Source: an uncultured Pelagibacteraceae bacterium
Lineage (GTDB): Bacteria > Pseudomonadota > Alphaproteobacteria > Pelagibacterales > Pelagibacteraceae
Assembly: GCA_902570525.1 (NCBI GenBank)
Contig: CACFYN010000003.1
Span: 1-64,000 of the forward strand
Direction of reading: 5' to 3'
Length of the DNA stretch: 64,000 nt
Shown one piece after another: positions 1-64,000 of the stretch. Numbering within the stretch: the first letter of the stretch is position 1; every line of letters begins with the position of its first letter. The notes beneath the pieces were generated by a model. It was not told the origin of the DNA, did not search any database, and was given only the letters and a program-made list of their open reading frames with translations. The position numbers and the translations under genes were made by a program.

Positions 1-314
1 CTCGTATCCCCATAGTAATCGTTAACTATTGCTGTAACATCAATATTCAAAATATCACCTTCAACTAATGTCCTGTCAGATGGAATTCCATGACAAATTA
101 CATGATTTAAAGATGTACAAACAGATTTCCTAAAACCTCTATAAAAAAGTGGAGCAGAGTATCCACCATTATCTTGTATAAACTCAAAACAAAGATCATC
201 AATTTTTTCAGTACTGATACCTGGCTTGATATAATCAGTAATCATATCTAGCGTTTCAGATGCTAGTTTTCCAGCAATTCTCATTTTTTCAAATTTTTCA
301 GAGTAATTATTCAT
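1..314 (-). CDS. map: methionine aminopeptidase, N-terminal part (runs off the window)
   Basis: Type I methionine aminopeptidase removes the initiator Met from nascent proteins. I translated the minus strand from the ATG at 312-314. It gives a protein starting MNNYSEKFEKMRIAG and reaching the motifs SVCTSLNHVICHGIP and EGDILNIDVTAIV, which are hallmark Map segments that include a metal-binding Asp of the pita-bread fold. The gene is cut by the window edge after about 104 codons. Its start overlaps the sfsA stop by 8 nt, so the two are probably cotranscribed, sfsA first. Confidence 0.93.
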   Translation of the reverse strand, partial: MNNYSEKFEKMRIAGKLASETLDMITDYIKPGISTEKIDDLCFEFIQDNGGYSAPLFYRGFRKSVCTSLNHVICHGIPSDRTLVEGDILNIDVTAIVNDYYGDT

Positions 315-993
315 CAATAATTTTTATTTTTTTTTCAATTCTAATTTCTTTGCTGCTGATATTACATCTATAAGCAATAAATTTTACACCATGTTTTTTA
401 GCAAAAAGATAGTTTTCATAATATTTTTCATCAATATCTTTAGCAATCTTAAATTTTTTTATACCCTGAATTTGAGTTAAAAATAAGACATATGGTTTAT
501 AGCCTTTTTTAATTGATTCTTTAAGATTAATAAGATGTTTTGATCCTCTACTTGTTACCGCGTCAGGAAATTCACTTATCTCTCTTTCTCGATTTAAAGT
601 AACATTTTTAACTTCTATTAAATTTTTATCGCACAAGAAATCAAACCTAGTATCCTTCGAGTATTTGAATTCTGGTTTTATATTCTTAATATTTTTAAAT
701 TCCTCCATTAATTTATGCTCAAGTGCATGTTTTACAATTTTATTTGCTTTATGAGTATTCACTCCAACTAAATTATTTCTTACTTTTATAACTTCTAAAG
801 TGAATTTAAGTTTACGATTTGGATCATCGTTTTTTGTTAACCAAACTTCATTACCTTCATCTAACAATCCCTGCATCGAACCAGTATTGGGGCAATGAGC
901 GGTAATGACTGTATTTTTTACTTTTATATCTACAAAAAATCTCTTATATCTTTTGATTAATTTGCCTTTAATTAAACTATTGGTAAACTTCAT
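307..993 (-). CDS. sfsA: SfsA family protein (sugar fermentation stimulation homolog)
   Basis: The 228-residue product is full length for SfsA. Visible family motifs are CPNTGSM at residues 34-40, GVNTHKAN near 77, EVKNVTL near 127 and PDAVTSRGSKHL near 143. The D-x-n-E-x-K arrangement around residues 119-129 fits the nuclease-like fold proposed for this family. The E. coli name reflects a maltose-metabolism phenotype, and the biochemical role is unsettled; DNA binding or nuclease activity is inference. It lies directly upstream of map with an 8-nt overlap, and divergent from the CinA-like gene at 1016. Confidence 0.93.
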   Translation of the reverse strand: MKFTNSLIKGKLIKRYKRFFVDIKVKNTVITAHCPNTGSMQGLLDEGNEVWLTKNDDPNRKLKFTLEVIKVRNNLVGVNTHKANKIVKHALEHKLMEEFKNIKNIKPEFKYSKDTRFDFLCDKNLIEVKNVTLNREREISEFPDAVTSRGSKHLINLKESIKKGYKPYVLFLTQIQGIKKFKIAKDIDEKYYENYLFAKKHGVKFIAYRCNISSKEIRIEKKIKIIDE

Positions 994-1015
994 TGAATTT
1001 TATTTATATTTGTAA

Positions 1016-1768
1016 ATGACAAATAAAAAAGAAATAATTGCAGGAATTATAATCATAGGTAATGAAATATTATCTGGTAGAACTCAAGATATAAATACCA
1101 AAACTATATCCTTATGGTTGAATACTATTGGTATTAAGGTTACAGAGGTAACAATCATAGCTGATGTAGAACAAACAATCATTGATACTGTTAATGAGTT
1201 TAAAAAAAGATTTAATTATGTCTTTACCTCAGGTGGTATTGGGCCGACACATGATGATATTACTGCTCAATCAGTTTCAAAAGCTTTTAATATTGAATAC
1301 GGACCACATAAGGAAGCGATGAAAATTTTAGAAAATTATTATCAACCAGGAGAATTTTCTGAAGGAAGACAGAAAATGGCATGGATGCCTGTTTCAGCAA
1401 AATTAATTTATAATCCGAGTAGTGGCGCACCAGGTTTTAATGTTGAAAACGTTTATTGTTTGCCAGGCGTACCATCTATACTTAAATCTATGATTGGAGG
1501 TTTAACAAACGAATTAGTTGGTGGAGATCCAATTATAAGTCATACACTCAGCTTAAGAACTGTAGAAAGTGAAATTGCAAAATCTTTATCAAACGTGCAA
1601 GATAATAATAAAGATGTAGATATAGGCAGTTATCCTTTTTTTAAAGCAGGAAAATTAGGAGTATCAATTGTTTTGAGATCACCAGAGCAAAAAAAAATTG
1701 ATAAGTGCAATTCAGAGATACTCAAATTTGTAAAAGAAAAAAATATTGAACTAGTAGAAAATAGTTGA
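1016..1768 (+). CDS. CinA/MoaB-type molybdopterin-binding domain protein
   Basis: This 250-residue protein has the MoCF/CinA N-terminal fold: GNEILSGRTQDIN near residues 17-29 and the signature SGGIGPTHDDIT near 72-83. It lacks the C-terminal PncC (nicotinamide-nucleotide amidase) domain of full CinA, so it is the short stand-alone form. The family is linked to NMN/ADP-ribose metabolism or cofactor binding; the exact substrate cannot be read from sequence. Its TGA stop shares a base with the ATG of the following gene, indicating translational coupling. Confidence 0.8.
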   Translation: MTNKKEIIAGIIIIGNEILSGRTQDINTKTISLWLNTIGIKVTEVTIIADVEQTIIDTVNEFKKRFNYVFTSGGIGPTHDDITAQSVSKAFNIEYGPHKEAMKILENYYQPGEFSEGRQKMAWMPVSAKLIYNPSSGAPGFNVENVYCLPGVPSILKSMIGGLTNELVGGDPIISHTLSLRTVESEIAKSLSNVQDNNKDVDIGSYPFFKAGKLGVSIVLRSPEQKKIDKCNSEILKFVKEKNIELVENS

Positions 1769-2175
1769 TGCTTTATTTTGCTTACGGAAGTAATTTAAAT
1801 CACTTTCAAATGAAGAGAAGGTGCAAAGATTCAATATTTTTAAAAAAATATAACCTTAAGGACTTTAAACTAACTTTTAGAAGCAAATATAGAGCCGCAG
1901 ATATAGAAAGAAAAAAAAATTCAATTGTTCCAGGTGGTATTTTTGAAATTTCAAAAAGTGATGAGAAAAAATTAGATCTTTATGAGGATTTTCCAATTCT
2001 ATACAAAAAAATCTATATCAATTATTATAATAAAAAAATGATGACCTATACTATGGTTGATAAAACTGAATTTAGGTATCCAACCGAAAGATATTTAAAT
2101 GTAGTAAAAAGAGGTTATAAAGATTGTAATTTAGATATGAAATATTTAATTACTGCTTTAAAGAATACTAGATAA
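1768..2175 (+). CDS. gamma-glutamylcyclotransferase-like (GGCT/AIG2 fold) protein
   Basis: The product is 135 residues from the ATG at 1768; a TTG at 1765 is possible, but the TGATG overlap with the upstream stop favours ATG. The N-terminus has the GGCT glycine loop YFAYGSN at residues 3-9, and LDLYEDFP near 69-76 supplies the expected catalytic Glu (E73). The family cyclises gamma-glutamyl amines or dipeptides to 5-oxoproline, for example in glutathione turnover. The true substrate is unknown. It overlaps the convergent membrane-protein gene by 8 bp at the 3' end. Confidence 0.75.
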   Translation: MLYFAYGSNLNHFQMKRRCKDSIFLKKYNLKDFKLTFRSKYRAADIERKKNSIVPGGIFEISKSDEKKLDLYEDFPILYKKIYINYYNKKMMTYTMVDKTEFRYPTERYLNVVKRGYKDCNLDMKYLITALKNTR

Positions 2176-2506
2176 AAGAAACAAAATATTTATGTATTAA
2201 ATAGCCAACTACCAATAACAGTATTCCTGATCCATAAATTAAATAAAAATTCATACCTAAAGACTTTGAAAAGAAAAAAGGCAAAAAGAACAAATAACTT
2301 ACTGGAATCGCAACTAATATACTCTTAGTAAAAGTTACAGTTTTATCTACGTCTTTGTATTCGTAGTATGAAAATAAAATTGCTATTAATGAGACGATTG
2401 GTAATGCAATAATAAATCCTGCTAATTTTGGGTAAATACCAGATAACCAACTAGAAAAAGCTATTATTAATGCTGCTATTATTATTTTAAATGTAAAAAA
2501 TATCAT
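2168..2506 (-). CDS. small conserved membrane protein of unknown function
   Basis: A 112-residue, very hydrophobic protein with about four predicted membrane segments (near residues 3-20, 28-46, 62-80 and 90-108) and few charged loops. I do not recognise a functional domain. It sits 3 nt downstream of zur on the same strand and may be transcribed with it, although nothing in the sequence links it to zinc. The length, membrane pattern and tight placement support a real gene. Confidence 0.65.
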   Translation of the reverse strand: MIFFTFKIIIAALIIAFSSWLSGIYPKLAGFIIALPIVSLIAILFSYYEYKDVDKTVTFTKSILVAIPVSYLFFLPFFFSKSLGMNFYLIYGSGILLLVVGYLIHKYFVSFI

Positions 2507-2509
2507 GTT

Positions 2510-2908
2510 TTACTTTTTACATTTTTTACATAATCCAAAAAATTCTAAATTATACTTATTATATCTCATACCAGTCTCATCCTGAAAATTAGCTAAATAT
2601 TTAGAAAGTTTCGGATTGCTTATTTCTGTAACCATTTCACAGCTATCACATATTGAAAAAGCTGTTGCGTTAGATATGGTACAACTATCATTTTTACATG
2701 CTACAAAAGCATTTTTACTTTCAATTTTGTGAATTTTTCCAAGTTTAATTAATCTATCAAGCGCTCTATATACTTGTGGGGGTGCTTTAATTCCTTTTTT
2801 TTGGACACTAAATAAAATTGAATAAGCTTTTAAAGGTTCTTTAGCTTTTTCAATAATTTCTAAGACTATTTGTTGGTTTTTTGAGAGAAAATCAATTTTT
2901 TGTGTCAT
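2510..2908 (-). CDS. zur: Fur-family zinc uptake regulator Zur
   Basis: A 132-residue Fur-family repressor. An N-terminal winged helix (about residues 8-70, with QVYRALDRL as the recognition region) is followed by a dimerisation domain with two CxxC pairs, C87/C90 and C127/C130, forming the structural zinc site. C71 and C76 are extra cysteines. Location decides between Fur and Zur: the gene lies next to znuB-znuC-znuA, and Zur-type boxes sit in the znuC/znuA interval. With zinc bound it should repress the importer. It is 22 nt downstream of znuB, in the order znuC-znuB-zur. Confidence 0.9.
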   Translation of the reverse strand: MTQKIDFLSKNQQIVLEIIEKAKEPLKAYSILFSVQKKGIKAPPQVYRALDRLIKLGKIHKIESKNAFVACKNDSCTISNATAFSICDSCEMVTEISNPKLSKYLANFQDETGMRYNKYNLEFFGLCKKCKK

Positions 2909-2930
2909 AAGTTATTTTATCAAGTTCACA

Positions 2931-3734
2931 TTATTTTTTCAATTGTTTGAATTTTCTTATATTAAACATAGAAAGAATAAACAAAACTAACGCTGCTGTT
3001 ATAATAGATGGACCAGATGCCGTATTAAATTCCAGTGATGAATATAAACCTAATACCACCGCCAAAAGTCCACCAATAATTGAAATAATAATCATTTGTT
3101 TTGGATTGTTAGCTAAATTTCTAGCCATTGCCGCAGGTATAATAAGCATTCCTGTAATTAATAATATTCCAACCATTTTAATTGATATCGCAATAATTGC
3201 TGCCATCAATATTGTAAATACTGCATTTATTTTTTCAGGTTTCATTCCTTCAGCTTCAGCAAGTTCATAATTTACTGTTGATGCGAACAAAGGTTTCCAA
3301 ATTAACTTAAGGACTAGTAGTATTATTGCGCCACCTACCCATATAACTAATAAATCTTTTTTGTTTACCGCAAGAATATCCCCAAACAATAAACCCATAA
3401 TATCAAAGCGGATATATGATAAAAAGCCGATAACAACTAATCCTATTGCAAGGGATGAGTGAGCCAACAAACCTAATAAAGCATCACTTGGGAGCTTAGT
3501 TGTTTTTTGTAATCTTAATAAAATTAATGCTACAGCAGATGAAATTAACAATACCGAAAAAGATATGTTGATATCAAATGAAAAAGCAAGAGTTACACCT
3601 AATAATGAGGAGTGAGCTAATGTTCCTGCGAAAAAGGATAATCTTCTCCAAATTACAAAACATCCTAGTGGCCCTGTTACTAAAGCTACACCAAGACCAG
3701 CAAAAAGTGCTCTTATAAAAAAATCATCAAACAT
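2931..3734 (-). CDS. znuB: zinc ABC transporter permease ZnuB
   Basis: Membrane subunit of the high-affinity zinc importer in the inner membrane. The 267-residue protein has about seven to eight hydrophobic segments and the metal-ABC (ABC-3) family pattern, including GPLGCFVIWRRLSFFAGTLAHSSLLG near the N-terminus and LLITGMLIIPAAMARNL near residues 188-205. It starts immediately after znuC (stop 3735, start 3734) and precedes zur. Confidence 0.93.
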   Translation of the reverse strand: MFDDFFIRALFAGLGVALVTGPLGCFVIWRRLSFFAGTLAHSSLLGVTLAFSFDINISFSVLLISSAVALILLRLQKTTKLPSDALLGLLAHSSLAIGLVVIGFLSYIRFDIMGLLFGDILAVNKKDLLVIWVGGAIILLVLKLIWKPLFASTVNYELAEAEGMKPEKINAVFTILMAAIIAISIKMVGILLITGMLIIPAAMARNLANNPKQMIIISIIGGLLAVVLGLYSSLEFNTASGPSIITAALVLFILSMFNIRKFKQLKK

Positions 3735-4484
3735 TTATTTTTTTGTTTCTATTGTTCCATCTGGTGAGTGAGTATGATCATGGTCGTGTTCATAAACTGA
3801 TAAAATTGTTGATGCACGATCACCAAATAACTCCTTATACTTACTGTCTTTTACAACTGCTTGTGGTGTTCCAGAGCAACACACGTGTCCATTAAGGCAT
3901 AAAACATGGTCCGTTGCGGACATAACCACATGTAAATCGTGAGATATAAGTAATATACCACAACCTAGTTTTTCAGAAATTTCTTTTATTAATTCGTACA
4001 ACGCTAGTTCACCTTTAAAATCTACACCCTGAACAGGCTCATCTAATACTAAAAGATCAGGTTTTTTTGCAATAGCTCTAGCAATCAGTACTCTTTGAAA
4101 CTCACCACCAGATAAATTTCTTAAATCATTAGCTTTTAAATGTTCCACTCCTGTAAGCTTTAATGCATTATTAATTTCTTCTTTTGTTAAATTTTCTGTA
4201 AGCAACATAAAATCAGATACCCTAATGGGTAATGTCCAATCAATTGAAATTTTCTGAGGTACGTAGCTAATTTTATTTGTAAACTTTTCAACTTTTCCCT
4301 CTATATTTTTATAAATTCCTAAAGCAATTTTAGCTGTGGTAGATTTTCCAGACCCATTTGGCCCTATTAATGTAACAATTTTTCCTTTTTTAACCTCTAA
4401 GGAAACACCTTTTACCAACCATTTGTTATCAATCTTAATCCCAGTATTTTCTAATTTAACTAGAATATTATTATTTAAGTTCAT
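3735..4484 (-). CDS. znuC: zinc ABC transporter ATP-binding protein ZnuC
   Basis: ATPase of the zinc importer, 249 residues. Walker A GPNGSGKST (near 41-49), ABC signature LSGGEFQR (near 124), Walker B LLVLDEP and the switch His in LLISHDLH are all present. The C-terminal tail carries a short His/Asp stretch (EHDHDHTHSPDG, about 231-242) that is unusual for an ABC ATPase and could bind or sense zinc; that role is inference. It is divergent from znuA across a 67-bp interval with two Zur boxes. Confidence 0.94.
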   Translation of the reverse strand: MNLNNNILVKLENTGIKIDNKWLVKGVSLEVKKGKIVTLIGPNGSGKSTTAKIALGIYKNIEGKVEKFTNKISYVPQKISIDWTLPIRVSDFMLLTENLTKEEINNALKLTGVEHLKANDLRNLSGGEFQRVLIARAIAKKPDLLVLDEPVQGVDFKGELALYELIKEISEKLGCGILLISHDLHVVMSATDHVLCLNGHVCCSGTPQAVVKDSKYKELFGDRASTILSVYEHDHDHTHSPDGTIETKK

Positions 4485-4508
4485 TTTTTTTGTTGACTAA
4501 TCATATTT

Positions 4509-4521
4509 GTTATAATATTAC
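4509..4521. promoter_or_regulatory. Zur box 1
   Basis: GTTATAATATTAC, an imperfect 13-bp inverted repeat with one good half-site (GTTAT). It lies 18 bp centre to centre upstream of the stronger box 2 and overlaps a possible -35 (TTGTTA, 4507-4512) for znuA. The pattern resembles the alphaproteobacterial Zur consensus GTTATRTTATAAC as I remember it. Confidence 0.65.
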
Positions 4522-4526
4522 GCTTT

Positions 4527-4539
4527 GTTATAATATAAC
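4527..4539. promoter_or_regulatory. Zur box 2 (operator of znuA/znuC)
   Basis: GTTATAATATAAC, a palindrome perfect around its central base. Flanking T and A extend it to 15 bp. It covers a candidate znuA -10 (TATAAT, 4529-4534), spaced 16 bp from TTGTTA at 4507-4512. Zinc-loaded Zur would therefore block polymerase directly. The znuA ATG is 13 nt downstream. Confidence 0.8.
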
Positions 4540-4551
4540 ATATTTTAAATA

Positions 4552-5610
4552 ATGCATTTTAAAAAAAAAATACCTCTTATAGTATCAATAATTTCAACTT
4601 TATTTTACTTTTCTGCGTCTAAAGCGGATATAAAAGTAGTAACTTCAATAAAACCAATACATTCACTAGTAAGTTATGTTATGGATGGAGTTGGAACACC
4701 TGATTTAATAGTTGATGGCTATAATTCTCCACATGGATTTAGCTTAAAACCATCTCATGCAAAAATGTTACAAGAAGCTGATATCGTTATTTATGTAGGA
4801 GAGGGGATTGAAGAGTTTTTAGAAAAACCCTTGGACTCAATAGCTAAAAATGCAGTGAAATTTGAATTAATGGAGCAAAGTGGAATAAAAAAATTAAAAT
4901 TTAGAGAAAGAAATATATTTGGAGACCATGACGACCATGATGATCACGGACATGGCAAAAAGAAAAAAGATGATCACGATGACCATGATCACGATAAAAA
5001 AGCTAAAAAAGAAGATCATGATGACCACGATGATCACGACCATGACAAAAAAGCTAAGAAAGAGGATCACGATGATCACGGACATGACGACCATGGACAC
5101 GGACATGGTGAGTTTGATCCGCACATCTGGCTAGATCCAATGAATGCAAAAACAATTGTTAAAAAAGTAACAAATCAATTATCTAAATTAGATAAAGAAA
5201 ATAGTTCAATCTACAAATCTAATTCTAAGAAAGCTTTGAAAGAAATTGATCAACTAATTAAAACAGTTAAATCGGATGTAAATAAAGATGCTAAAGTTGT
5301 AGTGTTTCATGATGCATACCAATATTTTGAGAAAAGATTTAAGGTAAATATTATTGGTGCGTTGACTGTTAATACAGATGTTTTACCTGGTGCAGAACAA
5401 CTTGCTGAAATAAGAGAAGTAATAGAACATGAAAAAGTTACATGTGTTCTCTCAGAGCCACAGTTTAATCCAGATATTGTTAAGACGATTGCAAATGATA
5501 CAAATATAAATATGGGTGTTTTAGATCCTCTAGGTGCAAAACTGGACAAAGGAAAAACCCTATATTTCAATTTAATTAGTAATATATCTTCATCTCTAAA
5601 GAACTGCTAA
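4552..5610 (+). CDS. znuA: zinc ABC transporter periplasmic binding protein ZnuA with His-rich loop
   Basis: Periplasmic zinc chaperone of the ZnuABC importer, 352 residues, with a signal peptide (KKK then a hydrophobic stretch, cleavage near ASKA-D). Metal ligands expected for cluster-9 binding proteins are seen at H61 (SPHGF), H191 (PHIWLDP) and in VFHDAYQYF. Between them, residues 125-186 form a charged loop with 17 His built from tandem HDDHDHDKKAKKED-like units. Such loops collect zinc or sense its level in ZnuA proteins. It is the only plus-strand gene of the regulon and is probably Zur-repressed. Confidence 0.94.
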   Translation: MHFKKKIPLIVSIISTLFYFSASKADIKVVTSIKPIHSLVSYVMDGVGTPDLIVDGYNSPHGFSLKPSHAKMLQEADIVIYVGEGIEEFLEKPLDSIAKNAVKFELMEQSGIKKLKFRERNIFGDHDDHDDHGHGKKKKDDHDDHDHDKKAKKEDHDDHDDHDHDKKAKKEDHDDHGHDDHGHGHGEFDPHIWLDPMNAKTIVKKVTNQLSKLDKENSSIYKSNSKKALKEIDQLIKTVKSDVNKDAKVVVFHDAYQYFEKRFKVNIIGALTVNTDVLPGAEQLAEIREVIEHEKVTCVLSEPQFNPDIVKTIANDTNINMGVLDPLGAKLDKGKTLYFNLISNISSSLKNC

Positions 5611-5662
5611 TAAGTCAATTTTGACCATCTCAATTGGTTTAAATTTTTGATAATTTGTTGAT

Positions 5663-6166
5663 ATGAACAAAATCATTTATTTCATATTTGCTCTTCTAAT
5701 CTGTTCCGTATCTTTTGCTGATAAAAATATGAAGATTGGATCTAAGGGTAAATCATCAGATGTTACAAGAACCATAATAGTTAAAATGTATGACAACTAT
5801 TATGAGCCTAACACCTTTAATATTAAAAAAGGCGAAACTGTAAAATTTGAAGTTAAAAATTTAGGAGAATTGGTTCACGAGTTTAATATCGCCAATCCAA
5901 TGATGCATATAAAACATCAGCCAGAGATGGAGCTAATGGTAGAGAATGAAATATTATTAGGTGATAGAATTGATAAAGACAAAATGCAAAAAATGGCAGC
6001 AATGGATAAATCAATGGGCCATTCCCACAGTAATAGTGTTTTATTAGCTCCAAAAGAGGAAGGGATTTTAATCTGGAAATTTGAAAACGCTGTAAATATT
6101 GAAATTGCATGCAATGTTCCAGGTCATTATCAAGCTGGCATGATTGCTGCAGTTAATCTAGACTAA
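5663..6166 (+). CDS. secreted cupredoxin-domain copper protein
   Basis: A 167-residue protein with an N-terminal signal peptide (cleavage near SFA-D, residue 19-20) and one cupredoxin domain. Type 1 copper ligands are visible: H72 (LVHEF), C150, H155 and M160 (CNVPGHYQAGM). A Met/His-rich insertion at about residues 79-122 (MMHIKHQ, then MGHSHSN) lies between the first and last ligands. It is probably a periplasmic copper carrier or electron-transfer protein. A DUF4396 membrane protein starts 12 nt downstream, so the two likely work together. Confidence 0.82.
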   Translation: MNKIIYFIFALLICSVSFADKNMKIGSKGKSSDVTRTIIVKMYDNYYEPNTFNIKKGETVKFEVKNLGELVHEFNIANPMMHIKHQPEMELMVENEILLGDRIDKDKMQKMAAMDKSMGHSHSNSVLLAPKEEGILIWKFENAVNIEIACNVPGHYQAGMIAAVNLD

Positions 6167-6178
6167 AGTTTTCTAATA

Positions 6179-6622
6179 ATGAGTTCTGAAGCGATTAAAT
6201 TTAATTGGAATTGTAAACATACTTGGAGAAGAAGTGCCAAAAATACTGCCTGGTGTTTACTTGGTTGTGCGATTGGCGACTTTGGAACAATATTATTTTT
6301 TCAAATAACAAAAATATCATTTCCTATTCTAGGAATAATGACACTTGCTATCATTAATGGATTGATAACAAGTATTATTTTAGAAACTATAATTTTGTTA
6401 CGACAAAATTTTAAATTTTCTAATGCTCTAAAAACAGCATTAGGAATGAGCTTTATCTCTATGATCAGTATGGAAGTTGCAATGAATTTTACTGATTATC
6501 TACTTACTGGCGGCGCGATACTTACATGGTGGGTTGTACCAATTATGCTTATAGTTGGATTTATAACCCCTTGGCCTTATAATTATTGGAGATTAAAGAA
6601 GTTCAATATTAGTTGTCACTAA
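6179..6622 (+). CDS. DUF4396-type membrane protein
   Basis: A 147-residue membrane protein with about four helices. The N-terminal HTWRRSAKNTAWCLLGC, the GDFGTI segment and the C-terminal TPWPYNYWRLKK with a terminal Cys-His pair match what I recall of the DUF4396 family. Its function is not established. Conserved Cys/His and the position right after a cupredoxin gene suggest a metal-related membrane role, which is inference. It is convergent with the phosphorylase gene, 3 bp apart. Confidence 0.7.
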   Translation: MSSEAIKFNWNCKHTWRRSAKNTAWCLLGCAIGDFGTILFFQITKISFPILGIMTLAIINGLITSIILETIILLRQNFKFSNALKTALGMSFISMISMEVAMNFTDYLLTGGAILTWWVVPIMLIVGFITPWPYNYWRLKKFNISCH

Positions 6623-6625
6623 TTT

Positions 6626-8347
6626 TTAATTAGATAGCCAAATAGTTTGAAAAGGATCTAAAGTAATATTATTTTTACCGACTGTAGTACCGATTATTAA
6701 TTCTTTGTACTTTTTATTTGTTAGTTGGATTTTAATACTTTGAGGTTTTGAACTTAAGTTTGAAATACACATAACAGTTTGTTTTTTATCTAAGCTTATT
6801 CTTTTAAATGCAAATATCTTTGGTCCAAGGTTCATCGTTTTTCTTAATGCATTGGGATGAAAAGCTTTATTTTTTCGCTTGATATTTAATAAATTACTTA
6901 TTTCTTCATAAATTAAATAATGCTTTGAGTTCTTATTTTTTAATAATTTATTCAAACGTTCTGCACTCCATTTATATCTATTTAAATCTCTCTTATTATT
7001 TGAAATAATGTATTTATTAATGTCATTTGAAGTTCCAAACATTGAATTAAAATAAACTGCTGGAATGCCTTCAAAAGAAATCATTATTGCATGAGCACAC
7101 AGATACCTTGCGTAATGATACTTTCCTTTAGGATCGGTATCAGTTTTTTGAAATGCATTAAATAAAGTAATATTAGCTTCATATACCTTTTTTGATTTTC
7201 CTTGGACTTTTCTAAACGAAAATTCTCCACCATTCTTTTTAAGCCTTTTAAACATTTTATTGATGGCATCTTTATTTAAAAGACCTTCAACTGGCCTCAT
7301 ACCAATCCCGTCATGTGATGCAATAAAGTTTAGATAACTATTGCCTAATTTGTTTTGTGGTAATTTTTTACTCCAAGTAGTTATTTTTCTACTATCCTCA
7401 AATAATAATGAATGAACCAAAAGGGGAGGTAACGAAAAATTATAAATCCAGTTTGCCTCATCATTATTACCAAAGTAACTAATGTTTTCATTTTCAGGCA
7501 AGTTTGTTTCGGTTACAATAATTGCTGATTTGTTTAAGCTATTACAAACAATTCTCAATATTTTAATGATTTCGTGAGTTTGTTTTAAATTAATGCATTT
7601 AGTTCCACTTTCTTTCCAAAGATAAGCTATAGCATCTAATCTAAATATATTTACTCCATGATTAATCAAATTAATCATAATTTTGATAAATCTAATTAAA
7701 ACTTTTGGATTTTTGAAATTTAAATCGATCTGATCATTACTAAATGTTCGCCAAAGATATCTATTTTCACCAAAAATTTTAACTTTTTTTAATAAACGAT
7801 GTTCTCTTGGTCTAACTACATTTTTAGAATTAAATTTTTTATTAACAGTAAAAAAATAATTTTTTCCTGGTGAATTATTTCTTAAATAGTTTTTAAACCA
7901 AAGACCCCTAGATGATGAATGATTAATTACAACATCAGCCATAATAAAACTATTTTTTGAAAAACTTTTAATATCACTCCATTTACCTAATCTTGGATCA
8001 ATTTTATAATGATCTTTAACAGCAAAACCACTGTCACTACTTGATGGATAAAAGGGTAGAAAGTGAACAGAATTGAAGGATTTACTTAAGTACTTTTTAT
8101 GAAACTTTTTAAACTCTGTGATAGATTTATTTGTTTTCGTACCTAAAACACTATCTCCATAACAAATTAATAGTGAAGTTTTCTCTGATAAATTAAAATT
8201 TTTCTTTGAATTTCTTATTTTATTAGACTTAGTAATGCTTTTAATTATGTCATAGGTAAAATTTAGTAATTCTTTATTAGTAAAGATTGGTTTATAAATT
8301 TTTTTTAATTTAAGGTTAATTTGATTTCGGATTTCTGAGGAATTCAT
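6626..8347 (-). CDS. GH13 sucrose/glucosylglycerate phosphorylase-like enzyme
   Basis: A 573-residue GH13 (alpha-amylase superfamily) enzyme of the sucrose-phosphorylase subgroup. The catalytic triad is readable: nucleophile D238 (IFRLDAIA), acid/base E280 (IVTET), and transition-state Asp D346 (ASHDG). GH13_18 enzymes phosphorolyse glucosides to glucose-1-phosphate. Its start overlaps the last base of the glucosyl-3-phosphoglycerate synthase gene, and a matching phosphatase lies upstream. Glucosylglycerate phosphorylase is therefore more likely than sucrose phosphorylase, but sequence alone does not decide the acceptor. It would recover carbon and energy from the stored solute. Confidence 0.8.
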   Translation of the reverse strand: MNSSEIRNQINLKLKKIYKPIFTNKELLNFTYDIIKSITKSNKIRNSKKNFNLSEKTSLLICYGDSVLGTKTNKSITEFKKFHKKYLSKSFNSVHFLPFYPSSSDSGFAVKDHYKIDPRLGKWSDIKSFSKNSFIMADVVINHSSSRGLWFKNYLRNNSPGKNYFFTVNKKFNSKNVVRPREHRLLKKVKIFGENRYLWRTFSNDQIDLNFKNPKVLIRFIKIMINLINHGVNIFRLDAIAYLWKESGTKCINLKQTHEIIKILRIVCNSLNKSAIIVTETNLPENENISYFGNNDEANWIYNFSLPPLLVHSLLFEDSRKITTWSKKLPQNKLGNSYLNFIASHDGIGMRPVEGLLNKDAINKMFKRLKKNGGEFSFRKVQGKSKKVYEANITLFNAFQKTDTDPKGKYHYARYLCAHAIMISFEGIPAVYFNSMFGTSNDINKYIISNNKRDLNRYKWSAERLNKLLKNKNSKHYLIYEEISNLLNIKRKNKAFHPNALRKTMNLGPKIFAFKRISLDKKQTVMCISNLSSKPQSIKIQLTNKKYKELIIGTTVGKNNITLDPFQTIWLSN

Positions 8348-9567
8348 TATTTATGTTTTTTATTATCCTCATCAACGGCATGTTTTAATCTTTCTAGAAA
8401 ATCTGGTATTGCGCTTTTAACTCGGCTCCATGTTGGTATAAAAGGTGTATCCATAGGATTTTTAAAAAACGACTCTCCTGCTTTCATTATATTTAGCGCA
8501 AATAACTCAACTGCCTTTTCCTCAGTATGAGAGTCGAACTTTAAGCCATTCATTTCAGCATCACTTCTATATGTATCTATTAAGTCTAATGCAGATCTAT
8601 AGTAAGTTGCTTTTAAAGATCTAAAAGTTTCAAGACTGAATGAATTTCCTTGTGTTGCGAGCTTTCTAATTAATGTTTTAATAATATCTGTAGACATTCT
8701 CGAAAGCCCTTTTTTATCATCCCCAATAGATAATTCTTGGTGTTTATGATCATAAGTATCAGCTAAATCAACTTGGCAAATATTATTTGGTGAAAAATTC
8801 CTTTGCATTTCAGATAATACTCCAACTTCAATTCCCCAATCAGATGATATTCTTAATTCCGATAATACATTTCTTCTAAAAGAAAATTCTCCAGCTAAAG
8901 GATATTTAAATGACTTCATAAATTCTAAATAGTCACTTCTACCAATTGTTTTTTCTAATGCGGTTATCAAAGGAAATACAAGCAGTCTTGCAACCCGGCC
9001 ATTCATTTTACCTTGTGCTACCCTTGGATAATAACCTTTGCAAAATTCGAAGTTAAAAAATGGATTAACAACTGGATAAAATAATTTTGCTAGCATTCTT
9101 CTATCATAGGTTTTTATATCACAATCATGCAAGGCAACCGATCTTGCATTATCTCTTGCAATACACATACCAAGACAATACCAAACATTTCTTCCCTTAC
9201 CGAGTTCATTAGGTGCAAGATTTTTTTTCTTTAATTCGTTATGGAGTTTTTTTAGTCTTGGTCCGTCATTCCATAAAATTGAGAAAGGTGTTTTTAGTTT
9301 TTTAAAGAATTTATGGGCTTTATCTGCCTGTTTTTTATTTGCTCTATCTAACCCAATAATGATATGGCTAAGATAATTTACTTTACTTATTTCACTAACA
9401 ATTCTTGGTAATGCATCTCCTTCAAGTTCTGAATAAAGACTTGGAAGAATTAACTCCATTTTTCTCTCTTTAGAAAATTTTAATAAATCTTTTTCTATGT
9501 CCTTTGTAGATTTTGTGCCGAAATCATGCAAACTTGAAATAATACCGTTCTGAGAAAAATCACTCAT
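8347..9567 (-). CDS. gpgS: glucosyl-3-phosphoglycerate synthase (GT81-like)
   Basis: A 406-residue GT-A glycosyltransferase resembling GpgS, which joins glucose from a nucleotide sugar to 3-phosphoglycerate as the first step of glucosylglycerate synthesis. The metal-binding DxD motif is D148-C-D150 (ALHDCDIKTY). GKGRNVWYCLG near 123-133 and the DTYDHKHQ segment near 279 fit the family. It follows the phosphatase by 17 nt and overlaps the phosphorylase by one base, completing a synthesis plus breakdown set. No signal peptide; cytosolic. Confidence 0.82.
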   Translation of the reverse strand: MSDFSQNGIISSLHDFGTKSTKDIEKDLLKFSKERKMELILPSLYSELEGDALPRIVSEISKVNYLSHIIIGLDRANKKQADKAHKFFKKLKTPFSILWNDGPRLKKLHNELKKKNLAPNELGKGRNVWYCLGMCIARDNARSVALHDCDIKTYDRRMLAKLFYPVVNPFFNFEFCKGYYPRVAQGKMNGRVARLLVFPLITALEKTIGRSDYLEFMKSFKYPLAGEFSFRRNVLSELRISSDWGIEVGVLSEMQRNFSPNNICQVDLADTYDHKHQELSIGDDKKGLSRMSTDIIKTLIRKLATQGNSFSLETFRSLKATYYRSALDLIDTYRSDAEMNGLKFDSHTEEKAVELFALNIMKAGESFFKNPMDTPFIPTWSRVKSAIPDFLERLKHAVDEDNKKHK

Positions 9568-9584
9568 AATAAATTTTAATCCGT

Positions 9585-10382
9585 TTATTTAATTTTTTCT
9601 AGCGCCATTTTGACAACTTCTTCCCATCCAAGTGGAGCAGATTGTTTCGAAACTAAGCAATTATTTATATTTATTGGCTCCATAAGAAATTGATCGTTAA
9701 ATACTAGACATGCAATGTTGCTATTTCTTAACATGTCTAGATCATTATAATTATCACCAACGCCAATTGTTTTAACTTCATCTTCAGTTTTTTTAATTAT
9801 TTTAATAACTCTATTCATCGCTTTTAGCTTACTTACATTATCGCAAATATTCATCACACGCCCACCCTCGTGAAGAGATAGACCAATATTTTTTACAACT
9901 TTAAATAAATCTTTTTTTTGTTCACTATTTCCTTTAAATAAAATAGGTGTTGAATAATTTCTATTAAGAACTTTTCTCAAATTTTTATCTGGTAATCCAA
10001 AAATTTCACGTTGAATTTTGCTTTCCATTTTCGAAATTAATTTACATTTAGATCTTAAGTTTTCAGGTACTTCTTTTTGAAAAACTTTTAATGTAATTTC
10101 TTTCTCCCTGCTTAAAACAATATTATTTGGGAAATTTTTATTTATGTTATCCAATCCAAATATTGCAGACCCATTTTCTGAAATAAAGGGTAAATTTAAA
10201 TCTAGTTTTTTATTAAAATCTTCAATCTCTACTTGGGTTTTACTTGTATTAGGAATTATTATTATTCCTTCAGTTACAAGGTTCTTTATAAAATCTTTTA
10301 TTTCATCAAAATTAAAAGTGTCCCTATTTAATAGTGTACCATCTAAATCAGTAAAAATAATTACTGAATGTTTTTTTTTCAT
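9585..10382 (-). CDS. HAD phosphatase, mannosyl/glucosyl-3-phosphoglycerate phosphatase type
   Basis: A 265-residue HAD-superfamily Cof/MPGP-type phosphatase. Motif I is DLDGT with D12 (nucleophile) and D14, the conserved Lys is near K185, and motif IV is GVGDNYNDLDM (D210, D214). A cap domain lies between motifs I and III. In this operon it should dephosphorylate glucosyl-3-phosphoglycerate to glucosylglycerate (GpgP role). Substrate assignment comes from the neighbours. It is 29 nt downstream of the ABC ATPase gene. Confidence 0.82.
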   Translation of the reverse strand: MKKKHSVIIFTDLDGTLLNRDTFNFDEIKDFIKNLVTEGIIIIPNTSKTQVEIEDFNKKLDLNLPFISENGSAIFGLDNINKNFPNNIVLSREKEITLKVFQKEVPENLRSKCKLISKMESKIQREIFGLPDKNLRKVLNRNYSTPILFKGNSEQKKDLFKVVKNIGLSLHEGGRVMNICDNVSKLKAMNRVIKIIKKTEDEVKTIGVGDNYNDLDMLRNSNIACLVFNDQFLMEPININNCLVSKQSAPLGWEEVVKMALEKIK

Positions 10383-10411
10383 TATATTATTTTTGGGTTT
10401 ATCTTTATTGA

Positions 10412-11464
10412 CTATCTTATCCTATTTCTATTTTTGTCAAACAGATATATTTTATCTTTTGTGAAAGATATTTTTAAAGTCTTACCTGATACATTATCTG
10501 ATGTTTTTACATTAATCTCTTTGTTAGAAGCAGTTGAATAGATAATTTTTTCAAATCCTAAATTTTCTACAAGATCGATTTTAACATCTATCTTTATTGG
10601 ATGTGAATCTGTTACACTTATGTCCTCAGGCCTTATACCTAAATAAATTTCATCTTTAAAATTGATATTTTCAAACACAATCTCATTATTAAAAAAATTT
10701 ATTGTATTGTTATTAATTATATTCTCTTTATTTAATTTAATTATATTCATCTTCGGTGAACCAATAAACTCTGCAACAAAAACATTATTTGGATCAGCAT
10801 AAATTTCATTAGGTGTACCAAACTGTTCTATATTTCCATTATTTAAAATCACTATTCTGTCAGCAAGTGTCATTGCTTCAACCTGATCATGAGTGACATA
10901 AATAATATTAGAATTTATATTCTTATGAAGTTTTGAAATTTCTACTCTCATCTCTGATCGTAATGCTGCATCTAAATTAGATAGTGGTTCATCAAATAAA
11001 AAAAGTTTAGGATTTCTTGTTATTGCTCTGCCTATTGCAACTCTTTGTCTTTGACCTCCAGAAAGCTCTTTTGGTTTCCTATCTAGCAAATCTTGGATTT
11101 GAAGTGTTTTAGCAGCCTCGTTTACTTTTTTTTCAATATCACTTTTAGAATGTTTTTCCATTTTAAGTCCGAAAGACATATTTTCATAAACATTCATATG
11201 CGGGTACAAAGCATATGATTGAAAGACCATAGCTATTCCTCTCTTTGAAGGAATTAAATTATTGATTACTTTGTTATCTAAAAAAATTTCTCCTTCATCA
11301 ACTTTTTCAAGACCTGAAATCATTCTTAACAACGTAGACTTTCCACAACCAGATGGTCCTACTAATACAATAAATTCACCGTCAGTAATTTTTATATTAA
11401 AATCATTAATTACTTTGTTATTGCCAAAAGATTTGTTTAGATTTTTAATTATAATTTCTGACAT
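10412..11464 (-). CDS. sugar ABC transporter ATP-binding protein (MalK/UgpC type)
   Basis: A 350-residue ATPase with Walker [10 protein letters not shown] (near 37-45), signature LSGGQRQR, Walker B LFLFDEP, switch His (VTHDQ) and a C-terminal OB-like regulatory domain (from about residue 240) typical of CUT1 carbohydrate importers. It should power the permeases encoded divergently at 12955 and 14204. It is the first gene of a minus-strand operon with the glucosylglycerate genes, which ties the transporter to that solute. Confidence 0.9.
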
Positions 11465-11563
11465 TTGCTAAATTTATAGCGATTTTAAAAAACCATTAAG
11501 TGTTGTTAAAAATTTATTACACTGATAGATTTATGCAATAAAAATTTCATAGGGAAAATTATA

Positions 11564-11571
11564 AGGGGGAA
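11564..11571 (+). promoter_or_regulatory. strong ribosome binding site of the binding-protein gene
   Basis: Purine run AAGGGGGA, ending 3 nt before the ATG at 11575. It is far stronger than the weak or absent Shine-Dalgarno sequences of most genes here and fits the high copy number of a periplasmic binding protein. A possible promoter (TTGTTA, 17-nt spacer, TAGATT) lies about 50 nt further upstream. Confidence 0.6.
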
Positions 11572-11574
11572 ACT

Positions 11575-12903
11575 ATGTTAAAAAAAATAATAATCAAATT
11601 CGCTGTTCTCGCTTTTTTAATGTCAAATGCTAGTTTTGCTGACATTAAATTTTGGACGACTGAAGTCCAGCCAGCAAGAATGGCTAAACAACAGGAGATG
11701 GCAAAAGCTTTTGAAGCTCAATCTGGTATTAAGGTTGAGGTTATTCCTGTAGAGGAAAAAGATCTTGGAACAAGAGCAACAGCAGCTGCAGCTGCTGGTG
11801 ATCTACCAGATGTAATTTATCATACATTACAATATGTGTTGCCTTGGGCAGAAGCTGGTATCTTGGATGTTGATGCAAATAATGCTGTAGTAAAAGATTT
11901 GGGTAAAAAAACTTTTGCTCCTGGAGCATTAAACATGGCTAAGTCTGGATCAAAGATTGCAGCTGTTCCGGTTGACGGTTGGACGCAAATGGTTGTTTAC
12001 AGAAAAGACTTATTTCAAAAAGCAGGTCTCGAACCACCAACAAACTATGCAAATATAGTTAAAGCAATTAATGCGCTATCAAATGACAATATGTATGGTT
12101 TTGTTGCTGCAACAAAAACTGATGAAAATTTTATGAGTCAGGTTTTAGAGCATGTACTTTTAGCAAACGGAGTAAATCTTGTTAAAAAAGGTGGAACAAA
12201 GAAACAAGGCAAAGCTTTAAAAAATTCTTTAGAGTTTTACAAAGTTTTAGCTAAGGCAAGTCCTAAAGGTGAATTATTTTGGAAGCAATCAAGAGCTTTA
12301 TATTTCGCTGGAAGAACACCAATGATAATTTGGTCACCATTTATAATGGATGAGTTAGCTGGTTTAAGAGATTCAGCACCACCAACATTTAACGTTGACC
12401 CAACTTCTAATGAGTTAGCTCAAAAAACTGGTTTCATCACTAATTTCAGCGGTCCTGACAATAAAAAAGGGGCAGCTTGGGCTGATATTAGATACTTTGG
12501 TATAACTGCAGATGCAGATACGGATGAAGCTAAAAAGTTCATAATGTATTCTATGAACGAAGGTTACACAGCTACATTAGGTATTGCACCTGAAGGAAAA
12601 TTTCCTGTAAGAAGAGGAAATTCAAGTGATCCTAATGCTTATACTAAAGCTTGGAGTAAACTTCCAGTTGGTGTAGATAGAAAGGCTCCTTTAACAGATC
12701 TTTATTCTTCTGATGTTATTAATAACATTGTTGCGGGATTAGATACTGCTAGTAGATGGGGAGTTAAAGAAGGAGAGCTTTCAAGAGCATCAAAAATAAT
12801 TAATTCTCAATTCTTAAATAGAATCACAAGAGAATTCATTGATGATCAAATTTCAGTTGATGAGGCAGTTAAGAAAATTAACGCTGAATTAGCTAAGTTT
12901 TAA
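11575..12903 (+). CDS. sugar ABC transporter substrate-binding protein
   Basis: A 442-residue periplasmic binding protein of the CUT1 (cluster B/D) type with signal peptide (KKIIIKFAVLAFLMSNASFA, cleaved before DIKFW). It shows the family pattern of DLPDVIYH near 78, repeated aromatic residues in the binding cleft and a helical C-terminal lobe. The ligand cannot be read directly; gene context suggests a glucoside such as glucosylglycerate or glucosylglycerol, or a simple sugar. A strong RBS precedes it. A terminator-like hairpin follows it, which should raise its level above the permeases. Confidence 0.9.
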   Translation: MLKKIIIKFAVLAFLMSNASFADIKFWTTEVQPARMAKQQEMAKAFEAQSGIKVEVIPVEEKDLGTRATAAAAAGDLPDVIYHTLQYVLPWAEAGILDVDANNAVVKDLGKKTFAPGALNMAKSGSKIAAVPVDGWTQMVVYRKDLFQKAGLEPPTNYANIVKAINALSNDNMYGFVAATKTDENFMSQVLEHVLLANGVNLVKKGGTKKQGKALKNSLEFYKVLAKASPKGELFWKQSRALYFAGRTPMIIWSPFIMDELAGLRDSAPPTFNVDPTSNELAQKTGFITNFSGPDNKKGAAWADIRYFGITADADTDEAKKFIMYSMNEGYTATLGIAPEGKFPVRRGNSSDPNAYTKAWSKLPVGVDRKAPLTDLYSSDVINNIVAGLDTASRWGVKEGELSRASKIINSQFLNRITREFIDDQISVDEAVKKINAELAKF

Positions 12904-12914
12904 TCAATAAGATT

Positions 12915-12951
12915 TAAAAAAAGCGGGTAATGTATTATTATCCGCTTTTTT
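12915..12951 (+). terminator. hairpin with T-tract between binding protein and permease
   Basis: AAAAGCGGGTAAT pairs with ATTATCCGCTTTT across a 5-nt loop (13 bp with one G-U), flanked by A and T runs. It reads as an intrinsic, near-symmetric terminator and begins about 12 nt after the binding-protein stop. The next start codon (12955) is only 4 nt past the T-tract, so partial read-through or 3'-end protection is likely. Confidence 0.8.
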
Positions 12952-12954
12952 CTT

Positions 12955-14214
12955 ATGAGTGACACTTTATCTAAAATAGAAAAAAGAACTGCATATACAT
13001 TACTTTTACCAGCAGTTTTTTTAGTTTTTTCTATAATATTATTTCCTATTTTTGCAAATATTTGGATTAGCTTTAAAGAAGTTAGTTTAAAAGATATTAG
13101 AATTCCAGAACCAAGAGCAAAAAAAATTGTCAAAAGCATATCAGATAATAATTCTGAATTAAAAATTGTTTATAAATTAAGAAATAGTTCTTTAATTCAA
13201 AAAATTTCAGATGTTGAATTTAAGGATAAACTTCCGAGCAATGTAATACCTGTAGATCTAGATTCTAGATGTGAATTTAAATCAAAGATAATTAAATGTC
13301 AGTTCGGTGAATGGGAAGCAAAATATAGAGAAAATTTCGAGGTAATAATTAAGAATGAAAATAATAATGAAATAGATAAAAAAGTAATTAAATCTCAAAA
13401 ACCATCCTTAAGTGGAAAAGCCGATAACATCCTTCTAACTACAAATTTTACATTAAAGAACTTTAAGAAAGTTTTTTATGAAGATGATTTTGTTGATTTA
13501 CTTCTAACTACATTTTACTTCACTTTTTTTGGTACAATTGGAGCAATATTCTTTGGAATTTTAGCTGCGCAACTTGTAAATCAAAATTTTTATGGCAGAT
13601 CATTTATGAGAAGTATTTTGCTTTTTCCATATGTTGGACCTGTAGTAGCTTTAGCTTACACTTGGACCTTATTACTTGATCCAAATAGCGGAACCTTCAA
13701 TGCCTTGATGGTAAATTTTAATATTTTTGATGAGCCAATTAATTTACTTGGTCAAAAATACATGGTGATGAACATTTTTGGCTTTGAGTTAAAATTAAGA
13801 TTAGCTTTAACTACAGTTATATTTTTTGAGATTTGGCGATATTTTCCACTAGCTTTTTTATTTATTCTTGCGAGGCTGCAAGCTGTTCCAAAAGATTTAT
13901 ATGAAGCTGCAGAGGTTGATGGAGCAGGGCCACTTAAAAAGTTTGTAAACATTACTCTTCCGCAAATAACCGCAATAATATCAATTTTATTTATGATTAG
14001 ATTTATTTGGAATTTTAATAAATTCGAGGATATTTTTTTATTAACTGGTGGCGCATCTGGAACTAGGACATTACCAATAAATGTTTACCAACAAGGTTTT
14101 GCAATATCAGATATAGGCATGGGATCTGCTGTCTCAATAGTAATAGTTTTATTACTTATAATTTTTATGTTTATTTATTTTAAATTAATTGGAAGAAAGG
14201 CAAATGAAATTTAA
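12955..14214 (+). CDS. sugar ABC transporter permease (MalF/UgpA type)
   Basis: A 419-residue inner-membrane permease. TM1 (about residues 14-35) is followed by a large extracytoplasmic segment of roughly 120 residues, similar in position to the MalF P2 loop, before the core TM2-TM6 from about residue 180. The cytoplasmic EAA loop is clear (YEAAEVDGAGPLKKFVNITLP near 319-339) and docks the ATPase. It has no Shine-Dalgarno sequence and follows a terminator hairpin by 4 nt. The 3' end overlaps the next permease by 11 nt. Confidence 0.9.
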   Translation: MSDTLSKIEKRTAYTLLLPAVFLVFSIILFPIFANIWISFKEVSLKDIRIPEPRAKKIVKSISDNNSELKIVYKLRNSSLIQKISDVEFKDKLPSNVIPVDLDSRCEFKSKIIKCQFGEWEAKYRENFEVIIKNENNNEIDKKVIKSQKPSLSGKADNILLTTNFTLKNFKKVFYEDDFVDLLLTTFYFTFFGTIGAIFFGILAAQLVNQNFYGRSFMRSILLFPYVGPVVALAYTWTLLLDPNSGTFNALMVNFNIFDEPINLLGQKYMVMNIFGFELKLRLALTTVIFFEIWRYFPLAFLFILARLQAVPKDLYEAAEVDGAGPLKKFVNITLPQITAIISILFMIRFIWNFNKFEDIFLLTGGASGTRTLPINVYQQGFAISDIGMGSAVSIVIVLLLIIFMFIYFKLIGRKANEI

Positions 14215-15397
14215 GTCATTAACTGTTTATTTATTGGCATCATCTATATTTTTATTATGTTTGTTGTCTATATTAAAAATAATGTCTACCTTACAAGGCA
14301 TAGATTTTACAAATCTAAACATTAGTCAAAATTTTATTCTTGGAATATGTTTATCACTTGGGTTGTTAGTTGTTGGGAATAAATTAAATCATTTTATAAA
14401 GATTTTTTCTTTCACATCAGTATTTACAATTTTTTATCTTTATATTAATGAGAGTGCTCCAATTTGGTATTATATTAGTGTATTTATAGTTATCTTATTT
14501 TTTTCACACAAAGTTAAGAATTATAATTTAAATTATTTAAAAGAAGATTTCGTATCAGAAAAAATAATTTTTGATTTTATAACTTTATTTGGAATTATAT
14601 TTTTTGCCTTTGTGATTTTGTTTCCATTTTACATAATGCTTGTGACCAGTTTTAAAACCCAAATTGCCCTATTAGTTAATCCTCTAGATTTCAGCTTAGA
14701 TTTTAAAAAAGATTTATCTGATTTATTTAAATCATATTTCGTTATCTTTGATACCTATAATTTTGGAAGATATATTCTTATCAGCTCATTTGTTTCTATT
14801 GGAACAGTAATAATAACCTTAATGTTTGCAATTCCTGCAGCTTATGCCGTAGCTAGGTTAAACTTTTTTGGTAAAACTTTTTTATCATCTTCAATATTAA
14901 TAATTTATATGTTTCCAGCTATAGTTCTTGTAATTCCTTTGTATACAGTCTTTAGCCAACTTGGCCTAAGAAACTCAGTTGTAGGTCTTTTAATTGTTTA
15001 TACTGCAACCACTTTGCCTGTAGCAATTTATATGTTGCAAGGTTATTTCAAAAGTATTCCTAAAGAGATTGAAGATGCTGGTATTATGGATGGTCATAGT
15101 TGGTTTGGTATCATTTTAAAAATCATAATTCCATTAAGTCTTCCTGCTATCGCATCTGTCGCGTTATATGTATTCATGATAGCTTGGAATGAATTTTTGT
15201 TTTCGTTAATGTTTTTAGATAATCCAAAATCTTTTACACTTTCAAGGGGTATTCAATATTTAACTGGAGATGCTGAAACACCAAGACAATACTTAATGGC
15301 GGGATCAGTAATTGTCACATTACCTGTGCTAATAATATTTATTTATTTTGAAAAATATTTAGTAAGTGGTTTAACAGCAGGAAGCGTAAAAGGTTAA
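14204..15397 (+). CDS. sugar ABC transporter permease (MalG/UgpE type) with N-terminal membrane extension
   Basis: The start is placed at the ATG at 14204, preceded by AGAAAGG, giving 397 residues; a TTG at 14189 is less likely. The EAA loop (EIEDAGIMDGHSWFGIILK, about residues 285-303) and the C-terminal MalG-like core are present. Before the core, the first 110 or so residues form about four extra hydrophobic helices not found in the usual 280-residue MalG-type permease. It overlaps the upstream permease gene by 11 nt, so translation is coupled. Confidence 0.88.
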   Translation: MKFKSLTVYLLASSIFLLCLLSILKIMSTLQGIDFTNLNISQNFILGICLSLGLLVVGNKLNHFIKIFSFTSVFTIFYLYINESAPIWYYISVFIVILFFSHKVKNYNLNYLKEDFVSEKIIFDFITLFGIIFFAFVILFPFYIMLVTSFKTQIALLVNPLDFSLDFKKDLSDLFKSYFVIFDTYNFGRYILISSFVSIGTVIITLMFAIPAAYAVARLNFFGKTFLSSSILIIYMFPAIVLVIPLYTVFSQLGLRNSVVGLLIVYTATTLPVAIYMLQGYFKSIPKEIEDAGIMDGHSWFGIILKIIIPLSLPAIASVALYVFMIAWNEFLFSLMFLDNPKSFTLSRGIQYLTGDAETPRQYLMAGSVIVTLPVLIIFIYFEKYLVSGLTAGSVKG

Positions 15398-15471
15398 TAT
15401 TATCTTAACATCAAAAAAAATTTATCGTTGATTAAAAGCAAGAATAATTTAAATTAAAATAAAAAGTTTAA

Positions 15472-15654
15472 ATGAATCCTACTGATATTTTACTTAGCAT
15501 AGCAATTGTTGGAATATATACTCTAGTTTATGTATATTTAAGGCATAACTATAAAAGTTATAAAAAAATATTTAAACTTTTTACTGAAGGTTTTGTTTAT
15601 GCAACAGTGATTACTGGTATTCTTTATTATTTAATCAAGCATATAGCATCATAG
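15472..15654 (+). CDS. 60-residue membrane protein of unknown function
   Basis: A small protein with two hydrophobic segments (about residues 5-24 and 40-57) separated by a basic stretch (RHNYKSYKK). No family recognised. It lies 74 nt after the permease and 3 nt before the serine hydrolase gene, both on the same strand, which argues that it is translated and may belong to the transporter operon. Confidence 0.5.
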   Translation: MNPTDILLSIAIVGIYTLVYVYLRHNYKSYKKIFKLFTEGFVYATVITGILYYLIKHIAS

Positions 15655-15657
15655 TAT

Positions 15658-16962
15658 ATGAAAAAAATATTACTAATCATTACTTTAAGCTTATTAACTT
15701 CAAGCAATCTATTTGCTGAGAGTTTAAATTGGTTTTTTAGTAAGTGGCTTTCTGAAAACGGACATCATCAATATTTAAATGAGCAAGGATCTCACAATCT
15801 AAATATCAAAATAAAAAATAAAGCATTTTCAGCTACTAATATTGCGTATCATTCAAACCCAAACAGAGATACGCTGATTTATTATTTATGGAAATATTCA
15901 TATAGAGATAGAAGTCAACATTTAAAAGAGTTTAAACCGACAAATAGTTCCTACGATTTTAAATTCAACTTAATTGAGGATGAATTTATAAAAAAGCAAA
16001 CGAAAACTGTAAAAAAGCAAATGAAAACCAAAGGTATCCTTAGTTATTTATATTATCAAGATGGTGAAGTATTAATTGACGAACTTTCTCCTAAAGAAAG
16101 ACTGGGAGAGTTTTTGAATAATGAAACAAAATTTTATTCAATGTCAATGGGCAAGTCAGTAACTTCTTATTTAGTAGGTCACGCAATATGTGAAGGTTAT
16201 ATTGATGGAGTTGATGCTAGAGTAAATGACTGGCCTATAATAAAAGATTCACTTTATCATGATCAAAAATTAATTAATTTTTTAAACATGAACACTGGTG
16301 ATCAAAAATATATTGATGAATTTGATGATGGTACCAGCAAATTAGGTGCATATGAAGATAGAGATATTGCAACAACCATGCGCGGTTTCTTTAACAACCA
16401 AAATACAAAAAAATCTAAGGAAAGATACAATTACAATGGATTTGTCACTCAGTTAATTTTAAACTATATGAAATTTAAAATTGGTGAAGATTATGATAAA
16501 TTTTATAGCAAAGTTTTCAACGATAAAATAAAGATCAAAAATAGCATTCGTTATGGCTACACTAGTTTTAATGAAAATTGGGGAAATGGACATCCTAACA
16601 TAATGGCAACGAGATTTGACTATCTTAGAATAGCAAAAGCTATAATGGATGATTATCAGAATGATACTTGTGTTGGAAAATATTTAAAAGAAATTTATGA
16701 AAGAAGAATACCAAAAGGAAGCAAAGAAAAAGAAGAGCCCTTATTTAATCGTACAAAATCATACGGGGGTCAATTTCATATGGATTTTCCAGGATTAAAA
16801 GACAAAATTATATTTGGTATGGGTGGCTATGGTGGGAATATGATTTTAATTGATGTAGAAAATTCAAGAATACTAGTTATTAATTCACTCCATTATAATA
16901 ATAAAAGTTATAAATATAATCACAAAAAACTACTGTACGATCCATTTAAAAAAGATAAGTAG
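15658..16962 (+). CDS. secreted serine hydrolase, beta-lactamase/class C family
   Basis: A 434-residue protein with a signal peptide (cleavage near LFA-E, residue 20-21) and a penicillin-binding-like serine hydrolase fold. S163-M-G-K166 is the SxxK nucleophile motif. Y259-N-G in RYNYNG sits where the YxN motif is expected. GMGGYGGN near residue 390 is the KTG-box region. The family includes esterases, peptidases and amide hydrolases, and the substrate is unknown. Position after a sugar importer suggests periplasmic processing of an imported compound, which is inference. Confidence 0.75.
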   Translation: MKKILLIITLSLLTSSNLFAESLNWFFSKWLSENGHHQYLNEQGSHNLNIKIKNKAFSATNIAYHSNPNRDTLIYYLWKYSYRDRSQHLKEFKPTNSSYDFKFNLIEDEFIKKQTKTVKKQMKTKGILSYLYYQDGEVLIDELSPKERLGEFLNNETKFYSMSMGKSVTSYLVGHAICEGYIDGVDARVNDWPIIKDSLYHDQKLINFLNMNTGDQKYIDEFDDGTSKLGAYEDRDIATTMRGFFNNQNTKKSKERYNYNGFVTQLILNYMKFKIGEDYDKFYSKVFNDKIKIKNSIRYGYTSFNENWGNGHPNIMATRFDYLRIAKAIMDDYQNDTCVGKYLKEIYERRIPKGSKEKEEPLFNRTKSYGGQFHMDFPGLKDKIIFGMGGYGGNMILIDVENSRILVINSLHYNNKSYKYNHKKLLYDPFKKDK

Positions 16963-16983
16963 AGAAAGATTAATTAATAGTAT

Positions 16984-17688
16984 TCAAATTTTAAAGCCTG
17001 CACTTTTAGCATCTTTATAAAAAGTTTTAACAGTTTCATTTGTTAGGGCTTTATATGATTTTCCAAATTTTTCAATTTTTTCAATAATAGATGGTGGTAC
17101 GGTAATAATCTGACACCCACATTGTTTAGCTTGGATATAATTATATGGTTCTCTAACACTAGCCCATAATATTTCAACATTTTTATATTTTCTAGCTGCG
17201 ATTACACTCTTTTTAATTTCAGGAATTGGATCTTTACCTGTATCACCAGCTCTTCCAGCAAAAATAGATATAATTACTTTTGTTTTTTTATTAATTGAAT
17301 TTAAAATTTTTTTTGTCTGTTTGAAGTTATATACAGCAGTAATATTGAGTTTTACTTTGTTAGTATTTAATTCTTTTATAATTTTACCCATAAAAAAGCC
17401 TCTTGAATTTGAAACTGGTATCTTAACGTATACATTTTTTCCCCATGTATTAATCTTAAGAGCTTGTTTTTTCATACCATTATAATTGTCAGCAAATACC
17501 TCCAACGAGACTGGTTTGTTTTTACAAATTTTTAGTATTTTTTTAGAATAGTTTTTATAATCTTTTGCTCCAGCTTTTTTCATTAAGCTTGGATTTGTTG
17601 TAAAACCTTTAACAATTTTTTTTTTATTAAATTTCCTAATTATATTTAATTCAGCTATATCACAAAAAATTTTAGTATTTTTTTTCAT
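16984..17688 (-). CDS. transaldolase-family protein (fructose-6-phosphate aldolase-like)
   Basis: A 234-residue TIM-barrel aldolase of the short transaldolase type. GFTTNPSLMKKAG (residues 28-40) is the family signature, K89 in VYVKIPV is the Schiff-base Lys, and SIFAGRAGDTGKDP is the phosphate-binding segment near 160. It could act as transaldolase in the pentose phosphate pathway or as a fructose-6-phosphate or related aldolase. The reaction is not decided by sequence. It is the last gene before the tRNA-Leu mini-element. Confidence 0.82.
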   Translation of the reverse strand: MKKNTKIFCDIAELNIIRKFNKKKIVKGFTTNPSLMKKAGAKDYKNYSKKILKICKNKPVSLEVFADNYNGMKKQALKINTWGKNVYVKIPVSNSRGFFMGKIIKELNTNKVKLNITAVYNFKQTKKILNSINKKTKVIISIFAGRAGDTGKDPIPEIKKSVIAARKYKNVEILWASVREPYNYIQAKQCGCQIITVPPSIIEKIEKFGKSYKALTNETVKTFYKDAKSAGFKI

Positions 17689-17725
17689 ATATGAGACCTT
17701 AGCAAGAATATTTGAAATAATAAGT

Positions 17726-17833
17726 AAAATTTTACTTCCTAGAATTGTTGAAATATAAATAATATTAGCATAAATAAGTATGAAAATAACTCATGCCCTC
17801 GTGGTGAAATTGGTAGACACAAAGGACTTAAAA
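17726..17833. repeat. left copy of direct repeat (tRNA-Leu promoter region + 5' half), attL-like
   Basis: A 108-bp segment repeated at 18654-18758 with a few mismatches and a 3-bp length difference in its upstream part. The last 54 bp (17780-17833) are identical to 18705-18758. It holds the upstream region of tRNA-Leu and the tRNA up to the anticodon loop. Identity stops right after the loop sequence CTTAAAA. Confidence 0.9.
17795..17833 (+). pseudogene. truncated tRNA-Leu(UAA), 5' half only
   Basis: These 39 nt match the first 39 nt of the complete tRNA-Leu at 18720: acceptor 5' strand GCCCTCG, D-arm, 5' anticodon stem and loop. The 3' anticodon stem, variable arm, T-arm and CCA are missing. 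The next bases, GACGAGGGAT, could pair with the acceptor strand (CCCTCGT with ACGAGGG), so a short folded RNA is conceivable if the copied promoter is active. Confidence 0.85.
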
Positions 17834-17856
17834 GACGAGGGATTAACACTTTGATG

Positions 17857-17882
17857 AGTCTCTAGTAGTCTCTGGTAGTCTC
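17857..17882. repeat. three AGTCTC repeats at 10-bp spacing
   Basis: AGTCTC occurs at 17857, 17867 and 17877, with related 10-bp units between. The first unit contains CTCTAGT, the reverse complement of ACTAGAG found in the repeats at 17961 and 18617. One-turn spacing just inside the left boundary fits binding sites for an integrase or accessory protein. Confidence 0.5.
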
Positions 17883-17960
17883 AAACATCCTATAAAATCT
17901 CATAACTTTAAATTAGCTTTCAATTAAGATTAGAAAACAAGGCTTAATTAATTTGTCCAA

Positions 17961-17980
17961 ACTAGAGCAAGACTAGAGCA
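17961..17980 (+). repeat. paired ACTAGAGCA repeat, left side
   Basis: ACTAGAGCA at 17961-17969 and 17972-17980 (11-bp period). The same pair in the same orientation and spacing recurs at 18617-18636. These pairs flank the HNH gene and lie about 130 and 70 bp inside the two core repeats, where arm-type integrase sites sit in an integrated element. The function is inference. Confidence 0.7.
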
Positions 17981-17997
17981 TAGAGAGATAATATAAA

Positions 17998-18504
17998 TTA
18001 TTTTTTCAAAAATCTCCTATAGAATTTTAAAGTTTTTTCTATTTCCTCTAAAGAGGCATCTGATTTAATTCTATTAGCTAAATACGAAACTATAATAATG
18101 TTTCCTTTTACATATCCTTTTTCAGGAATTAATCTATCCAACGAAGGGGAAAATTTGTTACCACCCATACCTTTGCCATGGTTCATTTTAATACCAAGGG
18201 CGGGACATATCATATCTTTTGGCCAAACATCTTTAATATCTTGGTGTGTTATTTCAAAGGGGATGCTATTTCGTTTGGCTCTTCTTTTTGCTACATTTAA
18301 TATTTGAGGAAATGGATTTTTTCTAAACTTAATATTTGATTTATTTCTTTCACATTCAAGGCATTGAGACACTCTTTTAATTCCATTTTTATCTTTCCAT
18401 CCAGGAATATATTGAGCTTTTATTTTTCTAAATTCTTTTGATTTTTTGACTTTACCACAAGGGGTACAAAGTTTTTCTGATCGATATTGAGAAGTTTTTC
18501 CCAT
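17998..18504 (-). CDS. HNH-endonuclease-like protein inside the tRNA-Leu element
   Basis: A 168-residue basic protein. Two N-terminal zinc-type pairs, C13/C16 (CTPC) and C48/C51 (CLEC), precede an HNH-like region with C100-P-A-L, then SLDRLIPEKGYVKGN (122-135) and NRIKSD. The D-R-x-x-P-x-x-GY-x-x-GN pattern is common in phage and homing HNH nucleases. It is the only sizeable gene in the 925-bp unit between the two tRNA-Leu copies and has no integrase beside it. It could be a homing-type nuclease that spreads the unit, or a leftover phage gene. Confidence 0.72.
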   Translation of the reverse strand: MGKTSQYRSEKLCTPCGKVKKSKEFRKIKAQYIPGWKDKNGIKRVSQCLECERNKSNIKFRKNPFPQILNVAKRRAKRNSIPFEITHQDIKDVWPKDMICPALGIKMNHGKGMGGNKFSPSLDRLIPEKGYVKGNIIIVSYLANRIKSDASLEEIEKTLKFYRRFLKK

Positions 18505-18559
18505 GTCATAGATATATATTATCTATTTTTTAAATTGAAGAGAGTAATAATTTAAAGAC

Positions 18560-18607
18560 ATGAAAAAGCTTTTAGGGATCGTGATTCTGGGTTTTGTTAT
18601 AGGATAA
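18560..18607 (+). pseudogene. orphan signal-peptide fragment (15 codons)
   Basis: ATG followed by KKLLGIVILGFVIG and a stop. It has the charge and hydrophobic pattern of a signal peptide but no mature protein. It ends 9 nt before the right ACTAGAGCA pair. It may be the remnant of a secreted-protein gene cut by formation of the element; a chance ORF is possible. Confidence 0.35.
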
Positions 18608-18616
18608 TATGGGACA

Positions 18617-18636
18617 ACTAGAGCATGACTAGAGCA
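18617..18636 (+). repeat. paired ACTAGAGCA repeat, right side
   Basis: ACTAGAGCA at 18617-18625 and 18628-18636, the same 11-bp spacing and orientation as the left pair at 17961. Similarity continues on the 3' side (TAGAGAGATA versus GGATAGATA). Together with the left pair it brackets the HNH gene. Confidence 0.7.
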
Positions 18637-18653
18637 TGGATAGATAGATTAAA

Positions 18654-18758
18654 AAAATTTTACTTATAAGCCTTGTTGAATTATAAATATTAGCATAAAT
18701 ACTCATGAAAATAACTCATGCCCTCGTGGTGAAATTGGTAGACACAAAGGACTTAAAA
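18654..18758. repeat. right copy of direct repeat, attR-like
   Basis: A 105-bp counterpart of 17726-17833; the final 54 bp (18705-18758) are identical. Here the tRNA continues into a complete 3' half. Recombination between the 54-bp copies would release a 925-bp circle and leave one intact tRNA-Leu. Confidence 0.9.
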
Positions 18759-18805
18759 TCCTTGCCCTTTTGGGAGTGCCAGTTCGAGTCTGGCCGAGGG
18801 CACCA
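18720..18805 (+). tRNA. tRNA-Leu(UAA)
   Basis: A complete class II tRNA with CCA encoded (18803-18805). Acceptor GCCCTCG pairs with CGAGGGC, the anticodon loop is CTTAAAA (anticodon TAA), the long variable arm is GCCCTTTTGGGAGTGCC-like, and the T-loop is TTCGAGT. Its 5' half and upstream region duplicate 17726-17833, so this functional copy probably has a 5' half brought by the element. The oxygenase-like gene starts 18 nt downstream. Confidence 0.97.
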
Positions 18806-18823
18806 AGTTTTTAATTAAATTTA

Positions 18824-19420
18824 ATGATTGATTTATTTAAATATTCAAAAAAATCAATTTTTTATGAAAAGTTGATAAAATTTTTTTTTAAAGTTGATTT
18901 TAAAAAGTTATCAAAACCATTTTATATTTGTGACAATATTGATTTAAAATTTGATTCTAATTTTTTTTATGAATATAAAAGAAATTATCCCTCTACAAAA
19001 TGGATGGGGGACAGTCAGCATTACCAATCTAATCATGATTTACAGAACTTTTCTGAAATTAAACCAATTATTAAAAATTTAGAATATGTCATAAATAACA
19101 ATGTTAAAAAAAATTTTTTTGACAAGAATTGTTCAGGAAAGTTTTCGATTAAAAGTTTATGGTTTACAATTCAAAAAGAAAACGAGGGGCATAGAGAACA
19201 TATGCATCCAAAGTCCTTGTTAACTGGTGTTTATTATTTTCAAGTAGATGAAAATTCTGGAGGACTAATTAATATAAATTTAGAAAGTAAAAAAATCAAA
19301 CATCAACCCAAAAAACATGATTTATTAATTTTTAACTCAAATTTGATGCATTCGGTAGATAAATATTATGGAAAAAATGATAGAATAGCAGTTGCTTGGG
19401 ATGCAATATATACGTTTTAA
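18824..19420 (+). CDS. 2OG-Fe(II) oxygenase-like protein
   Basis: A 198-residue double-stranded beta-helix protein. H126/H128 (EHMHPKSLLTGVYYFQ), distal H176 (NLMHSV) and R187 (DRIAVAW) match the putative 2OG-Fe(II) oxygenase family with the HPxSxLSGVYY-type motif. It should use iron and 2-oxoglutarate to hydroxylate an unknown substrate. It is first in a plus-strand run with an SDR gene (ATG directly after its stop) and nadK. The gene is very A-rich but otherwise ordinary. Confidence 0.72.
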   Translation: MIDLFKYSKKSIFYEKLIKFFFKVDFKKLSKPFYICDNIDLKFDSNFFYEYKRNYPSTKWMGDSQHYQSNHDLQNFSEIKPIIKNLEYVINNNVKKNFFDKNCSGKFSIKSLWFTIQKENEGHREHMHPKSLLTGVYYFQVDENSGGLININLESKKIKHQPKKHDLLIFNSNLMHSVDKYYGKNDRIAVAWDAIYTF

Positions 19421-20161
19421 ATGGGTATTAAAAAAACAATAATTAGAAAAATAGAAAAAATAAATTATAAATTTTCAAAAAAATTAATTATTCAAAATAA
19501 AAAAATAATCATTACAGGATCCAATTCAGGGATAGGTCTTGAGCTTACAAAAAAATTAATTTCAACCAATTCTGTAATTTCTACAGTAAATAAAAAAAAA
19601 AATGAAGTCGATAAAATAAAAAATAAAAATTTAAAAATTTTAGAGGAAAACTTTCAAAACGAAAATCTTACAGAGAATTTTTGTTATGAGGTTAAAGAAT
19701 TTAAACCAAATATAATTATTAATTGTGCTGCAATTTTTGGTCCTGAAGAACAGAGTTTAGAGAATTTACATATTTCTGAGTTTAAAAAAATTTTAAATAT
19801 TAATTTTTTTTCCCCTTTAAAATTAGTTCAGTTAAGTTTAAACGGAAAAGAATTAGAGCAAATAGTAAATATTTCCAGTGAAATGGGAAGCGTAACACTC
19901 AATAATACGGGTGGGTATTATTATTATCGATTATCCAAAACTTTACTTAACTCTTTTTCGAAAAATTTATCTAATGATATTAAATCAAAAAATATTAATA
20001 TTTTCTGTATTCATCCAGGAAGTGTTAAGACAAAAATGAATTCTGCAGGTTTAATTTCAGCAGATCAATCTGCTCAAAAAATTATAAATATTATCAATGA
20101 AAATGATAGAAATTTATCTGGAAAATTTATAGATATAAATAAAAAAATATTAGAATGGTAA
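19421..20161 (+). CDS. short-chain dehydrogenase/reductase
   Basis: A 246-residue SDR with the NAD(P)-binding TGSNSGIG motif (about residues 32-39), NCAA near 101-104 in the NNAG position, catalytic Ser in VNISSEMG, and YYYYRLSK carrying the YxxxK pair. HPGSVKT near 203 is the post-catalytic segment. Substrate unknown. It begins on the base after the oxygenase stop and overlaps nadK by 7 nt, so these genes are translationally linked. Confidence 0.85.
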   Translation: MGIKKTIIRKIEKINYKFSKKLIIQNKKIIITGSNSGIGLELTKKLISTNSVISTVNKKKNEVDKIKNKNLKILEENFQNENLTENFCYEVKEFKPNIIINCAAIFGPEEQSLENLHISEFKKILNINFFSPLKLVQLSLNGKELEQIVNISSEMGSVTLNNTGGYYYYRLSKTLLNSFSKNLSNDIKSKNINIFCIHPGSVKTKMNSAGLISADQSAQKIINIINENDRNLSGKFIDINKKILEW

Positions 20162-20940
20162 ATAAATTGAGTGGAAATAAAATTATAATAATTTCAGACA
20201 AAAATAAAAAATCTATTAAAATTAAACGACTAATTAGTAATTTATTAAAAAAAAAACAATTTAAAAAAAATTTAATGATTATTATTGGTGGAGATGGTTT
20301 TATGCTTAAGACTCTTAAAAAAAATAAATTTTCAAAAAAAATCTTCTACGGAATTAATTCTGGGAACTATGGTTTTTTAATGAATAAATTTTCACCAAAA
20401 AATTTAATTAAAAATTTAAGAAACACTAATATAATTAGTATTTCACCGCTTGAAATGAGGGTTTCGAGTAAATTAGGAAATCAAAAAACATATCTGGCAA
20501 TAAATGAAGTTTCAATACTTCGACAAAGTCGACAAGCTGCATTATTAGAAATTAAAGTTGGATCAAAAATATTAATTAAAAAATTGATATCTGATGGAGC
20601 ATTAGTTTCTACACCAGCAGGAAGCACAGCTTACAATTTATCAGTCAGAGGACCAATACTAAGTCTGAATTCAAAAAAATTATCAATTGCTCCTATAAGT
20701 CCGTTTAGACCAAGAAGATGGAAGGGGAAAATAATTAATGAAAATCTTTTAGTATCAATTAAAAATTTAAATATTAAAAAACGACCAATTAGTGCAGTTG
20801 CTGACAACATTGAGGTACGAAATGCTAAAACTATTAAAGTTAAAATTAATAAAAGAATTAAATTTAAATTGTTATACGACAAAAATAGAAGTTTACAAAA
20901 AAAAATAAAAATAGAACAATTGAGAAAAGAAATTAATTAA
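20155..20940 (+). CDS. nadK: NAD kinase
   Basis: A 261-residue NAD kinase making NADP from NAD and ATP. The GGDG motif (near residues 44-47), GINSGNYGFLMN (near 67-78) and DGALVSTPAGSTAYNLSVRGPI (split motif near 146-167) are diagnostic. The ATG at 20155 overlaps the SDR stop by 7 nt. A tRNA-Val gene begins 6 nt after its stop, suggesting cotranscription and processing. Confidence 0.92.
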   Translation: MVNKLSGNKIIIISDKNKKSIKIKRLISNLLKKKQFKKNLMIIIGGDGFMLKTLKKNKFSKKIFYGINSGNYGFLMNKFSPKNLIKNLRNTNIISISPLEMRVSSKLGNQKTYLAINEVSILRQSRQAALLEIKVGSKILIKKLISDGALVSTPAGSTAYNLSVRGPILSLNSKKLSIAPISPFRPRRWKGKIINENLLVSIKNLNIKKRPISAVADNIEVRNAKTIKVKINKRIKFKLLYDKNRSLQKKIKIEQLRKEIN

Positions 20941-20946
20941 TTTTTA

Positions 20947-21021
20947 GGGACTGTAGCTCAATAGAAGAGTACCTCGTTGACATCGAGGGGGTAGTAGGAG
21001 CATAACCTACCAGTCCCACCA
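20947..21021 (+). tRNA. tRNA-Val(GAC) with non-canonical D- and T-loops
   Basis: 75 nt with CCA encoded. All stems pair: acceptor GGGACTG/CAGTCCC, D-stem GCTC/GAGT (one G-U), anticodon stem CCTCG/CGAGG with loop TTGACAT, T-stem GTAGG/CCTAC. The D-loop is AATAGAA without the GG pair, and the T-loop is AGCATAA instead of TTCRANY. The usual 18-55 elbow contact is therefore absent. The intact stems and CCA argue against simple decay. It lies 6 nt after nadK and converges with tRNA-Thr 12 nt away. Confidence 0.82.
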
Positions 21022-21033
21022 CTTTTTAAAGGC

Positions 21034-21109
21034 TGGTGCCCCCGCACGGACTCGAACCGCGGACCTATTGATTACAAATCAATTGCTCTACCAGCTGAGC
21101 TACAAGGGC
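21034..21109 (-). tRNA. tRNA-Thr(UGU)
   Basis: A canonical 76-nt tRNA with CCA encoded. Acceptor GCCCTTG pairs with CGGGGGC through two G-U pairs, the D-loop has the GG pair (AGCTGGTA), the anticodon loop is TTTGTAA (TGT), and the T-loop is TTCGAGT. It is on the minus strand between tRNA-Val and the rlmB-like gene and serves as a normal comparison for the odd tRNA-Val beside it. Confidence 0.96.
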
Positions 21110-21131
21110 ATATCCCTTTTGTAGTATGATT

Positions 21132-21881
21132 TTATTTATTATCAAGTTTTTTTTTAAGATCGACTTGGTGAAAAGCAATAGCTGCACTATTAGAAACATT
21201 CAAACTTTCAATTTTCTTGTTTATTTTTATCCTAACTAAAAAATCAGTATATTTTTTTGTGTGCATTTTAATGCCTGAACCCTCTGAACCAAAAAGTAAA
21301 ACATTATTCCCAGACCAACCTAATGTAGCAAAATCTTTATCAGTATTTGCATCAAATCCATAAACCCAAAAATTATTTTCTCTTAACATTTTTAAAGTTG
21401 AATTTATGTTAGAAACCTCAAATATATTAATATGCTCTATTGAACCACTCGCTGATTTATATAATAATTTACTCTCTGATGGATACGATCTTTCTTTGAC
21501 TATTATTCCATCAACATTGAAAGATGCTGCACTTCTAATTATTGAACCAATATTTCTAGGATCGGTAATTTCATTTAAGCATGCTAAAGTTAAATTCTTT
21601 TTATTTTTAATAATTTCTTTTAAATCAATCTTTTCCAAATGTTCAATTTCAGCAACAAAACCTTGGTGTTGAATACCATCGTTTCGAGAAAACTTATCTA
21701 ATTCTTTTTTTGTTTTAAAAAAAATTTTTAAATTTTTTATCAAATTCACCTTTGGGCTACTTCTATGAATTGTTTTTTTACTTTCTTCGGTGAGAAAAAT
21801 TCTTAGCACCTTCCTTTTTGGATTTTTGAGAGCTTCTATTACTGCATGTCTTCCGACAATGAAAAAAGATGAATTTGACAT
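21132..21881 (-). CDS. rlmB: SpoU-family 23S rRNA 2'-O-ribose methyltransferase, RlmB-like
   Basis: A 249-residue SPOUT (TrmH/SpoU) methyltransferase. It has an N-terminal substrate-binding domain (FFIVGRHAVIEAL at 6-18), motif 1 ITDPRNIGSIIRSA (near 106-119), motif 2 LLFGSEGSGI (near 195) and motif 3 IESLNVSNSAAIAFH (near 222). This matches RlmB, which methylates G2251 of 23S rRNA; other TrmH paralogs cannot be fully excluded. It is divergent from the tRNA-Tyr/tuf operon. Confidence 0.88.
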   Translation of the reverse strand: MSNSSFFIVGRHAVIEALKNPKRKVLRIFLTEESKKTIHRSSPKVNLIKNLKIFFKTKKELDKFSRNDGIQHQGFVAEIEHLEKIDLKEIIKNKKNLTLACLNEITDPRNIGSIIRSAASFNVDGIIVKERSYPSESKLLYKSASGSIEHINIFEVSNINSTLKMLRENNFWVYGFDANTDKDFATLGWSGNNVLLFGSEGSGIKMHTKKYTDFLVRIKINKKIESLNVSNSAAIAFHQVDLKKKLDNK

Positions 21882-21935
21882 AAAATATAGCCTTTTATAT
21901 CTGTTTTTTCTGTAATTTTCCCAAAATTTCTAATA

Positions 21936-21963
21936 TTGCAATTATGCGATAAAAATATATAAA
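21936..21963 (+). promoter_or_regulatory. candidate promoter of the tRNA-Tyr/tRNA-Gly/tuf operon
   Basis: TTGCAA (21936-21941), 16-nt spacer, TATAAA (21958-21963), about 55 nt before tRNA-Tyr. Just downstream, GGGGA-CGCT-TCCCC can form a small hairpin in the leader. It is the only good promoter-like pair between the rlmB-like gene and the tRNAs. Confidence 0.5.
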
Positions 21964-22017
21964 ACGCTTGTTGTTTAAAGCTTTATTGAACAAGGGGACG
22001 CTTCCCCAACTTATGTA

Positions 22018-22103
<86 letters not shown>

Positions 22104-22143
22104 TTCATTTAGGCTTTAAAAACTTGGAGTGTAACTTGGTTCT

Positions 22144-22217
22144 GCGGGTGTAGTTCAATGGTAGAACGCTAGCCTTCCAAGCTGGATGTAAGGGTTCGAT
22201 TCCCTTTACCCGCTCCA
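22144..22217 (+). tRNA. tRNA-Gly(UCC)
   Basis: 74 nt with U73 (typical for tRNA-Gly) and CCA encoded. Acceptor GCGGGTG pairs with TACCCGC, the anticodon loop is CTTCCAA (TCC), the T-loop is TTCGATT. tuf starts 34 nt downstream and is probably in the same transcript. Confidence 0.96.
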
Positions 22218-22250
22218 AAAATTAAAAATTAAAGTAAGGATATAAAAGTA

Positions 22251-23441
22251 ATGTCGAAGGAAAAATTTAATAGGAATAAACCACATTGTAACATAGGTAC
22301 AATCGGTCACGTAGACCATGGTAAAACAACTTTAACCGCTGCAATAACAAAAGTATTATCAGAAAAAGGTGGTGCTCAGTTTACAGCTTATGATCAAATC
22401 GATAAAGCTCCTGAAGAAAAAGAGAGAGGTATAACTATTTCAACAGCCCATGTTGAATATGAAACAGATAAAAGACATTACGCACATGTAGATTGTCCTG
22501 GACACGCAGACTATGTAAAAAATATGATTACTGGTGCTGCACAAATGGATGGAGCAATTTTAGTTGTTAATGCAGCTGATGGTCCAATGCCACAAACTAG
22601 AGAACATATTCTTTTAGCAAGACAAGTTGGAGTACCGGCTATTGTAGTTTTTTTAAATAAAGTTGACCAAGTAAAAGATAAAGAACTTATTGAACTTGTT
22701 GAGGAAGAAATTAAAGAACTTTTAACTTCTTATAAATTTCCAGGCGACAAAACTCCGATCGTTAAAGGTTCAGCTTTAGCTGCTGTGGAGGGCAAAGATG
22801 ATGAGATCGGAAAAAATGCAATTATGGAATTAATGAAAGCTGTTGACGAACATATTCCACAACCAGACAGACCAAAGGATAAACCTTTCTTAATGCCAGT
22901 AGAAGATGTATTTTCTATTTCTGGAAGAGGAACTGTAGTTACTGGAAGAGTAGAACAAGGAGTTGTAAAAACTGGTGAAGAAATTGAAATAGTAGGAATT
23001 AGAGATACAAAAAAAACAGTTTGTACTGGTGTTGAAATGTTTAGAAAAATTTTAGACACTGGAGAAGCTGGAGATAACATTGGAGCACTTTTAAGAGGTG
23101 TAGAGAGAACTGACGTTGAAAGAGGACAAGTTCTTTGCAAACCAGGTTCAATCACTCCACATACTGAGTTTGAGGCACAAGCATATGTTCTTAAGAAAGA
23201 GGAGGGTGGAAGACATACTCCTTTCTTTACTAAATACAGACCTCAGTTTTATTTTAGAACAACAGATGTAACTGGTGAAGTTGAATTGCCGTCAGGTACA
23301 GAAATGGTAATGCCTGGTGATGATGCAAAATTTAAAGTTAAGTTAATTACACCTATTGCAATGAGTGAAAAATTAAACTTTGCTATTCGAGAGGGTGGTA
23401 GAACTGTAGGAGCAGGAGTAGTAACTAAAATTATTAAATAA
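22251..23441 (+). CDS. tuf: elongation factor Tu
   Basis: A 396-residue translational GTPase that delivers aminoacyl-tRNA to the ribosome. G1 GHVDHGKTT (near 19-27), G2 RGITI, G3 DCPGH, G4 NKVD and G5 SAL are intact, followed by domains II and III ([24 protein letters not shown]). This is the only tuf in the window; the usual copy between fusA and rpsJ is missing. AAGGA before the ATG is a good RBS. Confidence 0.98.
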
Positions 23442-23450
23442 GCTACCAAT

Positions 23451-23526
23451 AGGAGTGTAGCTCAATTGGTAGAGCGCCGGTCTCCAAAACCGGAGGTTGG
23501 GGGTTCGATTCCCTCCGCTCCTGCCA
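23451..23526 (+). tRNA. tRNA-Trp(CCA)
   Basis: 76 nt with CCA encoded. Acceptor AGGAGTG/CGCTCCT, anticodon loop CTCCAAA (CCA), T-loop TTCGATT. It sits between tuf and secE, 9 nt before secE, a placement widespread in bacteria. Confidence 0.97.
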
Positions 23527-23535
23527 GAAAAAATT

Positions 23536-23727
23536 ATGAAAAACCCATTTAAATTTATCCAGGAAGTAAAACAAGAAGCTTTTAAAGTTACTTGGCCAAC
23601 AGGAAAGGAAACTATCCAAGGAAGTTTAATGGTAGTTGCAATGGCTACAATAGCGGCAATATTTTTTCTTTTATTAGATCAAATCCTAAAATTTTTATTA
23701 GATATAGTTTTGCAGGTAAGTATATAA
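23536..23727 (+). CDS. secE: preprotein translocase subunit SecE
   Basis: A 63-residue one-helix SecE. FIQEVKQEAFKVTWPTGKET (residues 5-24) is the conserved amphipathic segment, followed by one TM helix (about 30-58). The start is the ATG at 23536; an upstream in-frame start would lie inside tRNA-Trp and is rejected. The stop overlaps the nusG start (TAATG). It pairs with SecY, encoded at 46355. Confidence 0.95.
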   Translation: MKNPFKFIQEVKQEAFKVTWPTGKETIQGSLMVVAMATIAAIFFLLLDQILKFLLDIVLQVSI

Positions 23728-24257
23728 TGAAAAATTGGTATATTGTTCAATCGCACTCTAGCTTTGAAAATAAAGTTGCACAAAACATTAAAGATGAGGC
23801 TGAAAAAGCAAAAATTTCAGAAAAAATTGAGGAGATTATAGTGCCTACACAAGATGTTACTGAGGTTAAAAGAGGAAAACGGGTTCAAAGAAAAAAAAAG
23901 TATTTTCCTGGCTATGTTTTGATTAAAAGTGAAATGGATAATAATATTTATCACATGATTAAAAATATAAAAAAAGTGAGTGGGTTTTTAGGTTCTAAGG
24001 GAATTCCTGTTCCCGTTTCAGATAAGGAGATTGAAAAAATTCTTGGTCAAATTAAAGATGGTGTTTCACAAACACAAACAAGCATTGAATATTCCGTTGG
24101 TGAAAAGGTTCAAGTTATAGATGGTCCATTCGCATCTTTTAATGGATTAGTAGAGGATATAGATGAAGATAAATCAAAATTAAAAGTGTCAGTTTTAATT
24201 TTTGGTCGTCCAACACCAGTTGAACTAGAGTATAGTCAGGTAGAAAAGGTAAGTTAA
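23727..24257 (+). CDS. nusG: transcription antitermination factor NusG
   Basis: 176 residues from the ATG at 23727, which overlaps the secE stop. [18 protein letters not shown] at the N-terminus, GYVLIKSEM near 70, and the KOW domain ([21 protein letters not shown] near 123-143) define NusG. It binds RNA polymerase and couples transcription to translation and Rho. The stop overlaps the rplK start by one base. Confidence 0.97.
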
Positions 24258-24685
24258 TGGCAAAAAAAGAAATAAGTGGATATGTAAAATTACAAATTAA
24301 AGGTGGTCAAGCTAATCCAGCACCCCCGGTTGGTCCTGCTTTAGGCCAAAGAGGGATTAACATTATGGAATTCTGTAAAGCTTTTAATGAAAAAACTAAA
24401 GACTTTATGGGTAAACCTGTGCCTGTTGTTATAACAGTTTATAAAGATAAAAAATTTGATTTTATTATTAAAAGCCCACCTGCTTCACATTTTATTAAAG
24501 AAGCAGCAAAACTTAAAGGTGGATCACAAGAGCCTGGTAGAAATATTGTTGCATCTATAACAAAAAAACAAGCAGAAGAGATTGCAAAAAAAAAGATGAA
24601 AGATCTTAACGCTAATGATTTGGATCAAGCAACAAAAATAATTATGGGATCAGCAAGATCAATGGGGATCGAGGTTAAAGAATAA
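24257..24685 (+). CDS. rplK: 50S ribosomal protein L11
   Basis: 142 residues, full length. [20 protein letters not shown] (about 17-36) is the conserved N-terminal segment near the thiopeptide site, and the rRNA-binding C-terminal domain ends with [10 protein letters not shown]. It forms the GTPase-associated centre of the large subunit. TAATG overlaps link it to nusG and rplA. Confidence 0.98.
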
Positions 24686-25374
24686 TGCCATCTAAAAGAT
24701 TTAAAAAACTTAAGGAAATTCAAAAAGAGACTAATTCTCAAACTATAGATAAGCTGATACCTATTGTAAAAAAAAATTGTACTACTAAATTTGACGAAGC
24801 AATTGATTTAAGTTTTCAAATAAATAATAAACAAAAGAAAAGCGAGGTTAATCTTCGAACAGTAATTAATATGCCTGGTGGGACAGGTAAAAAAGTTAAA
24901 GTTGCGGTAGTTTGCGAAGAAGCAAAAATTAAAGACGCAAAAGAAAGTGGTGCTGATGTTGTTGGTAGTGATGATCTTATTGAAAAAATCAAAGGCGGAT
25001 ATTTAGATTTTGAAAAATTAATTTGCACACAGTCAATGATGATCAAGTTATCAAAATTAGGTAAAGTTCTAGGTCCGAAAGGTTTGATGCCTAATCCTAA
25101 ATTAGGAACAGTTACGGACGATGTAATAAAAGCTGTAAAAGATTCTAAATCTGGTCAAGTAGAAATTAGAAATGATAAAGATGGAAATATAGGTGTCACC
25201 ATTGGAAAAAAATCATTCTCTGATGAAAACCTGATAAAAAATTTTAATGCAATTATTGAAACTTTAGAAAAAGAAAAATCAAATATTTCAATAAAAGGTG
25301 ATTTAATTAAAAGTTCTTTCTTAACTTCTACTATGGGAATTTCATATAAACTAAAATTAGCTAAGAATTTATAA
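24685..25374 (+). CDS. rplA: 50S ribosomal protein L1
   Basis: 229 residues with the signature MIKLSKLGKVLGPKGLMPNP (about 119-138). L1 forms the mobile L1 stalk and in many bacteria represses its own L11-L1 mRNA. Its ATG overlaps the rplK stop, and rplJ follows after 2 nt. Confidence 0.97.
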   Translation: MPSKRFKKLKEIQKETNSQTIDKLIPIVKKNCTTKFDEAIDLSFQINNKQKKSEVNLRTVINMPGGTGKKVKVAVVCEEAKIKDAKESGADVVGSDDLIEKIKGGYLDFEKLICTQSMMIKLSKLGKVLGPKGLMPNPKLGTVTDDVIKAVKDSKSGQVEIRNDKDGNIGVTIGKKSFSDENLIKNFNAIIETLEKEKSNISIKGDLIKSSFLTSTMGISYKLKLAKNL

Positions 25375-25376
25375 TT

Positions 25377-25886
25377 ATGATGGATAAGGTAAAAAAACAA
25401 GAATATATAGATCAGATGACTTCTCAATTTGATAAGTCTGAAGCTGTGATAGTTACTCACTATCAAGGATTAACTATGACTCAATTAGACGATCTAAGAG
25501 GTAGAATGAGAGAACATGGTATACAGTTTAAGATAACAAAAAATAGAATAACAAAATTAGCTTTGCAAAAAACTAGATGCAAAGATTTATCTGATTTATT
25601 TTCGGGTCCAACTGCTGTAGCGTTATCACAAGATGCAATCACATCTGCAAAAATTTTAACAAAATTTTCTAAAGAAAATTCAAATCTTAAAATACTTGGT
25701 GGAATCATGGGTTCCGACATTTTAGATGTCGCGGGTGTACAAAATGTAGCAACTTTACCTACTTTAGATGAAGCAAGAGCTAAAATAGTGGGAATTTTGA
25801 GATCCCCAGCACAAAAAATAGCAAGTATTTTACTTGCACCAGCTTCAAAAATCGCTATTTTAGCGCTCGAAAAATCAAAAAAATAA
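25377..25886 (+). CDS. rplJ: 50S ribosomal protein L10
   Basis: 169 residues with the L10 N-terminal rRNA-binding domain (AVIVTHYQGLTMTQLDDLRG; FKITKNRITKLAL) and a C-terminal helix for L7/L12 dimers. Two adjacent ATGs (25377, 25380) are possible starts. It forms the stalk base with L11 and the product of rplL, 15 nt downstream. Confidence 0.97.
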   Translation: MMDKVKKQEYIDQMTSQFDKSEAVIVTHYQGLTMTQLDDLRGRMREHGIQFKITKNRITKLALQKTRCKDLSDLFSGPTAVALSQDAITSAKILTKFSKENSNLKILGGIMGSDILDVAGVQNVATLPTLDEARAKIVGILRSPAQKIASILLAPASKIAILALEKSKK

Positions 25887-25901
25887 CCTAAGAATTAACA
25901 T

Positions 25902-26276
25902 ATGGCTGACTTAAATAAAATCATTGAGGATCTATCGAGTTTAACTGTCGTAGAGGCAGCAGAACTTTCAAAACAACTAGAAGAAAAGTGGGGAGTTACG
26001 GCAGCAGCAGCTGTTGCAGCGGCACCCGCGGCAGGTGCAGCAGGCGGAGCACCAGCAGAAGAAAAAAGTGAATTCACTATAGTGCTAGCTTCAGCAGGTG
26101 ATAAAAAAATTAATGTTATAAAAGAAGTAAGAGGAGTAACATCTCTAGGACTTAAAGAAGCTAAGGATTTAGTAGAGGGAGCTCCAAAAGAAGTTAAAGC
26201 AGGCGTTAGTAAAAAAGAAGCTGAAGAAATTAAAGCTAAATTAGAAGCGGCTGGGGCTAAAGTAGAACTTAAATAA
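25902..26276 (+). CDS. rplL: 50S ribosomal protein L7/L12
   Basis: 124 residues. An N-terminal dimerisation helix, an Ala/Gly/Pro-rich hinge (about 36-53) and the C-terminal domain with [20 protein letters not shown] (about 70-89) are clear. It recruits translational GTPases. A 12-bp hairpin follows before rpoB. Confidence 0.98.
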
Positions 26277-26289
26277 TAAACAAAATTTA

Positions 26290-26318
26290 AATTGCTGATT
26301 TTTTATAAATTAGCAATT
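26290..26318 (+). promoter_or_regulatory. rplL-rpoB intergenic RNA hairpin
   Basis: AATTGCTGATTT pairs with AAATTAGCAATT (one G-U) across a 5-nt loop, ending 9 nt before the rpoB ATG. No T-tract follows, so it is not a simple terminator. Its place matches the attenuator/RNase III site of E. coli between the same genes; a processing or dosage role is inference. Confidence 0.6.
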
Positions 26319-26327
26319 ACAACATAG

Positions 26328-29300
26328 ATGCAATTATCTTTTACTGAAAAAAAAAATATCAGAAAGAATTTTGGAAAACTTAAAGAAGGATTATCGATAC
26401 CAAACTTAATAGAAGTTCAAAAGAATTCCTATAAGCAACTTACTGATTTAAAAGAAAATATCGATTCTAATTTAGTAAAAGGATTTGATAGAGTATTCAA
26501 GAGTATATTTCCAATAGAAGACTTAAATGATAAGGCTACACTAGAGTATGTTTCTTATAGATTAGAAAAACCTAAGTTTGATGTTGAAGAGTGCATACAA
26601 AGAGGTTTAACTTATTCTTCTGCACTTAAATGCACGTTAAGACTTGTTGTTTATGAGATAGATCAAGAAAATAATAGTAAAGAAATATTATCTGCTAAAG
26701 AGCAGGAGGTCTACATGGGAGAAGTTCCTATGATGACAAACAGTGGAACATTCATTACGAATGGTGTTCAAAGAGTAGTAGTTAACCAAATGCACAGAAG
26801 TCCAGGTGTTTTTTTTGATCATGATAAAGGGAAATCTCATGCAAGTGGAAAATTACTTTTTAACTGTAGAGTTATTCCTAATAGGGGTTCGTGGCTAGAC
26901 TTCGAATATGATGTCAAAGATTTATTATATTTTAGAATTGATAGAAAAAAAAAGATATTTGTTTCAACTTTACTTTTAGCTCTAGGTTTTTCAAAGCAAG
27001 ATATCGTAAATGAATATTATGAAAAAGAAAGCTACACATATGATAAAAAACAAAACAAATGGAAAACTAAGTTTAACCCAGAAAATTATAAATCTAAAAA
27101 TTTCTCTGAGGAAATTATAGATGCAAAAACTGGAAAATTAATTATTAAACAAGGCGAGAAGGTTAATTTTCTTACTGCAAAAAAATTATTTAATGATGGA
27201 TTAAAAGAAATATTTGTAACAAGCAAATCTCTTTACGGAAAATTCTTACACACAGATTTAACCGTAGGTGAGGATAAGTATAAAATTGGCTCTGAATTAA
27301 ATGAAACGATAGTTCAAAAAATAATAGATAATGATATCAATAATGTAACTCTTTCATCGACTAACTCAATCAATAAAGGCCCATATTTATTATTAACTAT
27401 TTTTAACGATAAAAATGAAACAAAAAATGATGCTATCACCGAAATATATAAAGTCTTAAGACCAGGCGAACCACCTACAACTGAAATTGCAAGTCAAATA
27501 TTTAACAACCTATTTTTTAGCTCAGATAGATACGATTTATCTGATGTTGGTCGTGTAAAAATGAATTCTAGGTTAAATTTAGAATGTTCAGATAAAATAA
27601 CAATCTTAAGAAATGACGATATTTTAGCTATAATTCAGAAAATGTTAGATTTAAGAGATGGAAAGGACGAAATTGACGATATAGATCATTTGGCGAATAG
27701 AAGGGTAAGATCCGTTGGTGAATTAGTTGAAAATCAAGCTCGTATTGGTGTTTACCGTATGGAGAGAGCAATTAAAGAAAAAATGACCACACTTGATGTG
27801 GAGTCTGCGATGCCACAAGATTTGATAAACGCAAAACCTTTGACTATTTCATTGAAAGATTTTTTTGCTACATCTCAATTATCTCAATTTATGGATCAAA
27901 CAAATCCTCTTTCAGAAATAACTCATAAAAGAAGAGTTTCTGCATTAGGTCCTGGCGGTTTAACACGTGAAAGAGCAGGATTTGAGGTAAGAGACGTTCA
28001 CCCAACTCACTATGGTAGAATATGTCCTATAGAAACTCCGGAAGGACCAAATATTGGTTTAATAAACAGCTTATCAACTTATTCAAAAATAAATAAATAT
28101 GGCTTCATTGAGAGTCCTTATAAAAAAGTAAAGGGTGGCGTAGTTGAGGACAAAATTGAGTATTTATCAGCAATGGAGGAGACTAAGTTTACAATTGCTC
28201 AAGCGAATTCAAAAATAGATAAAAATGGTAAATTTACTGAAGAGTTAGTATCATGTAGAGAAAATCTTAACTTTATTTTATCTAAACCAGATAACATCGA
28301 TTATATCGACGTTTCTCCTAAGCAATTAGTTTCAGTTGCTGCCTCTCTTATTCCTTTTTTAGAAAACGATGATGCCAATAGAGCTTTGATGGGTTCAAAT
28401 ATGATGAGACAAGCAGTTCCATTGTTAAAACCAGAGTCCCCTTTAGTTGGCACAGGAATTGAAAGCGATGTTGCTCTTGACTCAGGGGTTACGATCGTTG
28501 CTAAGAGAGATGGTGTAGTTGATAAAATTGATGGAAAGAGAATAGTCATTAAAGCAACAAATGAAACTGATTTTACAAAATCTGGTGTAGATATTTATAA
28601 CTTACAAAAATTTAAGAGATCAAACCAAAATACTTGCATTAATCAAAAACCTTTAGTGAGAGTTGGTGATAAAGTTAAAGTTGGAGATATAATTGCTGAT
28701 GGACCGTCGACTAAATTAGGTGAGCTTGCTTTAGGAAAAAATGTAACCGTCGCCTTTATGCCATGGCAAGGCTATAATTTTGAGGACTCAATTTTAATAT
28801 CAGAAAGATGTGTAACAGATGATGTTTTTACATCAATTCATATTGAAGAATACGAGATAATGTCAAGAGATACAAAATTAGGTGAGGAGGATATTACACG
28901 TGATATACCAAATGTTAATGAAGATGCCTTAAAAAATTTAGATGAGTCAGGAATAGTTTATATCGGCGCTGAGGTCAAACCTGGAGATATATTAGTTGGT
29001 AAAGTAACACCAAAAGGAGACTCAGCATCTGGACCTGAAGAAAAACTTTTAAGATCAATATTTGGTGAAAAAGCTATTGATGTTACTGATACATCATTGA
29101 AAATGCCTAGTGGTAGTGGTGGAATTGTTGTCGATGTAAGAGTTTTTAATAGACATGGTATTGATAAAGATGAAAGATCGATCACAATTGAAAGGGCTGA
29201 AATTGAGGCGGTGCAACAGGATAAAATTGTTGAAGAAGAAATATTGGAACGTAGTATTAAACAACGTGCTGCAGTAATTCTCAGTGGCATAACCTTAGAT

Positions 29301-30410
29301 AAAAAAATTAGGGATTTAGATAGTGGATCAAAATTAGATGATAATAACATAAATATTTTAACTGTTTCTGATATATTTAAAGTTGAGGTTAAAGATACAA
29401 AAAAGATTGATGCTTTAGATCAATTGAAAGATCAATACAGTAAAGCAAAACAAGATATTCAAGATAGATTTGAAGATAAAGTTTTAAAAATTAGACAAGG
29501 TGATGAACTTTTACCTAGTGTTATGAAAATGGTAAAAGTTTTCGTTGCAATAAAAAGAAGACTAAGACCTGGTGATAAAATGTCTGGCAGACATGGTAAC
29601 AAAGGAGTTGTCAGCAAAATTGTACCTGTGGAGGATATGCCTTACAGAGAAAACGGCAAACCTGTTGATATAGTCTTAAACCCTCTTGGGGTACCTAGTC
29701 GGATGAATGTTGGACAGATATTAGAGACACACTTAGGCTGGGCATGTTCTGAGTTAGGTGAAAATGTTAAAAATCTTATAAATGAAAACCAGAAACATGC
29801 AGAAAAAACTGAAAAAATAAATAATTTTTTAAAATCTGTATATGGCAAAGAAGTATATAACGAAAATTTAGATAGATTATCTAAGACTGAATTTAAAGAC
29901 CTTTGTGAAAATTTGAAAAGTGGAATTCCAATTTCAACTCCAGTTTTTGATGGTGCAAAAGAGCAGGATGTTACAAATATGTTAGAACTTGCATCATTAC
30001 CAAAATCTGGTCAAACAAAATTGTGGGATGGTAGAACAGGAGAAAAATTTGATAGAGAAGTCACCGTTGGAACTATATATATGTTAAAATTACACCATTT
30101 AGTAGAAGATAAAATACACGCAAGATCTACAGGTCCTTATAGTTTAGTTACACAACAACCTCTTGGTGGTAAGGCCCAATTGGGAGGACAACGATTTGGA
30201 GAAATGGAAGTTTGGGCTTTGGAAGCTTATGGTGCTTCTTATACTTTACAAGAAATTTTAACAGTAAAATCTGATGATGTTGCTGGTAGAGTAAAAGTTT
30301 ATGAAACAATAGTAAAAGGTGAAGAGAATTTTGAGTCAGGAATACCTGAGTCATTTAATGTTTTAGTAAAAGAAATAAAAGCGCTAGCCCTTAATGTGGA
30401 GTTAAACTAG
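26328..30410 (+). CDS. rpoB: DNA-directed RNA polymerase subunit beta
   Basis: 1360 residues, full length. The rifampicin region ([21 protein letters not shown] near 520-540), [39 protein letters not shown], the [12 protein letters not shown] loop near 1085 and the C-terminal [18 protein letters not shown] are all present. Residues SQ, D and H of the drug pocket look wild type. It starts 10 nt after the intergenic hairpin and ends 1 nt before rpoC. Confidence 0.99.
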
Positions 30411-30411
30411 A

Positions 30412-33400
30412 ATGAAAAAAGATATTAAAGATTTTTTTAAAGAAACTGCGATATCAGACTCTCAAAATTTTAATAGTATTAAAATTACTTTAGCAAGCCC
30501 TGAAAAGATTAAGTCATGGACTTATGGAGAAATAAAGAAACCAGAAACTATTAATTATAGAACTTTCAGACCTGAAAAAGACGGTCTATTTTGTGCGAGA
30601 ATATTTGGTCCAATAAAAGATTACGAATGTTTATGTGGAAAATATAAAAGAATGAAGTTCAGAGGAATTATTTGTGAGAAGTGCGGTGTAGAGGTTACAA
30701 AATCAAATGTTCGTAGAGAAAGAATGGGGCACATTAATTTATCAACGCCGGTTGCTCATATTTGGTTTTTAAAATCTTTACCAAGTAGAATTTCACTTGC
30801 TATTGATATGAAGCTCAAGGAGGTGGAAAGAGTTCTATACTTTGAAAGTTTTATTGTTGTAGAACCTGGATTAACTAGTCTTAAAAAAAATCAACTTTTA
30901 AACGAAGATGAATTAAATAAATATCAAGAGGAGTTTGGTGAAGAAGCCTTTACTGCAGGAATAGGAGCAGAAGCAATACTAGAGATTTTAAAATCTATAG
31001 ACCTGAATAAAGAGAGAGAAATATTATTAAAAAATATTAATGAAACTAAATCAAAGGTTGCTGAAGAAAGATCTATAAAAAGATTAAAACTGATCGATTC
31101 ATTTATTGAAACTGGCAATAAACCAGAATGGATGATATTAACTACTATACCTGTAATACCACCAGAGTTAAGGCCACTTGTTCCTCTAGATGGAGGAAGA
31201 TTTGCAACATCAGATCTTAACGATTTGTATAGAAGAGTTATAAATAGAAATAATAGATTGAAAAGATTAATGGATCTTAAAGCTCCAGATATAATTATTA
31301 GAAATGAAAAACGAATGTTACAAGAGTCAGTAGATGCTTTATTCGATAACGGAAGAAGAGGTAGAGTAATTACAGGAACTGGCAAACGTCCGTTAAAATC
31401 TTTAGCTGAAATGCTTAAAGGAAAACAAGGAAGGTTTAGACAAAACCTTTTAGGCAAAAGAGTTGATTACTCTGGTAGATCAGTGATTGTTGTTGGTCCA
31501 GATTTAAAACTACACGAATGTGGATTACCTAAAAAAATGGCTCTAGAATTATTCAAGCCATTCTTATACGCTAGATTAAATAAATTAGGTTTAGCATCTA
31601 CAATTAAACAAGCAAAAAAACTTGTTGAAAAGGAAACAAACGCAGTTTGGGATGCATTAGAACTTATAGTTAGAGAACATCCAATATTACTAAATAGAGC
31701 ACCAACACTTCACAGATTAGGTGTTCAAGCTTTTGAACCTAAATTAATTGAAGGTGACGCAATCGAACTACATCCTCTAACCTGTGCAGCATTTAATGCA
31801 GACTTTGATGGTGATCAGATGGCTGTACATATTCCTCTTAGCTTAGAAGCTCAATTAGAAGCTAGAGTGTTAATGATGTCTACAAACAATATCTTAAGTC
31901 CATCAAATGGAAAACCTATTATTGTTCCTAGCCAAGACATGATTTTAGGAATTTATTATTTATCACAGCCGCCTTATCAAAATGAAAAAGTAGAGGGATA
32001 TTTCGTAAACAATTCTGAGATAGAGCAAGGACTAGAGTCTGGCAATATTAACGTTCACTCAAGAATTATATCAAGATTTGAAACAGTTGATGAAAAAGGA
32101 AATACAATACAACAAAAATTTACAAGCACCGCAGGAAGATTTTTACTTGCTAATTTGTTACCGAAGCACAAAGATTTAAATTTTTCTCTAATTGATAGAC
32201 TTCTACCTAAAAGAACAGTTTCCGAAATTATTGATATTGTTTTTAGATTTGCTGGACAAAAAAAGACAGTTATATTCTGCGATAAACTTAAAGACTTGGG
32301 TTTTAAACATGCTTTTAAAGCGGGTATTTCATTTGGTAAGGATGATTTAGTTATTCCAGAAAATAAATCACAATTGATAGATGAAACAAAAAAACTAATA
32401 GCAGATTACGAAAATCAATATTCTGAGGGATTAATTACTAGAGGAGAAAAATATAACAAAGTTGTAGATGCCTGGTCTAAATGTACTGATCGAGTTGCTG
32501 GAGAGATGATGAAAAGAATATCAGCAACAGAAACAACAAAAGATGGTCTTAAAATTAATTCTGTTTTTATGATGGCAGATTCGGGCGCAAGAGGTTCTGC
32601 CGCTCAAATGAAACAACTCGCAGGTATGAGAGGTTTAATAGCAAAACCCTCTGGTGAAATTATTGAGTCTCCAATTACATCAAATTTTAAGGAAGGTTTA
32701 ACTGCTTTAGAATATTTTAATTCAACCCATGGTGCTAGAAAAGGCTTAGCTGACACAGCTTTAAAAACAGCAAACTCAGGTTATTTAACAAGAAGACTAT
32801 GTGATGTAGCTCAAGATCTGACAATAACAAAAAAAGATTGTGATTGTAAAAATAGAGGTAGTATAGCTTTATCGGAAATTATCGAAGGTGGAAATGTTAT
32901 AGTGGCTCTTTCAGAAAGAGCTTTAGGTAGAGTTGCTGCTAACGATATTAAAAATCCAATTACAGGAGAAAAAATAATTAAAAAAGGTGAAATGATTGAT
33001 GAGGCAGGATGTGAAAAAATAGATGCAGCTGGTGTTAAATCAATAAGAGTTTATTCGGTGATAACTTGTGGATCTAAAGAAGGTGTTTGTGCAATGTCTT
33101 ATGGAAGAGATTTATCTAGAGGAAAAATGGTGCACGTAGGTGAAGCGATTGGAATGATTTCTGCTCAGTCAATAGGTGAGCCTGGAACACAATTAACCAT
33201 GAGAACATTTCACGTTGGAGGTACCGCTTCAATCAAACAGGATTCTCAAATAGTAAGTAAAAATGAGGGAACACTAAAAATAATAAATACAAATTTAATT
33301 GAGGACTCTAAGAAAAATTTAATTGTAATGGGAAGAAATACTCAACTTTCTTTAGAAGATGATAAAGGTCTACAAATTGCTATATACAAAGTACCTTACG

Positions 33401-34581
33401 GTTCAAAATTATTTTTCAAAAATGGTGAAAAAATTAAAAAAAATTCTAAGATTTGCGAATGGGATCCTTATACAACACCTGTAATAGCTGAGAAAAATGG
33501 AATAGTTAATTATGTTGATCTGATTGACGGAGTTTCAATATCTGAAACAGTAGATGATGCAACCGGTATTTCATCAAAATCAGTTATAGATTGGAGATCT
33601 CAATCAAAGAATACTGATCTTAAACCAAGAATTACATTAAGAGACGACAAAGGTAATGTAATTAAAAAGGCCGATGATAATGAGGCTAGATATTATTTGG
33701 TGCCTGATTCAATCTTATCTGTAAAAGATGGACAGAAAATATCAGCAGGAGATGTAATTGCACGTCTTCCTAAGGAAACTTCAAAAACAAAAGATATTAC
33801 TGGTGGTTTACCTCGTGTTGCAGAATTATTTGAAGCTAGAAAAGCAAAAGATAGTGCAATTATTGCTGAAAATGACGGAAAGGTTTTATTTGGTAAAGAA
33901 GTAAGAGGAAAACAAAGAATATCAATTATGTCTGATAATGGAGAGAGCTCTAATTATTTAATACCCAAAGGTAAACACATAAATTTTAATGAGGGAGAAA
34001 AAATTAAGAAAGGTGAATATCTACTAGATGGTCAACCTTTACCTCACGACATACTTAGAATTTTAGGAATTGAGGAACTGACTGAATATTTTGTAAATCA
34101 AGTTCAAGAAGTATATAGACTTCAAGGTGTTGTGATAAATGATAAACACATAGAAACTATTTTAAGACAAATGTTGAAAAAAATAGAAGTGAAAAACTCT
34201 GGAGATTCAAATTTATTACCAGGAGAAGTAGTGGATAGAATTAAATTTGAAAATATGAATGAAGAGCTACAAAAAAATAATAAGAAACCAGCAGTTGGTG
34301 AAAGAGTTTTAATGGGTATAACAAAAGCATCACTACAAACTGAGTCATTTATCTCAGCGGCATCTTTCCAAGAAACAACGAGAGTTTTAACAGACGCTGC
34401 TATAAAAGGTAAAGTTGATTATTTACATGGATTGAAGGAAAATGTAATTGTAGGAAGATTGGTTCCAGCTGGAACTGGCAGTATTAAAAATGATTGGAAT
34501 AAAAAAGCATTAAAAGATGACGAAAAATTTCTTTCTGAGCAAGAACCCTCAGAACCGTCAGAAACCCAAGTAAATCAATAA
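30412..34581 (+). CDS. rpoC: DNA-directed RNA polymerase subunit beta'
   Basis: 1389 residues. The N-terminal zinc site ([13 protein letters not shown], then CEKCG, about 71-90), the catalytic Mg loop [10 protein letters not shown] (about 463-472), the bridge helix/trigger loop region and the second zinc cluster (CDCKNRGS near 806, [15 protein letters not shown] near 887) are intact. The C-terminus ends in an acidic/polar tail. A 157-nt leader region separates it from rpsL. Confidence 0.99.
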
Positions 34582-34611
34582 AAATTTAAGTTAAGGCGTA
34601 ATCTTTATAGT

Positions 34612-34639
34612 TTGACAAATTAAATTTCTATAGTATTTT
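34612..34639 (+). promoter_or_regulatory. candidate promoter upstream of rpsL
   Basis: A perfect -35 TTGACA (34612-34617), a 16-nt spacer and TATTTT (34634-34639) as a weaker -10. It lies about 100 nt before rpsL and would start the str/S10 transcript with a structured 5' leader. Confidence 0.5.
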
Positions 34640-34738
34640 GGCCATATTTTTTGGTTGGAATGTAATACCATTGGGGTATTAAACGCTGCCACTTAAATGA
34701 ACTGTCAGTCATTTTATCCAAAAATAATTAATTAATTT
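34640..34738 (+). ncRNA. probable structured rpsL (S12) mRNA leader
   Basis: About 100 nt of non-coding sequence, richer in G+C in its middle than nearby spacers. It can form TAATACC-ATTGG-GGTATTA (34663-34681) and AAATGA-ACTGTCAG-TCATTT (34695-34714). I recall a published survey of Pelagibacter intergenic regions reporting a conserved candidate cis-regulatory RNA before the S12 gene; this is very likely that element. S12 or S7 feedback is the probable role. Confidence 0.6.
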
Positions 34739-35110
34739 ATGCCGACTATAAACCAGTTATTAAGAAAAAGAAGACAAAGACCTGCGTCAAGGGATAAAGT
34801 CCCAGCTCTTGAGAGGTCACCTCAAAAGAGAGGTGTATGTGTTAAAGTTTATACAACAACACCAAAAAAACCAAATTCTGCATTAAGAAAAGTTGCAAGA
34901 GTACGTTTATCCAACGGGCATGAAGTAACTTCCTATATTCCAGGTGAAGGACATAACTTACAAGAACACTCTGTTGTGCTAATTAGGGGTGGGAGAGTAA
35001 AAGATTTACCAGGTGTAAGATATCATATTTTACGAGGTAACTTAGATACCCAGGGTGTTACAGCCAGAAAACAACAAAGATCTAAGTATGGAGCAAAAAA
35101 AGGAAAATAA
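34739..35110 (+). CDS. rpsL: 30S ribosomal protein S12
   Basis: 123 residues with [20 protein letters not shown] (about 36-55) and [20 protein letters not shown] (about 71-90), the decoding-centre loops where streptomycin resistance changes arise; both Lys positions are wild type. It is first in the str cluster, 3 nt before rpsG. Confidence 0.98.
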
Positions 35111-35113
35111 ATT

Positions 35114-35584
35114 ATGTCTAGGAAAAAAAAAGCTCCAAAAAAAATTCCAGTCGTTGATCCAAAATATAAATCAAATGTAATACCAAAATTAATCAATTCA
35201 ATAATGTATGATGGAAAAAAAACTGTTGCAGAAAAAATAATTTACGATGCAATTGATAAAATAAAATCTAAATCAAAAGAAGAACCAATTACAATATTTA
35301 ATCAGGCAATAAATAATATCAAACCAACAGTTGAGGTAAGATCAAGACGTGTTGGTGGAGCCACATATCAAGTACCGGTGGAGGTGAAATCAAAAAGATC
35401 ACAAGCGCTTGCTCTAAGATGGTTAATTGATGCATCTAGAAAAAGAAAAGATAAAAATATGTCTGATAAAATATTTAATGAAATATTTGATGCATATCAA
35501 AATAGAGGCTCAGCAATTAAGAAAAAGGAAGATACACATAAAATGGCTGAGTCAAATAAAGCATTCGCACATTTTAGATGGTAA
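35114..35584 (+). CDS. rpsG: 30S ribosomal protein S7
   Basis: 156 residues, full length. VEVRSRRVGGATYQVPVEV (about 74-92) and the C-terminal AESNKAFAHFRW are diagnostic. S7 nucleates the 30S head and is the usual feedback repressor of the str operon. fusA follows after 6 nt. Confidence 0.98.
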   Translation: MSRKKKAPKKIPVVDPKYKSNVIPKLINSIMYDGKKTVAEKIIYDAIDKIKSKSKEEPITIFNQAINNIKPTVEVRSRRVGGATYQVPVEVKSKRSQALALRWLIDASRKRKDKNMSDKIFNEIFDAYQNRGSAIKKKEDTHKMAESNKAFAHFRW

Positions 35585-35590
35585 ATTTAT

Positions 35591-37666
35591 ATGAGTAGAA
35601 CACATACATTAGACAAGTATAGAAATATTGGGATTATGGCACACATAGATGCTGGCAAGACTACAACAACAGAAAGAATTTTATATTATACTGGTAAAAG
35701 CCACAAAATAGGTGAAGTTCATGATGGTGCTGCAACTATGGATTGGATGGAACAAGAACAAGAAAGGGGTATTACCATAACCTCAGCCGCAACTACTTGT
35801 TTTTGGAATGATCATAGAATTAATATAATTGATACTCCAGGTCATGTTGATTTTACTATTGAAGTAGAAAGATCTTTAAAAGTATTAGATGGTGCAGTTG
35901 CAGTTTTTGACGGTGTTGCCGGAGTTGAACCTCAATCTGAAACTGTATGGAGACAAGCTGATAAATACAAAGTTCCAAGAATTTGTTTTGTTAACAAATT
36001 AGATAGAACAGGAGCTGATTTCTTTAGATGCGTAGATATGATTAAAGAAAGACTAGGAGCTAAACCTTTAGTTATGCAAGTTCCAATAGGCATCGAGTCT
36101 TCACTACAGGGTGTTGTTGATCTTGTGAAAATGAAAGCTATTGTGTGGAAAAATGAAGATCTTGGAGCTGAGTGGGAAGAGAAAGAAATACCATCTGATT
36201 TAAAGGAAATATCTGAAAAATATAGGCAAGAATTAGTTGAGACTGCAGTTGAGCAAGATGAAAAACTAATGGAAAGTTACCTAAATGGTGATCAGATCAA
36301 ACATGAAGATTTAATAAAATGTATAAGGAAAGGTTGTCTCAATTTTGACTTTGTTCCTGTTTTAACAGGATCAGCTTTTAAAAATAAGGGTGTCCAACCT
36401 TTATTGGATGCAGTTGTAAATTATTTACCAAGTCCTAAAGATATTGGCTCAATTAAAGGAACGAAACCTAATTCTGATGAAGAATTAGAAATGAAATTTG
36501 AGGATAATGCACCATTTTCGGCTCTTGCTTTTAAAGTTGCTAATGATCCATTTGTTGGATCACTTACGTTCATAAGAATTTATTCAGGTACAGTTAAAAC
36601 AGGTACAGCTATATACAATACGTCTAAAGATAAAGAGGAAAGAGTTGGTAGAATGTTATTAATGCACGCAAATTCAAGAGAGGATATAAAAGAAGCTAAT
36701 TCAGGTGACATTGTTGCTCTAGCAGGCCTAAAAAATACCATCACTGGACATACTTTATCAGATGAGGATCAACCAGTTTTACTTGAACCAATGGAATTTC
36801 CTGATCCAGTTATTGAAATTGCAGTTGAACCTAAGACAAAGGGTGACCAGGAAAAAATGGGTGAAGCATTAGGAAGATTAGCAAAAGAGGACCCTTCTTT
36901 TAGAGTGAGTTCAGACGAGGAGTCAGGTCAAACAATTATTAAAGGTATGGGAGAACTTCATTTAGACATAATTGTCGATAGAATGAAAAGAGAATTCAAA
37001 GTAGAGGCTAATGTTGGCGCTCCTCAAGTTGCATATAGAGAAACAATAGAAAAAAGCACTGAATTTGATTATACACATAAGAAGCAAAGTGGAGGCGCTG
37101 GTCAGTTTGCACGTGTCAAATTATCTGTAGAACCTCTTGAACCTGGAAAAGGTAGAGAAGTCGAAAGCAAAATTAAGGGTGGAGCAATTCCAAAAGAGTT
37201 TATTCCTGGTGTTGAAAAAGGTGTTGAGTCAGTTGCAGACAACGGAATTTTAGCTGGCTTTCCTTTAATTGATTATAAAGTAACAATTTTAGATGGATTA
37301 CATCATGATGTAGACTCAAGTGTTTTAGCTTTTGAGTTAGCTTCAAGACAATGTTTTAAAGAGGCATGTACTAGAGCTACATTAAAATTATTAGAACCTG
37401 TGATGAGAGTTGAAGTTGTTACACCTGAAGATTACATGGGTGATGTTATAGGTGATTTAAATAGTAGAAGAGGTCAAATTAGTACACAAGAGCAAAGAGG
37501 TAACGCTACAGTTATTACTGCCATGGTACCTTTAGCAAATATGTTTGGCTATATAAATAATCTTAGATCAATGTCACAGGGAAGAGCTCAATACTCAATG
37601 TTTTTTGATCATTATGCAAAAGTCCCTCAAAATGTTCAAGATGAAGTAACTAAGAAAACTGGATAA
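35591..37666 (+). CDS. fusA: elongation factor G
   Basis: 691 residues, five-domain EF-G. G1 AHIDAGKTT (about 17-25), [20 protein letters not shown] and NKLD are present, as are domains IV-V (GGAGQFARV near 505; [19 protein letters not shown] near 612). It catalyses translocation. tuf does not follow; rpsJ begins 4 nt after the stop. Confidence 0.99.
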
Positions 37667-37670
37667 AAAA

Positions 37671-37979
37671 ATGCAAAAACAAAATATTAGAATTAAACTT
37701 AGGGCATACGATAACAAAGTTTTAGATCAATCAACTGAAGAAATAGTTAATACAGTTAAGAGAACGGGTGCGAATATAAAAGGGCCAATCCCATTACCAA
37801 CAAAAATTGAAAGATACACAGTATTAAGATCTCCCCACATAGATAAAAAAAGTAGAGAGCAATTTGAGACTAGAACCCATAAAAGATTAATTGATATTAT
37901 TGAACCAACACCACAAACAGTAGAAGCTTTAATGAAACTTGATTTAGCATCAGGTGTTGACGTGGAGATTAAAATTTAA
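37671..37979 (+). CDS. rpsJ: 30S ribosomal protein S10
   Basis: 102 residues. [16 protein letters not shown] at the N-terminus and [26 protein letters not shown] mid-protein are conserved S10/NusE segments. It is in the 30S head and also in antitermination complexes with NusB. First gene of the S10 block, directly behind fusA. Confidence 0.98.
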
Positions 37980-37982
37980 TTT

Positions 37983-38693
37983 ATGAATGAAATAGGCTTA
38001 ATAGGAAAAAAAATTGGCATGACTAGAGAATTTTATAAAGCTGGTCAATCTGTGCCTGTAACAGTTTTAAAGATTGAAAAGGGTAGAGTTATAAATGTAA
38101 TTAATTCTGAGCAACGTGGATATAATGCAGTTCAGTTAGGTTTTGGAAAAATTAAAAATTCTAAGCTTTCAAAGGCTATGAAGGGTTTTTATTCAAAAAA
38201 AAATACCGAACCTAAAAAAAAATTGAAAGAATTCAGAGTTAAAAATATAGAAAACTTCAAACCAGGTAATGAGTTTGGACTGGAGATATTTCAGGATACT
38301 AAATTTGTTGATGTAAAATCAAGAACAATCGGAAAAGGTTTTGCTGGTGGTATGAAAAGACATAATTTTAGTGGTTTAAGAGCTACACACGGTGTATCTG
38401 TTTCTCACAGATCGCATGGATCAACTGGTCAAAGACAAGACCCTGGCAAAGTTTTTAAGGGTAAAAAAATGGCAGGTCACATGGGTGATAAAATAAGGAC
38501 TAAACAAAATATCGAAATTATTAAATCTGACATAGATAATAATTTGTTATTTTTAAAAGGTTCAATTCCTGGTTCAAAAAATACTGAAGTTTTGGTTAAA
38601 AAATCTATTAAAAATATTAAAAAACTTACAATTAAAGAAAAAATAGAAGTAATGGAAAAACTCAAAAAAGTTCCTGAAAAAAAGAAAAAGTAA
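37983..38693 (+). CDS. rplC: 50S ribosomal protein L3
   Basis: 236 residues. IGKKIGMTREF at the N-terminus and FAGGMKRHNFSGLRATHGVS (about 120-139) are L3 hallmarks. The C-terminus is a Lys-rich tail of about 30 residues. L3 helps nucleate 50S assembly and lines the approach to the peptidyl transferase centre. Confidence 0.98.
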   Translation: MNEIGLIGKKIGMTREFYKAGQSVPVTVLKIEKGRVINVINSEQRGYNAVQLGFGKIKNSKLSKAMKGFYSKKNTEPKKKLKEFRVKNIENFKPGNEFGLEIFQDTKFVDVKSRTIGKGFAGGMKRHNFSGLRATHGVSVSHRSHGSTGQRQDPGKVFKGKKMAGHMGDKIRTKQNIEIIKSDIDNNLLFLKGSIPGSKNTEVLVKKSIKNIKKLTIKEKIEVMEKLKKVPEKKKK

Positions 38694-38696
38694 AAA

Positions 38697-39320
38697 ATGA
38701 AAATAGAAAAAATTAGTCTAGATGGAAAAAAAAGTACAATTGAGGTATTAGACAAAATTGTATCTTCTAAAGTAAATAAAAAGTTGGTTAGCGGAGTTAT
38801 CTATAAAACAAATGCTAATTACAAAGGAAGAAAGGCAAAAACCAAACAAAAAAATGAAATTATTGGATCTACATCTAAAATTTATGCTCAAAAAGGCACA
38901 GGTAACGCAAGACATGCTAGCCGTAAAGCCCCAATTTTTGTTGGTGGTGGTGTAGCGCATGGTCCAAAAGGTGAGGCAAGTTATAAAGTAAGAAAAATTA
39001 ATAAAAGTGAAAAAAAATTAAGTGTTACTTCACTTATAACAGAAAAAAATAATAACAAAGATTTAATAATTTTTTCTGATTTTAAAGATAAAATTTTAAA
39101 AACTAAGGATATGAACAATTTATTAAATAAATTTAATGTACAAGACGCTTTAGTTATTTTAGATAAATCATCTAAGGAAAAAATAATTCGTTCTATTAAA
39201 AATATTCCAAATATTAAAGTTACAGACGTAAATCACTTTAGTTCTTATGACCTAATCAAATTTAATAAAATAATTTTTACTGAAACATCAATGAAAGAAT
39301 TGGAAAAAAAATATGCATAA
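38697..39320 (+). CDS. rplD: 50S ribosomal protein L4
   Basis: 207 residues. The extended loop near the exit tunnel is seen as QKGTGNARHASRKAPIFVGGG (split across about 64-84). L4 represses the S10 operon in enterobacteria; whether it does here is unknown. Its 3' end overlaps rplW by 8 nt. Confidence 0.97.
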   Translation: MKIEKISLDGKKSTIEVLDKIVSSKVNKKLVSGVIYKTNANYKGRKAKTKQKNEIIGSTSKIYAQKGTGNARHASRKAPIFVGGGVAHGPKGEASYKVRKINKSEKKLSVTSLITEKNNNKDLIIFSDFKDKILKTKDMNNLLNKFNVQDALVILDKSSKEKIIRSIKNIPNIKVTDVNHFSSYDLIKFNKIIFTETSMKELEKKYA

Positions 39321-39606
39321 AATTCATTTATATGACAAAATAATATCTCCTGTAGTTACAGAGAAATCAACTAATTTATCTGATCAAAATAAAATTGTAT
39401 TTAAAGTTCCTAATTCATCAAATAAAAATACAATCAAAAAAAGCATAGAAAAAATTTTTAAAGTTAATGTAACAAAAATTAATATTATAAATAAACAAAC
39501 TAGAAATAAAATTACAAGAGGAAGAAAAGTAAAAGTTATTGGGTATAAAAAAGCAATCATAACGTTAAAAAAAGGTCAAAGTATAGATTTAACAACAGGA
39601 ATTTAA
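39313..39606 (+). CDS. rplW: 50S ribosomal protein L23
   Basis: 97 residues. IISPVVTEKSTNL (about 10-22) and KVNVTKINIIN, followed by a basic loop (RNKITRGRKVKVIGYKKAI), define L23, the docking site for trigger factor and SRP at the tunnel exit. It overlaps rplD by 8 nt and precedes rplB by 3 nt. Confidence 0.97.
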   Translation: MHKIHLYDKIISPVVTEKSTNLSDQNKIVFKVPNSSNKNTIKKSIEKIFKVNVTKINIINKQTRNKITRGRKVKVIGYKKAIITLKKGQSIDLTTGI

Positions 39607-39609
39607 ATA

Positions 39610-40446
39610 ATGTCACTAAAATCATTTAAACCATATACAAAATCGACTAGAGGAACTATTTTAGTCGATAGAGCTAATTTGTGGAAAGGTAAACCTTTTA
39701 AACCTCTTACTTCTGTTAATAATGCTTCCAAAGGAAGAAATAATTTAGGTCGTATTACTTCTCGTAACCATGGTGGTGGTCATAAACACAAGTATCGTAA
39801 TATAGATTTTTATAGAAGAAAATTTAACTCAATCGGTGAAGTTGAGAGAATTGAGTATGATCCAAATAGATCTTGTCATATTATGTTAGTCAAATTCGAT
39901 GATGGAAAAAAATATTATTATCTAGCACCACAAAAAATTAAAGTTGGTGACAAAATACAAAATGGACAAAATATTGAAGTTAAAATTGGAAATTGTATGC
40001 CTTTACAAGAAATTCCTGTTGGAATTGAAATACATAATGTCGAATTACAACCGGGCGCTGGAGGTAAAATTGCAAGGTCTGCAGGAACATCCGTTAGTAT
40101 AGCAGGTATTGATGGTGATTATTCTCTAATAAAAATGACATCGGGAGAAGTAAGAAAAATAAACTCCAGATGTATGGCAACAATTGGAGTTTTATCAAAT
40201 CCAGACCAAAAAAATATAAAAATTGGTAAAGCTGGAAGATCTAGATGGTTGGGAATTAGACCTCATACGAGAGGTGTTGTTAAAAATCCAGTTGATCACC
40301 CTCATGGTGGAGGAGAGGGAAAATCTGCTGGTGGTAGACACCCTGTCTCTCCAACTGGACAGTCAGCCAAAGGTTTAAAAACTAGAGACAATAAAAGAAC
40401 AGATAAATTTATAGTTACAAGAAGAAAGGCTAAAAAAAATAGGTAA
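39610..40446 (+). CDS. rplB: 50S ribosomal protein L2
   Basis: 278 residues, full length. [17 protein letters not shown] (about 48-64), the C-terminal [19 protein letters not shown] (about 231-249) and the essential His of that segment are present. L2 is needed for subunit joining and peptidyl transferase activity. Confidence 0.98.
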
Positions 40447-40448
40447 AA

Positions 40449-40757
40449 ATGGCTAGATCAATTTGGAAAGGACCATTTGTTGAAGAAAGTGTTATCAAAA
40501 AAGTTGATAAGCAAAAAAATGAACCAAATAAAAAACCAATTAAAATCTGGTCAAGAAAATCAACAATTATACCTGATTTTGTGGGTATAAGTTTTTTAAT
40601 TTATAATGGTAAAAAATTTATTCCAATAACAGTTTCCGAGGATATGGTAGGTCATAAATTTGGTGAATTTGCACCGACTAGACAGTTTTTTGGTCATACA
40701 CCTGCAGATAAAAAAGCTAAAGAAGATGGTGGAGCAAAAACAGAGGATAAAAAATAA
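40449..40757 (+). CDS. rpsS: 30S ribosomal protein S19
   Basis: 102 residues. [31 protein letters not shown] and [16 protein letters not shown] match S19 in the 30S head. The last 15 or so residues (Lys/Glu/Asp-rich) extend beyond the usual C-terminus of about 92 residues. Confidence 0.97.
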
Positions 40758-40759
40758 TT

Positions 40760-41146
40760 ATGAGTAAAAATGATAATAAAAAATTAGTAAAATCTATAAA
40801 TAAAAACGTTAGATCGAGCACAAGAAAACTTAAGCCTATTTTGAAATCTATAGTTGGTAAAAAAGTAGGAATTGCAGTAAGGGACTTGTCGTTTTCGGAT
40901 AAAAGAATATCAAATGATGTTAAGAAGACCTTGTCTTCAGCTATAGCAAATGCTGAAAATAATTTTCAATTTGATATTGATAAACTGATTGTTAAGGAAG
41001 CATATTGTGGCAAGCAAGTAGTAATGAAGAGATTTAGAGCTAGAGCAAAAGGAAGAGCAGCACCAATCAAAAAACCATTTTCGAATTTAACAATCGTACT
41101 TTCGGAACTTAATAAAACAGAGGTAAAACATGGGACAAAAAGTTAA
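40760..41146 (+). CDS. rplV: 50S ribosomal protein L22
   Basis: 128 residues. The tunnel beta-hairpin and [22 protein letters not shown]-like C-terminal end (split near 94-115) identify L22. [17 protein letters not shown] in the N-terminal half is diverged from typical sequences but in register. It overlaps rpsC by 17 nt. Confidence 0.95.
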
Positions 41147-41789
41147 TCCGGTTGGTCTTAGATTAGGAATTAACAGAGGTTGGGATTCTGTTTGGTATGC
41201 AAAGAAAAAAGATTTCGGAAATTTTTTAATAGAGGATTTCAAAATTAGAGAATATATAAAAAAAAATGTTATTAATTCAGGAGTTTCAAAAGTGATGATT
41301 GAAAGAACATCCAAAAAATGTTTTGTAACAATTTATACATCAAGACCTGGTTTTGTTATTGGAAAAAAAGGTAGTGACATTGAAAAAATAAAAAATAAGC
41401 TTTCTGCTTTAACTAGTAATGAAGTTAATCTTAACATTAAAGAAGTAAAAAAACCTGAAACAAATAGTTACTTAGTTGCTGAAAATATAGCTCAACAATT
41501 AGTAAAAAGAGTTTCGTATAGAAGAGCAATGAAAAGATCTATGCAATCAGCTTTAAGATTAGGTGCAAAGGGTATAAAAGTTTCAATAAGTGGTAGACTA
41601 GGTGGAAACGAAATCGCCCGAACAGAGTGGTTGAGAGAAGGAAGTATACCATCCCACACATTAAGAGCTGATATAGATTATGCTGAAGCTGAAGCACTGA
41701 CAACTTACGGAATTATAGGTATAAAAGTTTGGATATATAAAGGAGAAATATTTTCAAAGGAATTTAGCCAAGAAACTAATAAGAAATAA
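41130..41789 (+). CDS. rpsC: 30S ribosomal protein S3
   Basis: 219 residues. [18 protein letters not shown] at the N-terminus, the KH domain ([17 protein letters not shown], about 71-87) and [14 protein letters not shown] (about 153-166) are diagnostic. S3 forms part of the mRNA entry helicase. Start overlaps rplV by 17 nt. Confidence 0.98.
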
Positions 41790-41791
41790 TT

Positions 41792-42202
41792 ATGCTACAA
41801 CCAACAAGAACAAAATTCAGAAAAGCCCATAAAGGTAGAATTCATGGTACTGCATCCAGATGTAATTTAATGAATTATGGTTCTTATGGTTTAAAAGCTA
41901 TGTCGCCTGACAGAGTAATATCAAAACAAATTGAGGCAGCAAGAGTTGCATTAACAAGACATATGAAAAGACAAGGCAGAGTATGGACAAGAATGTTCCC
42001 AAATATTCCAGTATCTAAAAAACCGACTGAGGTAAGAATGGGAAAAGGAAAGGGTTCACCAGAATTTTGGGCATGCAGAGTAAAACCAGGAAGAATTTTA
42101 TTTGAAATCGATGGAGTATCAGAACAGATTGCAAAAGAAGCCTTATATAAGGCATCTGCTAAATTACCAATTAAAACAAAATTTATAAAAAGATTTACAT
42201 AA
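41792..42202 (+). CDS. rplP: 50S ribosomal protein L16
   Basis: 136 residues. [16 protein letters not shown] and [20 protein letters not shown] (about 82-101) are L16 signatures, including the Arg (R82) hydroxylated by RoxA-type enzymes in some bacteria. Its stop shares a base with the rpmC start (TAATG). Confidence 0.98.
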
Positions 42203-42393
42203 TGAAAAAAAAAGAAACAAAAAAAATGACAAAAGATCAGGCTTTAAAAGACTTAGATAAACTTAAAAAAGAATTATTTAATTTTAGGTTTCAAAAAATA
42301 AATGGACAGCTAACAAGTCCATCGAAGATTAACATTACAAAGAAAAATATTGCAAGATTAAAAACTTTAATTGACAGGAAAGCAAATGCCTAA
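42202..42393 (+). CDS. rpmC: 50S ribosomal protein L29
   Basis: 63 residues, two-helix L29: [20 protein letters not shown] (about 17-36), then [11 protein letters not shown]. It lies at the tunnel exit beside L23. Overlaps rplP by one base and rpsQ by 8 nt. Confidence 0.95.
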
Positions 42394-42622
42394 GAAAATT
42401 TTACATGGTGTGGTAGTAAATGATAAAGAAAATAAAACTATTAAAGTAATGATAGAAAGAAAGTATCAACATCCACTATTTAAAAAAGTTGTAAAAAGTA
42501 AAAAAAAATATAGTGCGCACGATGAAGATAATAAATTTAAAGTAGGTGACAAAGTTTCAATTATTGAATCTAGACCATACTCAAAAAACAAAAAATTCGA
42601 AGTATTAAAGGAAAAACAATGA
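42386..42622 (+). CDS. rpsQ: 30S ribosomal protein S17
   Basis: 78 residues from the ATG at 42386; a TTG at 42371 lies deeper in rpmC and is less likely. [20 protein letters not shown] and [23 protein letters not shown] (in two parts) are S17 OB-fold segments. Overlaps rpmC by 8 nt and rplN by 4 nt. Confidence 0.96.
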
Positions 42623-42987
42623 TTCAAATCCAGACAGAACTACAAGTTGCAGATAATACAGGGGCTAAAAGAATAGAGTGTATTAAGGTTCTTGGAGGTT
42701 CAAAAAGAAGATATGCAAGTATAGGAGATACTATAGTAATTGCAGTCAAAGAGGCAATACCGAAAGGTAAAGTTAAAAAAGGCTCAGTTCATAAGGCTGT
42801 AGTAGTAAGAGTTAAGAAAGGTATTCACAGAGAAGATGGATCAAAAGTTAAATTTGATAATAACGCAGCAGTTTTAGTAGATGAAAAAGGTGAACCAGTT
42901 GGTACTAGGATATTTGGACCTGTCACAAGAGAGTTAAGAAGCAGAGGTCAGATGAAAATAATCTCATTAGCACCTGAGGTATTATAA
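42619..42987 (+). CDS. rplN: 50S ribosomal protein L14
   Basis: 122 residues. [39 protein letters not shown] and [11 protein letters not shown] are highly conserved L14 segments. It contacts S12 and h14 across the subunit interface. ATGA overlap with rpsQ and one-base overlap with rplX. Confidence 0.98.
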
Positions 42988-43238
42988 TGACTATTAAAAA
43001 AGGAAATAAAGTTAAAGTATTAGTTGGTAAAGATAAAAATAAAGAAGGTGAAATTATAGAAATTGATAGATCAAAATTTAGGGCAAAAGTTAAAGGATTA
43101 AATATTATTAAAAAACATGTAAAAACTACAAAGGAAAAAAAAGGTGGAATTTTTGATAAAGAAAATTTTATTAATCTATCAAACCTTATGATTGTAAACG
43201 CTGATAAAAATCAGAAAAAAGAAAAGAGTAAAAAATGA
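42987..43238 (+). CDS. rplX: 50S ribosomal protein L24 (short)
   Basis: 83 residues, about 20 shorter than the common length of around 104. The KOW motif ([19 protein letters not shown], about 4-22) and [12 protein letters not shown] are present. The shortening falls in the C-terminal zone. L24 starts 50S assembly. Overlaps rplN by one base and rplE by 4. Confidence 0.93.
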
Positions 43239-43789
43239 CGCCAAGACTAAAAGAGTTATATAAAAAAGAGATCCAAATTAATTTAAAAGATAAATTTGGG
43301 TTAAAAAATTTATTAATGGCACCTAGAATTAAAAAAGTTGTTTTAAATATGGGTTTAGGTATCGATGGTAATGATGCTAAAACTATCAAATCATGTGAAG
43401 AAGATTTATCTAAAATAGCAGGTCAAATGCCTGTCAAAACAAAATTTAAAAAATCAATTTCAAACTTTAAAACTAGAAAAAATACTAACGCAGGGCTTAA
43501 AGTAACTCTAAGAAAAGATAAAATGTATGAGTTTATTGATAGATTAGTAAACATAGCTCTTCCAAGAATAAAAGACTTTAGAGGTTTGTCACTTAAAGGT
43601 TTTGATAAATTTGGAAATTATTCATTTGGAGTAAAAGAACACATTATTTTTCCTGAGGTAAACTTTGATAAAGTAGAAAAGATAAGAGGATTAGATATTA
43701 CAATTATTATGTCTTCGTTAAACAAAGATCATAGTCTTGAATTACTAAGAAAATTAAATTTTCCATTTAATGAAGAGAGGAATAATTAA
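43235..43789 (+). CDS. rplE: 50S ribosomal protein L5
   Basis: 184 residues. [15 protein letters not shown] (about 28-42), [15 protein letters not shown] and [21 protein letters not shown] (two parts near 109-129) define L5, which binds 5S rRNA and the P-site tRNA elbow. ATGA overlap with rplX. Confidence 0.98.
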
Positions 43790-43791
43790 AT

Positions 43792-44097
43792 ATGGCTAAA
43801 CTAAGTGCAATTAATAAGAATAATAGAAGAATGAAATTGTCTAATAAATATTATTCTAAAAGAAAAAAACTGAAAAAAATAATAATGAATAAGAAGCTTC
43901 CATTAGAAGAAAGATTTAAGGCACAACAAAAACTCTCTAAGTTGCCAAGAAACTCAGCGAAAACTAGAGTTATGAATAGATGTCAAATTACTGGAAGACC
44001 ACACGGTGTATATAGAAAACTTAAAATATCAAGAATTGCTCTAAGAAAATTAAGTCTAGAGGGTAAAATTCCTGGGATGATAAAATCAAGCTGGTAA
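43792..44097 (+). CDS. rpsN: 30S ribosomal protein S14 (zinc-free long form)
   Basis: 101 residues, the long S14 without the CxxC-CxxC zinc motif. [22 protein letters not shown] (split near 51-72) and the terminal [11 protein letters not shown] are conserved. Zinc-free S14 saves zinc, fitting a zinc-scarce ocean habitat, although it is also the common proteobacterial form. Confidence 0.97.
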
Positions 44098-44110
44098 GAG
44101 AGGAGAGATT

Positions 44111-44506
44111 ATGAGTTTAAGCGACCCAATAGGAGATATGTTAGCGAGAATAAAGAATGCTCAAATGAGAAGTCAGAAAAAAGTTGAGCTTCCATCATCG
44201 AAATTCAAATGTAAAATTGCTGAAGTTCTGAAGGATGAGGGTTTCATAGTAAATTTTGAGACAACTGAAATTTCAGATAAACCTATTTTGGTAATAGAAC
44301 TAAAGTACAATTTAGGTAATCCTGTTATAAACACAATTGAAAGAGTTTCCAAACCTGGAAGAAGAATTTTTTCAAGTGCGGAAAGTTTGCCAAAAATAAA
44401 TAATGGACTTGGTATCGCCATTGTATCAACTCCCAAAGGTGTGATGACAGATGTAAATGCAAGAAAACAAAAAGTTGGCGGAGAAATAATTTGTAAGGTA
44501 TTTTAA
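44111..44506 (+). CDS. rpsH: 30S ribosomal protein S8
   Basis: 131 residues. DPIGDMLARIKNAQMR at the N-terminus and STPKGVMTDVNARKQKVGGE (about 105-124) are S8 signatures. S8 is the spc operon feedback repressor in E. coli. GAGGAGAG before the ATG is a strong RBS. One-base overlap with rplF. Confidence 0.98.
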   Translation: MSLSDPIGDMLARIKNAQMRSQKKVELPSSKFKCKIAEVLKDEGFIVNFETTEISDKPILVIELKYNLGNPVINTIERVSKPGRRIFSSAESLPKINNGLGIAIVSTPKGVMTDVNARKQKVGGEIICKVF

Positions 44507-45045
44507 TGTCGAAGATTGGTAAAATAAATATTTCAATTCCTGAAAAAGTTAAAGTCGCTTTATCTGGCAATATGATAAATGTGGAAGGACCATTCGGAAA
44601 GAAAACATTGCCAATTGATATAGATAATTTTGATCTAATAATAAATGAAGGCAAAGAGATATCCTTAAAACCAAAAAAAATAGATCAAAATTCAAAAAGA
44701 TTGTGGGGAATGAATAGAAGTCTGATTAATAATGCAATTATAGGTGCAGATAAAGGATATGAAAAAATTTTAGAACTAGTAGGAGTTGGATTCAGAGCAG
44801 CAATGAAAGGTAAACAATTAAACCTACAATTAGGCTTCAGTCATGATATAAATTTTGATATTCCAGAAAGCATAAAAATAGTTGTAGAAAAACAAACCAC
44901 AATTAAAATTACTGGCATCGATAAACAAGAAGTAGGAATGATAGCATCAAAGATTAAGTCACTAAGACCACCTGAGCCTTATAAAGGAAAAGGAATAAAA
45001 GAGAAAGGTCAGTACATATTAAGAAAAGAAGGAAAGAAAAAATAA
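44506..45045 (+). CDS. rplF: 50S ribosomal protein L6
   Basis: 179 residues with two repeated domains. [14 protein letters not shown] near 25 and the C-terminal [19 protein letters not shown] (about 149-167) are diagnostic. It lies near the sarcin-ricin loop. One-base overlaps with rpsH and rplR. Confidence 0.98.
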
Positions 45046-45398
45046 TGAAGCTAACATCAACAATTAGAAGAAGATTTCGTATTAGGAATAAATTAAAAAA
45101 AGTTTCTGACAAAGATAGACTAAGATTAAGTATATCTAGATCAACTAAAAATATTTCTGCACAAATTATAGATGATATTAAGCAGGTAACAATCATATCT
45201 GCCTCATCTAATGAAAAAGATTTAAAAGGTCTTAAAAAAAATAAGTCTGAAATTTCATCTCTTGTTGCTGAAAAACTTGCAAAAAAAGCAGTAGATAAAA
45301 AAATTACAAAAATCTATTTTGATAGAGGTATATATAAGTACCATGGAAGAGTAAAAATTTTTGCTGATACTTTAAGAAAAAATGGAATGAAATTTTAA
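45045..45398 (+). CDS. rplR: 50S ribosomal protein L18
   Basis: 117 residues. [20 protein letters not shown] at the N-terminus binds 5S r[23 protein letters not shown] (about 93-112) is the conserved end. Works with L5 in the central protuberance. Confidence 0.97.
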
Positions 45399-45400
45399 TT

Positions 45401-45901
45401 ATGGATAAAAATAACGAATATATTGAAAAATTAGTTCATATTAATCGAATAACAAAAGTTGTTAAAGGGGGTAGAAGATTTGGTTTTTCTGCTCTAGTTG
45501 TGGTTGGAAATCAAAATGGTAAGATAGGAGTAGCTCACGCTAAGGCGAAACAGGTCCCTGATGCTATTAAAAAAGCAAACGACTTAGCTAAAAGAAAATT
45601 AATACAGATACCTCTAAGAGAGGGGAGAACGATCCACCATGATATATTTGGTAAAGATGGCGCAGGAAAAATAAAATTAAGAGCAGCACCAAAAGGAACA
45701 GGAATTATTGCAGGAGGACCTGTTAGAGCTGTATGCGAAGTTTTAGGAATAAAAGATATAGTTGCCAAATCACTTGGCACCGCTAACCCCCACAATGTGA
45801 TAAGAGCATGTATGAAAGCACTTTTAAAACAAACATCACCAAAACAAATATCTAATATTAGAAATAAAAAAATTTCGGAGGTAATAGAAAAAAGAGGTTA
45901 A
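45401..45901 (+). CDS. rpsE: 30S ribosomal protein S5
   Basis: 166 residues. [20 protein letters not shown] (about 13-32), then [20 protein letters not shown] (split near 104-123) and [11 protein letters not shown] are S5 hallmarks. It supports decoding fidelity. rplO starts 1 nt after its stop, so the rpmD (L30) gene normally found here is absent. Confidence 0.98.
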
Positions 45902-45902
45902 A

Positions 45903-46358
45903 ATGAATTTAAATTCTACAAGCATAATAAAAGAAAAAAAAATAAGGCCAGGAAGAGGAATAGGATCTGGCAAAGGTAAAACTTCAGGAAGGGGTCATAA
46001 GGGTCAAAAATCAAGAAGAGGTGTCGCAATAAAAAGTTTTGAAGGTGGACAAATGCCCTTATATAGAAGACTTCCTAAAAGAGGCTTTAATCCCATAAAG
46101 GATACAAAGATTGTAAAATTAAATTTGAGCAAAATTCAGTCTATGATTGATAAAAAAAAAATTAAAGAAACTGATAAAATAAATGTAGATTTACTCAAAA
46201 AACTTAAAATTTTAAATAAAAAAACAAAAAAAATTAAAATTTTAGGTAATGGAGAATTAAAAAATAAAGTCACAATGGAGGTTGACTACATTTCAAATTC
46301 AGTAAAAGAAAAATTGTCTAAAAATGGAAGTACTATTAAATTAATAAATAGTAAATGA
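45903..46358 (+). CDS. rplO: 50S ribosomal protein L15
   Basis: 151 residues. GRGIGSGKGKTSGRGHKGQK (about 18-37) and FEGGQMPLYRRLPKRGF (about 47-63) are conserved. ATGA overlap with secY. Directly preceded by rpsE rather than rpmD. Confidence 0.97.
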   Translation: MNLNSTSIIKEKKIRPGRGIGSGKGKTSGRGHKGQKSRRGVAIKSFEGGQMPLYRRLPKRGFNPIKDTKIVKLNLSKIQSMIDKKKIKETDKINVDLLKKLKILNKKTKKIKILGNGELKNKVTMEVDYISNSVKEKLSKNGSTIKLINSK

Positions 46359-47635
46359 GCTCAATATCACATTCCAACGACCTAAAAAATAGAATTTTAT
46401 TTACCATATTTATTCTTGCAATTTATAGACTAGGAACTTTTGTGCCCTTGCCTGGAATAGATCCTGAACAATTAAAGATCATGATGGAAGGAAATCAGCA
46501 AGGACTTTTAGGGATGTTTAATGTTTTTGCTGGTGGAGCAGTCAGCAGAATGGCTATTTTTGCATTAGGCATAATGCCATATATTTCATCATCAATTATT
46601 GTTCAACTTCTTACAGGTGTCTCCGAATATTTTAAAAATTTAAAAAACCAGGGAGAAATTGGCAGAAAAAAAATTACCCAAATAACAAGATACGGTACTG
46701 TTTTATTAGGTACCGTTCAAGGTTATGGTCTAGCTGTAGGTTTAGAGTCGTCGGCTAATCTAGTTATTAATCCTGGTATGTTTTTTAAAATATCAACAGT
46801 TACAACAATAGTTGCAGGAACTATATTTTTAATGTGGTTGGGAGAACAAATTACACAGCGAGGGATTGGAAATGGTATCTCATTGATAATATTCTCAGGT
46901 ATTGTTGCAGAAATTCCTAGAGCTTTAGTAACAACCTTTGAATTAGGAAAGACCGGTGCAATATCTGGGTTAATGATTTTTTTTATTATTGTTTTATTAA
47001 TAGCAACAATAATGTTTATTGTTTTTATGGAAAGAGCATTAAGAAAAATTCTTATAAATTATCCTAAAAGACAAATGGGAAATAAAATGTATGGTGGAGA
47101 CTCTTCTCATTTGCCTTTAAAAATTAATTCAGCTGGCGTTATTCCTGCAATATTTGCATCTGCACTACTACTATTACCAGTTACATTTTCAAATTTCAAT
47201 TTTTCAAGTAACGAAACATTTTTAAATATTTCCTCTTTTTTTACACAGGGACAACCTTTGTATATGCTCTTATATGCTAGTGGGATTATTTTTTTTACTT
47301 TCTTTTATACATCCATAGTCTTTAATCCAAACGAAACTGCAGAGAATTTAAGAAAATATGGTGGATTTATACCTGGAATAAGACCTGGTGAGAGCACAGC
47401 AATTTACATAGATAATATTTTAACTAAACTGACGACCATAGGAGCATTGTACTTAACTTTAGTATGTTTAATGCCTGAATTTTTGATTGCAAACTATCCT
47501 ATTCCTTTTTATTTAGGCGGAACATCAATTTTAATAGTTGTGGTTGTAGCTATTGATACAGTAACTCAGATTCAAACTAGATTAATGAGCTCACAGTACG
47601 AGCAACTGATAAAAAAAACTAAATTTGGAAAATAG
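46355..47635 (+). CDS. secY: preprotein translocase subunit SecY
   Basis: 426 residues, ten-helix channel protein. YRLGTFVPLPGID near 24, the plug/TM2 region (FAGGAVSRMAIFALGIMPYI in parts near 58-77), KINSAGVIPAIFASALL near 247 and RPGESTAIYIDNILTKLTTIGA (near 335) identify SecY. It pairs with SecE at 23536. ATGA overlap with rplO; adk follows after 3 nt. Confidence 0.98.
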   Translation: MSSISHSNDLKNRILFTIFILAIYRLGTFVPLPGIDPEQLKIMMEGNQQGLLGMFNVFAGGAVSRMAIFALGIMPYISSSIIVQLLTGVSEYFKNLKNQGEIGRKKITQITRYGTVLLGTVQGYGLAVGLESSANLVINPGMFFKISTVTTIVAGTIFLMWLGEQITQRGIGNGISLIIFSGIVAEIPRALVTTFELGKTGAISGLMIFFIIVLLIATIMFIVFMERALRKILINYPKRQMGNKMYGGDSSHLPLKINSAGVIPAIFASALLLLPVTFSNFNFSSNETFLNISSFFTQGQPLYMLLYASGIIFFTFFYTSIVFNPNETAENLRKYGGFIPGIRPGESTAIYIDNILTKLTTIGALYLTLVCLMPEFLIANYPIPFYLGGTSILIVVVVAIDTVTQIQTRLMSSQYEQLIKKTKFGK

Positions 47636-47638
47636 CTA

Positions 47639-48202
47639 GTGAATATTATAATCTTTGGTCCACCAGGCGCTGGTAAAGGCACCCAAGCAAAATATTTAGT
47701 AAATAAACTTAATAGCTTTCAAGTATCAACCGGAGATATGCTCCGTGAAGAAATTAAAAAAAACACTACCATTGGTAAAAATATAATTAATAATATGAAC
47801 GAAGGTAAATTTGTAGATGATGAAATTGTTAATAAACTTCTTGAAAATGTAATATTTGATCCCAATAAAATGAATAAGTTGATTTTTGATGGTTATCCAA
47901 GAACAATCAACCAGGCAAAAAATTTAGACAATTTATTAAAGAAATCTAACCAAAAAATCGATTACATTTTTTTTCTTAATGTTAAAAAAGATTCAATAAT
48001 AAAAAGAATAGAAAAAAGAAAAATTTTAGAAAAAAGATCAGATGATGATTCTGAAACTATATTAAAAAGATATGATACCTACATGGATGTAACTAAACCA
48101 GTTTTAGAGTTTTATTCAAAAAAGGAAAATTATCACGAAATTGATGGATCTCTTGAAATTGACAATATTTCACAAAAAATAGCGCAAATATTGAATGTTT
48201 AA
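47639..48202 (+). CDS. adk: adenylate kinase, short form
   Basis: 187 residues with a GTG start at 47639. P-loop FGPPGAGKGT (about 5-14), STGDMLREE near 31, FDGYPRT near 82. The LID is short: EKRSDDDSETILKRYDTY runs straight through without the 27-residue zinc-type insert, as is usual for alphaproteobacterial Adk. It interconverts ATP + AMP and 2 ADP. Coupled to secY. Confidence 0.96.
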   Translation: MNIIIFGPPGAGKGTQAKYLVNKLNSFQVSTGDMLREEIKKNTTIGKNIINNMNEGKFVDDEIVNKLLENVIFDPNKMNKLIFDGYPRTINQAKNLDNLLKKSNQKIDYIFFLNVKKDSIIKRIEKRKILEKRSDDDSETILKRYDTYMDVTKPVLEFYSKKENYHEIDGSLEIDNISQKIAQILNV

Positions 48203-48206
48203 GACA

Positions 48207-48234
48207 TTGACATTAAAACTTCTTCTTATATAAA
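48207..48234 (+). promoter_or_regulatory. promoter of the alpha (rpsM) operon
   Basis: TTGACA (48207-48212), 16-nt spacer, TATAAA (48229-48234), 24 nt before the rpsM ATG. One of the best sigma70-like matches in the window. It lies in the 56-nt gap after adk and gives rpsM-rpsK-rpoA-rplQ their own transcription start. Confidence 0.72.
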
Positions 48235-48258
48235 AGGCTAAAAATTTAATCACAATAT

Positions 48259-48642
48259 ATGGCTCGTATAGCAGGTGTAAACATACCACAGAATAAGATC
48301 GTTCAGGTTGGTCTGACTTACATTCATGGTATTGGTGATAAGTTTTCAAAGCAGATTTGTAAAGATTTAGAGATACCTAAAGCTAAAAGAGTTAACGAAC
48401 TTACAGACGATCAAATTTTAAAAATACGTGAATATATAGATAAAAATTATACAGTCGAAGGTGATTTGCGAAGAGAAAATTCTTTAAGTATAAAAAGACT
48501 AATAGATCTTGCTTGTTACAGAGGATCAAGACACAGAAAAAAACTTCCTGTACGTGGTCAAAGAACTAGATGCAATGCCAGAACAAGAAAAGGTAAAGCA
48601 ATAGCGATCGCAGGTAAAAAATTAACACCTCTTAAAAAATAA
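48259..48642 (+). CDS. rpsM: 30S ribosomal protein S13
   Basis: 127 residues. [22 protein letters not shown]-type start (given in part), HGIG near 24, [21 protein letters not shown] (split near 94-114). S13 contacts tRNA in the P site and the 50S head bridges. Preceded by its own promoter; rpmJ (L36) is not between secY and rpsM. Confidence 0.98.
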
Positions 48643-48647
48643 TATTT

Positions 48648-49094
48648 ATGAGTAAAGAAAAGCAAGAAAAAAAAGAAATAAAAAAAGAATCAGAAATAAA
48701 GTCTGTTAAAAAAAGTTCATATTCTAAGAAGAAAAAAGCTAAAAAAAATATCACTAATGGTAAAGCATTTGTATTATCTACCTTTAATAATACTATCATA
48801 TCAATTGCTGATACGAGTGGTAATGTAGTTTCATGGTCATCTGCTGGACAAAAAGGATTTAAGGGATCTAGAAAATCAACTCCATATGCTGCGCAGGTAG
48901 CAGCTGATACTGCAGCTGCTAAAGCTCTAGAATATGGAATGAAAACTTTGACGGTAGAAATAAAAGGCCCAGGGTCTGGAAGAGAAACTGCATTAAGAGC
49001 ATTACAAGCTAGAGGTTTTAAAATATTATCTATTAAAGATACCACACCAATGCCACATAATGGAACAAGACCACCAAAAAAAAGGAGAGTATAA
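48648..49094 (+). CDS. rpsK: 30S ribosomal protein S11 with basic N-terminal extension
   Basis: 148 residues. The S11 core begins near residue 35 ([19 protein letters not shown]) and ends [10 protein letters not shown]. The preceding Lys/Glu-rich segment of about 30 residues is longer than in most bacteria. The conserved DTTPMPHNG sequence is intact. rpoA starts on the next base after the stop. Confidence 0.97.
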
Positions 49095-50123
49095 ATGGAG
49101 ACTGCTGACGTAAATATTAAAAATTGGAAATCATTAATTAAACCACCTAAGTTAGATATTAAGCTAAGTGATGACAAATCTCATGCTAAGATCACTGCTG
49201 AACCACTTGAAAAAGGTTATGGTCTAACATTAGGAAATTCTTTAAGAAGAATTTTGTTGTCCTCAATAAGAGGAGCCGCTGTAACTTCAGTACAAATAGA
49301 CGGTGTATTACACGAGTTTAGCTCAATTAAAGGTGTAAGAGAAGATGTAACAGATATTGTGTTGAATATAAAGTCATTAGCATTAAAAAGTCATTCAGAA
49401 GGAACAAAAAAACTAATATTAGATGCTAAAGGACCTGGTGAAATTAAAGCTTCTAATATTGCACCTGTAACAGATATAGAAATACTAAACCCAGACCTTG
49501 TTATTTGTAATTTAGACGAAAATACAAATTTTCATATGGAGATGAACGTAAATACTGGTAAAGGATATGTTTCTGCAGATTTAAATAAACCAGAAGATCC
49601 TCCATTAGGTCTCATTCCAATAGACTCTTTATATAGCCCAGTAAAAAGAGTTTCATATTCAGTAAGCACAGCTAGAGAAGGAAAAGCTTTAGATTATGAT
49701 AAATTAATAATGGAAGTTGAGACTAATGGTTCAATTTCAGCTGAAGATGCTGTTGCTTATGCAGCAAGAATTTTTCAGGATCAATTAGGAATGTTCGTTA
49801 ATTTCGACGAGCCACAAGAAGTAATTGTCAGAGATAAACCAACTGAACCTGAATTTAATAAAAATTTATTAAGAAAAGTTGATGAATTAGAATTATCAGT
49901 AAGATCGATGAATTGTTTAAAAAATGATAACATTGTTTATATTGGTGATCTTGTCCAAAAATCTGAAGGTGAAATGCTTAGGACTCCAAATTTTGGTAGA
50001 AAATCATTAAATGAAATAAAAGAGGTTTTGACTGGTATGTCATTATACTTAGGTATGGAAATTCCTAATTGGCCCCCAGATAATATAGCTGAATTATCAA
50101 AGAAACTAGAAGAAGCAATATAA
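49095..50123 (+). CDS. rpoA: DNA-directed RNA polymerase subunit alpha
   Basis: 342 residues. N-terminal dimerisation domain ([18 protein letters not shown], about 42-59; [16 protein letters not shown]) and alpha-CTD from about residue 255 ([34 protein letters not shown]) joined by a flexible linker. One-base overlap with rplQ. Confidence 0.99.
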
Positions 50124-50572
50124 TGAGACATAAATTTGGCTATAAAAAGCTTAATAGAACTTCTGAACACAGAAAAGCATTAATTAAAAATATGCTAAAT
50201 TCATTAATTAAATATGAACAAATAAAAACAACACTTCCTAAAGCAAAAGTTTTAAAACCAGAAGCGGATAAAATAATTACGTTAGGTAAGAAAGAAAACC
50301 TAAAAAACAAAAAAATACTTATTTCAAAGCTTCAAGATAAAAAATCAGCATCAAAAGTGGTTAAAACTTTATCAAAAAGATATGAGAAAAGAAATGGCGG
50401 CTATACTAGAATTATTAAAGCTGGATTTAGGTATGGTGACAAGGCACCAATAGCAATAATAGAATTTGTAGATAGAAATGTAGAAGCAAAAAAAGTTGAT
50501 AAAAAGAAAGCTGATGCTTTAAAAAATACAGAAAAGCAAAAAAAAGAAGATAAGAAAGTAGCCACAGCCTAA
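50123..50572 (+). CDS. rplQ: 50S ribosomal protein L17
   Basis: 149 residues. [20 protein letters not shown] and [19 protein letters not shown] (about 92-110) define L17. The last 25 or so residues are a Lys/Ala-rich tail beyond the usual core. Last gene of the alpha operon. Confidence 0.97.
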
Positions 50573-50590
50573 TATAGTCTTATCATTTTA

Positions 50591-51496
50591 ATGATAAAAA
50601 TCTTTAAAGTAGATGAACAATTCTCAGATATGAGAATTGATAGATTTATTAAAAAGGCTATTAAAAATATACCACAAGGTTTAATTGAAAAAAATTTAAG
50701 AACTGGAAAAATTAAATTAAACGGAAAAAAAATAAAAAGTTCCCACAGAATTAAAAAAAATGACGTATTAAATTTTTTTAATATGAACTTTCATGCAAAT
50801 GAAAATAAAAAAAAATTATACAAACCATCCAAAAAAATAATTAAGTCAAACGAGAAATTGATTATCGAAAACAACGACGATTTTGTAGTAATAAATAAAG
50901 ATTCAGGTATTTCTGTTCAAGGTGGAACAAAATCAAATAAGAATTTGATAGATATATTTAGAGGAAGTAGTATTTTTGAAAATACAAAACCTTATTCAGT
51001 TCATCGAATAGATAAAGATACTTCCGGAATATTTTTAATTGCAAAAAACAGGAAAACTGCTCAATTATTAACTTCTTTGTTTAGATTAAGAAAAATTCAC
51101 AAAACATATATAGCTATATGTCATGGCTCAATTAATAATAAGAAAGGAATATTAAAAAATATTCTTATTCGTTATGATAATAATAAAAAAATAAGCGAAA
51201 AAGCAGAAACATTATTTAAAGTATTAGACAAAAATACATTTTGTTCTCTTGTAGAAATGAAACCTATTACAGGACGCAAACATCAATTAAGAAAACAAAT
51301 GTTATTACTAGGACATCCTATAGTTGGGGATAGTAAGTACAATCTACAGAATCAAAGTAGTTTAAGTAAAAATAAACACCTAATGCTTCATTCAAATCAA
51401 ATAAAATTTATGATCAATAATGAAAAATATACTTTTAACGCTCCTCTTCCCACATATTTTGAAAAATATCTTAAAATTAAAAGATTAAGATTTTAG
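50591..51496 (+). CDS. rluC: RluA-family 23S rRNA pseudouridine synthase (RluC-like)
   Basis: 301 residues: S4 RNA-binding domain (about 13-60) then the RluA catalytic domain. The motif HRIDKDTSG (138-146) contains catalytic D141. GRKHQLRKQM near 234 is the family C-terminal motif. RluC modifies U955/2504/2580 of 23S rRNA; RluD is the main alternative. Overlaps the convergent lipB by 12 bp. Confidence 0.85.
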   Translation: MIKIFKVDEQFSDMRIDRFIKKAIKNIPQGLIEKNLRTGKIKLNGKKIKSSHRIKKNDVLNFFNMNFHANENKKKLYKPSKKIIKSNEKLIIENNDDFVVINKDSGISVQGGTKSNKNLIDIFRGSSIFENTKPYSVHRIDKDTSGIFLIAKNRKTAQLLTSLFRLRKIHKTYIAICHGSINNKKGILKNILIRYDNNKKISEKAETLFKVLDKNTFCSLVEMKPITGRKHQLRKQMLLLGHPIVGDSKYNLQNQSSLSKNKHLMLHSNQIKFMINNEKYTFNAPLPTYFEKYLKIKRLRF

Positions 51497-52105
51497 ATTT
51501 TTTAAAAAATTTTTAATCAGTGTCTTTTCAAATTTTTCATAATTTTGCTTTTTAATATTTACAAGGTTTGTTACATTTTTATTTTTAATTCCACAGGGAA
51601 TAATTTTTTTATATTTGGTTAAATCATTATCAATATTTATTGCACAGCCATGATAAGCTATCCATCTTCTAACTTTGATACCAATAGCAGCAACCTTTTC
51701 TATCTTTTTATTTCTTTTTACCCAAATTCCTACATTTTTTCTGTCTGCGAAAGATTTTATGTTATATTCTTTTAGAGTATCTATAATTATTTTTTCAATA
51801 ATATTAACAAACTTTCTTATATCTTTTTTTCGTTTAGATAGATTTATTACAAAATAAAAAATCGTTTGTCCTGGTCCATGCCATGTAATCTTTCCTCCAC
51901 GATTTGTTTTTATAACATTTATTTTTTTATCTAATATTTCATTACTTTTGGTTGATATTCCAGCCGTATAAATACTAGGATGGCTTAATATCCATAATAA
52001 CTCTTCCGTTTTTTGAGAATGTAAAGATTTAACCTTTTTTTCAAGATAACGAATAGCTTTATCATAATCTACAGGTTTTTTTGATATTTTGATCTTAATA
52101 CTCAT
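51485..52105 (-). CDS. lipB: lipoyl(octanoyl) transferase LipB
   Basis: 206 residues. It moves octanoate from acyl carrier protein to lipoyl domains of 2-oxoacid dehydrogenases and the glycine cleavage system. RGGKITWHGPGQ (about 69-80) is the substrate loop. Catalytic K144 (AIGIKVRR) and C171 (IPCGI) are present. It stands alone, converging on the pseudouridine synthase gene. Confidence 0.94.
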   Translation of the reverse strand: MSIKIKISKKPVDYDKAIRYLEKKVKSLHSQKTEELLWILSHPSIYTAGISTKSNEILDKKINVIKTNRGGKITWHGPGQTIFYFVINLSKRKKDIRKFVNIIEKIIIDTLKEYNIKSFADRKNVGIWVKRNKKIEKVAAIGIKVRRWIAYHGCAINIDNDLTKYKKIIPCGIKNKNVTNLVNIKKQNYEKFEKTLIKNFLKNLKS

Positions 52106-52166
52106 TAAATATTTGTATTATATAAATTATGCATTATTAAGGCATATAATTTAATTAAATAATTTT

Positions 52167-53546
52167 ATGACTTTAGAAAAAAAAATTAAAGACAAAAAAG
52201 TCAACTTTGAATTCAACAAAGAATATATCAAAGTAGTAACTGAAAAAATTTCAAATAATGACGCTGTTTTTATTACAAACTCATTTAAAGAAATGCACCC
52301 ATCTGATGCTGCTGATATTATTGAACATTTAAGTGATACCGATAGAGAGTCCTTAATAAAATTAAATAATTTTAAACTAGACCCACAAGTATTTGTTGAA
52401 TTGAACGAGTCTATTCAAACAGAGATAATTAAATATCTTTCCAAAGACACAATAGTAGATATTCTTAAAAATTTGGAGTCGGATGATGCTATTAAAATTT
52501 TAGAAAATTTAGAAGAAAAAAATAAAAATGATATTCTAGGATCCTTACCTCCAAAGGACAGATTTGTACTATTAGAAAGCTTAAGTTATCCGGAGGATTC
52601 AGCTGCTAGAATAATGCAGAGAGAATTAACCGCTATACCCAGTAACTGGTCGGTAGGTCAAACCATAGATTATCTGAGAGAAAATAAAGACTTACCTGAG
52701 GAATTTTTAGAGATATTTATTGTTGATAATGAATTTAAACCGATTGGCACTGTCCCATCCTCTAAAGTACTTAGAACACCTAGAGATACAAAAATGATTT
52801 CTATAATGAATGAGTCACAACTTTTAATACCTGTAGATATGGACAGGGAAGAGGTTGGTCATTTATTTGAAAACTATAATTTAAATTCAGCATGTGTGGT
52901 TGACAAAGGTAACAAACTTGTTGGAATGATAACAAGTGATGATGTTTTAACAGTTCTTAAAGAAGAGGCTGAGGAGGATGCATTAAGACTTGCCGGAGTT
53001 GGTGATGAAGAAATAACAGATGGTATTATAAAAAAAACGAAGAGAAGATTTAACTGGCTTTTATTAAATTTATTTACAGCAATAATTGCGTCAGTAGTAA
53101 TAGGTTTTTTTCAGGATGACATTGAAAAAGTGGTGGCGCTAGCTGTTTTGATGCCGATTGTAGCATCTATGGGAGGAAATGCTGGTATGCAAACTTTAGC
53201 TGTAACAATTAGAAGTATTGCAACAAATGAATTAACTAAAAATAATTTTAGTCAGAATGTAATAAAAGAATTTACTATTGGAATTTTAAATGGAATTATT
53301 TTCGCAATAATAAGCGCAATTGTTGTTCATATATGGTTTAATGATCTTACCCTATCTCTTATTATTTCTATATCAATGGTTTTAAATATGATTGTTGCTG
53401 GTCTATTTGGGGTTTTAGTACCAATAACTCTAAAAAAATTTAATATTGATCCGGCTATTGCTTCTAGTGTATTTGTAACAACCATAACTGATGTTATTGG
53501 ATTTTTATCTTTTTTAGGTGTTGGAGCGTTCTTCTTTTATAATTAA
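52167..53546 (+). CDS. mgtE: magnesium transporter MgtE
   Basis: 459 residues. Cytosolic MgtE N domain (about 30-135, SDAADIIEHLSD), two CBS domains (about 150-265, EEFLEIFIVD; ACVVDKGNKLVGMITSDDV) then five TM helices (about 290-455) with the pore motif VALAVLMPIVASMGGNAGMQ (323-342). The N and CBS domains close the channel when internal Mg is high. Overlaps panC by 4 bp at the 3' end. Confidence 0.95.
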   Translation: MTLEKKIKDKKVNFEFNKEYIKVVTEKISNNDAVFITNSFKEMHPSDAADIIEHLSDTDRESLIKLNNFKLDPQVFVELNESIQTEIIKYLSKDTIVDILKNLESDDAIKILENLEEKNKNDILGSLPPKDRFVLLESLSYPEDSAARIMQRELTAIPSNWSVGQTIDYLRENKDLPEEFLEIFIVDNEFKPIGTVPSSKVLRTPRDTKMISIMNESQLLIPVDMDREEVGHLFENYNLNSACVVDKGNKLVGMITSDDVLTVLKEEAEEDALRLAGVGDEEITDGIIKKTKRRFNWLLLNLFTAIIASVVIGFFQDDIEKVVALAVLMPIVASMGGNAGMQTLAVTIRSIATNELTKNNFSQNVIKEFTIGILNGIIFAIISAIVVHIWFNDLTLSLIISISMVLNMIVAGLFGVLVPITLKKFNIDPAIASSVFVTTITDVIGFLSFLGVGAFFFYN

Positions 53547-54352
53547 AAATTATCAATTAGTCTTACATTATCCAAATAATAAGCTATAAAAATTTTAAAA
53601 TTATTTTTATTTATATTTGTTTTTAAATTTTTTTTATTTCGTATTTCTAAATATTCAACACTAGAACAAATTCTAGATATTTTATATCTAATATTTTCAA
53701 TCTCTTTAATTTTAGAAAAATCCCTAAATATTTGATTATGAAATTTTTTAATTATATTTGATATCATTATTCCATTCTTTACATTTTTTTTTGAAAGCAA
53801 ATTATTTCTTGAAGAATAGGCTAATGATTTTTTGAATCTAATTGTTTTGCAAACAACTATTTTAGTTTTAAATTTATTACCTAAATATTTTTTTATTAGA
53901 TATATTTGTTGAAAATCTTTGTTACCTAAAAACATATATTTTGCCTTTATATTCTTTAAAAAAACTGAAATAACACCTAAAACTCCCTCAAAATGACCAG
54001 GTCTATATTTAGAACATAGTATTTTATCTTTGTTGTTAATCTTAATTTTCATCTGTTTTTTTGATTGATAGACATCCTTAATTGATGGAATTAGCAAGTA
54101 ATCAACTTTTAATTTTTTTAAGATTTTAAGATCATTATTTAGGTTTCTGGGATATTTTCTATAATCAGCACTTTTATTAAATTGAGATGGATTTACAAAA
54201 ATACTAACAAGGGTTTTGGAGCATTTTTGTTTAGAGTTTTTAATTAAAGAAATATGTCCTTTATGAAGCGATCCCATTGTTGGCACAAAACCAACATTTG
54301 CCATAATATTAACTTTTTCTTTTAATTTATTAATACTTTTAAAAATTATCAT
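53543..54352 (-). CDS. panC: pantothenate synthetase
   Basis: 269 residues. It joins pantoate and beta-alanine using ATP. VPTMGSLHKGHISLI (about 23-37) holds the HxGH motif, VSIFVNPSQFN follows near 51, and AYSSRNNLLS near 178 is the second nucleotide motif. A very AT-rich gene with Lys/Ile bias. No panB beside it in this window. Confidence 0.93.
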   Translation of the reverse strand: MIIFKSINKLKEKVNIMANVGFVPTMGSLHKGHISLIKNSKQKCSKTLVSIFVNPSQFNKSADYRKYPRNLNNDLKILKKLKVDYLLIPSIKDVYQSKKQMKIKINNKDKILCSKYRPGHFEGVLGVISVFLKNIKAKYMFLGNKDFQQIYLIKKYLGNKFKTKIVVCKTIRFKKSLAYSSRNNLLSKKNVKNGIMISNIIKKFHNQIFRDFSKIKEIENIRYKISRICSSVEYLEIRNKKNLKTNINKNNFKIFIAYYLDNVRLIDNF

Positions 54353-54383
54353 TTATGATAGCCATTAAATATTACAATAAGCA

Positions 54384-55199
54384 ATGATTAAACAAGCTAT
54401 AATACCACTAGCAGGATTAGGTACAAGACTTTTGCCTCTTACGAGTATTTTTGCAAAAGAACTTTTACCAATGAATGGAAAACCAGGTATTCAATATATA
54501 TTAGATGAATGTATAGAGGCTGGGATTAAAGAGGTGGTGTTTATAATTTCAAATAAAAAAAAAATAATAAAAAAATATTTCTATAATGATATTTTTTTTA
54601 GAAAAATAATAAAAAAAAAGAAAGATAAAAGACTAATAGAAGAATATAAAAAAATAAAAAAATATAAAAAAATGATTAAATTTGTATATCAGAATAAACC
54701 ATTGGGTACAGGTGATGCTGTCTTCAAAACAAAAAGTAAGATAAAAAATGATTTTTTTCTAATGTTGTTACCAGATGATCTTATAATCAAAAAAAATTGT
54801 TCTAAAGCTATGATCTCAATTCATAAAAGAAAAAATTGTTCTGTAATGGCAAGTATGAAAGTTAAAAGAAAAACTGTAAATAGATGGGGGATTTATATGA
54901 AAGAAAAAAATATAGATAAAAAAAACTTTTATATTAAAGATGTCGTAGAAAAACCTAATATAAATGATGCTCCATCAAATAACGCTGTAATTGGTAGATA
55001 TATTTTACCAAAAAAAATATTTAAAATTTTAAAAAATCAAAAAAAAGGAAAAGGTGGGGAAATTCATATTACAGACGCTATTAGAACTTTAATTCAACAA
55101 AATAATAAATTTATTGGTCATAATTTTGAAGGAAAATATTTAGACTGCGGAACAATGCATGGATATATTAAATCTTCATTAGAGATTGCTAAGTCATGA
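54384..55199 (+). CDS. galU: UTP-glucose-1-phosphate uridylyltransferase
   Basis: 271 residues. PLAGLGTRLLPLT (about 8-20), AKELLPM with the conserved Lys, and LPDDLII near 132 are GalU motifs. It makes UDP-glucose, used by the following ugd and possibly as donor for the gpgS enzyme at 8347. ATGA overlap with ugd. Confidence 0.94.
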   Translation: MIKQAIIPLAGLGTRLLPLTSIFAKELLPMNGKPGIQYILDECIEAGIKEVVFIISNKKKIIKKYFYNDIFFRKIIKKKKDKRLIEEYKKIKKYKKMIKFVYQNKPLGTGDAVFKTKSKIKNDFFLMLLPDDLIIKKNCSKAMISIHKRKNCSVMASMKVKRKTVNRWGIYMKEKNIDKKNFYIKDVVEKPNINDAPSNNAVIGRYILPKKIFKILKNQKKGKGGEIHITDAIRTLIQQNNKFIGHNFEGKYLDCGTMHGYIKSSLEIAKS

Positions 55200-56494
55200 A
55201 ACTTTGTATGATAGGTACTGGATATGTGGGTCTTGTAAGTGGAGTTTGTTTTGCTGATTTGGGAAACAATGTAATATGTGTTGATAAAGACCAACAAAAA
55301 ATTAATTCTCTTAAAAAAGGTAAAATTCCTATCTACGAGCCAGGTTTAGAGGAATTAGTTTTAAAAAATTATAAAAATAAGAGGCTAGATTTTTCAACAG
55401 ATTTGGAAGTTTCAGTAAAAAAATCTGATATAATTTTTATATGTGTTGGTACACCTACAAAAAAAGGTGGAAGTAGTGCTGACTTAAGCCAAGTTTATAA
55501 TGTTGCAAAACATATCAGTAAATCAATTAATAAATTTAAAATTATTATTACAAAATCAACAGTTCCTGTTACTACTGGTGACGAAATTGAAAAAATTATA
55601 GGAAAAAAAAATAAAAAAAAAAATTTTTCAATAGTTTCAAATCCTGAATTTCTGAGAGAAGGGGAAGCAATTAGAGATTTTATTTATCCTGATAGAGTTG
55701 TAGTCGGTACAAACGAAGTTAGATCAAATAAAATTCTAAAAACACTTTACTCACCATTAATTTCTAAAGGAGCTCAATATCTTAATACCTCAAGAAGAGC
55801 AGCTGAACTAATTAAATATGCCTCAAATGCATTTTTAGCGACGAAAGTAACTTTTATTAATGAGCTTGCCAACTTATGCGAAAAAACAGATATTAATATT
55901 GAGGATATATCAATAGGTATGGGTCTAGATAAACGTATTGGTAGTCGTTTTTTACGAGCAGGGCCAGCATACGGTGGGTCATGTTTTCCAAAAGACACAA
56001 AAGCAATAATCAATACTGCAGAAAGGTTTAAAACAAGTCTCTCAGTTATCAAAAGTGTAATTAAATCTAATGAGAATAGATCAAATCTGTTATTAAATCG
56101 TGTTAAGAATTTATTAAAAAACAGAATTAAGAATAAAAATATTTGTTTCTTAGGTGTTACATTTAAAGCTAATACTGATGATATGAGAGATTCATCAAGT
56201 TTATCAATGATTCCTGAATTAAGTAAAAAAGGTGCAAAAGTTAATTATTATGATCCTACCGGATCTAAAAGCGAATTGAACAAATATAAAAACGTTTCAT
56301 ATAAACAAAATATTAAAGATGCAATAAAAAAATCAGATCTAATAATTATTCACACAGAATGGAATGATTTTAAGTCAATTAATTTTAAAACTTTTATAAA
56401 AGGAAAAAAACCAATTATATTAGATATGAGAAATATTTACTCACCTTCAAAAATGAAACAACAAGGTTTTAAATATTTTGGTATTGGAAGATAA
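55196..56494 (+). CDS. ugd: UDP-glucose 6-dehydrogenase
   Basis: 432 residues. Rossmann motif GTGYVGLVSGVCFADLG (about 7-23), VGTPT near 84, SNPEFLREGEAI near 148 and catalytic C263 in GPAYGGSCFPKDT. It oxidises UDP-glucose to UDP-glucuronate, a precursor of surface glycans. Coupled to galU. Confidence 0.96.
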   Translation: MKLCMIGTGYVGLVSGVCFADLGNNVICVDKDQQKINSLKKGKIPIYEPGLEELVLKNYKNKRLDFSTDLEVSVKKSDIIFICVGTPTKKGGSSADLSQVYNVAKHISKSINKFKIIITKSTVPVTTGDEIEKIIGKKNKKKNFSIVSNPEFLREGEAIRDFIYPDRVVVGTNEVRSNKILKTLYSPLISKGAQYLNTSRRAAELIKYASNAFLATKVTFINELANLCEKTDINIEDISIGMGLDKRIGSRFLRAGPAYGGSCFPKDTKAIINTAERFKTSLSVIKSVIKSNENRSNLLLNRVKNLLKNRIKNKNICFLGVTFKANTDDMRDSSSLSMIPELSKKGAKVNYYDPTGSKSELNKYKNVSYKQNIKDAIKKSDLIIIHTEWNDFKSINFKTFIKGKKPIILDMRNIYSPSKMKQQGFKYFGIGR

Positions 56495-56498
56495 TTAA

Positions 56499-56960
56499 TT
56501 AATTTAATTCAAATATAGCATCGACTTCAACCGCTACACCTAATGGTAAGCTATTTACGCTAACTGCGGCTCTTGTATGCATTCCGGCATCCCCAAATAT
56601 TTTTGATATTGTATCAGATGCACCATTAATTACTTTAGGTTGATCAGTAAATGTATCTGTTGAATTTACAAACCCAGTTAATTTTATACATGTTTTTATT
56701 TTAGATAGATCTCCATTTGTAGCTTTTTTTGACTGTGCAACTATACTCAATGCACATCTTATTGCAGCTTGATAGCCCTCATCTAGATTTAAATCTTTTC
56801 CTAATTTGCCTTTAATAAGTTTACCTTCCGAGTCTATTGAAATTTGTCCTGAAATATAAAGTAACTTTCCCACTACTTTAGTTGCAACATAAGAACCAAC
56901 TGGATCAGCAGCATTAGGTAGTGTTAAATTATTTTTTTTAATATTTTCTTCAAAGTTCAT
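56499..56960 (-). CDS. RidA/YjgF family protein (long form)
   Basis: 153 residues. VGKLLYISGQIS near 30-41 and HTRAAVSVNSLPLGVAVEVD (about 128-147) with the conserved Arg are RidA-family features. The family hydrolyses reactive enamine/imine intermediates. The length matches the approximately 150-residue subgroup rather than the 128-residue RidA core. ATGA overlap with the topA stop. Confidence 0.88.
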   Translation of the reverse strand: MNFEENIKKNNLTLPNAADPVGSYVATKVVGKLLYISGQISIDSEGKLIKGKLGKDLNLDEGYQAAIRCALSIVAQSKKATNGDLSKIKTCIKLTGFVNSTDTFTDQPKVINGASDTISKIFGDAGMHTRAAVSVNSLPLGVAVEVDAIFELN

Positions 56961-59539
56961 TTTTTTTTCTTTTTTTTATTTCTATCGTATTCTCTTCTTT
57001 TCTCAATCAATATTAATGCTTCTTCCATGGTTAGTTCAGTCGGATCTTTTTCTTCAGGTATAGTTGCATTTAAAGATTTATATTTAATATACGGTCCATA
57101 CTGACCCTTCATAATCCTTACTGGTTTTTTATCTTCGGGATGTTCACCCAGATCCTTAATTAATGATGAAGAAATTCTTCCTGGTTTTGCTTCAGCTATT
57201 AACGTTATAGCTCTATTTAATCCTATAGTAAAAATATCCTCAACATTTTCTAGTCTTGCAGATTTATTCTCACATTTTAAGTATGGACCAAATCTTCCAG
57301 AATTTAAAAAAATTTCTTTTTGATTTTCAGGATTTAAACCAAGGGTTTTTGGTAGAGAGCATAAATATTTTGCTTTATCTAAATCTATTGAATCAATATC
57401 AACACCCTTAGGTATAGATACATTTTTTAAATTGTCATCTTTTTGTTTTTTAAGTTTTTTCTTTTTTTTTGGTTTTTCATCTATTTCCTCTTTATCAATT
57501 TCGTATTGTAGATACGGACCGAATCTTCCATTTTTTAAATATATATCTTTCCCATTTTCGTGCTTTCCTATTAATTTCGGCTCAGCCAAGTTTAATTGTT
57601 CAGCTGCTTTAGCTTTTGAAAGTGGTCTTGTAAACTTACATTCTGGATAATTAGTACAACCAATAAATGCCCCACCTCTAAAACTGTTTTTTAAACTTAG
57701 CATACCCTCAACAGGCGACTTGCATGATTTGTTGTATAATTTACAACTTCTATCAACTTTTCCATCAGAGTTTGTCTCAAAAACTAAACTTCCTAAGCTA
57801 TCGTTAAGCAAATCAAGTACTTCTCTTGTTCTCTTTTCTTTTACAGTAGTTACATTTTTATTGAAATCTGCCCAAAATTGTTCAAGAACTTTAATCCAGT
57901 CCTCCTTACCAGATGTAATCTCATCCAGTTGATCTTCAAGTTTAGCTGTAAATCCATAATCAACATATTTAGTGAAAAGTTTTTCTAAAAATGCCGATAT
58001 TAACTTACCTCTATCTGTGGGAAAAAATCTCTTATTAACGATATCTGCATATCCTCTATTAGCAATTACAGAGATAATGCTTGCATATGTCGATGGCCGT
58101 CCAATACCTAATTCTTCAAGTTTCTTAACTAAACTGGCTTCAGAATATCGCGGAGGTGGTTGAGTAAAATGCTGTTCATCAACAAAACTCTCAATATTTA
58201 TTGGACCTTTATTTACCTCTGGAAGTATTTTTTCATCACTGTGATCGTCCTCAATTTTATAAAGTTTTAAAAAGCCATCAAATTTAATTACAGATCCACT
58301 TGATCTTAAAATATTCTTAGAGTCATCGGATTCTATGGTTATAGTTTTTCTATCAAACTTTGCAGACTCCATTTGTGAAGATAAAGCTCTCGACCAAATT
58401 AAGTTATAAAGTTTATTTTGATCAGAGCTTAAATATTTTTTCATTTTCTCGGGTGAATTTTCTATATTTGTTGGTCTTATTGCTTCATGTGCCTCTTGAG
58501 CGTTTTTAGCTTTCTTACCAGAATAATTTAACGGTTGTTCAGGTAAATAATTCTTACCAAAATTATTATCTATATAAGATCTAAATTCATTCACAGCTTC
58601 TTGAGAAATGTTTGTTCCATCAGTTCTCATATATGTGATCAAACCTTTCGTATCACCACCGATATCAATACCTTGATACAATCTTTGTGCTATTTGCATT
58701 GTTCGTGAGGCACCAAAACCTAATTTACTTGACGCTGTTTGTTGTAAAGTAGAGGTTGTAAATGGTCCAACAGGATTTCTATTAAATATTTTAGACGTAA
58801 TATCAGTAATTTTATAATTTTTATTTTTAATTTTTTCAATTGCTATATTAATATCCTCTTTATTTTTAAAACTAAATTTTTCAATTTTATTACCATCTAG
58901 TTGTAAAATTGTAGAATTAATTTTTGAATTGTCATTTGTATTAAAATTTACATTAAGTGTCCAAAACTCATCTGGTTTGAATATTTCTATCTCATGCTCT
59001 CTCTCCGTAAGTAATTTTAAAGCTACTGACTGAACTCTACCTGCCGATTTTGAACCTGGAAGCTTTGTCCATAGTATTGGTGAAATATTAAAACCAACTA
59101 GATAGTCTAATGCTCGTCTTGCCATATAAGCGTCTACTAACTGATCCTCAATTTTTCTCGGATTTTCAATACCTTTTGTAACTGCATTTTTAGTTATCTC
59201 ATTAAAAACTACTCTTTCAATTTTTTTATCTTTTAAAAGTTTTTTTTCATCTAAAAATTCTTTAACATGCCAAGCAATAGCTTCACCTTCACGATCAGGA
59301 TCAGTTGCAAGAATAATCTTATCAGACTCTTTTGCAACATCTGTAATTTCTTTTAAATATTTTTTAGAAAAACTATCAACCTCCCATATCATCTTAAATT
59401 TATTTTCAGGATCGACAGATCCATTTTTTGATGGCAGGTCTCTTATATGACCGTAACTTGCTAAAACTGTATAATTATCTCCCAAATATTTATTTATAGT
59501 TTTTGCTTTTGCAGGACTTTCAACAATAACAAGATTCAT
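56957..59539 (-). CDS. topA: DNA topoisomerase I
   Basis: 860 residues. TOPRIM domain with E7 and the DPDREGE motif (80-86), catalytic Y303 (GLITYMRTDGT), followed by a zinc-finger segment (CKLYNKSCKSP, then CTNYPECKF near 620-655) and three C-terminal GPYL/GPYI repeats (GRFGPYLQYE, GRFGPYLKCE, GQYGPYIKYK). It relaxes negative supercoils. Stop overlaps the RidA-family start. Confidence 0.97.
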   Translation of the reverse strand: MNLVIVESPAKAKTINKYLGDNYTVLASYGHIRDLPSKNGSVDPENKFKMIWEVDSFSKKYLKEITDVAKESDKIILATDPDREGEAIAWHVKEFLDEKKLLKDKKIERVVFNEITKNAVTKGIENPRKIEDQLVDAYMARRALDYLVGFNISPILWTKLPGSKSAGRVQSVALKLLTEREHEIEIFKPDEFWTLNVNFNTNDNSKINSTILQLDGNKIEKFSFKNKEDINIAIEKIKNKNYKITDITSKIFNRNPVGPFTTSTLQQTASSKLGFGASRTMQIAQRLYQGIDIGGDTKGLITYMRTDGTNISQEAVNEFRSYIDNNFGKNYLPEQPLNYSGKKAKNAQEAHEAIRPTNIENSPEKMKKYLSSDQNKLYNLIWSRALSSQMESAKFDRKTITIESDDSKNILRSSGSVIKFDGFLKLYKIEDDHSDEKILPEVNKGPINIESFVDEQHFTQPPPRYSEASLVKKLEELGIGRPSTYASIISVIANRGYADIVNKRFFPTDRGKLISAFLEKLFTKYVDYGFTAKLEDQLDEITSGKEDWIKVLEQFWADFNKNVTTVKEKRTREVLDLLNDSLGSLVFETNSDGKVDRSCKLYNKSCKSPVEGMLSLKNSFRGGAFIGCTNYPECKFTRPLSKAKAAEQLNLAEPKLIGKHENGKDIYLKNGRFGPYLQYEIDKEEIDEKPKKKKKLKKQKDDNLKNVSIPKGVDIDSIDLDKAKYLCSLPKTLGLNPENQKEIFLNSGRFGPYLKCENKSARLENVEDIFTIGLNRAITLIAEAKPGRISSSLIKDLGEHPEDKKPVRIMKGQYGPYIKYKSLNATIPEEKDPTELTMEEALILIEKRREYDRNKKKKKK

Positions 59540-59578
59540 AATGACTGAAACTACACATAAATTATACTTTTAGTCAAA

Positions 59579-60154
59579 TTAATAAATTTTTGTCTTCGAT
59601 TCAGTATTATTTTTTAAGCGTTTTATATTTTCTCTATGGGTAATCAATATGAGTAAAAATAAAATTATATAAAAATAATAGTTGATATTATCTATAAAAA
59701 AATAACTTGATATAGGAACAAGTAATGATGCTACCATCGATGCAAGGGAAGAATACTTTGACATGACAAACACAACAAACCAAACAATTATAAAAATGAC
59801 TGCCAAGTAAATATTTACACAAAAAAGTATACCAACATATGTAGCAACTCCTTTTCCACCTTTAAACTTTAACCATATAGGAAAAACATGCCCTAAAAAA
59901 ACTGCAATAGAAGATGTAAATAAGTATTCAGAAAAATTAAACTTTATTATTAAAAGTAAAATTACTGCTTTACCTATATCCAATATTAAAGTGCTATAGC
60001 CAATTAATTTATTACCTGTCCTTAATGCATTTGTTGCACCAATGTTACCTGACCCAATTTCACGTATATCTTTTCCTAAAAAAATTTTTGTTAATAAAAA
60101 TCCAAATGGAATAGAACCTATTAAATAGCTAATAAATAAAATTAAGAACAACAT
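59579..60154 (-). CDS. plsY: glycerol-3-phosphate acyltransferase PlsY
   Basis: 191 residues, about five to six TM helices. GSIPFGFLL, GSGNIGATNALR (about 36-47) and FKGGKGVATYVG (about 96-107) are the three PlsY motifs. It uses acyl-phosphate for the first acylation in phospholipid synthesis. 2 nt after the pyrC-like gene. Confidence 0.96.
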   Translation of the reverse strand: MLFLILFISYLIGSIPFGFLLTKIFLGKDIREIGSGNIGATNALRTGNKLIGYSTLILDIGKAVILLLIIKFNFSEYLFTSSIAVFLGHVFPIWLKFKGGKGVATYVGILFCVNIYLAVIFIIVWFVVFVMSKYSSLASMVASLLVPISSYFFIDNINYYFYIILFLLILITHRENIKRLKNNTESKTKIY

Positions 60155-60156
60155 AT

Positions 60157-61446
60157 TTAATTCGCTTTAAATAACTCCTCACCGTTAACAAATGTTGATA
60201 AAACTTTTCCTTGCATCTTTTTATCTTCTATAGATGTATTCTTAGACTTAGAAACCAAATTTTCTTTTTTGATTATCCATGGTTTATTTATGTCTACTAT
60301 ACAAAAATCTGCATTACTTCCTATACTGAGGTTTCCTTTATTTATTTTTAGTATTTTAGCTGGATTACTTGTTAATAGTTCAATAATTTTAAAAAGTTTA
60401 ATTGAATTGTTGTGATATTGTTCTAATGCCAATGGTAAAAGTGTTTCTATACCTGATGCACCAGTTGCTGCTTGTGAAAAAGTTAATCTTTTAGACTCTT
60501 CATCTTCTGGTTTATGATCTGAAACAATTACATCAATAAGATCTTTATTTATTGCATCTACAAGTGACATCCTGTCCTCCTCAGTTCTTAAAGGCGGAGA
60601 CAGTTTTAAGAAAGTTCTAAAATCACCAATATCATTTTCATTTAAAGACAAATTATTAATTGATACTCCGGTAGTAAATTTTACAGCATCTTTCTTTCTT
60701 TTAATTACATCAACCGACTTTGATGATGAAATTTGTGAAATATGGTACCTGCAATTAAAATCTTCTAACAAAGTTAGGTCTCTTTCGATAATAATTCGTT
60801 CCGCCAAGTCAGGTATACCCTGCAAACCTAAACGTGTTGCAACTATACCGTCATTCACGCTTCCATTTTTAGATAACTCAAAATCCTCAGCATGTTGCAT
60901 TATTAAGCAATCAAGATCGTAAGCTGATCTCATAATTCTAGACATTAATCGAGTATTTTGAATTGTTTTAATACCATCTGTAAATGCAATAATTCCTTTT
61001 TTTTTTAAAAGTCCAAATTCAGTCATGTTTGTACTTTCTAAATTTTTAGTTAATGATGCAGAGGGATAAATATTTATCTTGGATTTATCTCGACCTCTAC
61101 GTTTTAAAAAGTCTACAATAGATACATTATCTATAACTGGTGATGTATTTGGCATTGTAACAACCGATGTTACGCCACCAGATAGAGCAGCATTACTTAG
61201 GGTTTTAAAATTCTCTTTATATTCAAAACCAGGCTCACCCACAAATACTCTCATATCTACTAATCCTGGGAATATATGTTTACCATTTAAATCAATGAAT
61301 TTTTCTCTAGAAGGAATATTATTTTTATTCACTTTTTTGCCAACAGCTTCGATTTTGCCTTCCTCATTAATTATTAATCCTCCAATTTCATCAATTGCAT
61401 TATAAGGATCTATTATATTTGCATTTAAATAAATTTTTTTCTTCAT
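60157..61446 (-). CDS. dihydroorotase-like protein lacking the HxH metal motif (PyrC'/PyrX type)
   Basis: 429 residues from the ATG at 61446, which overlaps the pyrB stop (ATGA); an in-frame start 24 nt upstream is less likely. Amidohydrolase fold close to type I dihydroorotase. [14 protein letters not shown] carries R66 and F68 where HxH should bind zinc, and [12 protein letters not shown] replaces the usual DHAPHT segment. In several proteobacteria such inactive homologs form a complex with aspartate transcarbamoylase while a separate PyrC does catalysis. I infer a structural partner of PyrB. Commonly annotated pyrC. Confidence 0.82.
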
Positions 61447-62384
61447 TGTTGTCCAAAAATTTTTAAACAAGCCATTCGTACAGCTACACCCAGTTCAACC
61501 TGTTCTTTAATTACGCTTTTATTAATATCATCAGCAAGTTTTGTATCTATTTCGATACCTCTATTCATAGGACCAGGATGCATTATGAGTGCATCCTCTT
61601 TTGCTAGTTTAAGTTTATCTGGTGTTAAGCCATAATATTCATAATACTCTCTGTTTGATGATAAAAATGAACTTGTCATTCTTTCATTTTGTAATCTTAA
61701 CATCATGACAATATCACAATCTTTGACACCGTCTTTCATGTTAGTAAATTTGTTTATTCCTAATTTCTCAATATCTTTTGGCATTAAATTTGATGGTGCA
61801 ACAATATTTAATTCAGCACCTAACATGTTAAGTAAATAAATATTTGATCTTGCAACTCTTGAATGGAGAATATCACCACAAATTGCAATTTTTAATCCAC
61901 TTATTTTTTTCTTTCTATCAATAATTGTTAATGCATCTAATAAAGCCTGAGTTGGATGCTCTCTTCTTCCGTCTCCAGCATTTAATACAGCACAATTTAC
62001 TTTTTGTGAAAGTAGATTACATGCTCCTGAATCCTGATGTCTGATAACTATGATATCTGGATGCATCGCATTTAATGTCATTGCAGTATCAATTAAGGTT
62101 TCACCTTTTTTAATTGCTGAATTTACTATATTCATTGACATTACGTCTGCACCCAATCTCTTACCTGCTAACTCAAAAGAACTTTGTGTTCTTGTTGACG
62201 GCTCGAAAAAGAGATTGATTTGAGTTTTACCTCTTAAAATATCAATTTTTTTATTTTTGCTCTTATTTAAAGTTATAAATGATTTAGCTTCTTCTAAAAT
62301 TAAATTTACATCAGAAATAGAAAGGTCTTGTATTCCGAGAAGGTGTTTTTTTGAAATTTTAATAGCTTTTTTATTAATTGCCAT
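61443..62384 (-). CDS. pyrB: aspartate carbamoyltransferase catalytic subunit
   Basis: 313 residues from the ATG at 62384; an upstream TTG at 62393 is rejected. Carbamoyl-phosphate site [20 protein letters not shown] (about 56-75), HPTQALLD near 139 and the C-terminal [10 protein letters not shown] are diagnostic. First committed step of pyrimidine synthesis. Overlaps the dihydroorotase-like gene by 4 nt; no pyrI seen. Confidence 0.97.
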
Positions 62385-62427
62385 TAAAACCAACTCTATA
62401 AACTTTTAATGCCGCTAAGGCAAGGGT

Positions 62428-62883
62428 TTAATTATTTAAATAATCAATAGCTCCTTGAAGGATAAATGTAGCCGCTTTTTCATCGATTTTCTTTTTTTTT
62501 TGAGAAAATTTTATGTCTAGATCGCTCGATAAACTATAAGCCCCTGATGTTGATAGCCTTTCATCCCACAAACAAACTGGAATAGCAGTTTTTTCTTCAA
62601 TAATTTTAGCTTTATCTCTGATTGATTGTGAACTTTTACCAAATGATCCGTCCATATTTAGCGGATTTCCAACAATTATACCTGATATATTATTTTCTTT
62701 TATAATATCAATAAGTTCAGAAGATAAATTTTCTATGTTGGTAAATTGAATAGTCTTATAAGGAGTGGCAATTTTCCTCCTATCATCACAGACAGAAACA
62801 CCAATTCTTTTAGATCCTAGGTCTAAACCTAATAATCTTGAACTATTATCTAATTTATCTTTTAAGGCATCGATTGTGATCAT
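62428..62883 (-). CDS. ruvX: RuvX/YqgF-family RNase H-fold nuclease
   Basis: 151 residues. LLGLDLGSKRIGVSV (about 17-31) holds the first acidic residue, VGNPLNMDGS near 71 and LWDERLST near 104 the rest of the catalytic set. The family is named for Holliday junction resolution and also acts in 16S rRNA maturation. Divergent from gatC, 45 bp apart. Confidence 0.92.
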   Translation of the reverse strand: MITIDALKDKLDNSSRLLGLDLGSKRIGVSVCDDRRKIATPYKTIQFTNIENLSSELIDIIKENNISGIIVGNPLNMDGSFGKSSQSIRDKAKIIEEKTAIPVCLWDERLSTSGAYSLSSDLDIKFSQKKKKIDEKAATFILQGAIDYLNN

Positions 62884-62928
62884 ATTGTAATTTTCAGATT
62901 AAATGATAGTTTTCAATATTCTTATCAT

Positions 62929-63216
62929 ATGACTATAGATCTTAAAACAGTAAAGCATATCTCTAAATTGTCCAGAATATCGATAGATGATAATAAAGCT
63001 AAAAAATTAAGTGATGATTTAAATTCAATATTTAAATTTATTGAAAAACTAGAGGAGCTAGATACTGAAAAAATTGAACCACTCACATCAATTGCTGAAA
63101 CAAATTTAAAACTAAGAAAGGACGAAATTAAATCAAAAAATATAAGAGAAGATATACTTAAAAATTCACCTGAAGATAATAAAGATTTTTTTGTAGTCCC
63201 AAAGGTTGTTGAATAA
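62929..63216 (+). CDS. gatC: Asp/Glu-tRNA amidotransferase subunit C
   Basis: 95 residues. VKHISKLSRISID near 8, DDLNSIFKFIEKLEELD (about 29-45) and the C-terminal VPKVVE are GatC features. With GatA and GatB it converts Glu-tRNA(Gln) and/or Asp-tRNA(Asn). Its stop shares a base with the gatA start. Confidence 0.95.
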   Translation: MTIDLKTVKHISKLSRISIDDNKAKKLSDDLNSIFKFIEKLEELDTEKIEPLTSIAETNLKLRKDEIKSKNIREDILKNSPEDNKDFFVVPKVVE

Positions 63217-64000
63217 TGTCTAATATAATTGATTTAAAACTATTTGAGTTAGTTGAAAAAATAAAAAAAAAAGAAATTTCATCTAATGAAGTTACAAAAG
63301 CATTTATTGACAGGTCACAAAAATCAAAAAAACTAAATTCTTATATTACAGAAAATTTTGAAAATGCATTACAAAAAGCAAAACAATTTGATGAAAAACC
63401 AGATTTTAATAAAAAATTACCTGGCATTCCTTTAGCAGTAAAAGATCTTTTTTGTACCAAAAATATTCGAACTACTGCTGGAAGTAAAATTTTAGAAAAT
63501 TTTTTTCCAACATATGAATCGACTGTTACGCAAAATATTTTAGATGAAGGGGGCATTATCATTGGAAAATTGAATTGCGATGAATTTGCAATGGGATCGT
63601 CTAATGAAACTAGTTTTTTTGGAAATGTACAAAATCCTATATCTGAAAATTTAGTTCCAGGAGGTTCATCTGGTGGTTCATCTTCAGCTCTTGCTGCAAA
63701 GTTAACACCTGCTACAATAGGTACAGACACTGGCGGTTCAATAAGACAACCAGCCTCTTTCACTGGTACAGTTGGACTAAAACCAACATATGGAAGCTGC
63801 TCAAGGTATGGCATAGTAGCTTTTGCATCCTCTTTAGATCAGGCTGGTCCAATGACTCAAAACGTTAAGGATTCTGCTTTGATGCTGGAAGTTATTAGTT
63901 CTTATGACAATAAAGACTCAACATCTGTTGATTTTAAAAGAGGCCAATATTTAAAAGATCTTAATGAAAATATTAAAGGAAAAAAAATAGGAATACCTAA
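63216..64000 (+). CDS. gatA: Asp/Glu-tRNA amidotransferase subunit A, N-terminal part (runs off the window)
   Basis: ATG at 63216, within TAATG of gatC; 261 codons visible. Amidase signature GGSSGGSSSALAA is present, with catalytic Lys K76 (AVKD), cis-Ser S151 and nucleophile S175 (TGGSIR). The spacings (75 and 24 residues) match the known GatA triad. It releases ammonia from glutamine for transamidation. Very likely followed by gatB outside the window. Confidence 0.96.
   Translation, partial: MSNIIDLKLFELVEKIKKKEISSNEVTKAFIDRSQKSKKLNSYITENFENALQKAKQFDEKPDFNKKLPGIPLAVKDLFCTKNIRTTAGSKILENFFPTYESTVTQNILDEGGIIIGKLNCDEFAMGSSNETSFFGNVQNPISENLVPGGSSGGSSSALAAKLTPATIGTDTGGSIRQPASFTGTVGLKPTYGSCSRYGIVAFASSLDQAGPMTQNVKDSALMLEVISSYDNKDSTSVDFKRGQYLKDLNENIKGKKIGIP

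Follow-up and report, generated by a model that had tools for sequence, protein, structure and literature searches.

How a leucine tRNA gene of a SAR11 bacterium came to be interrupted by a short segment of DNA, and what moved that segment there, is the question raised by a locus within a 64,000-nt stretch of an uncultured Pelagibacteraceae genome (GCA_902570525.1, contig CACFYN010000003.1, positions 1 to 64,000; hereafter the window). The original prediction, made from the sequence alone, described a 925-bp mini-element in tRNA-Leu(UAA) that restores the tRNA from its 5' side, flanked by a 54-bp perfect repeat inside a longer imperfect one and holding an HNH-like gene and repeats but no integrase. 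That description proved correct. The perfect repeat (17780-17833 and 18705-18758) begins and ends exactly at these positions with a spacing of 925 bp, and a longer imperfect repeat was found upstream of it (73 nt at 96% and 39 nt at 82% identity). ARAGORN called one tRNA-Leu(taa), at 18720-18805, and nothing at the left copy, although joining the 5' half of the left copy to the 3' half behind the right copy gives the same tRNA letter for letter. A tRNA-half pattern allowing up to 3 mismatches had 2 matches in the 64 kb and none in 100 shuffles, so the arrangement is not expected by chance. The longest ORF inside is the HNH-like one and no integrase ORF was present. The repeats, given without detail in the prediction, are two pairs of one word (17961/17972 and 18617/18628) and a triple AGTCTC, and a 15-codon ORF had gone unnoticed. 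The features are collected in Table 1.

Table 1. Features of the tRNA-Leu(UAA) locus, in window positions (handles beginning with L denote stretches of DNA that were read, here of relatives).
Position	Strand	Feature	Basis
16984-17688		Transaldolase gene next to tRNA-Leu	No hit in any of the 60 tRNA-Leu neighbourhoods of relatives, though present elsewhere in many of these genomes
17726-17794	+	Left copy: original tRNA-Leu promoter region, now cut off from the tRNA 3' half (promoter role inferred)	82-96% like the right copy; no word pair of 8 nt or more upstream, unlike the right copy
17795-17833	+	Left 39-nt 5' half of tRNA-Leu(UAA), ending in the anticodon loop	Identical to 18720-18758
17834-17997	+	Left end (P' arm) with three AGTCTC repeats 10 bp apart (17857, 17867, 17877)	Similar left ends in relatives, 85% at best by global alignment
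17961-17980	+	Left word pair ACTAGAGCA x2, 11 bp apart, followed by an AGAGAGATAA box	Repeat comparison
17998-18504	-	HNH-like endonuclease, 168 aa (cargo)	PHROG 3322 at 1.1e-31, endonuclease VII at 4.1e-19; no Pfam family at 0.001; of 201 same-genus genomes including the own, only the own matched at 1e-8
18560-18607	+	15-codon ORF (MKKLLGIVILGFVIG), read as the truncated start of a secreted-protein cargo gene	Translation; first ~35 nt match the starts of cargo ORFs in L035 and L049
18617-18638	+	Right word pair ACTAGAGCATG x2, 11 bp apart (P arm)	Repeat comparison
18654-18719	+	Element-borne promoter region now upstream of the tRNA (promoter role inferred)	82-96% like the left copy; consensus promoter scan gave no plus-strand hit here
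18720-18758	+	Element-borne 5' half of tRNA-Leu	ARAGORN; identity to the left copy
18759-18805	+	Chromosomal 3' half of tRNA-Leu (right half of attB)	ARAGORN; rejoining of the halves
17834-18758	+	Whole integrated element, 925 bp	Repeat spacing

To establish whether the element is a one-off, 150 relatives were searched at the DNA level, which gave both ends of the element at very different distances from each other. By hand count 77 other same-genus genomes had a match, of which the places of 60 were read, while 17 with mostly weak or partial matches were left out. Of these 60 neighbourhoods, 20 hold two or three exact copies of a 36-base 5'-half pattern; with up to 5 substitutions this becomes 27, with two to four copies each, and 33 hold a single intact tRNA. 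Exact copies end at the same base (GGACTTAAAA), with inserts between them that are often stacked, whereas some degenerate copies (in L079, L082 and the first copy of L051) have no recognisable left end. The genomes are mostly incomplete assemblies in which some contigs end inside arrays, and related genomes are not independent. Of the 33 single sites, 10 still have a right word pair of 8 nt or more, which we read as old insertions with a decayed left end; others look empty. Within 399 same-genus genomes the half pattern (up to 1 mismatch) occurs in 279, and about 115 of these, counted by hand, have two or more copies. In the sister family 0 of 41 genomes matched the pattern, but considering that their tRNA-Leu regions are mostly only 73-82% identical, this says nothing about absence. 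The own genome holds a second place with DNA of the element (L002, 36 nt), which is low-complexity lysine-rich coding DNA in the stretch read and was taken as chance, and a comparison of the element interior with phage records gave only weak short matches (best E 0.3 among the rows inspected).

We analyzed 39 intervals between copies (36 from relatives, the one in the window and two satellite-like elements) with four HMMs for satellite, Xer-like, pelagiphage and other integrases. Only the two satellite-like elements, of 7.8-8.8 kb and with a lambda/P4-type integrase and a primase, were hit; the window element and the 36 further intervals gave no hit. In line with this, a PF00589 search of 91 genomes, 55 of them same-genus, listed no match inside any array that was read. 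The 29 integrase-less cassettes with at least two AGTC in the left end range from 925 to 6376 bp (median 2654). The first plus-strand ORF starts at 162-229 bp in 24 of the 28 that have one, and the last ORF ends 156-265 bp before the right end. In these cassettes 72 ORFs are on the tRNA strand and 3 are not, one of the latter being the HNH gene of the window. This suggested that the tRNA promoter drives the cargo, but all 20 ORFs of the 11 tRNA-Ser intervals described below point the other way and the idea was rejected as a general rule. A tRNA-like RNA stub at the left junction, between GCCCTCG and CGAGGG, was rejected as well, given folding z-scores from -0.98 to 2.35 in 8 sequences.

The scanned cargo is diverse. 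Of 95 cargo ORFs 77 were scanned, those of degenerate intervals and a few small ones being left out. Pfam families included type I restriction-modification, caspase domain, autotransporter, ATP-grasp and carbamoyltransferase, and a pilin-type N-terminal motif was found in 11 proteins. Probably most of these 11 come from a 5.7-kb cassette of 11 ORFs (L049:3868-9553; 9 of its ORFs were scanned), with similar DNA in L044 and L050. PADLOC hits were mainly type I methylase and specificity subunits in the 25 of 177 families inspected, and the first 25 of 77 PHROG families named a pilin, methyltransferases, a helicase and endonucleases, but no capsid, tail or terminase. A model of the HNH protein of the window from one sequence reached a pLDDT of only 40 and was not used. 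From the 15-codon ORF just before the right end we infer that an internal deletion shrank the window element; it probably lost most of a secreted-protein cargo gene and may no longer move.

Evidence for movement comes from two relatives, genomes G080 and G031, which share a 2852-bp cassette at 97% identity over its full length, while the adjacent NAD-kinase region is 77% identical. G031 has a further 2817-bp cassette at the crossover, so that G080 serves as its natural empty site. This points to horizontal movement, by whatever route. For the copy in the window no syntenic empty site was found, as its left neighbour, the transaldolase gene, had no hit in any of the 60 neighbourhoods read (Table 1). 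Neither excision nor a circle was seen for any integrase-less cassette, and a search for the circle junction gave 0 hits in a viral contig collection (viral_contigs) for three junction patterns.

The most likely source of an integrase was found in satellite-like elements. Four IMG/VR contigs (L118, L183, L207 and L191) hold the tRNA-Leu 5' half followed by AGTC repeats and encode related integrases of 545-549 aa. Contig L118 repeats its first bases at its end, which we read as a 7.7-kb circle, and contains an integrase, a primase (AEP/DUF5906) and small ORFs; 9 of its proteins scanned against PHROGs gave no structural family. Relatives sit at tRNA-Leu(UAA) in the single-cell genomes AG-414-K15 (G179), AG-903-K07 (G227) and AG-909-L14 of uncultured Pelagibacteraceae, and a divergent one in genome G261 follows two cassette-sized intervals, which were not scanned for cargo. 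The satellite integrase is rare, as relatives of it occur in 9 of 399 genomes and several of these are partial. It is a tyrosine recombinase: PF00589 matched at 2.5e-7 for L191, although L118 stayed below the cut-off, and the PHROG integrase family at 4.3e-20. A structural model, which is weak (mean pLDDT 54), resembles lambda Int (Foldseek E 2.7e-5) and, weakly, P4-like arm-binding domains (target TM-score 0.64-0.78, but E above 0.1). A sequence search returned no solved chain, and tblastn of the integrase against phage records at 1e-5 returned no match.

Cassettes and satellites are linked by their end sequences and the short words in them. Upstream of most right-hand 5' halves lies a word repeated at exactly 11 bp. 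In 44 intervals (the 39 plus five of L248 and L259), 33 have such a repeat of 8 nt or more, against 0-2 at each other spacing from 6 to 19 and 0.35% of base shuffles. The word varies between elements, and about 126 bp inside the left end many elements have a second pair. Pairs of 7 nt or more occur at both ends in 28 of 44 intervals and are lacking at one end or both in the other 16; in 24 of the 28 the ends share at least 7 nt. Without a 267-bp element, in which both ends are one pair, and a cassette present twice, this becomes 23 of 26, three elements thus not matching between their ends. Free shuffles of partners gave a mean of 3.7 and a maximum of 10 in 2000 runs, and the stricter shuffles within left-end type a mean of 8.5 and a maximum of 17, so that the conclusion stands with a smaller margin within end types, which lowered our confidence in the reading given below very slightly. 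Common descent of the two ends of one element contributes to this agreement.

All six satellites examined carry their word at both ends, on the left once or twice between +130 and +165, inside or near the start of the integrase gene. In L118, L230, L231 and L248 the left words lie inside the first codons of that gene, so that arm site and arm-binding protein would share DNA. Four of the six share their word exactly with integrase-less elements: L230 with L051 and L259, L248 with L046 and L049, L231 with L038, L062, L071 and L072, and L258 with L263. Position and the arm-domain likeness make integrase arm-type sites the simplest reading, although sites for an excision factor, replication or packaging are not excluded. 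The left end of the window element is homologous to that of a satellite (43 identities in 55 with L231), but its own word was found in no satellite. Its 4 hits in the viral contig collection lie in unrelated phage coding DNA, and the only hit in 110 other genomes is a lone copy of the word pair with similar flanks in an intergenic region of genome G055 (L274; G055 C8 9117-9136), perhaps a remnant of an element elsewhere.

The design recurs at a second site. A satellite in genome G385 sits at tRNA-Ser(UGA), again duplicating the 5' half, and the tRNA-Ser half pattern was found in 125 of 201 genomes, in 9 of which there are tandem copies on one contig. These 9 loci (L260-L268) hold 11 intervals without an integrase hit, in which all 20 ORFs of 70 aa or more lie on the strand opposite to the tRNA. 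The ends share a word of 7 nt or more in 7 of 11, one of them a 251-bp element where both are the same pair. Of the 18 ORFs of 100 aa or more, 10 were scanned against Pfam and 9 of these against PADLOC, which revealed mainly restriction-modification and other defence-like genes: type IIG and type III restriction-modification, SNF2-PLD helicases, NB-ARC, NOV_C and HNH. The NB-ARC, NOV_C and HNH proteins had no PADLOC hit at 1e-10, nor had the type III-like helicase or the HNH protein of the window. Two elements without cargo, of 267 bp (L066) and 251 bp (L263), have one word pair only; they look like bare attP sites, perhaps left after loss of cargo between two pairs.

Taken together, we consider it likely that the 925-bp segment is an integrase-less member of a SAR11 family of tRNA-docked cassettes. 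In this view its circle would have an attP composed of a word pair (P arm), promoter, tRNA-Leu 5' half, crossover, AGTC repeats and a second word pair (P' arm), and a tyrosine integrase supplied in trans by a satellite-like element with the same arm word would recombine this attP with the anticodon-loop attB of tRNA-Leu(UAA). The 5' half of the host would stay behind as a dead left copy, while the promoter and 5' half of the element complete the tRNA, so that the site is regenerated and further cassettes can stack there. The anatomy, the arrays, the absence of an integrase, the homologous arms and, for other cassettes, the identity of their words to those of satellites carrying an integrase at the same tRNA were observed directly, whereas catalysis in trans, the role of the words as arm-binding sites and transfer between cells are inferences. 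Nothing was assayed, neither recombination by the satellite integrase nor mobilisation by accretion with a neighbouring element; cassettes next to a satellite were seen in G261. Against the reading weigh, besides the missing satellite for its word, the lack of any excision or circle seen for an integrase-less cassette, the lack of a syntenic empty site, the rarity of the integrase, the weak structural model and the elements without matching ends or without word pairs at both ends, the orientation of the HNH gene against the usual cargo strand. The interpretation given in the original prediction, integration from the 5' side with crossover in or before the anticodon loop by a non-autonomous element lacking an integrase, was supported by the relatives. 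The helper, proposed to be a phage integrase, is refined to that of satellites with a 545-551-aa integrase, and the alternative of a prophage scar is not favoured, as the only phage-like ORF is the HNH one and the arms differ by eye from phage attP. The outcome named in advance as counting against it, namely the same interval in all relatives without an empty site and no phage or plasmid carrying the core, did not arise for the family.

Of the other helpers, a pelagiphage integrase of the HTVC019P type appears unlikely. In the pelagiphages (PELAGIPHAGES) HTVC105P, HTVC109P and MedDCM-OCT-S35-C6 the match to the tRNA-Leu 5' half begins 73-83 bp after the integrase gene, which bears out the expectation that pelagiphages use this tRNA, and tRNA-Leu fragments in pelagiphages were noted earlier (PMC3861242; PMC8163748, first 34 bases). 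However, by eye the sequences beside these attP sites have neither the AGTC triple nor the 11-bp word pairs of the cassettes, and the HMM of their integrase hit no ORF of an integrase-less interval. Other viral contigs (L126, L131, L170, L215, L120, L123 and L128) hold the 5' half with unrelated downstream sequence, so further phage families may use it. Even less likely is a sedentary, Xer-like 317-aa recombinase of the host genus that moves the cassettes as in a chromosomal integron. A PF00589 match was found in 40 of 55 same-genus genomes, mostly one of about 325 aa open frame and about 90-100 kb from tRNA-Leu where both lie on one contig (six compared). Yet the arm words differ between cassettes of one genome (the two in L044 and the two in L046), which a single shared integrase would not predict, and they match satellites that carry their own integrase. 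The recombinase itself (G000 C5 9226-9759 (L093:4852-5805)) is divergent, with 317-318 aa in those read and scores below the NCBIfam cut-offs for XerC and XerD, where sister-family genomes mostly have two stronger matches; dimer resolution in this genus may be unusual.

Somewhat less improbable, though still doubtful, is that the elements are old insertions whose cargo is now swapped by homologous recombination between conserved ends, without a site-specific recombinase. The ends are indeed more alike than the interiors and some cargo recurs with decayed left ends, but the exact breakpoint shared by most copies, the stacking at the intact tRNA and the words matched within each element argue against it. 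A local duplication of the 5' tRNA region around an unrelated gene finds some support only in the lack of a syntenic empty site for this copy, and is very unlikely given the many relatives with the same breakpoint and the same end modules.

SAR11 are called the most abundant bacteria in the oceans (PMC7542561), and standard-ended cassettes at tRNA genes would give a concrete route for gene gain in their small genomes. The arm words give a testable rule for who moves whom, and the cargo at tRNA-Ser points to exchangeable phage defence. A more far-reaching reading, which the data do not exclude and which we hold to be about as likely as not, is that SAR11 possess an integron-like cassette system without an integron, in which tRNA genes serve as docking sites, satellite integrases as mobile helpers, and a short arm word as the address that decides which integrase moves which cassette. 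Such a system would load phage-defence and niche genes into streamlined genomes one small cassette at a time.

A literature search, which was limited to open-licence papers, revealed no description of these SAR11 cassettes or of the arm words, the nearest kinds being tycheposons, the tRNA-Lys island of Methylophilaceae and the ssrA islands of Dehalococcoides. Tycheposons of Prochlorococcus, also reported in Methylophilaceae, are likewise marine, docked at tRNA genes and variable in cargo, possess a tyrosine recombinase and are listed among phage satellites (PMC10872708; PMC11389934). They are given as 4-200 kbp (PMC10872708), whereas here most elements, that of the window included, lack an integrase, are about 0.25-7.5 kb with standard ends, use the tRNA 5' half and carry element-specific arm words; homology to described tycheposon genes was not examined. 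The additive flexible island at tRNA-Lys in Methylophilaceae shows recurring short repeats of one tRNA gene around variable content of 330 bp to 42 kb, but the repeat is the last 20 bp of the gene, and arms and helper were not described in the account consulted (PMC10872708). The ssrA islands of Dehalococcoides are tandem islands at one RNA gene, 16 with and 15 without an integration module, yet they involve a serine recombinase and the 3' part of ssrA, and no matched arm words were seen in their description (PMC3146451). Being flanked by att sites and free of a recombinase gene, the window element has the anatomy of a cis-mobilizable element. Integron cassettes and CALIN share cargo units in arrays with the integrase in trans (PMC11389934); no attC model was run here, but attachment is to a tRNA gene and each cassette carries its own attP arms. 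The pTN3-like integrases also use the 5' half of a tRNA gene as attB with a promoter from the element, but are archaeal and act in cis. This use of the 5' half is said to be seldom met in bacteria (PMC8371274), while it appears here in cassettes, satellites and pelagiphages. With P4-like satellites the elements carrying an integrase share a primase-helicase and an integrase N-terminus resembling arm-binding domains, helper-phage packaging not having been examined. Finally, the temperate pelagiphages of the HTVC019P group use the same tRNA-Leu 5' half as attP (PMC3861242; PMC8163748), but are full phages with another integrase and other flanking arms.
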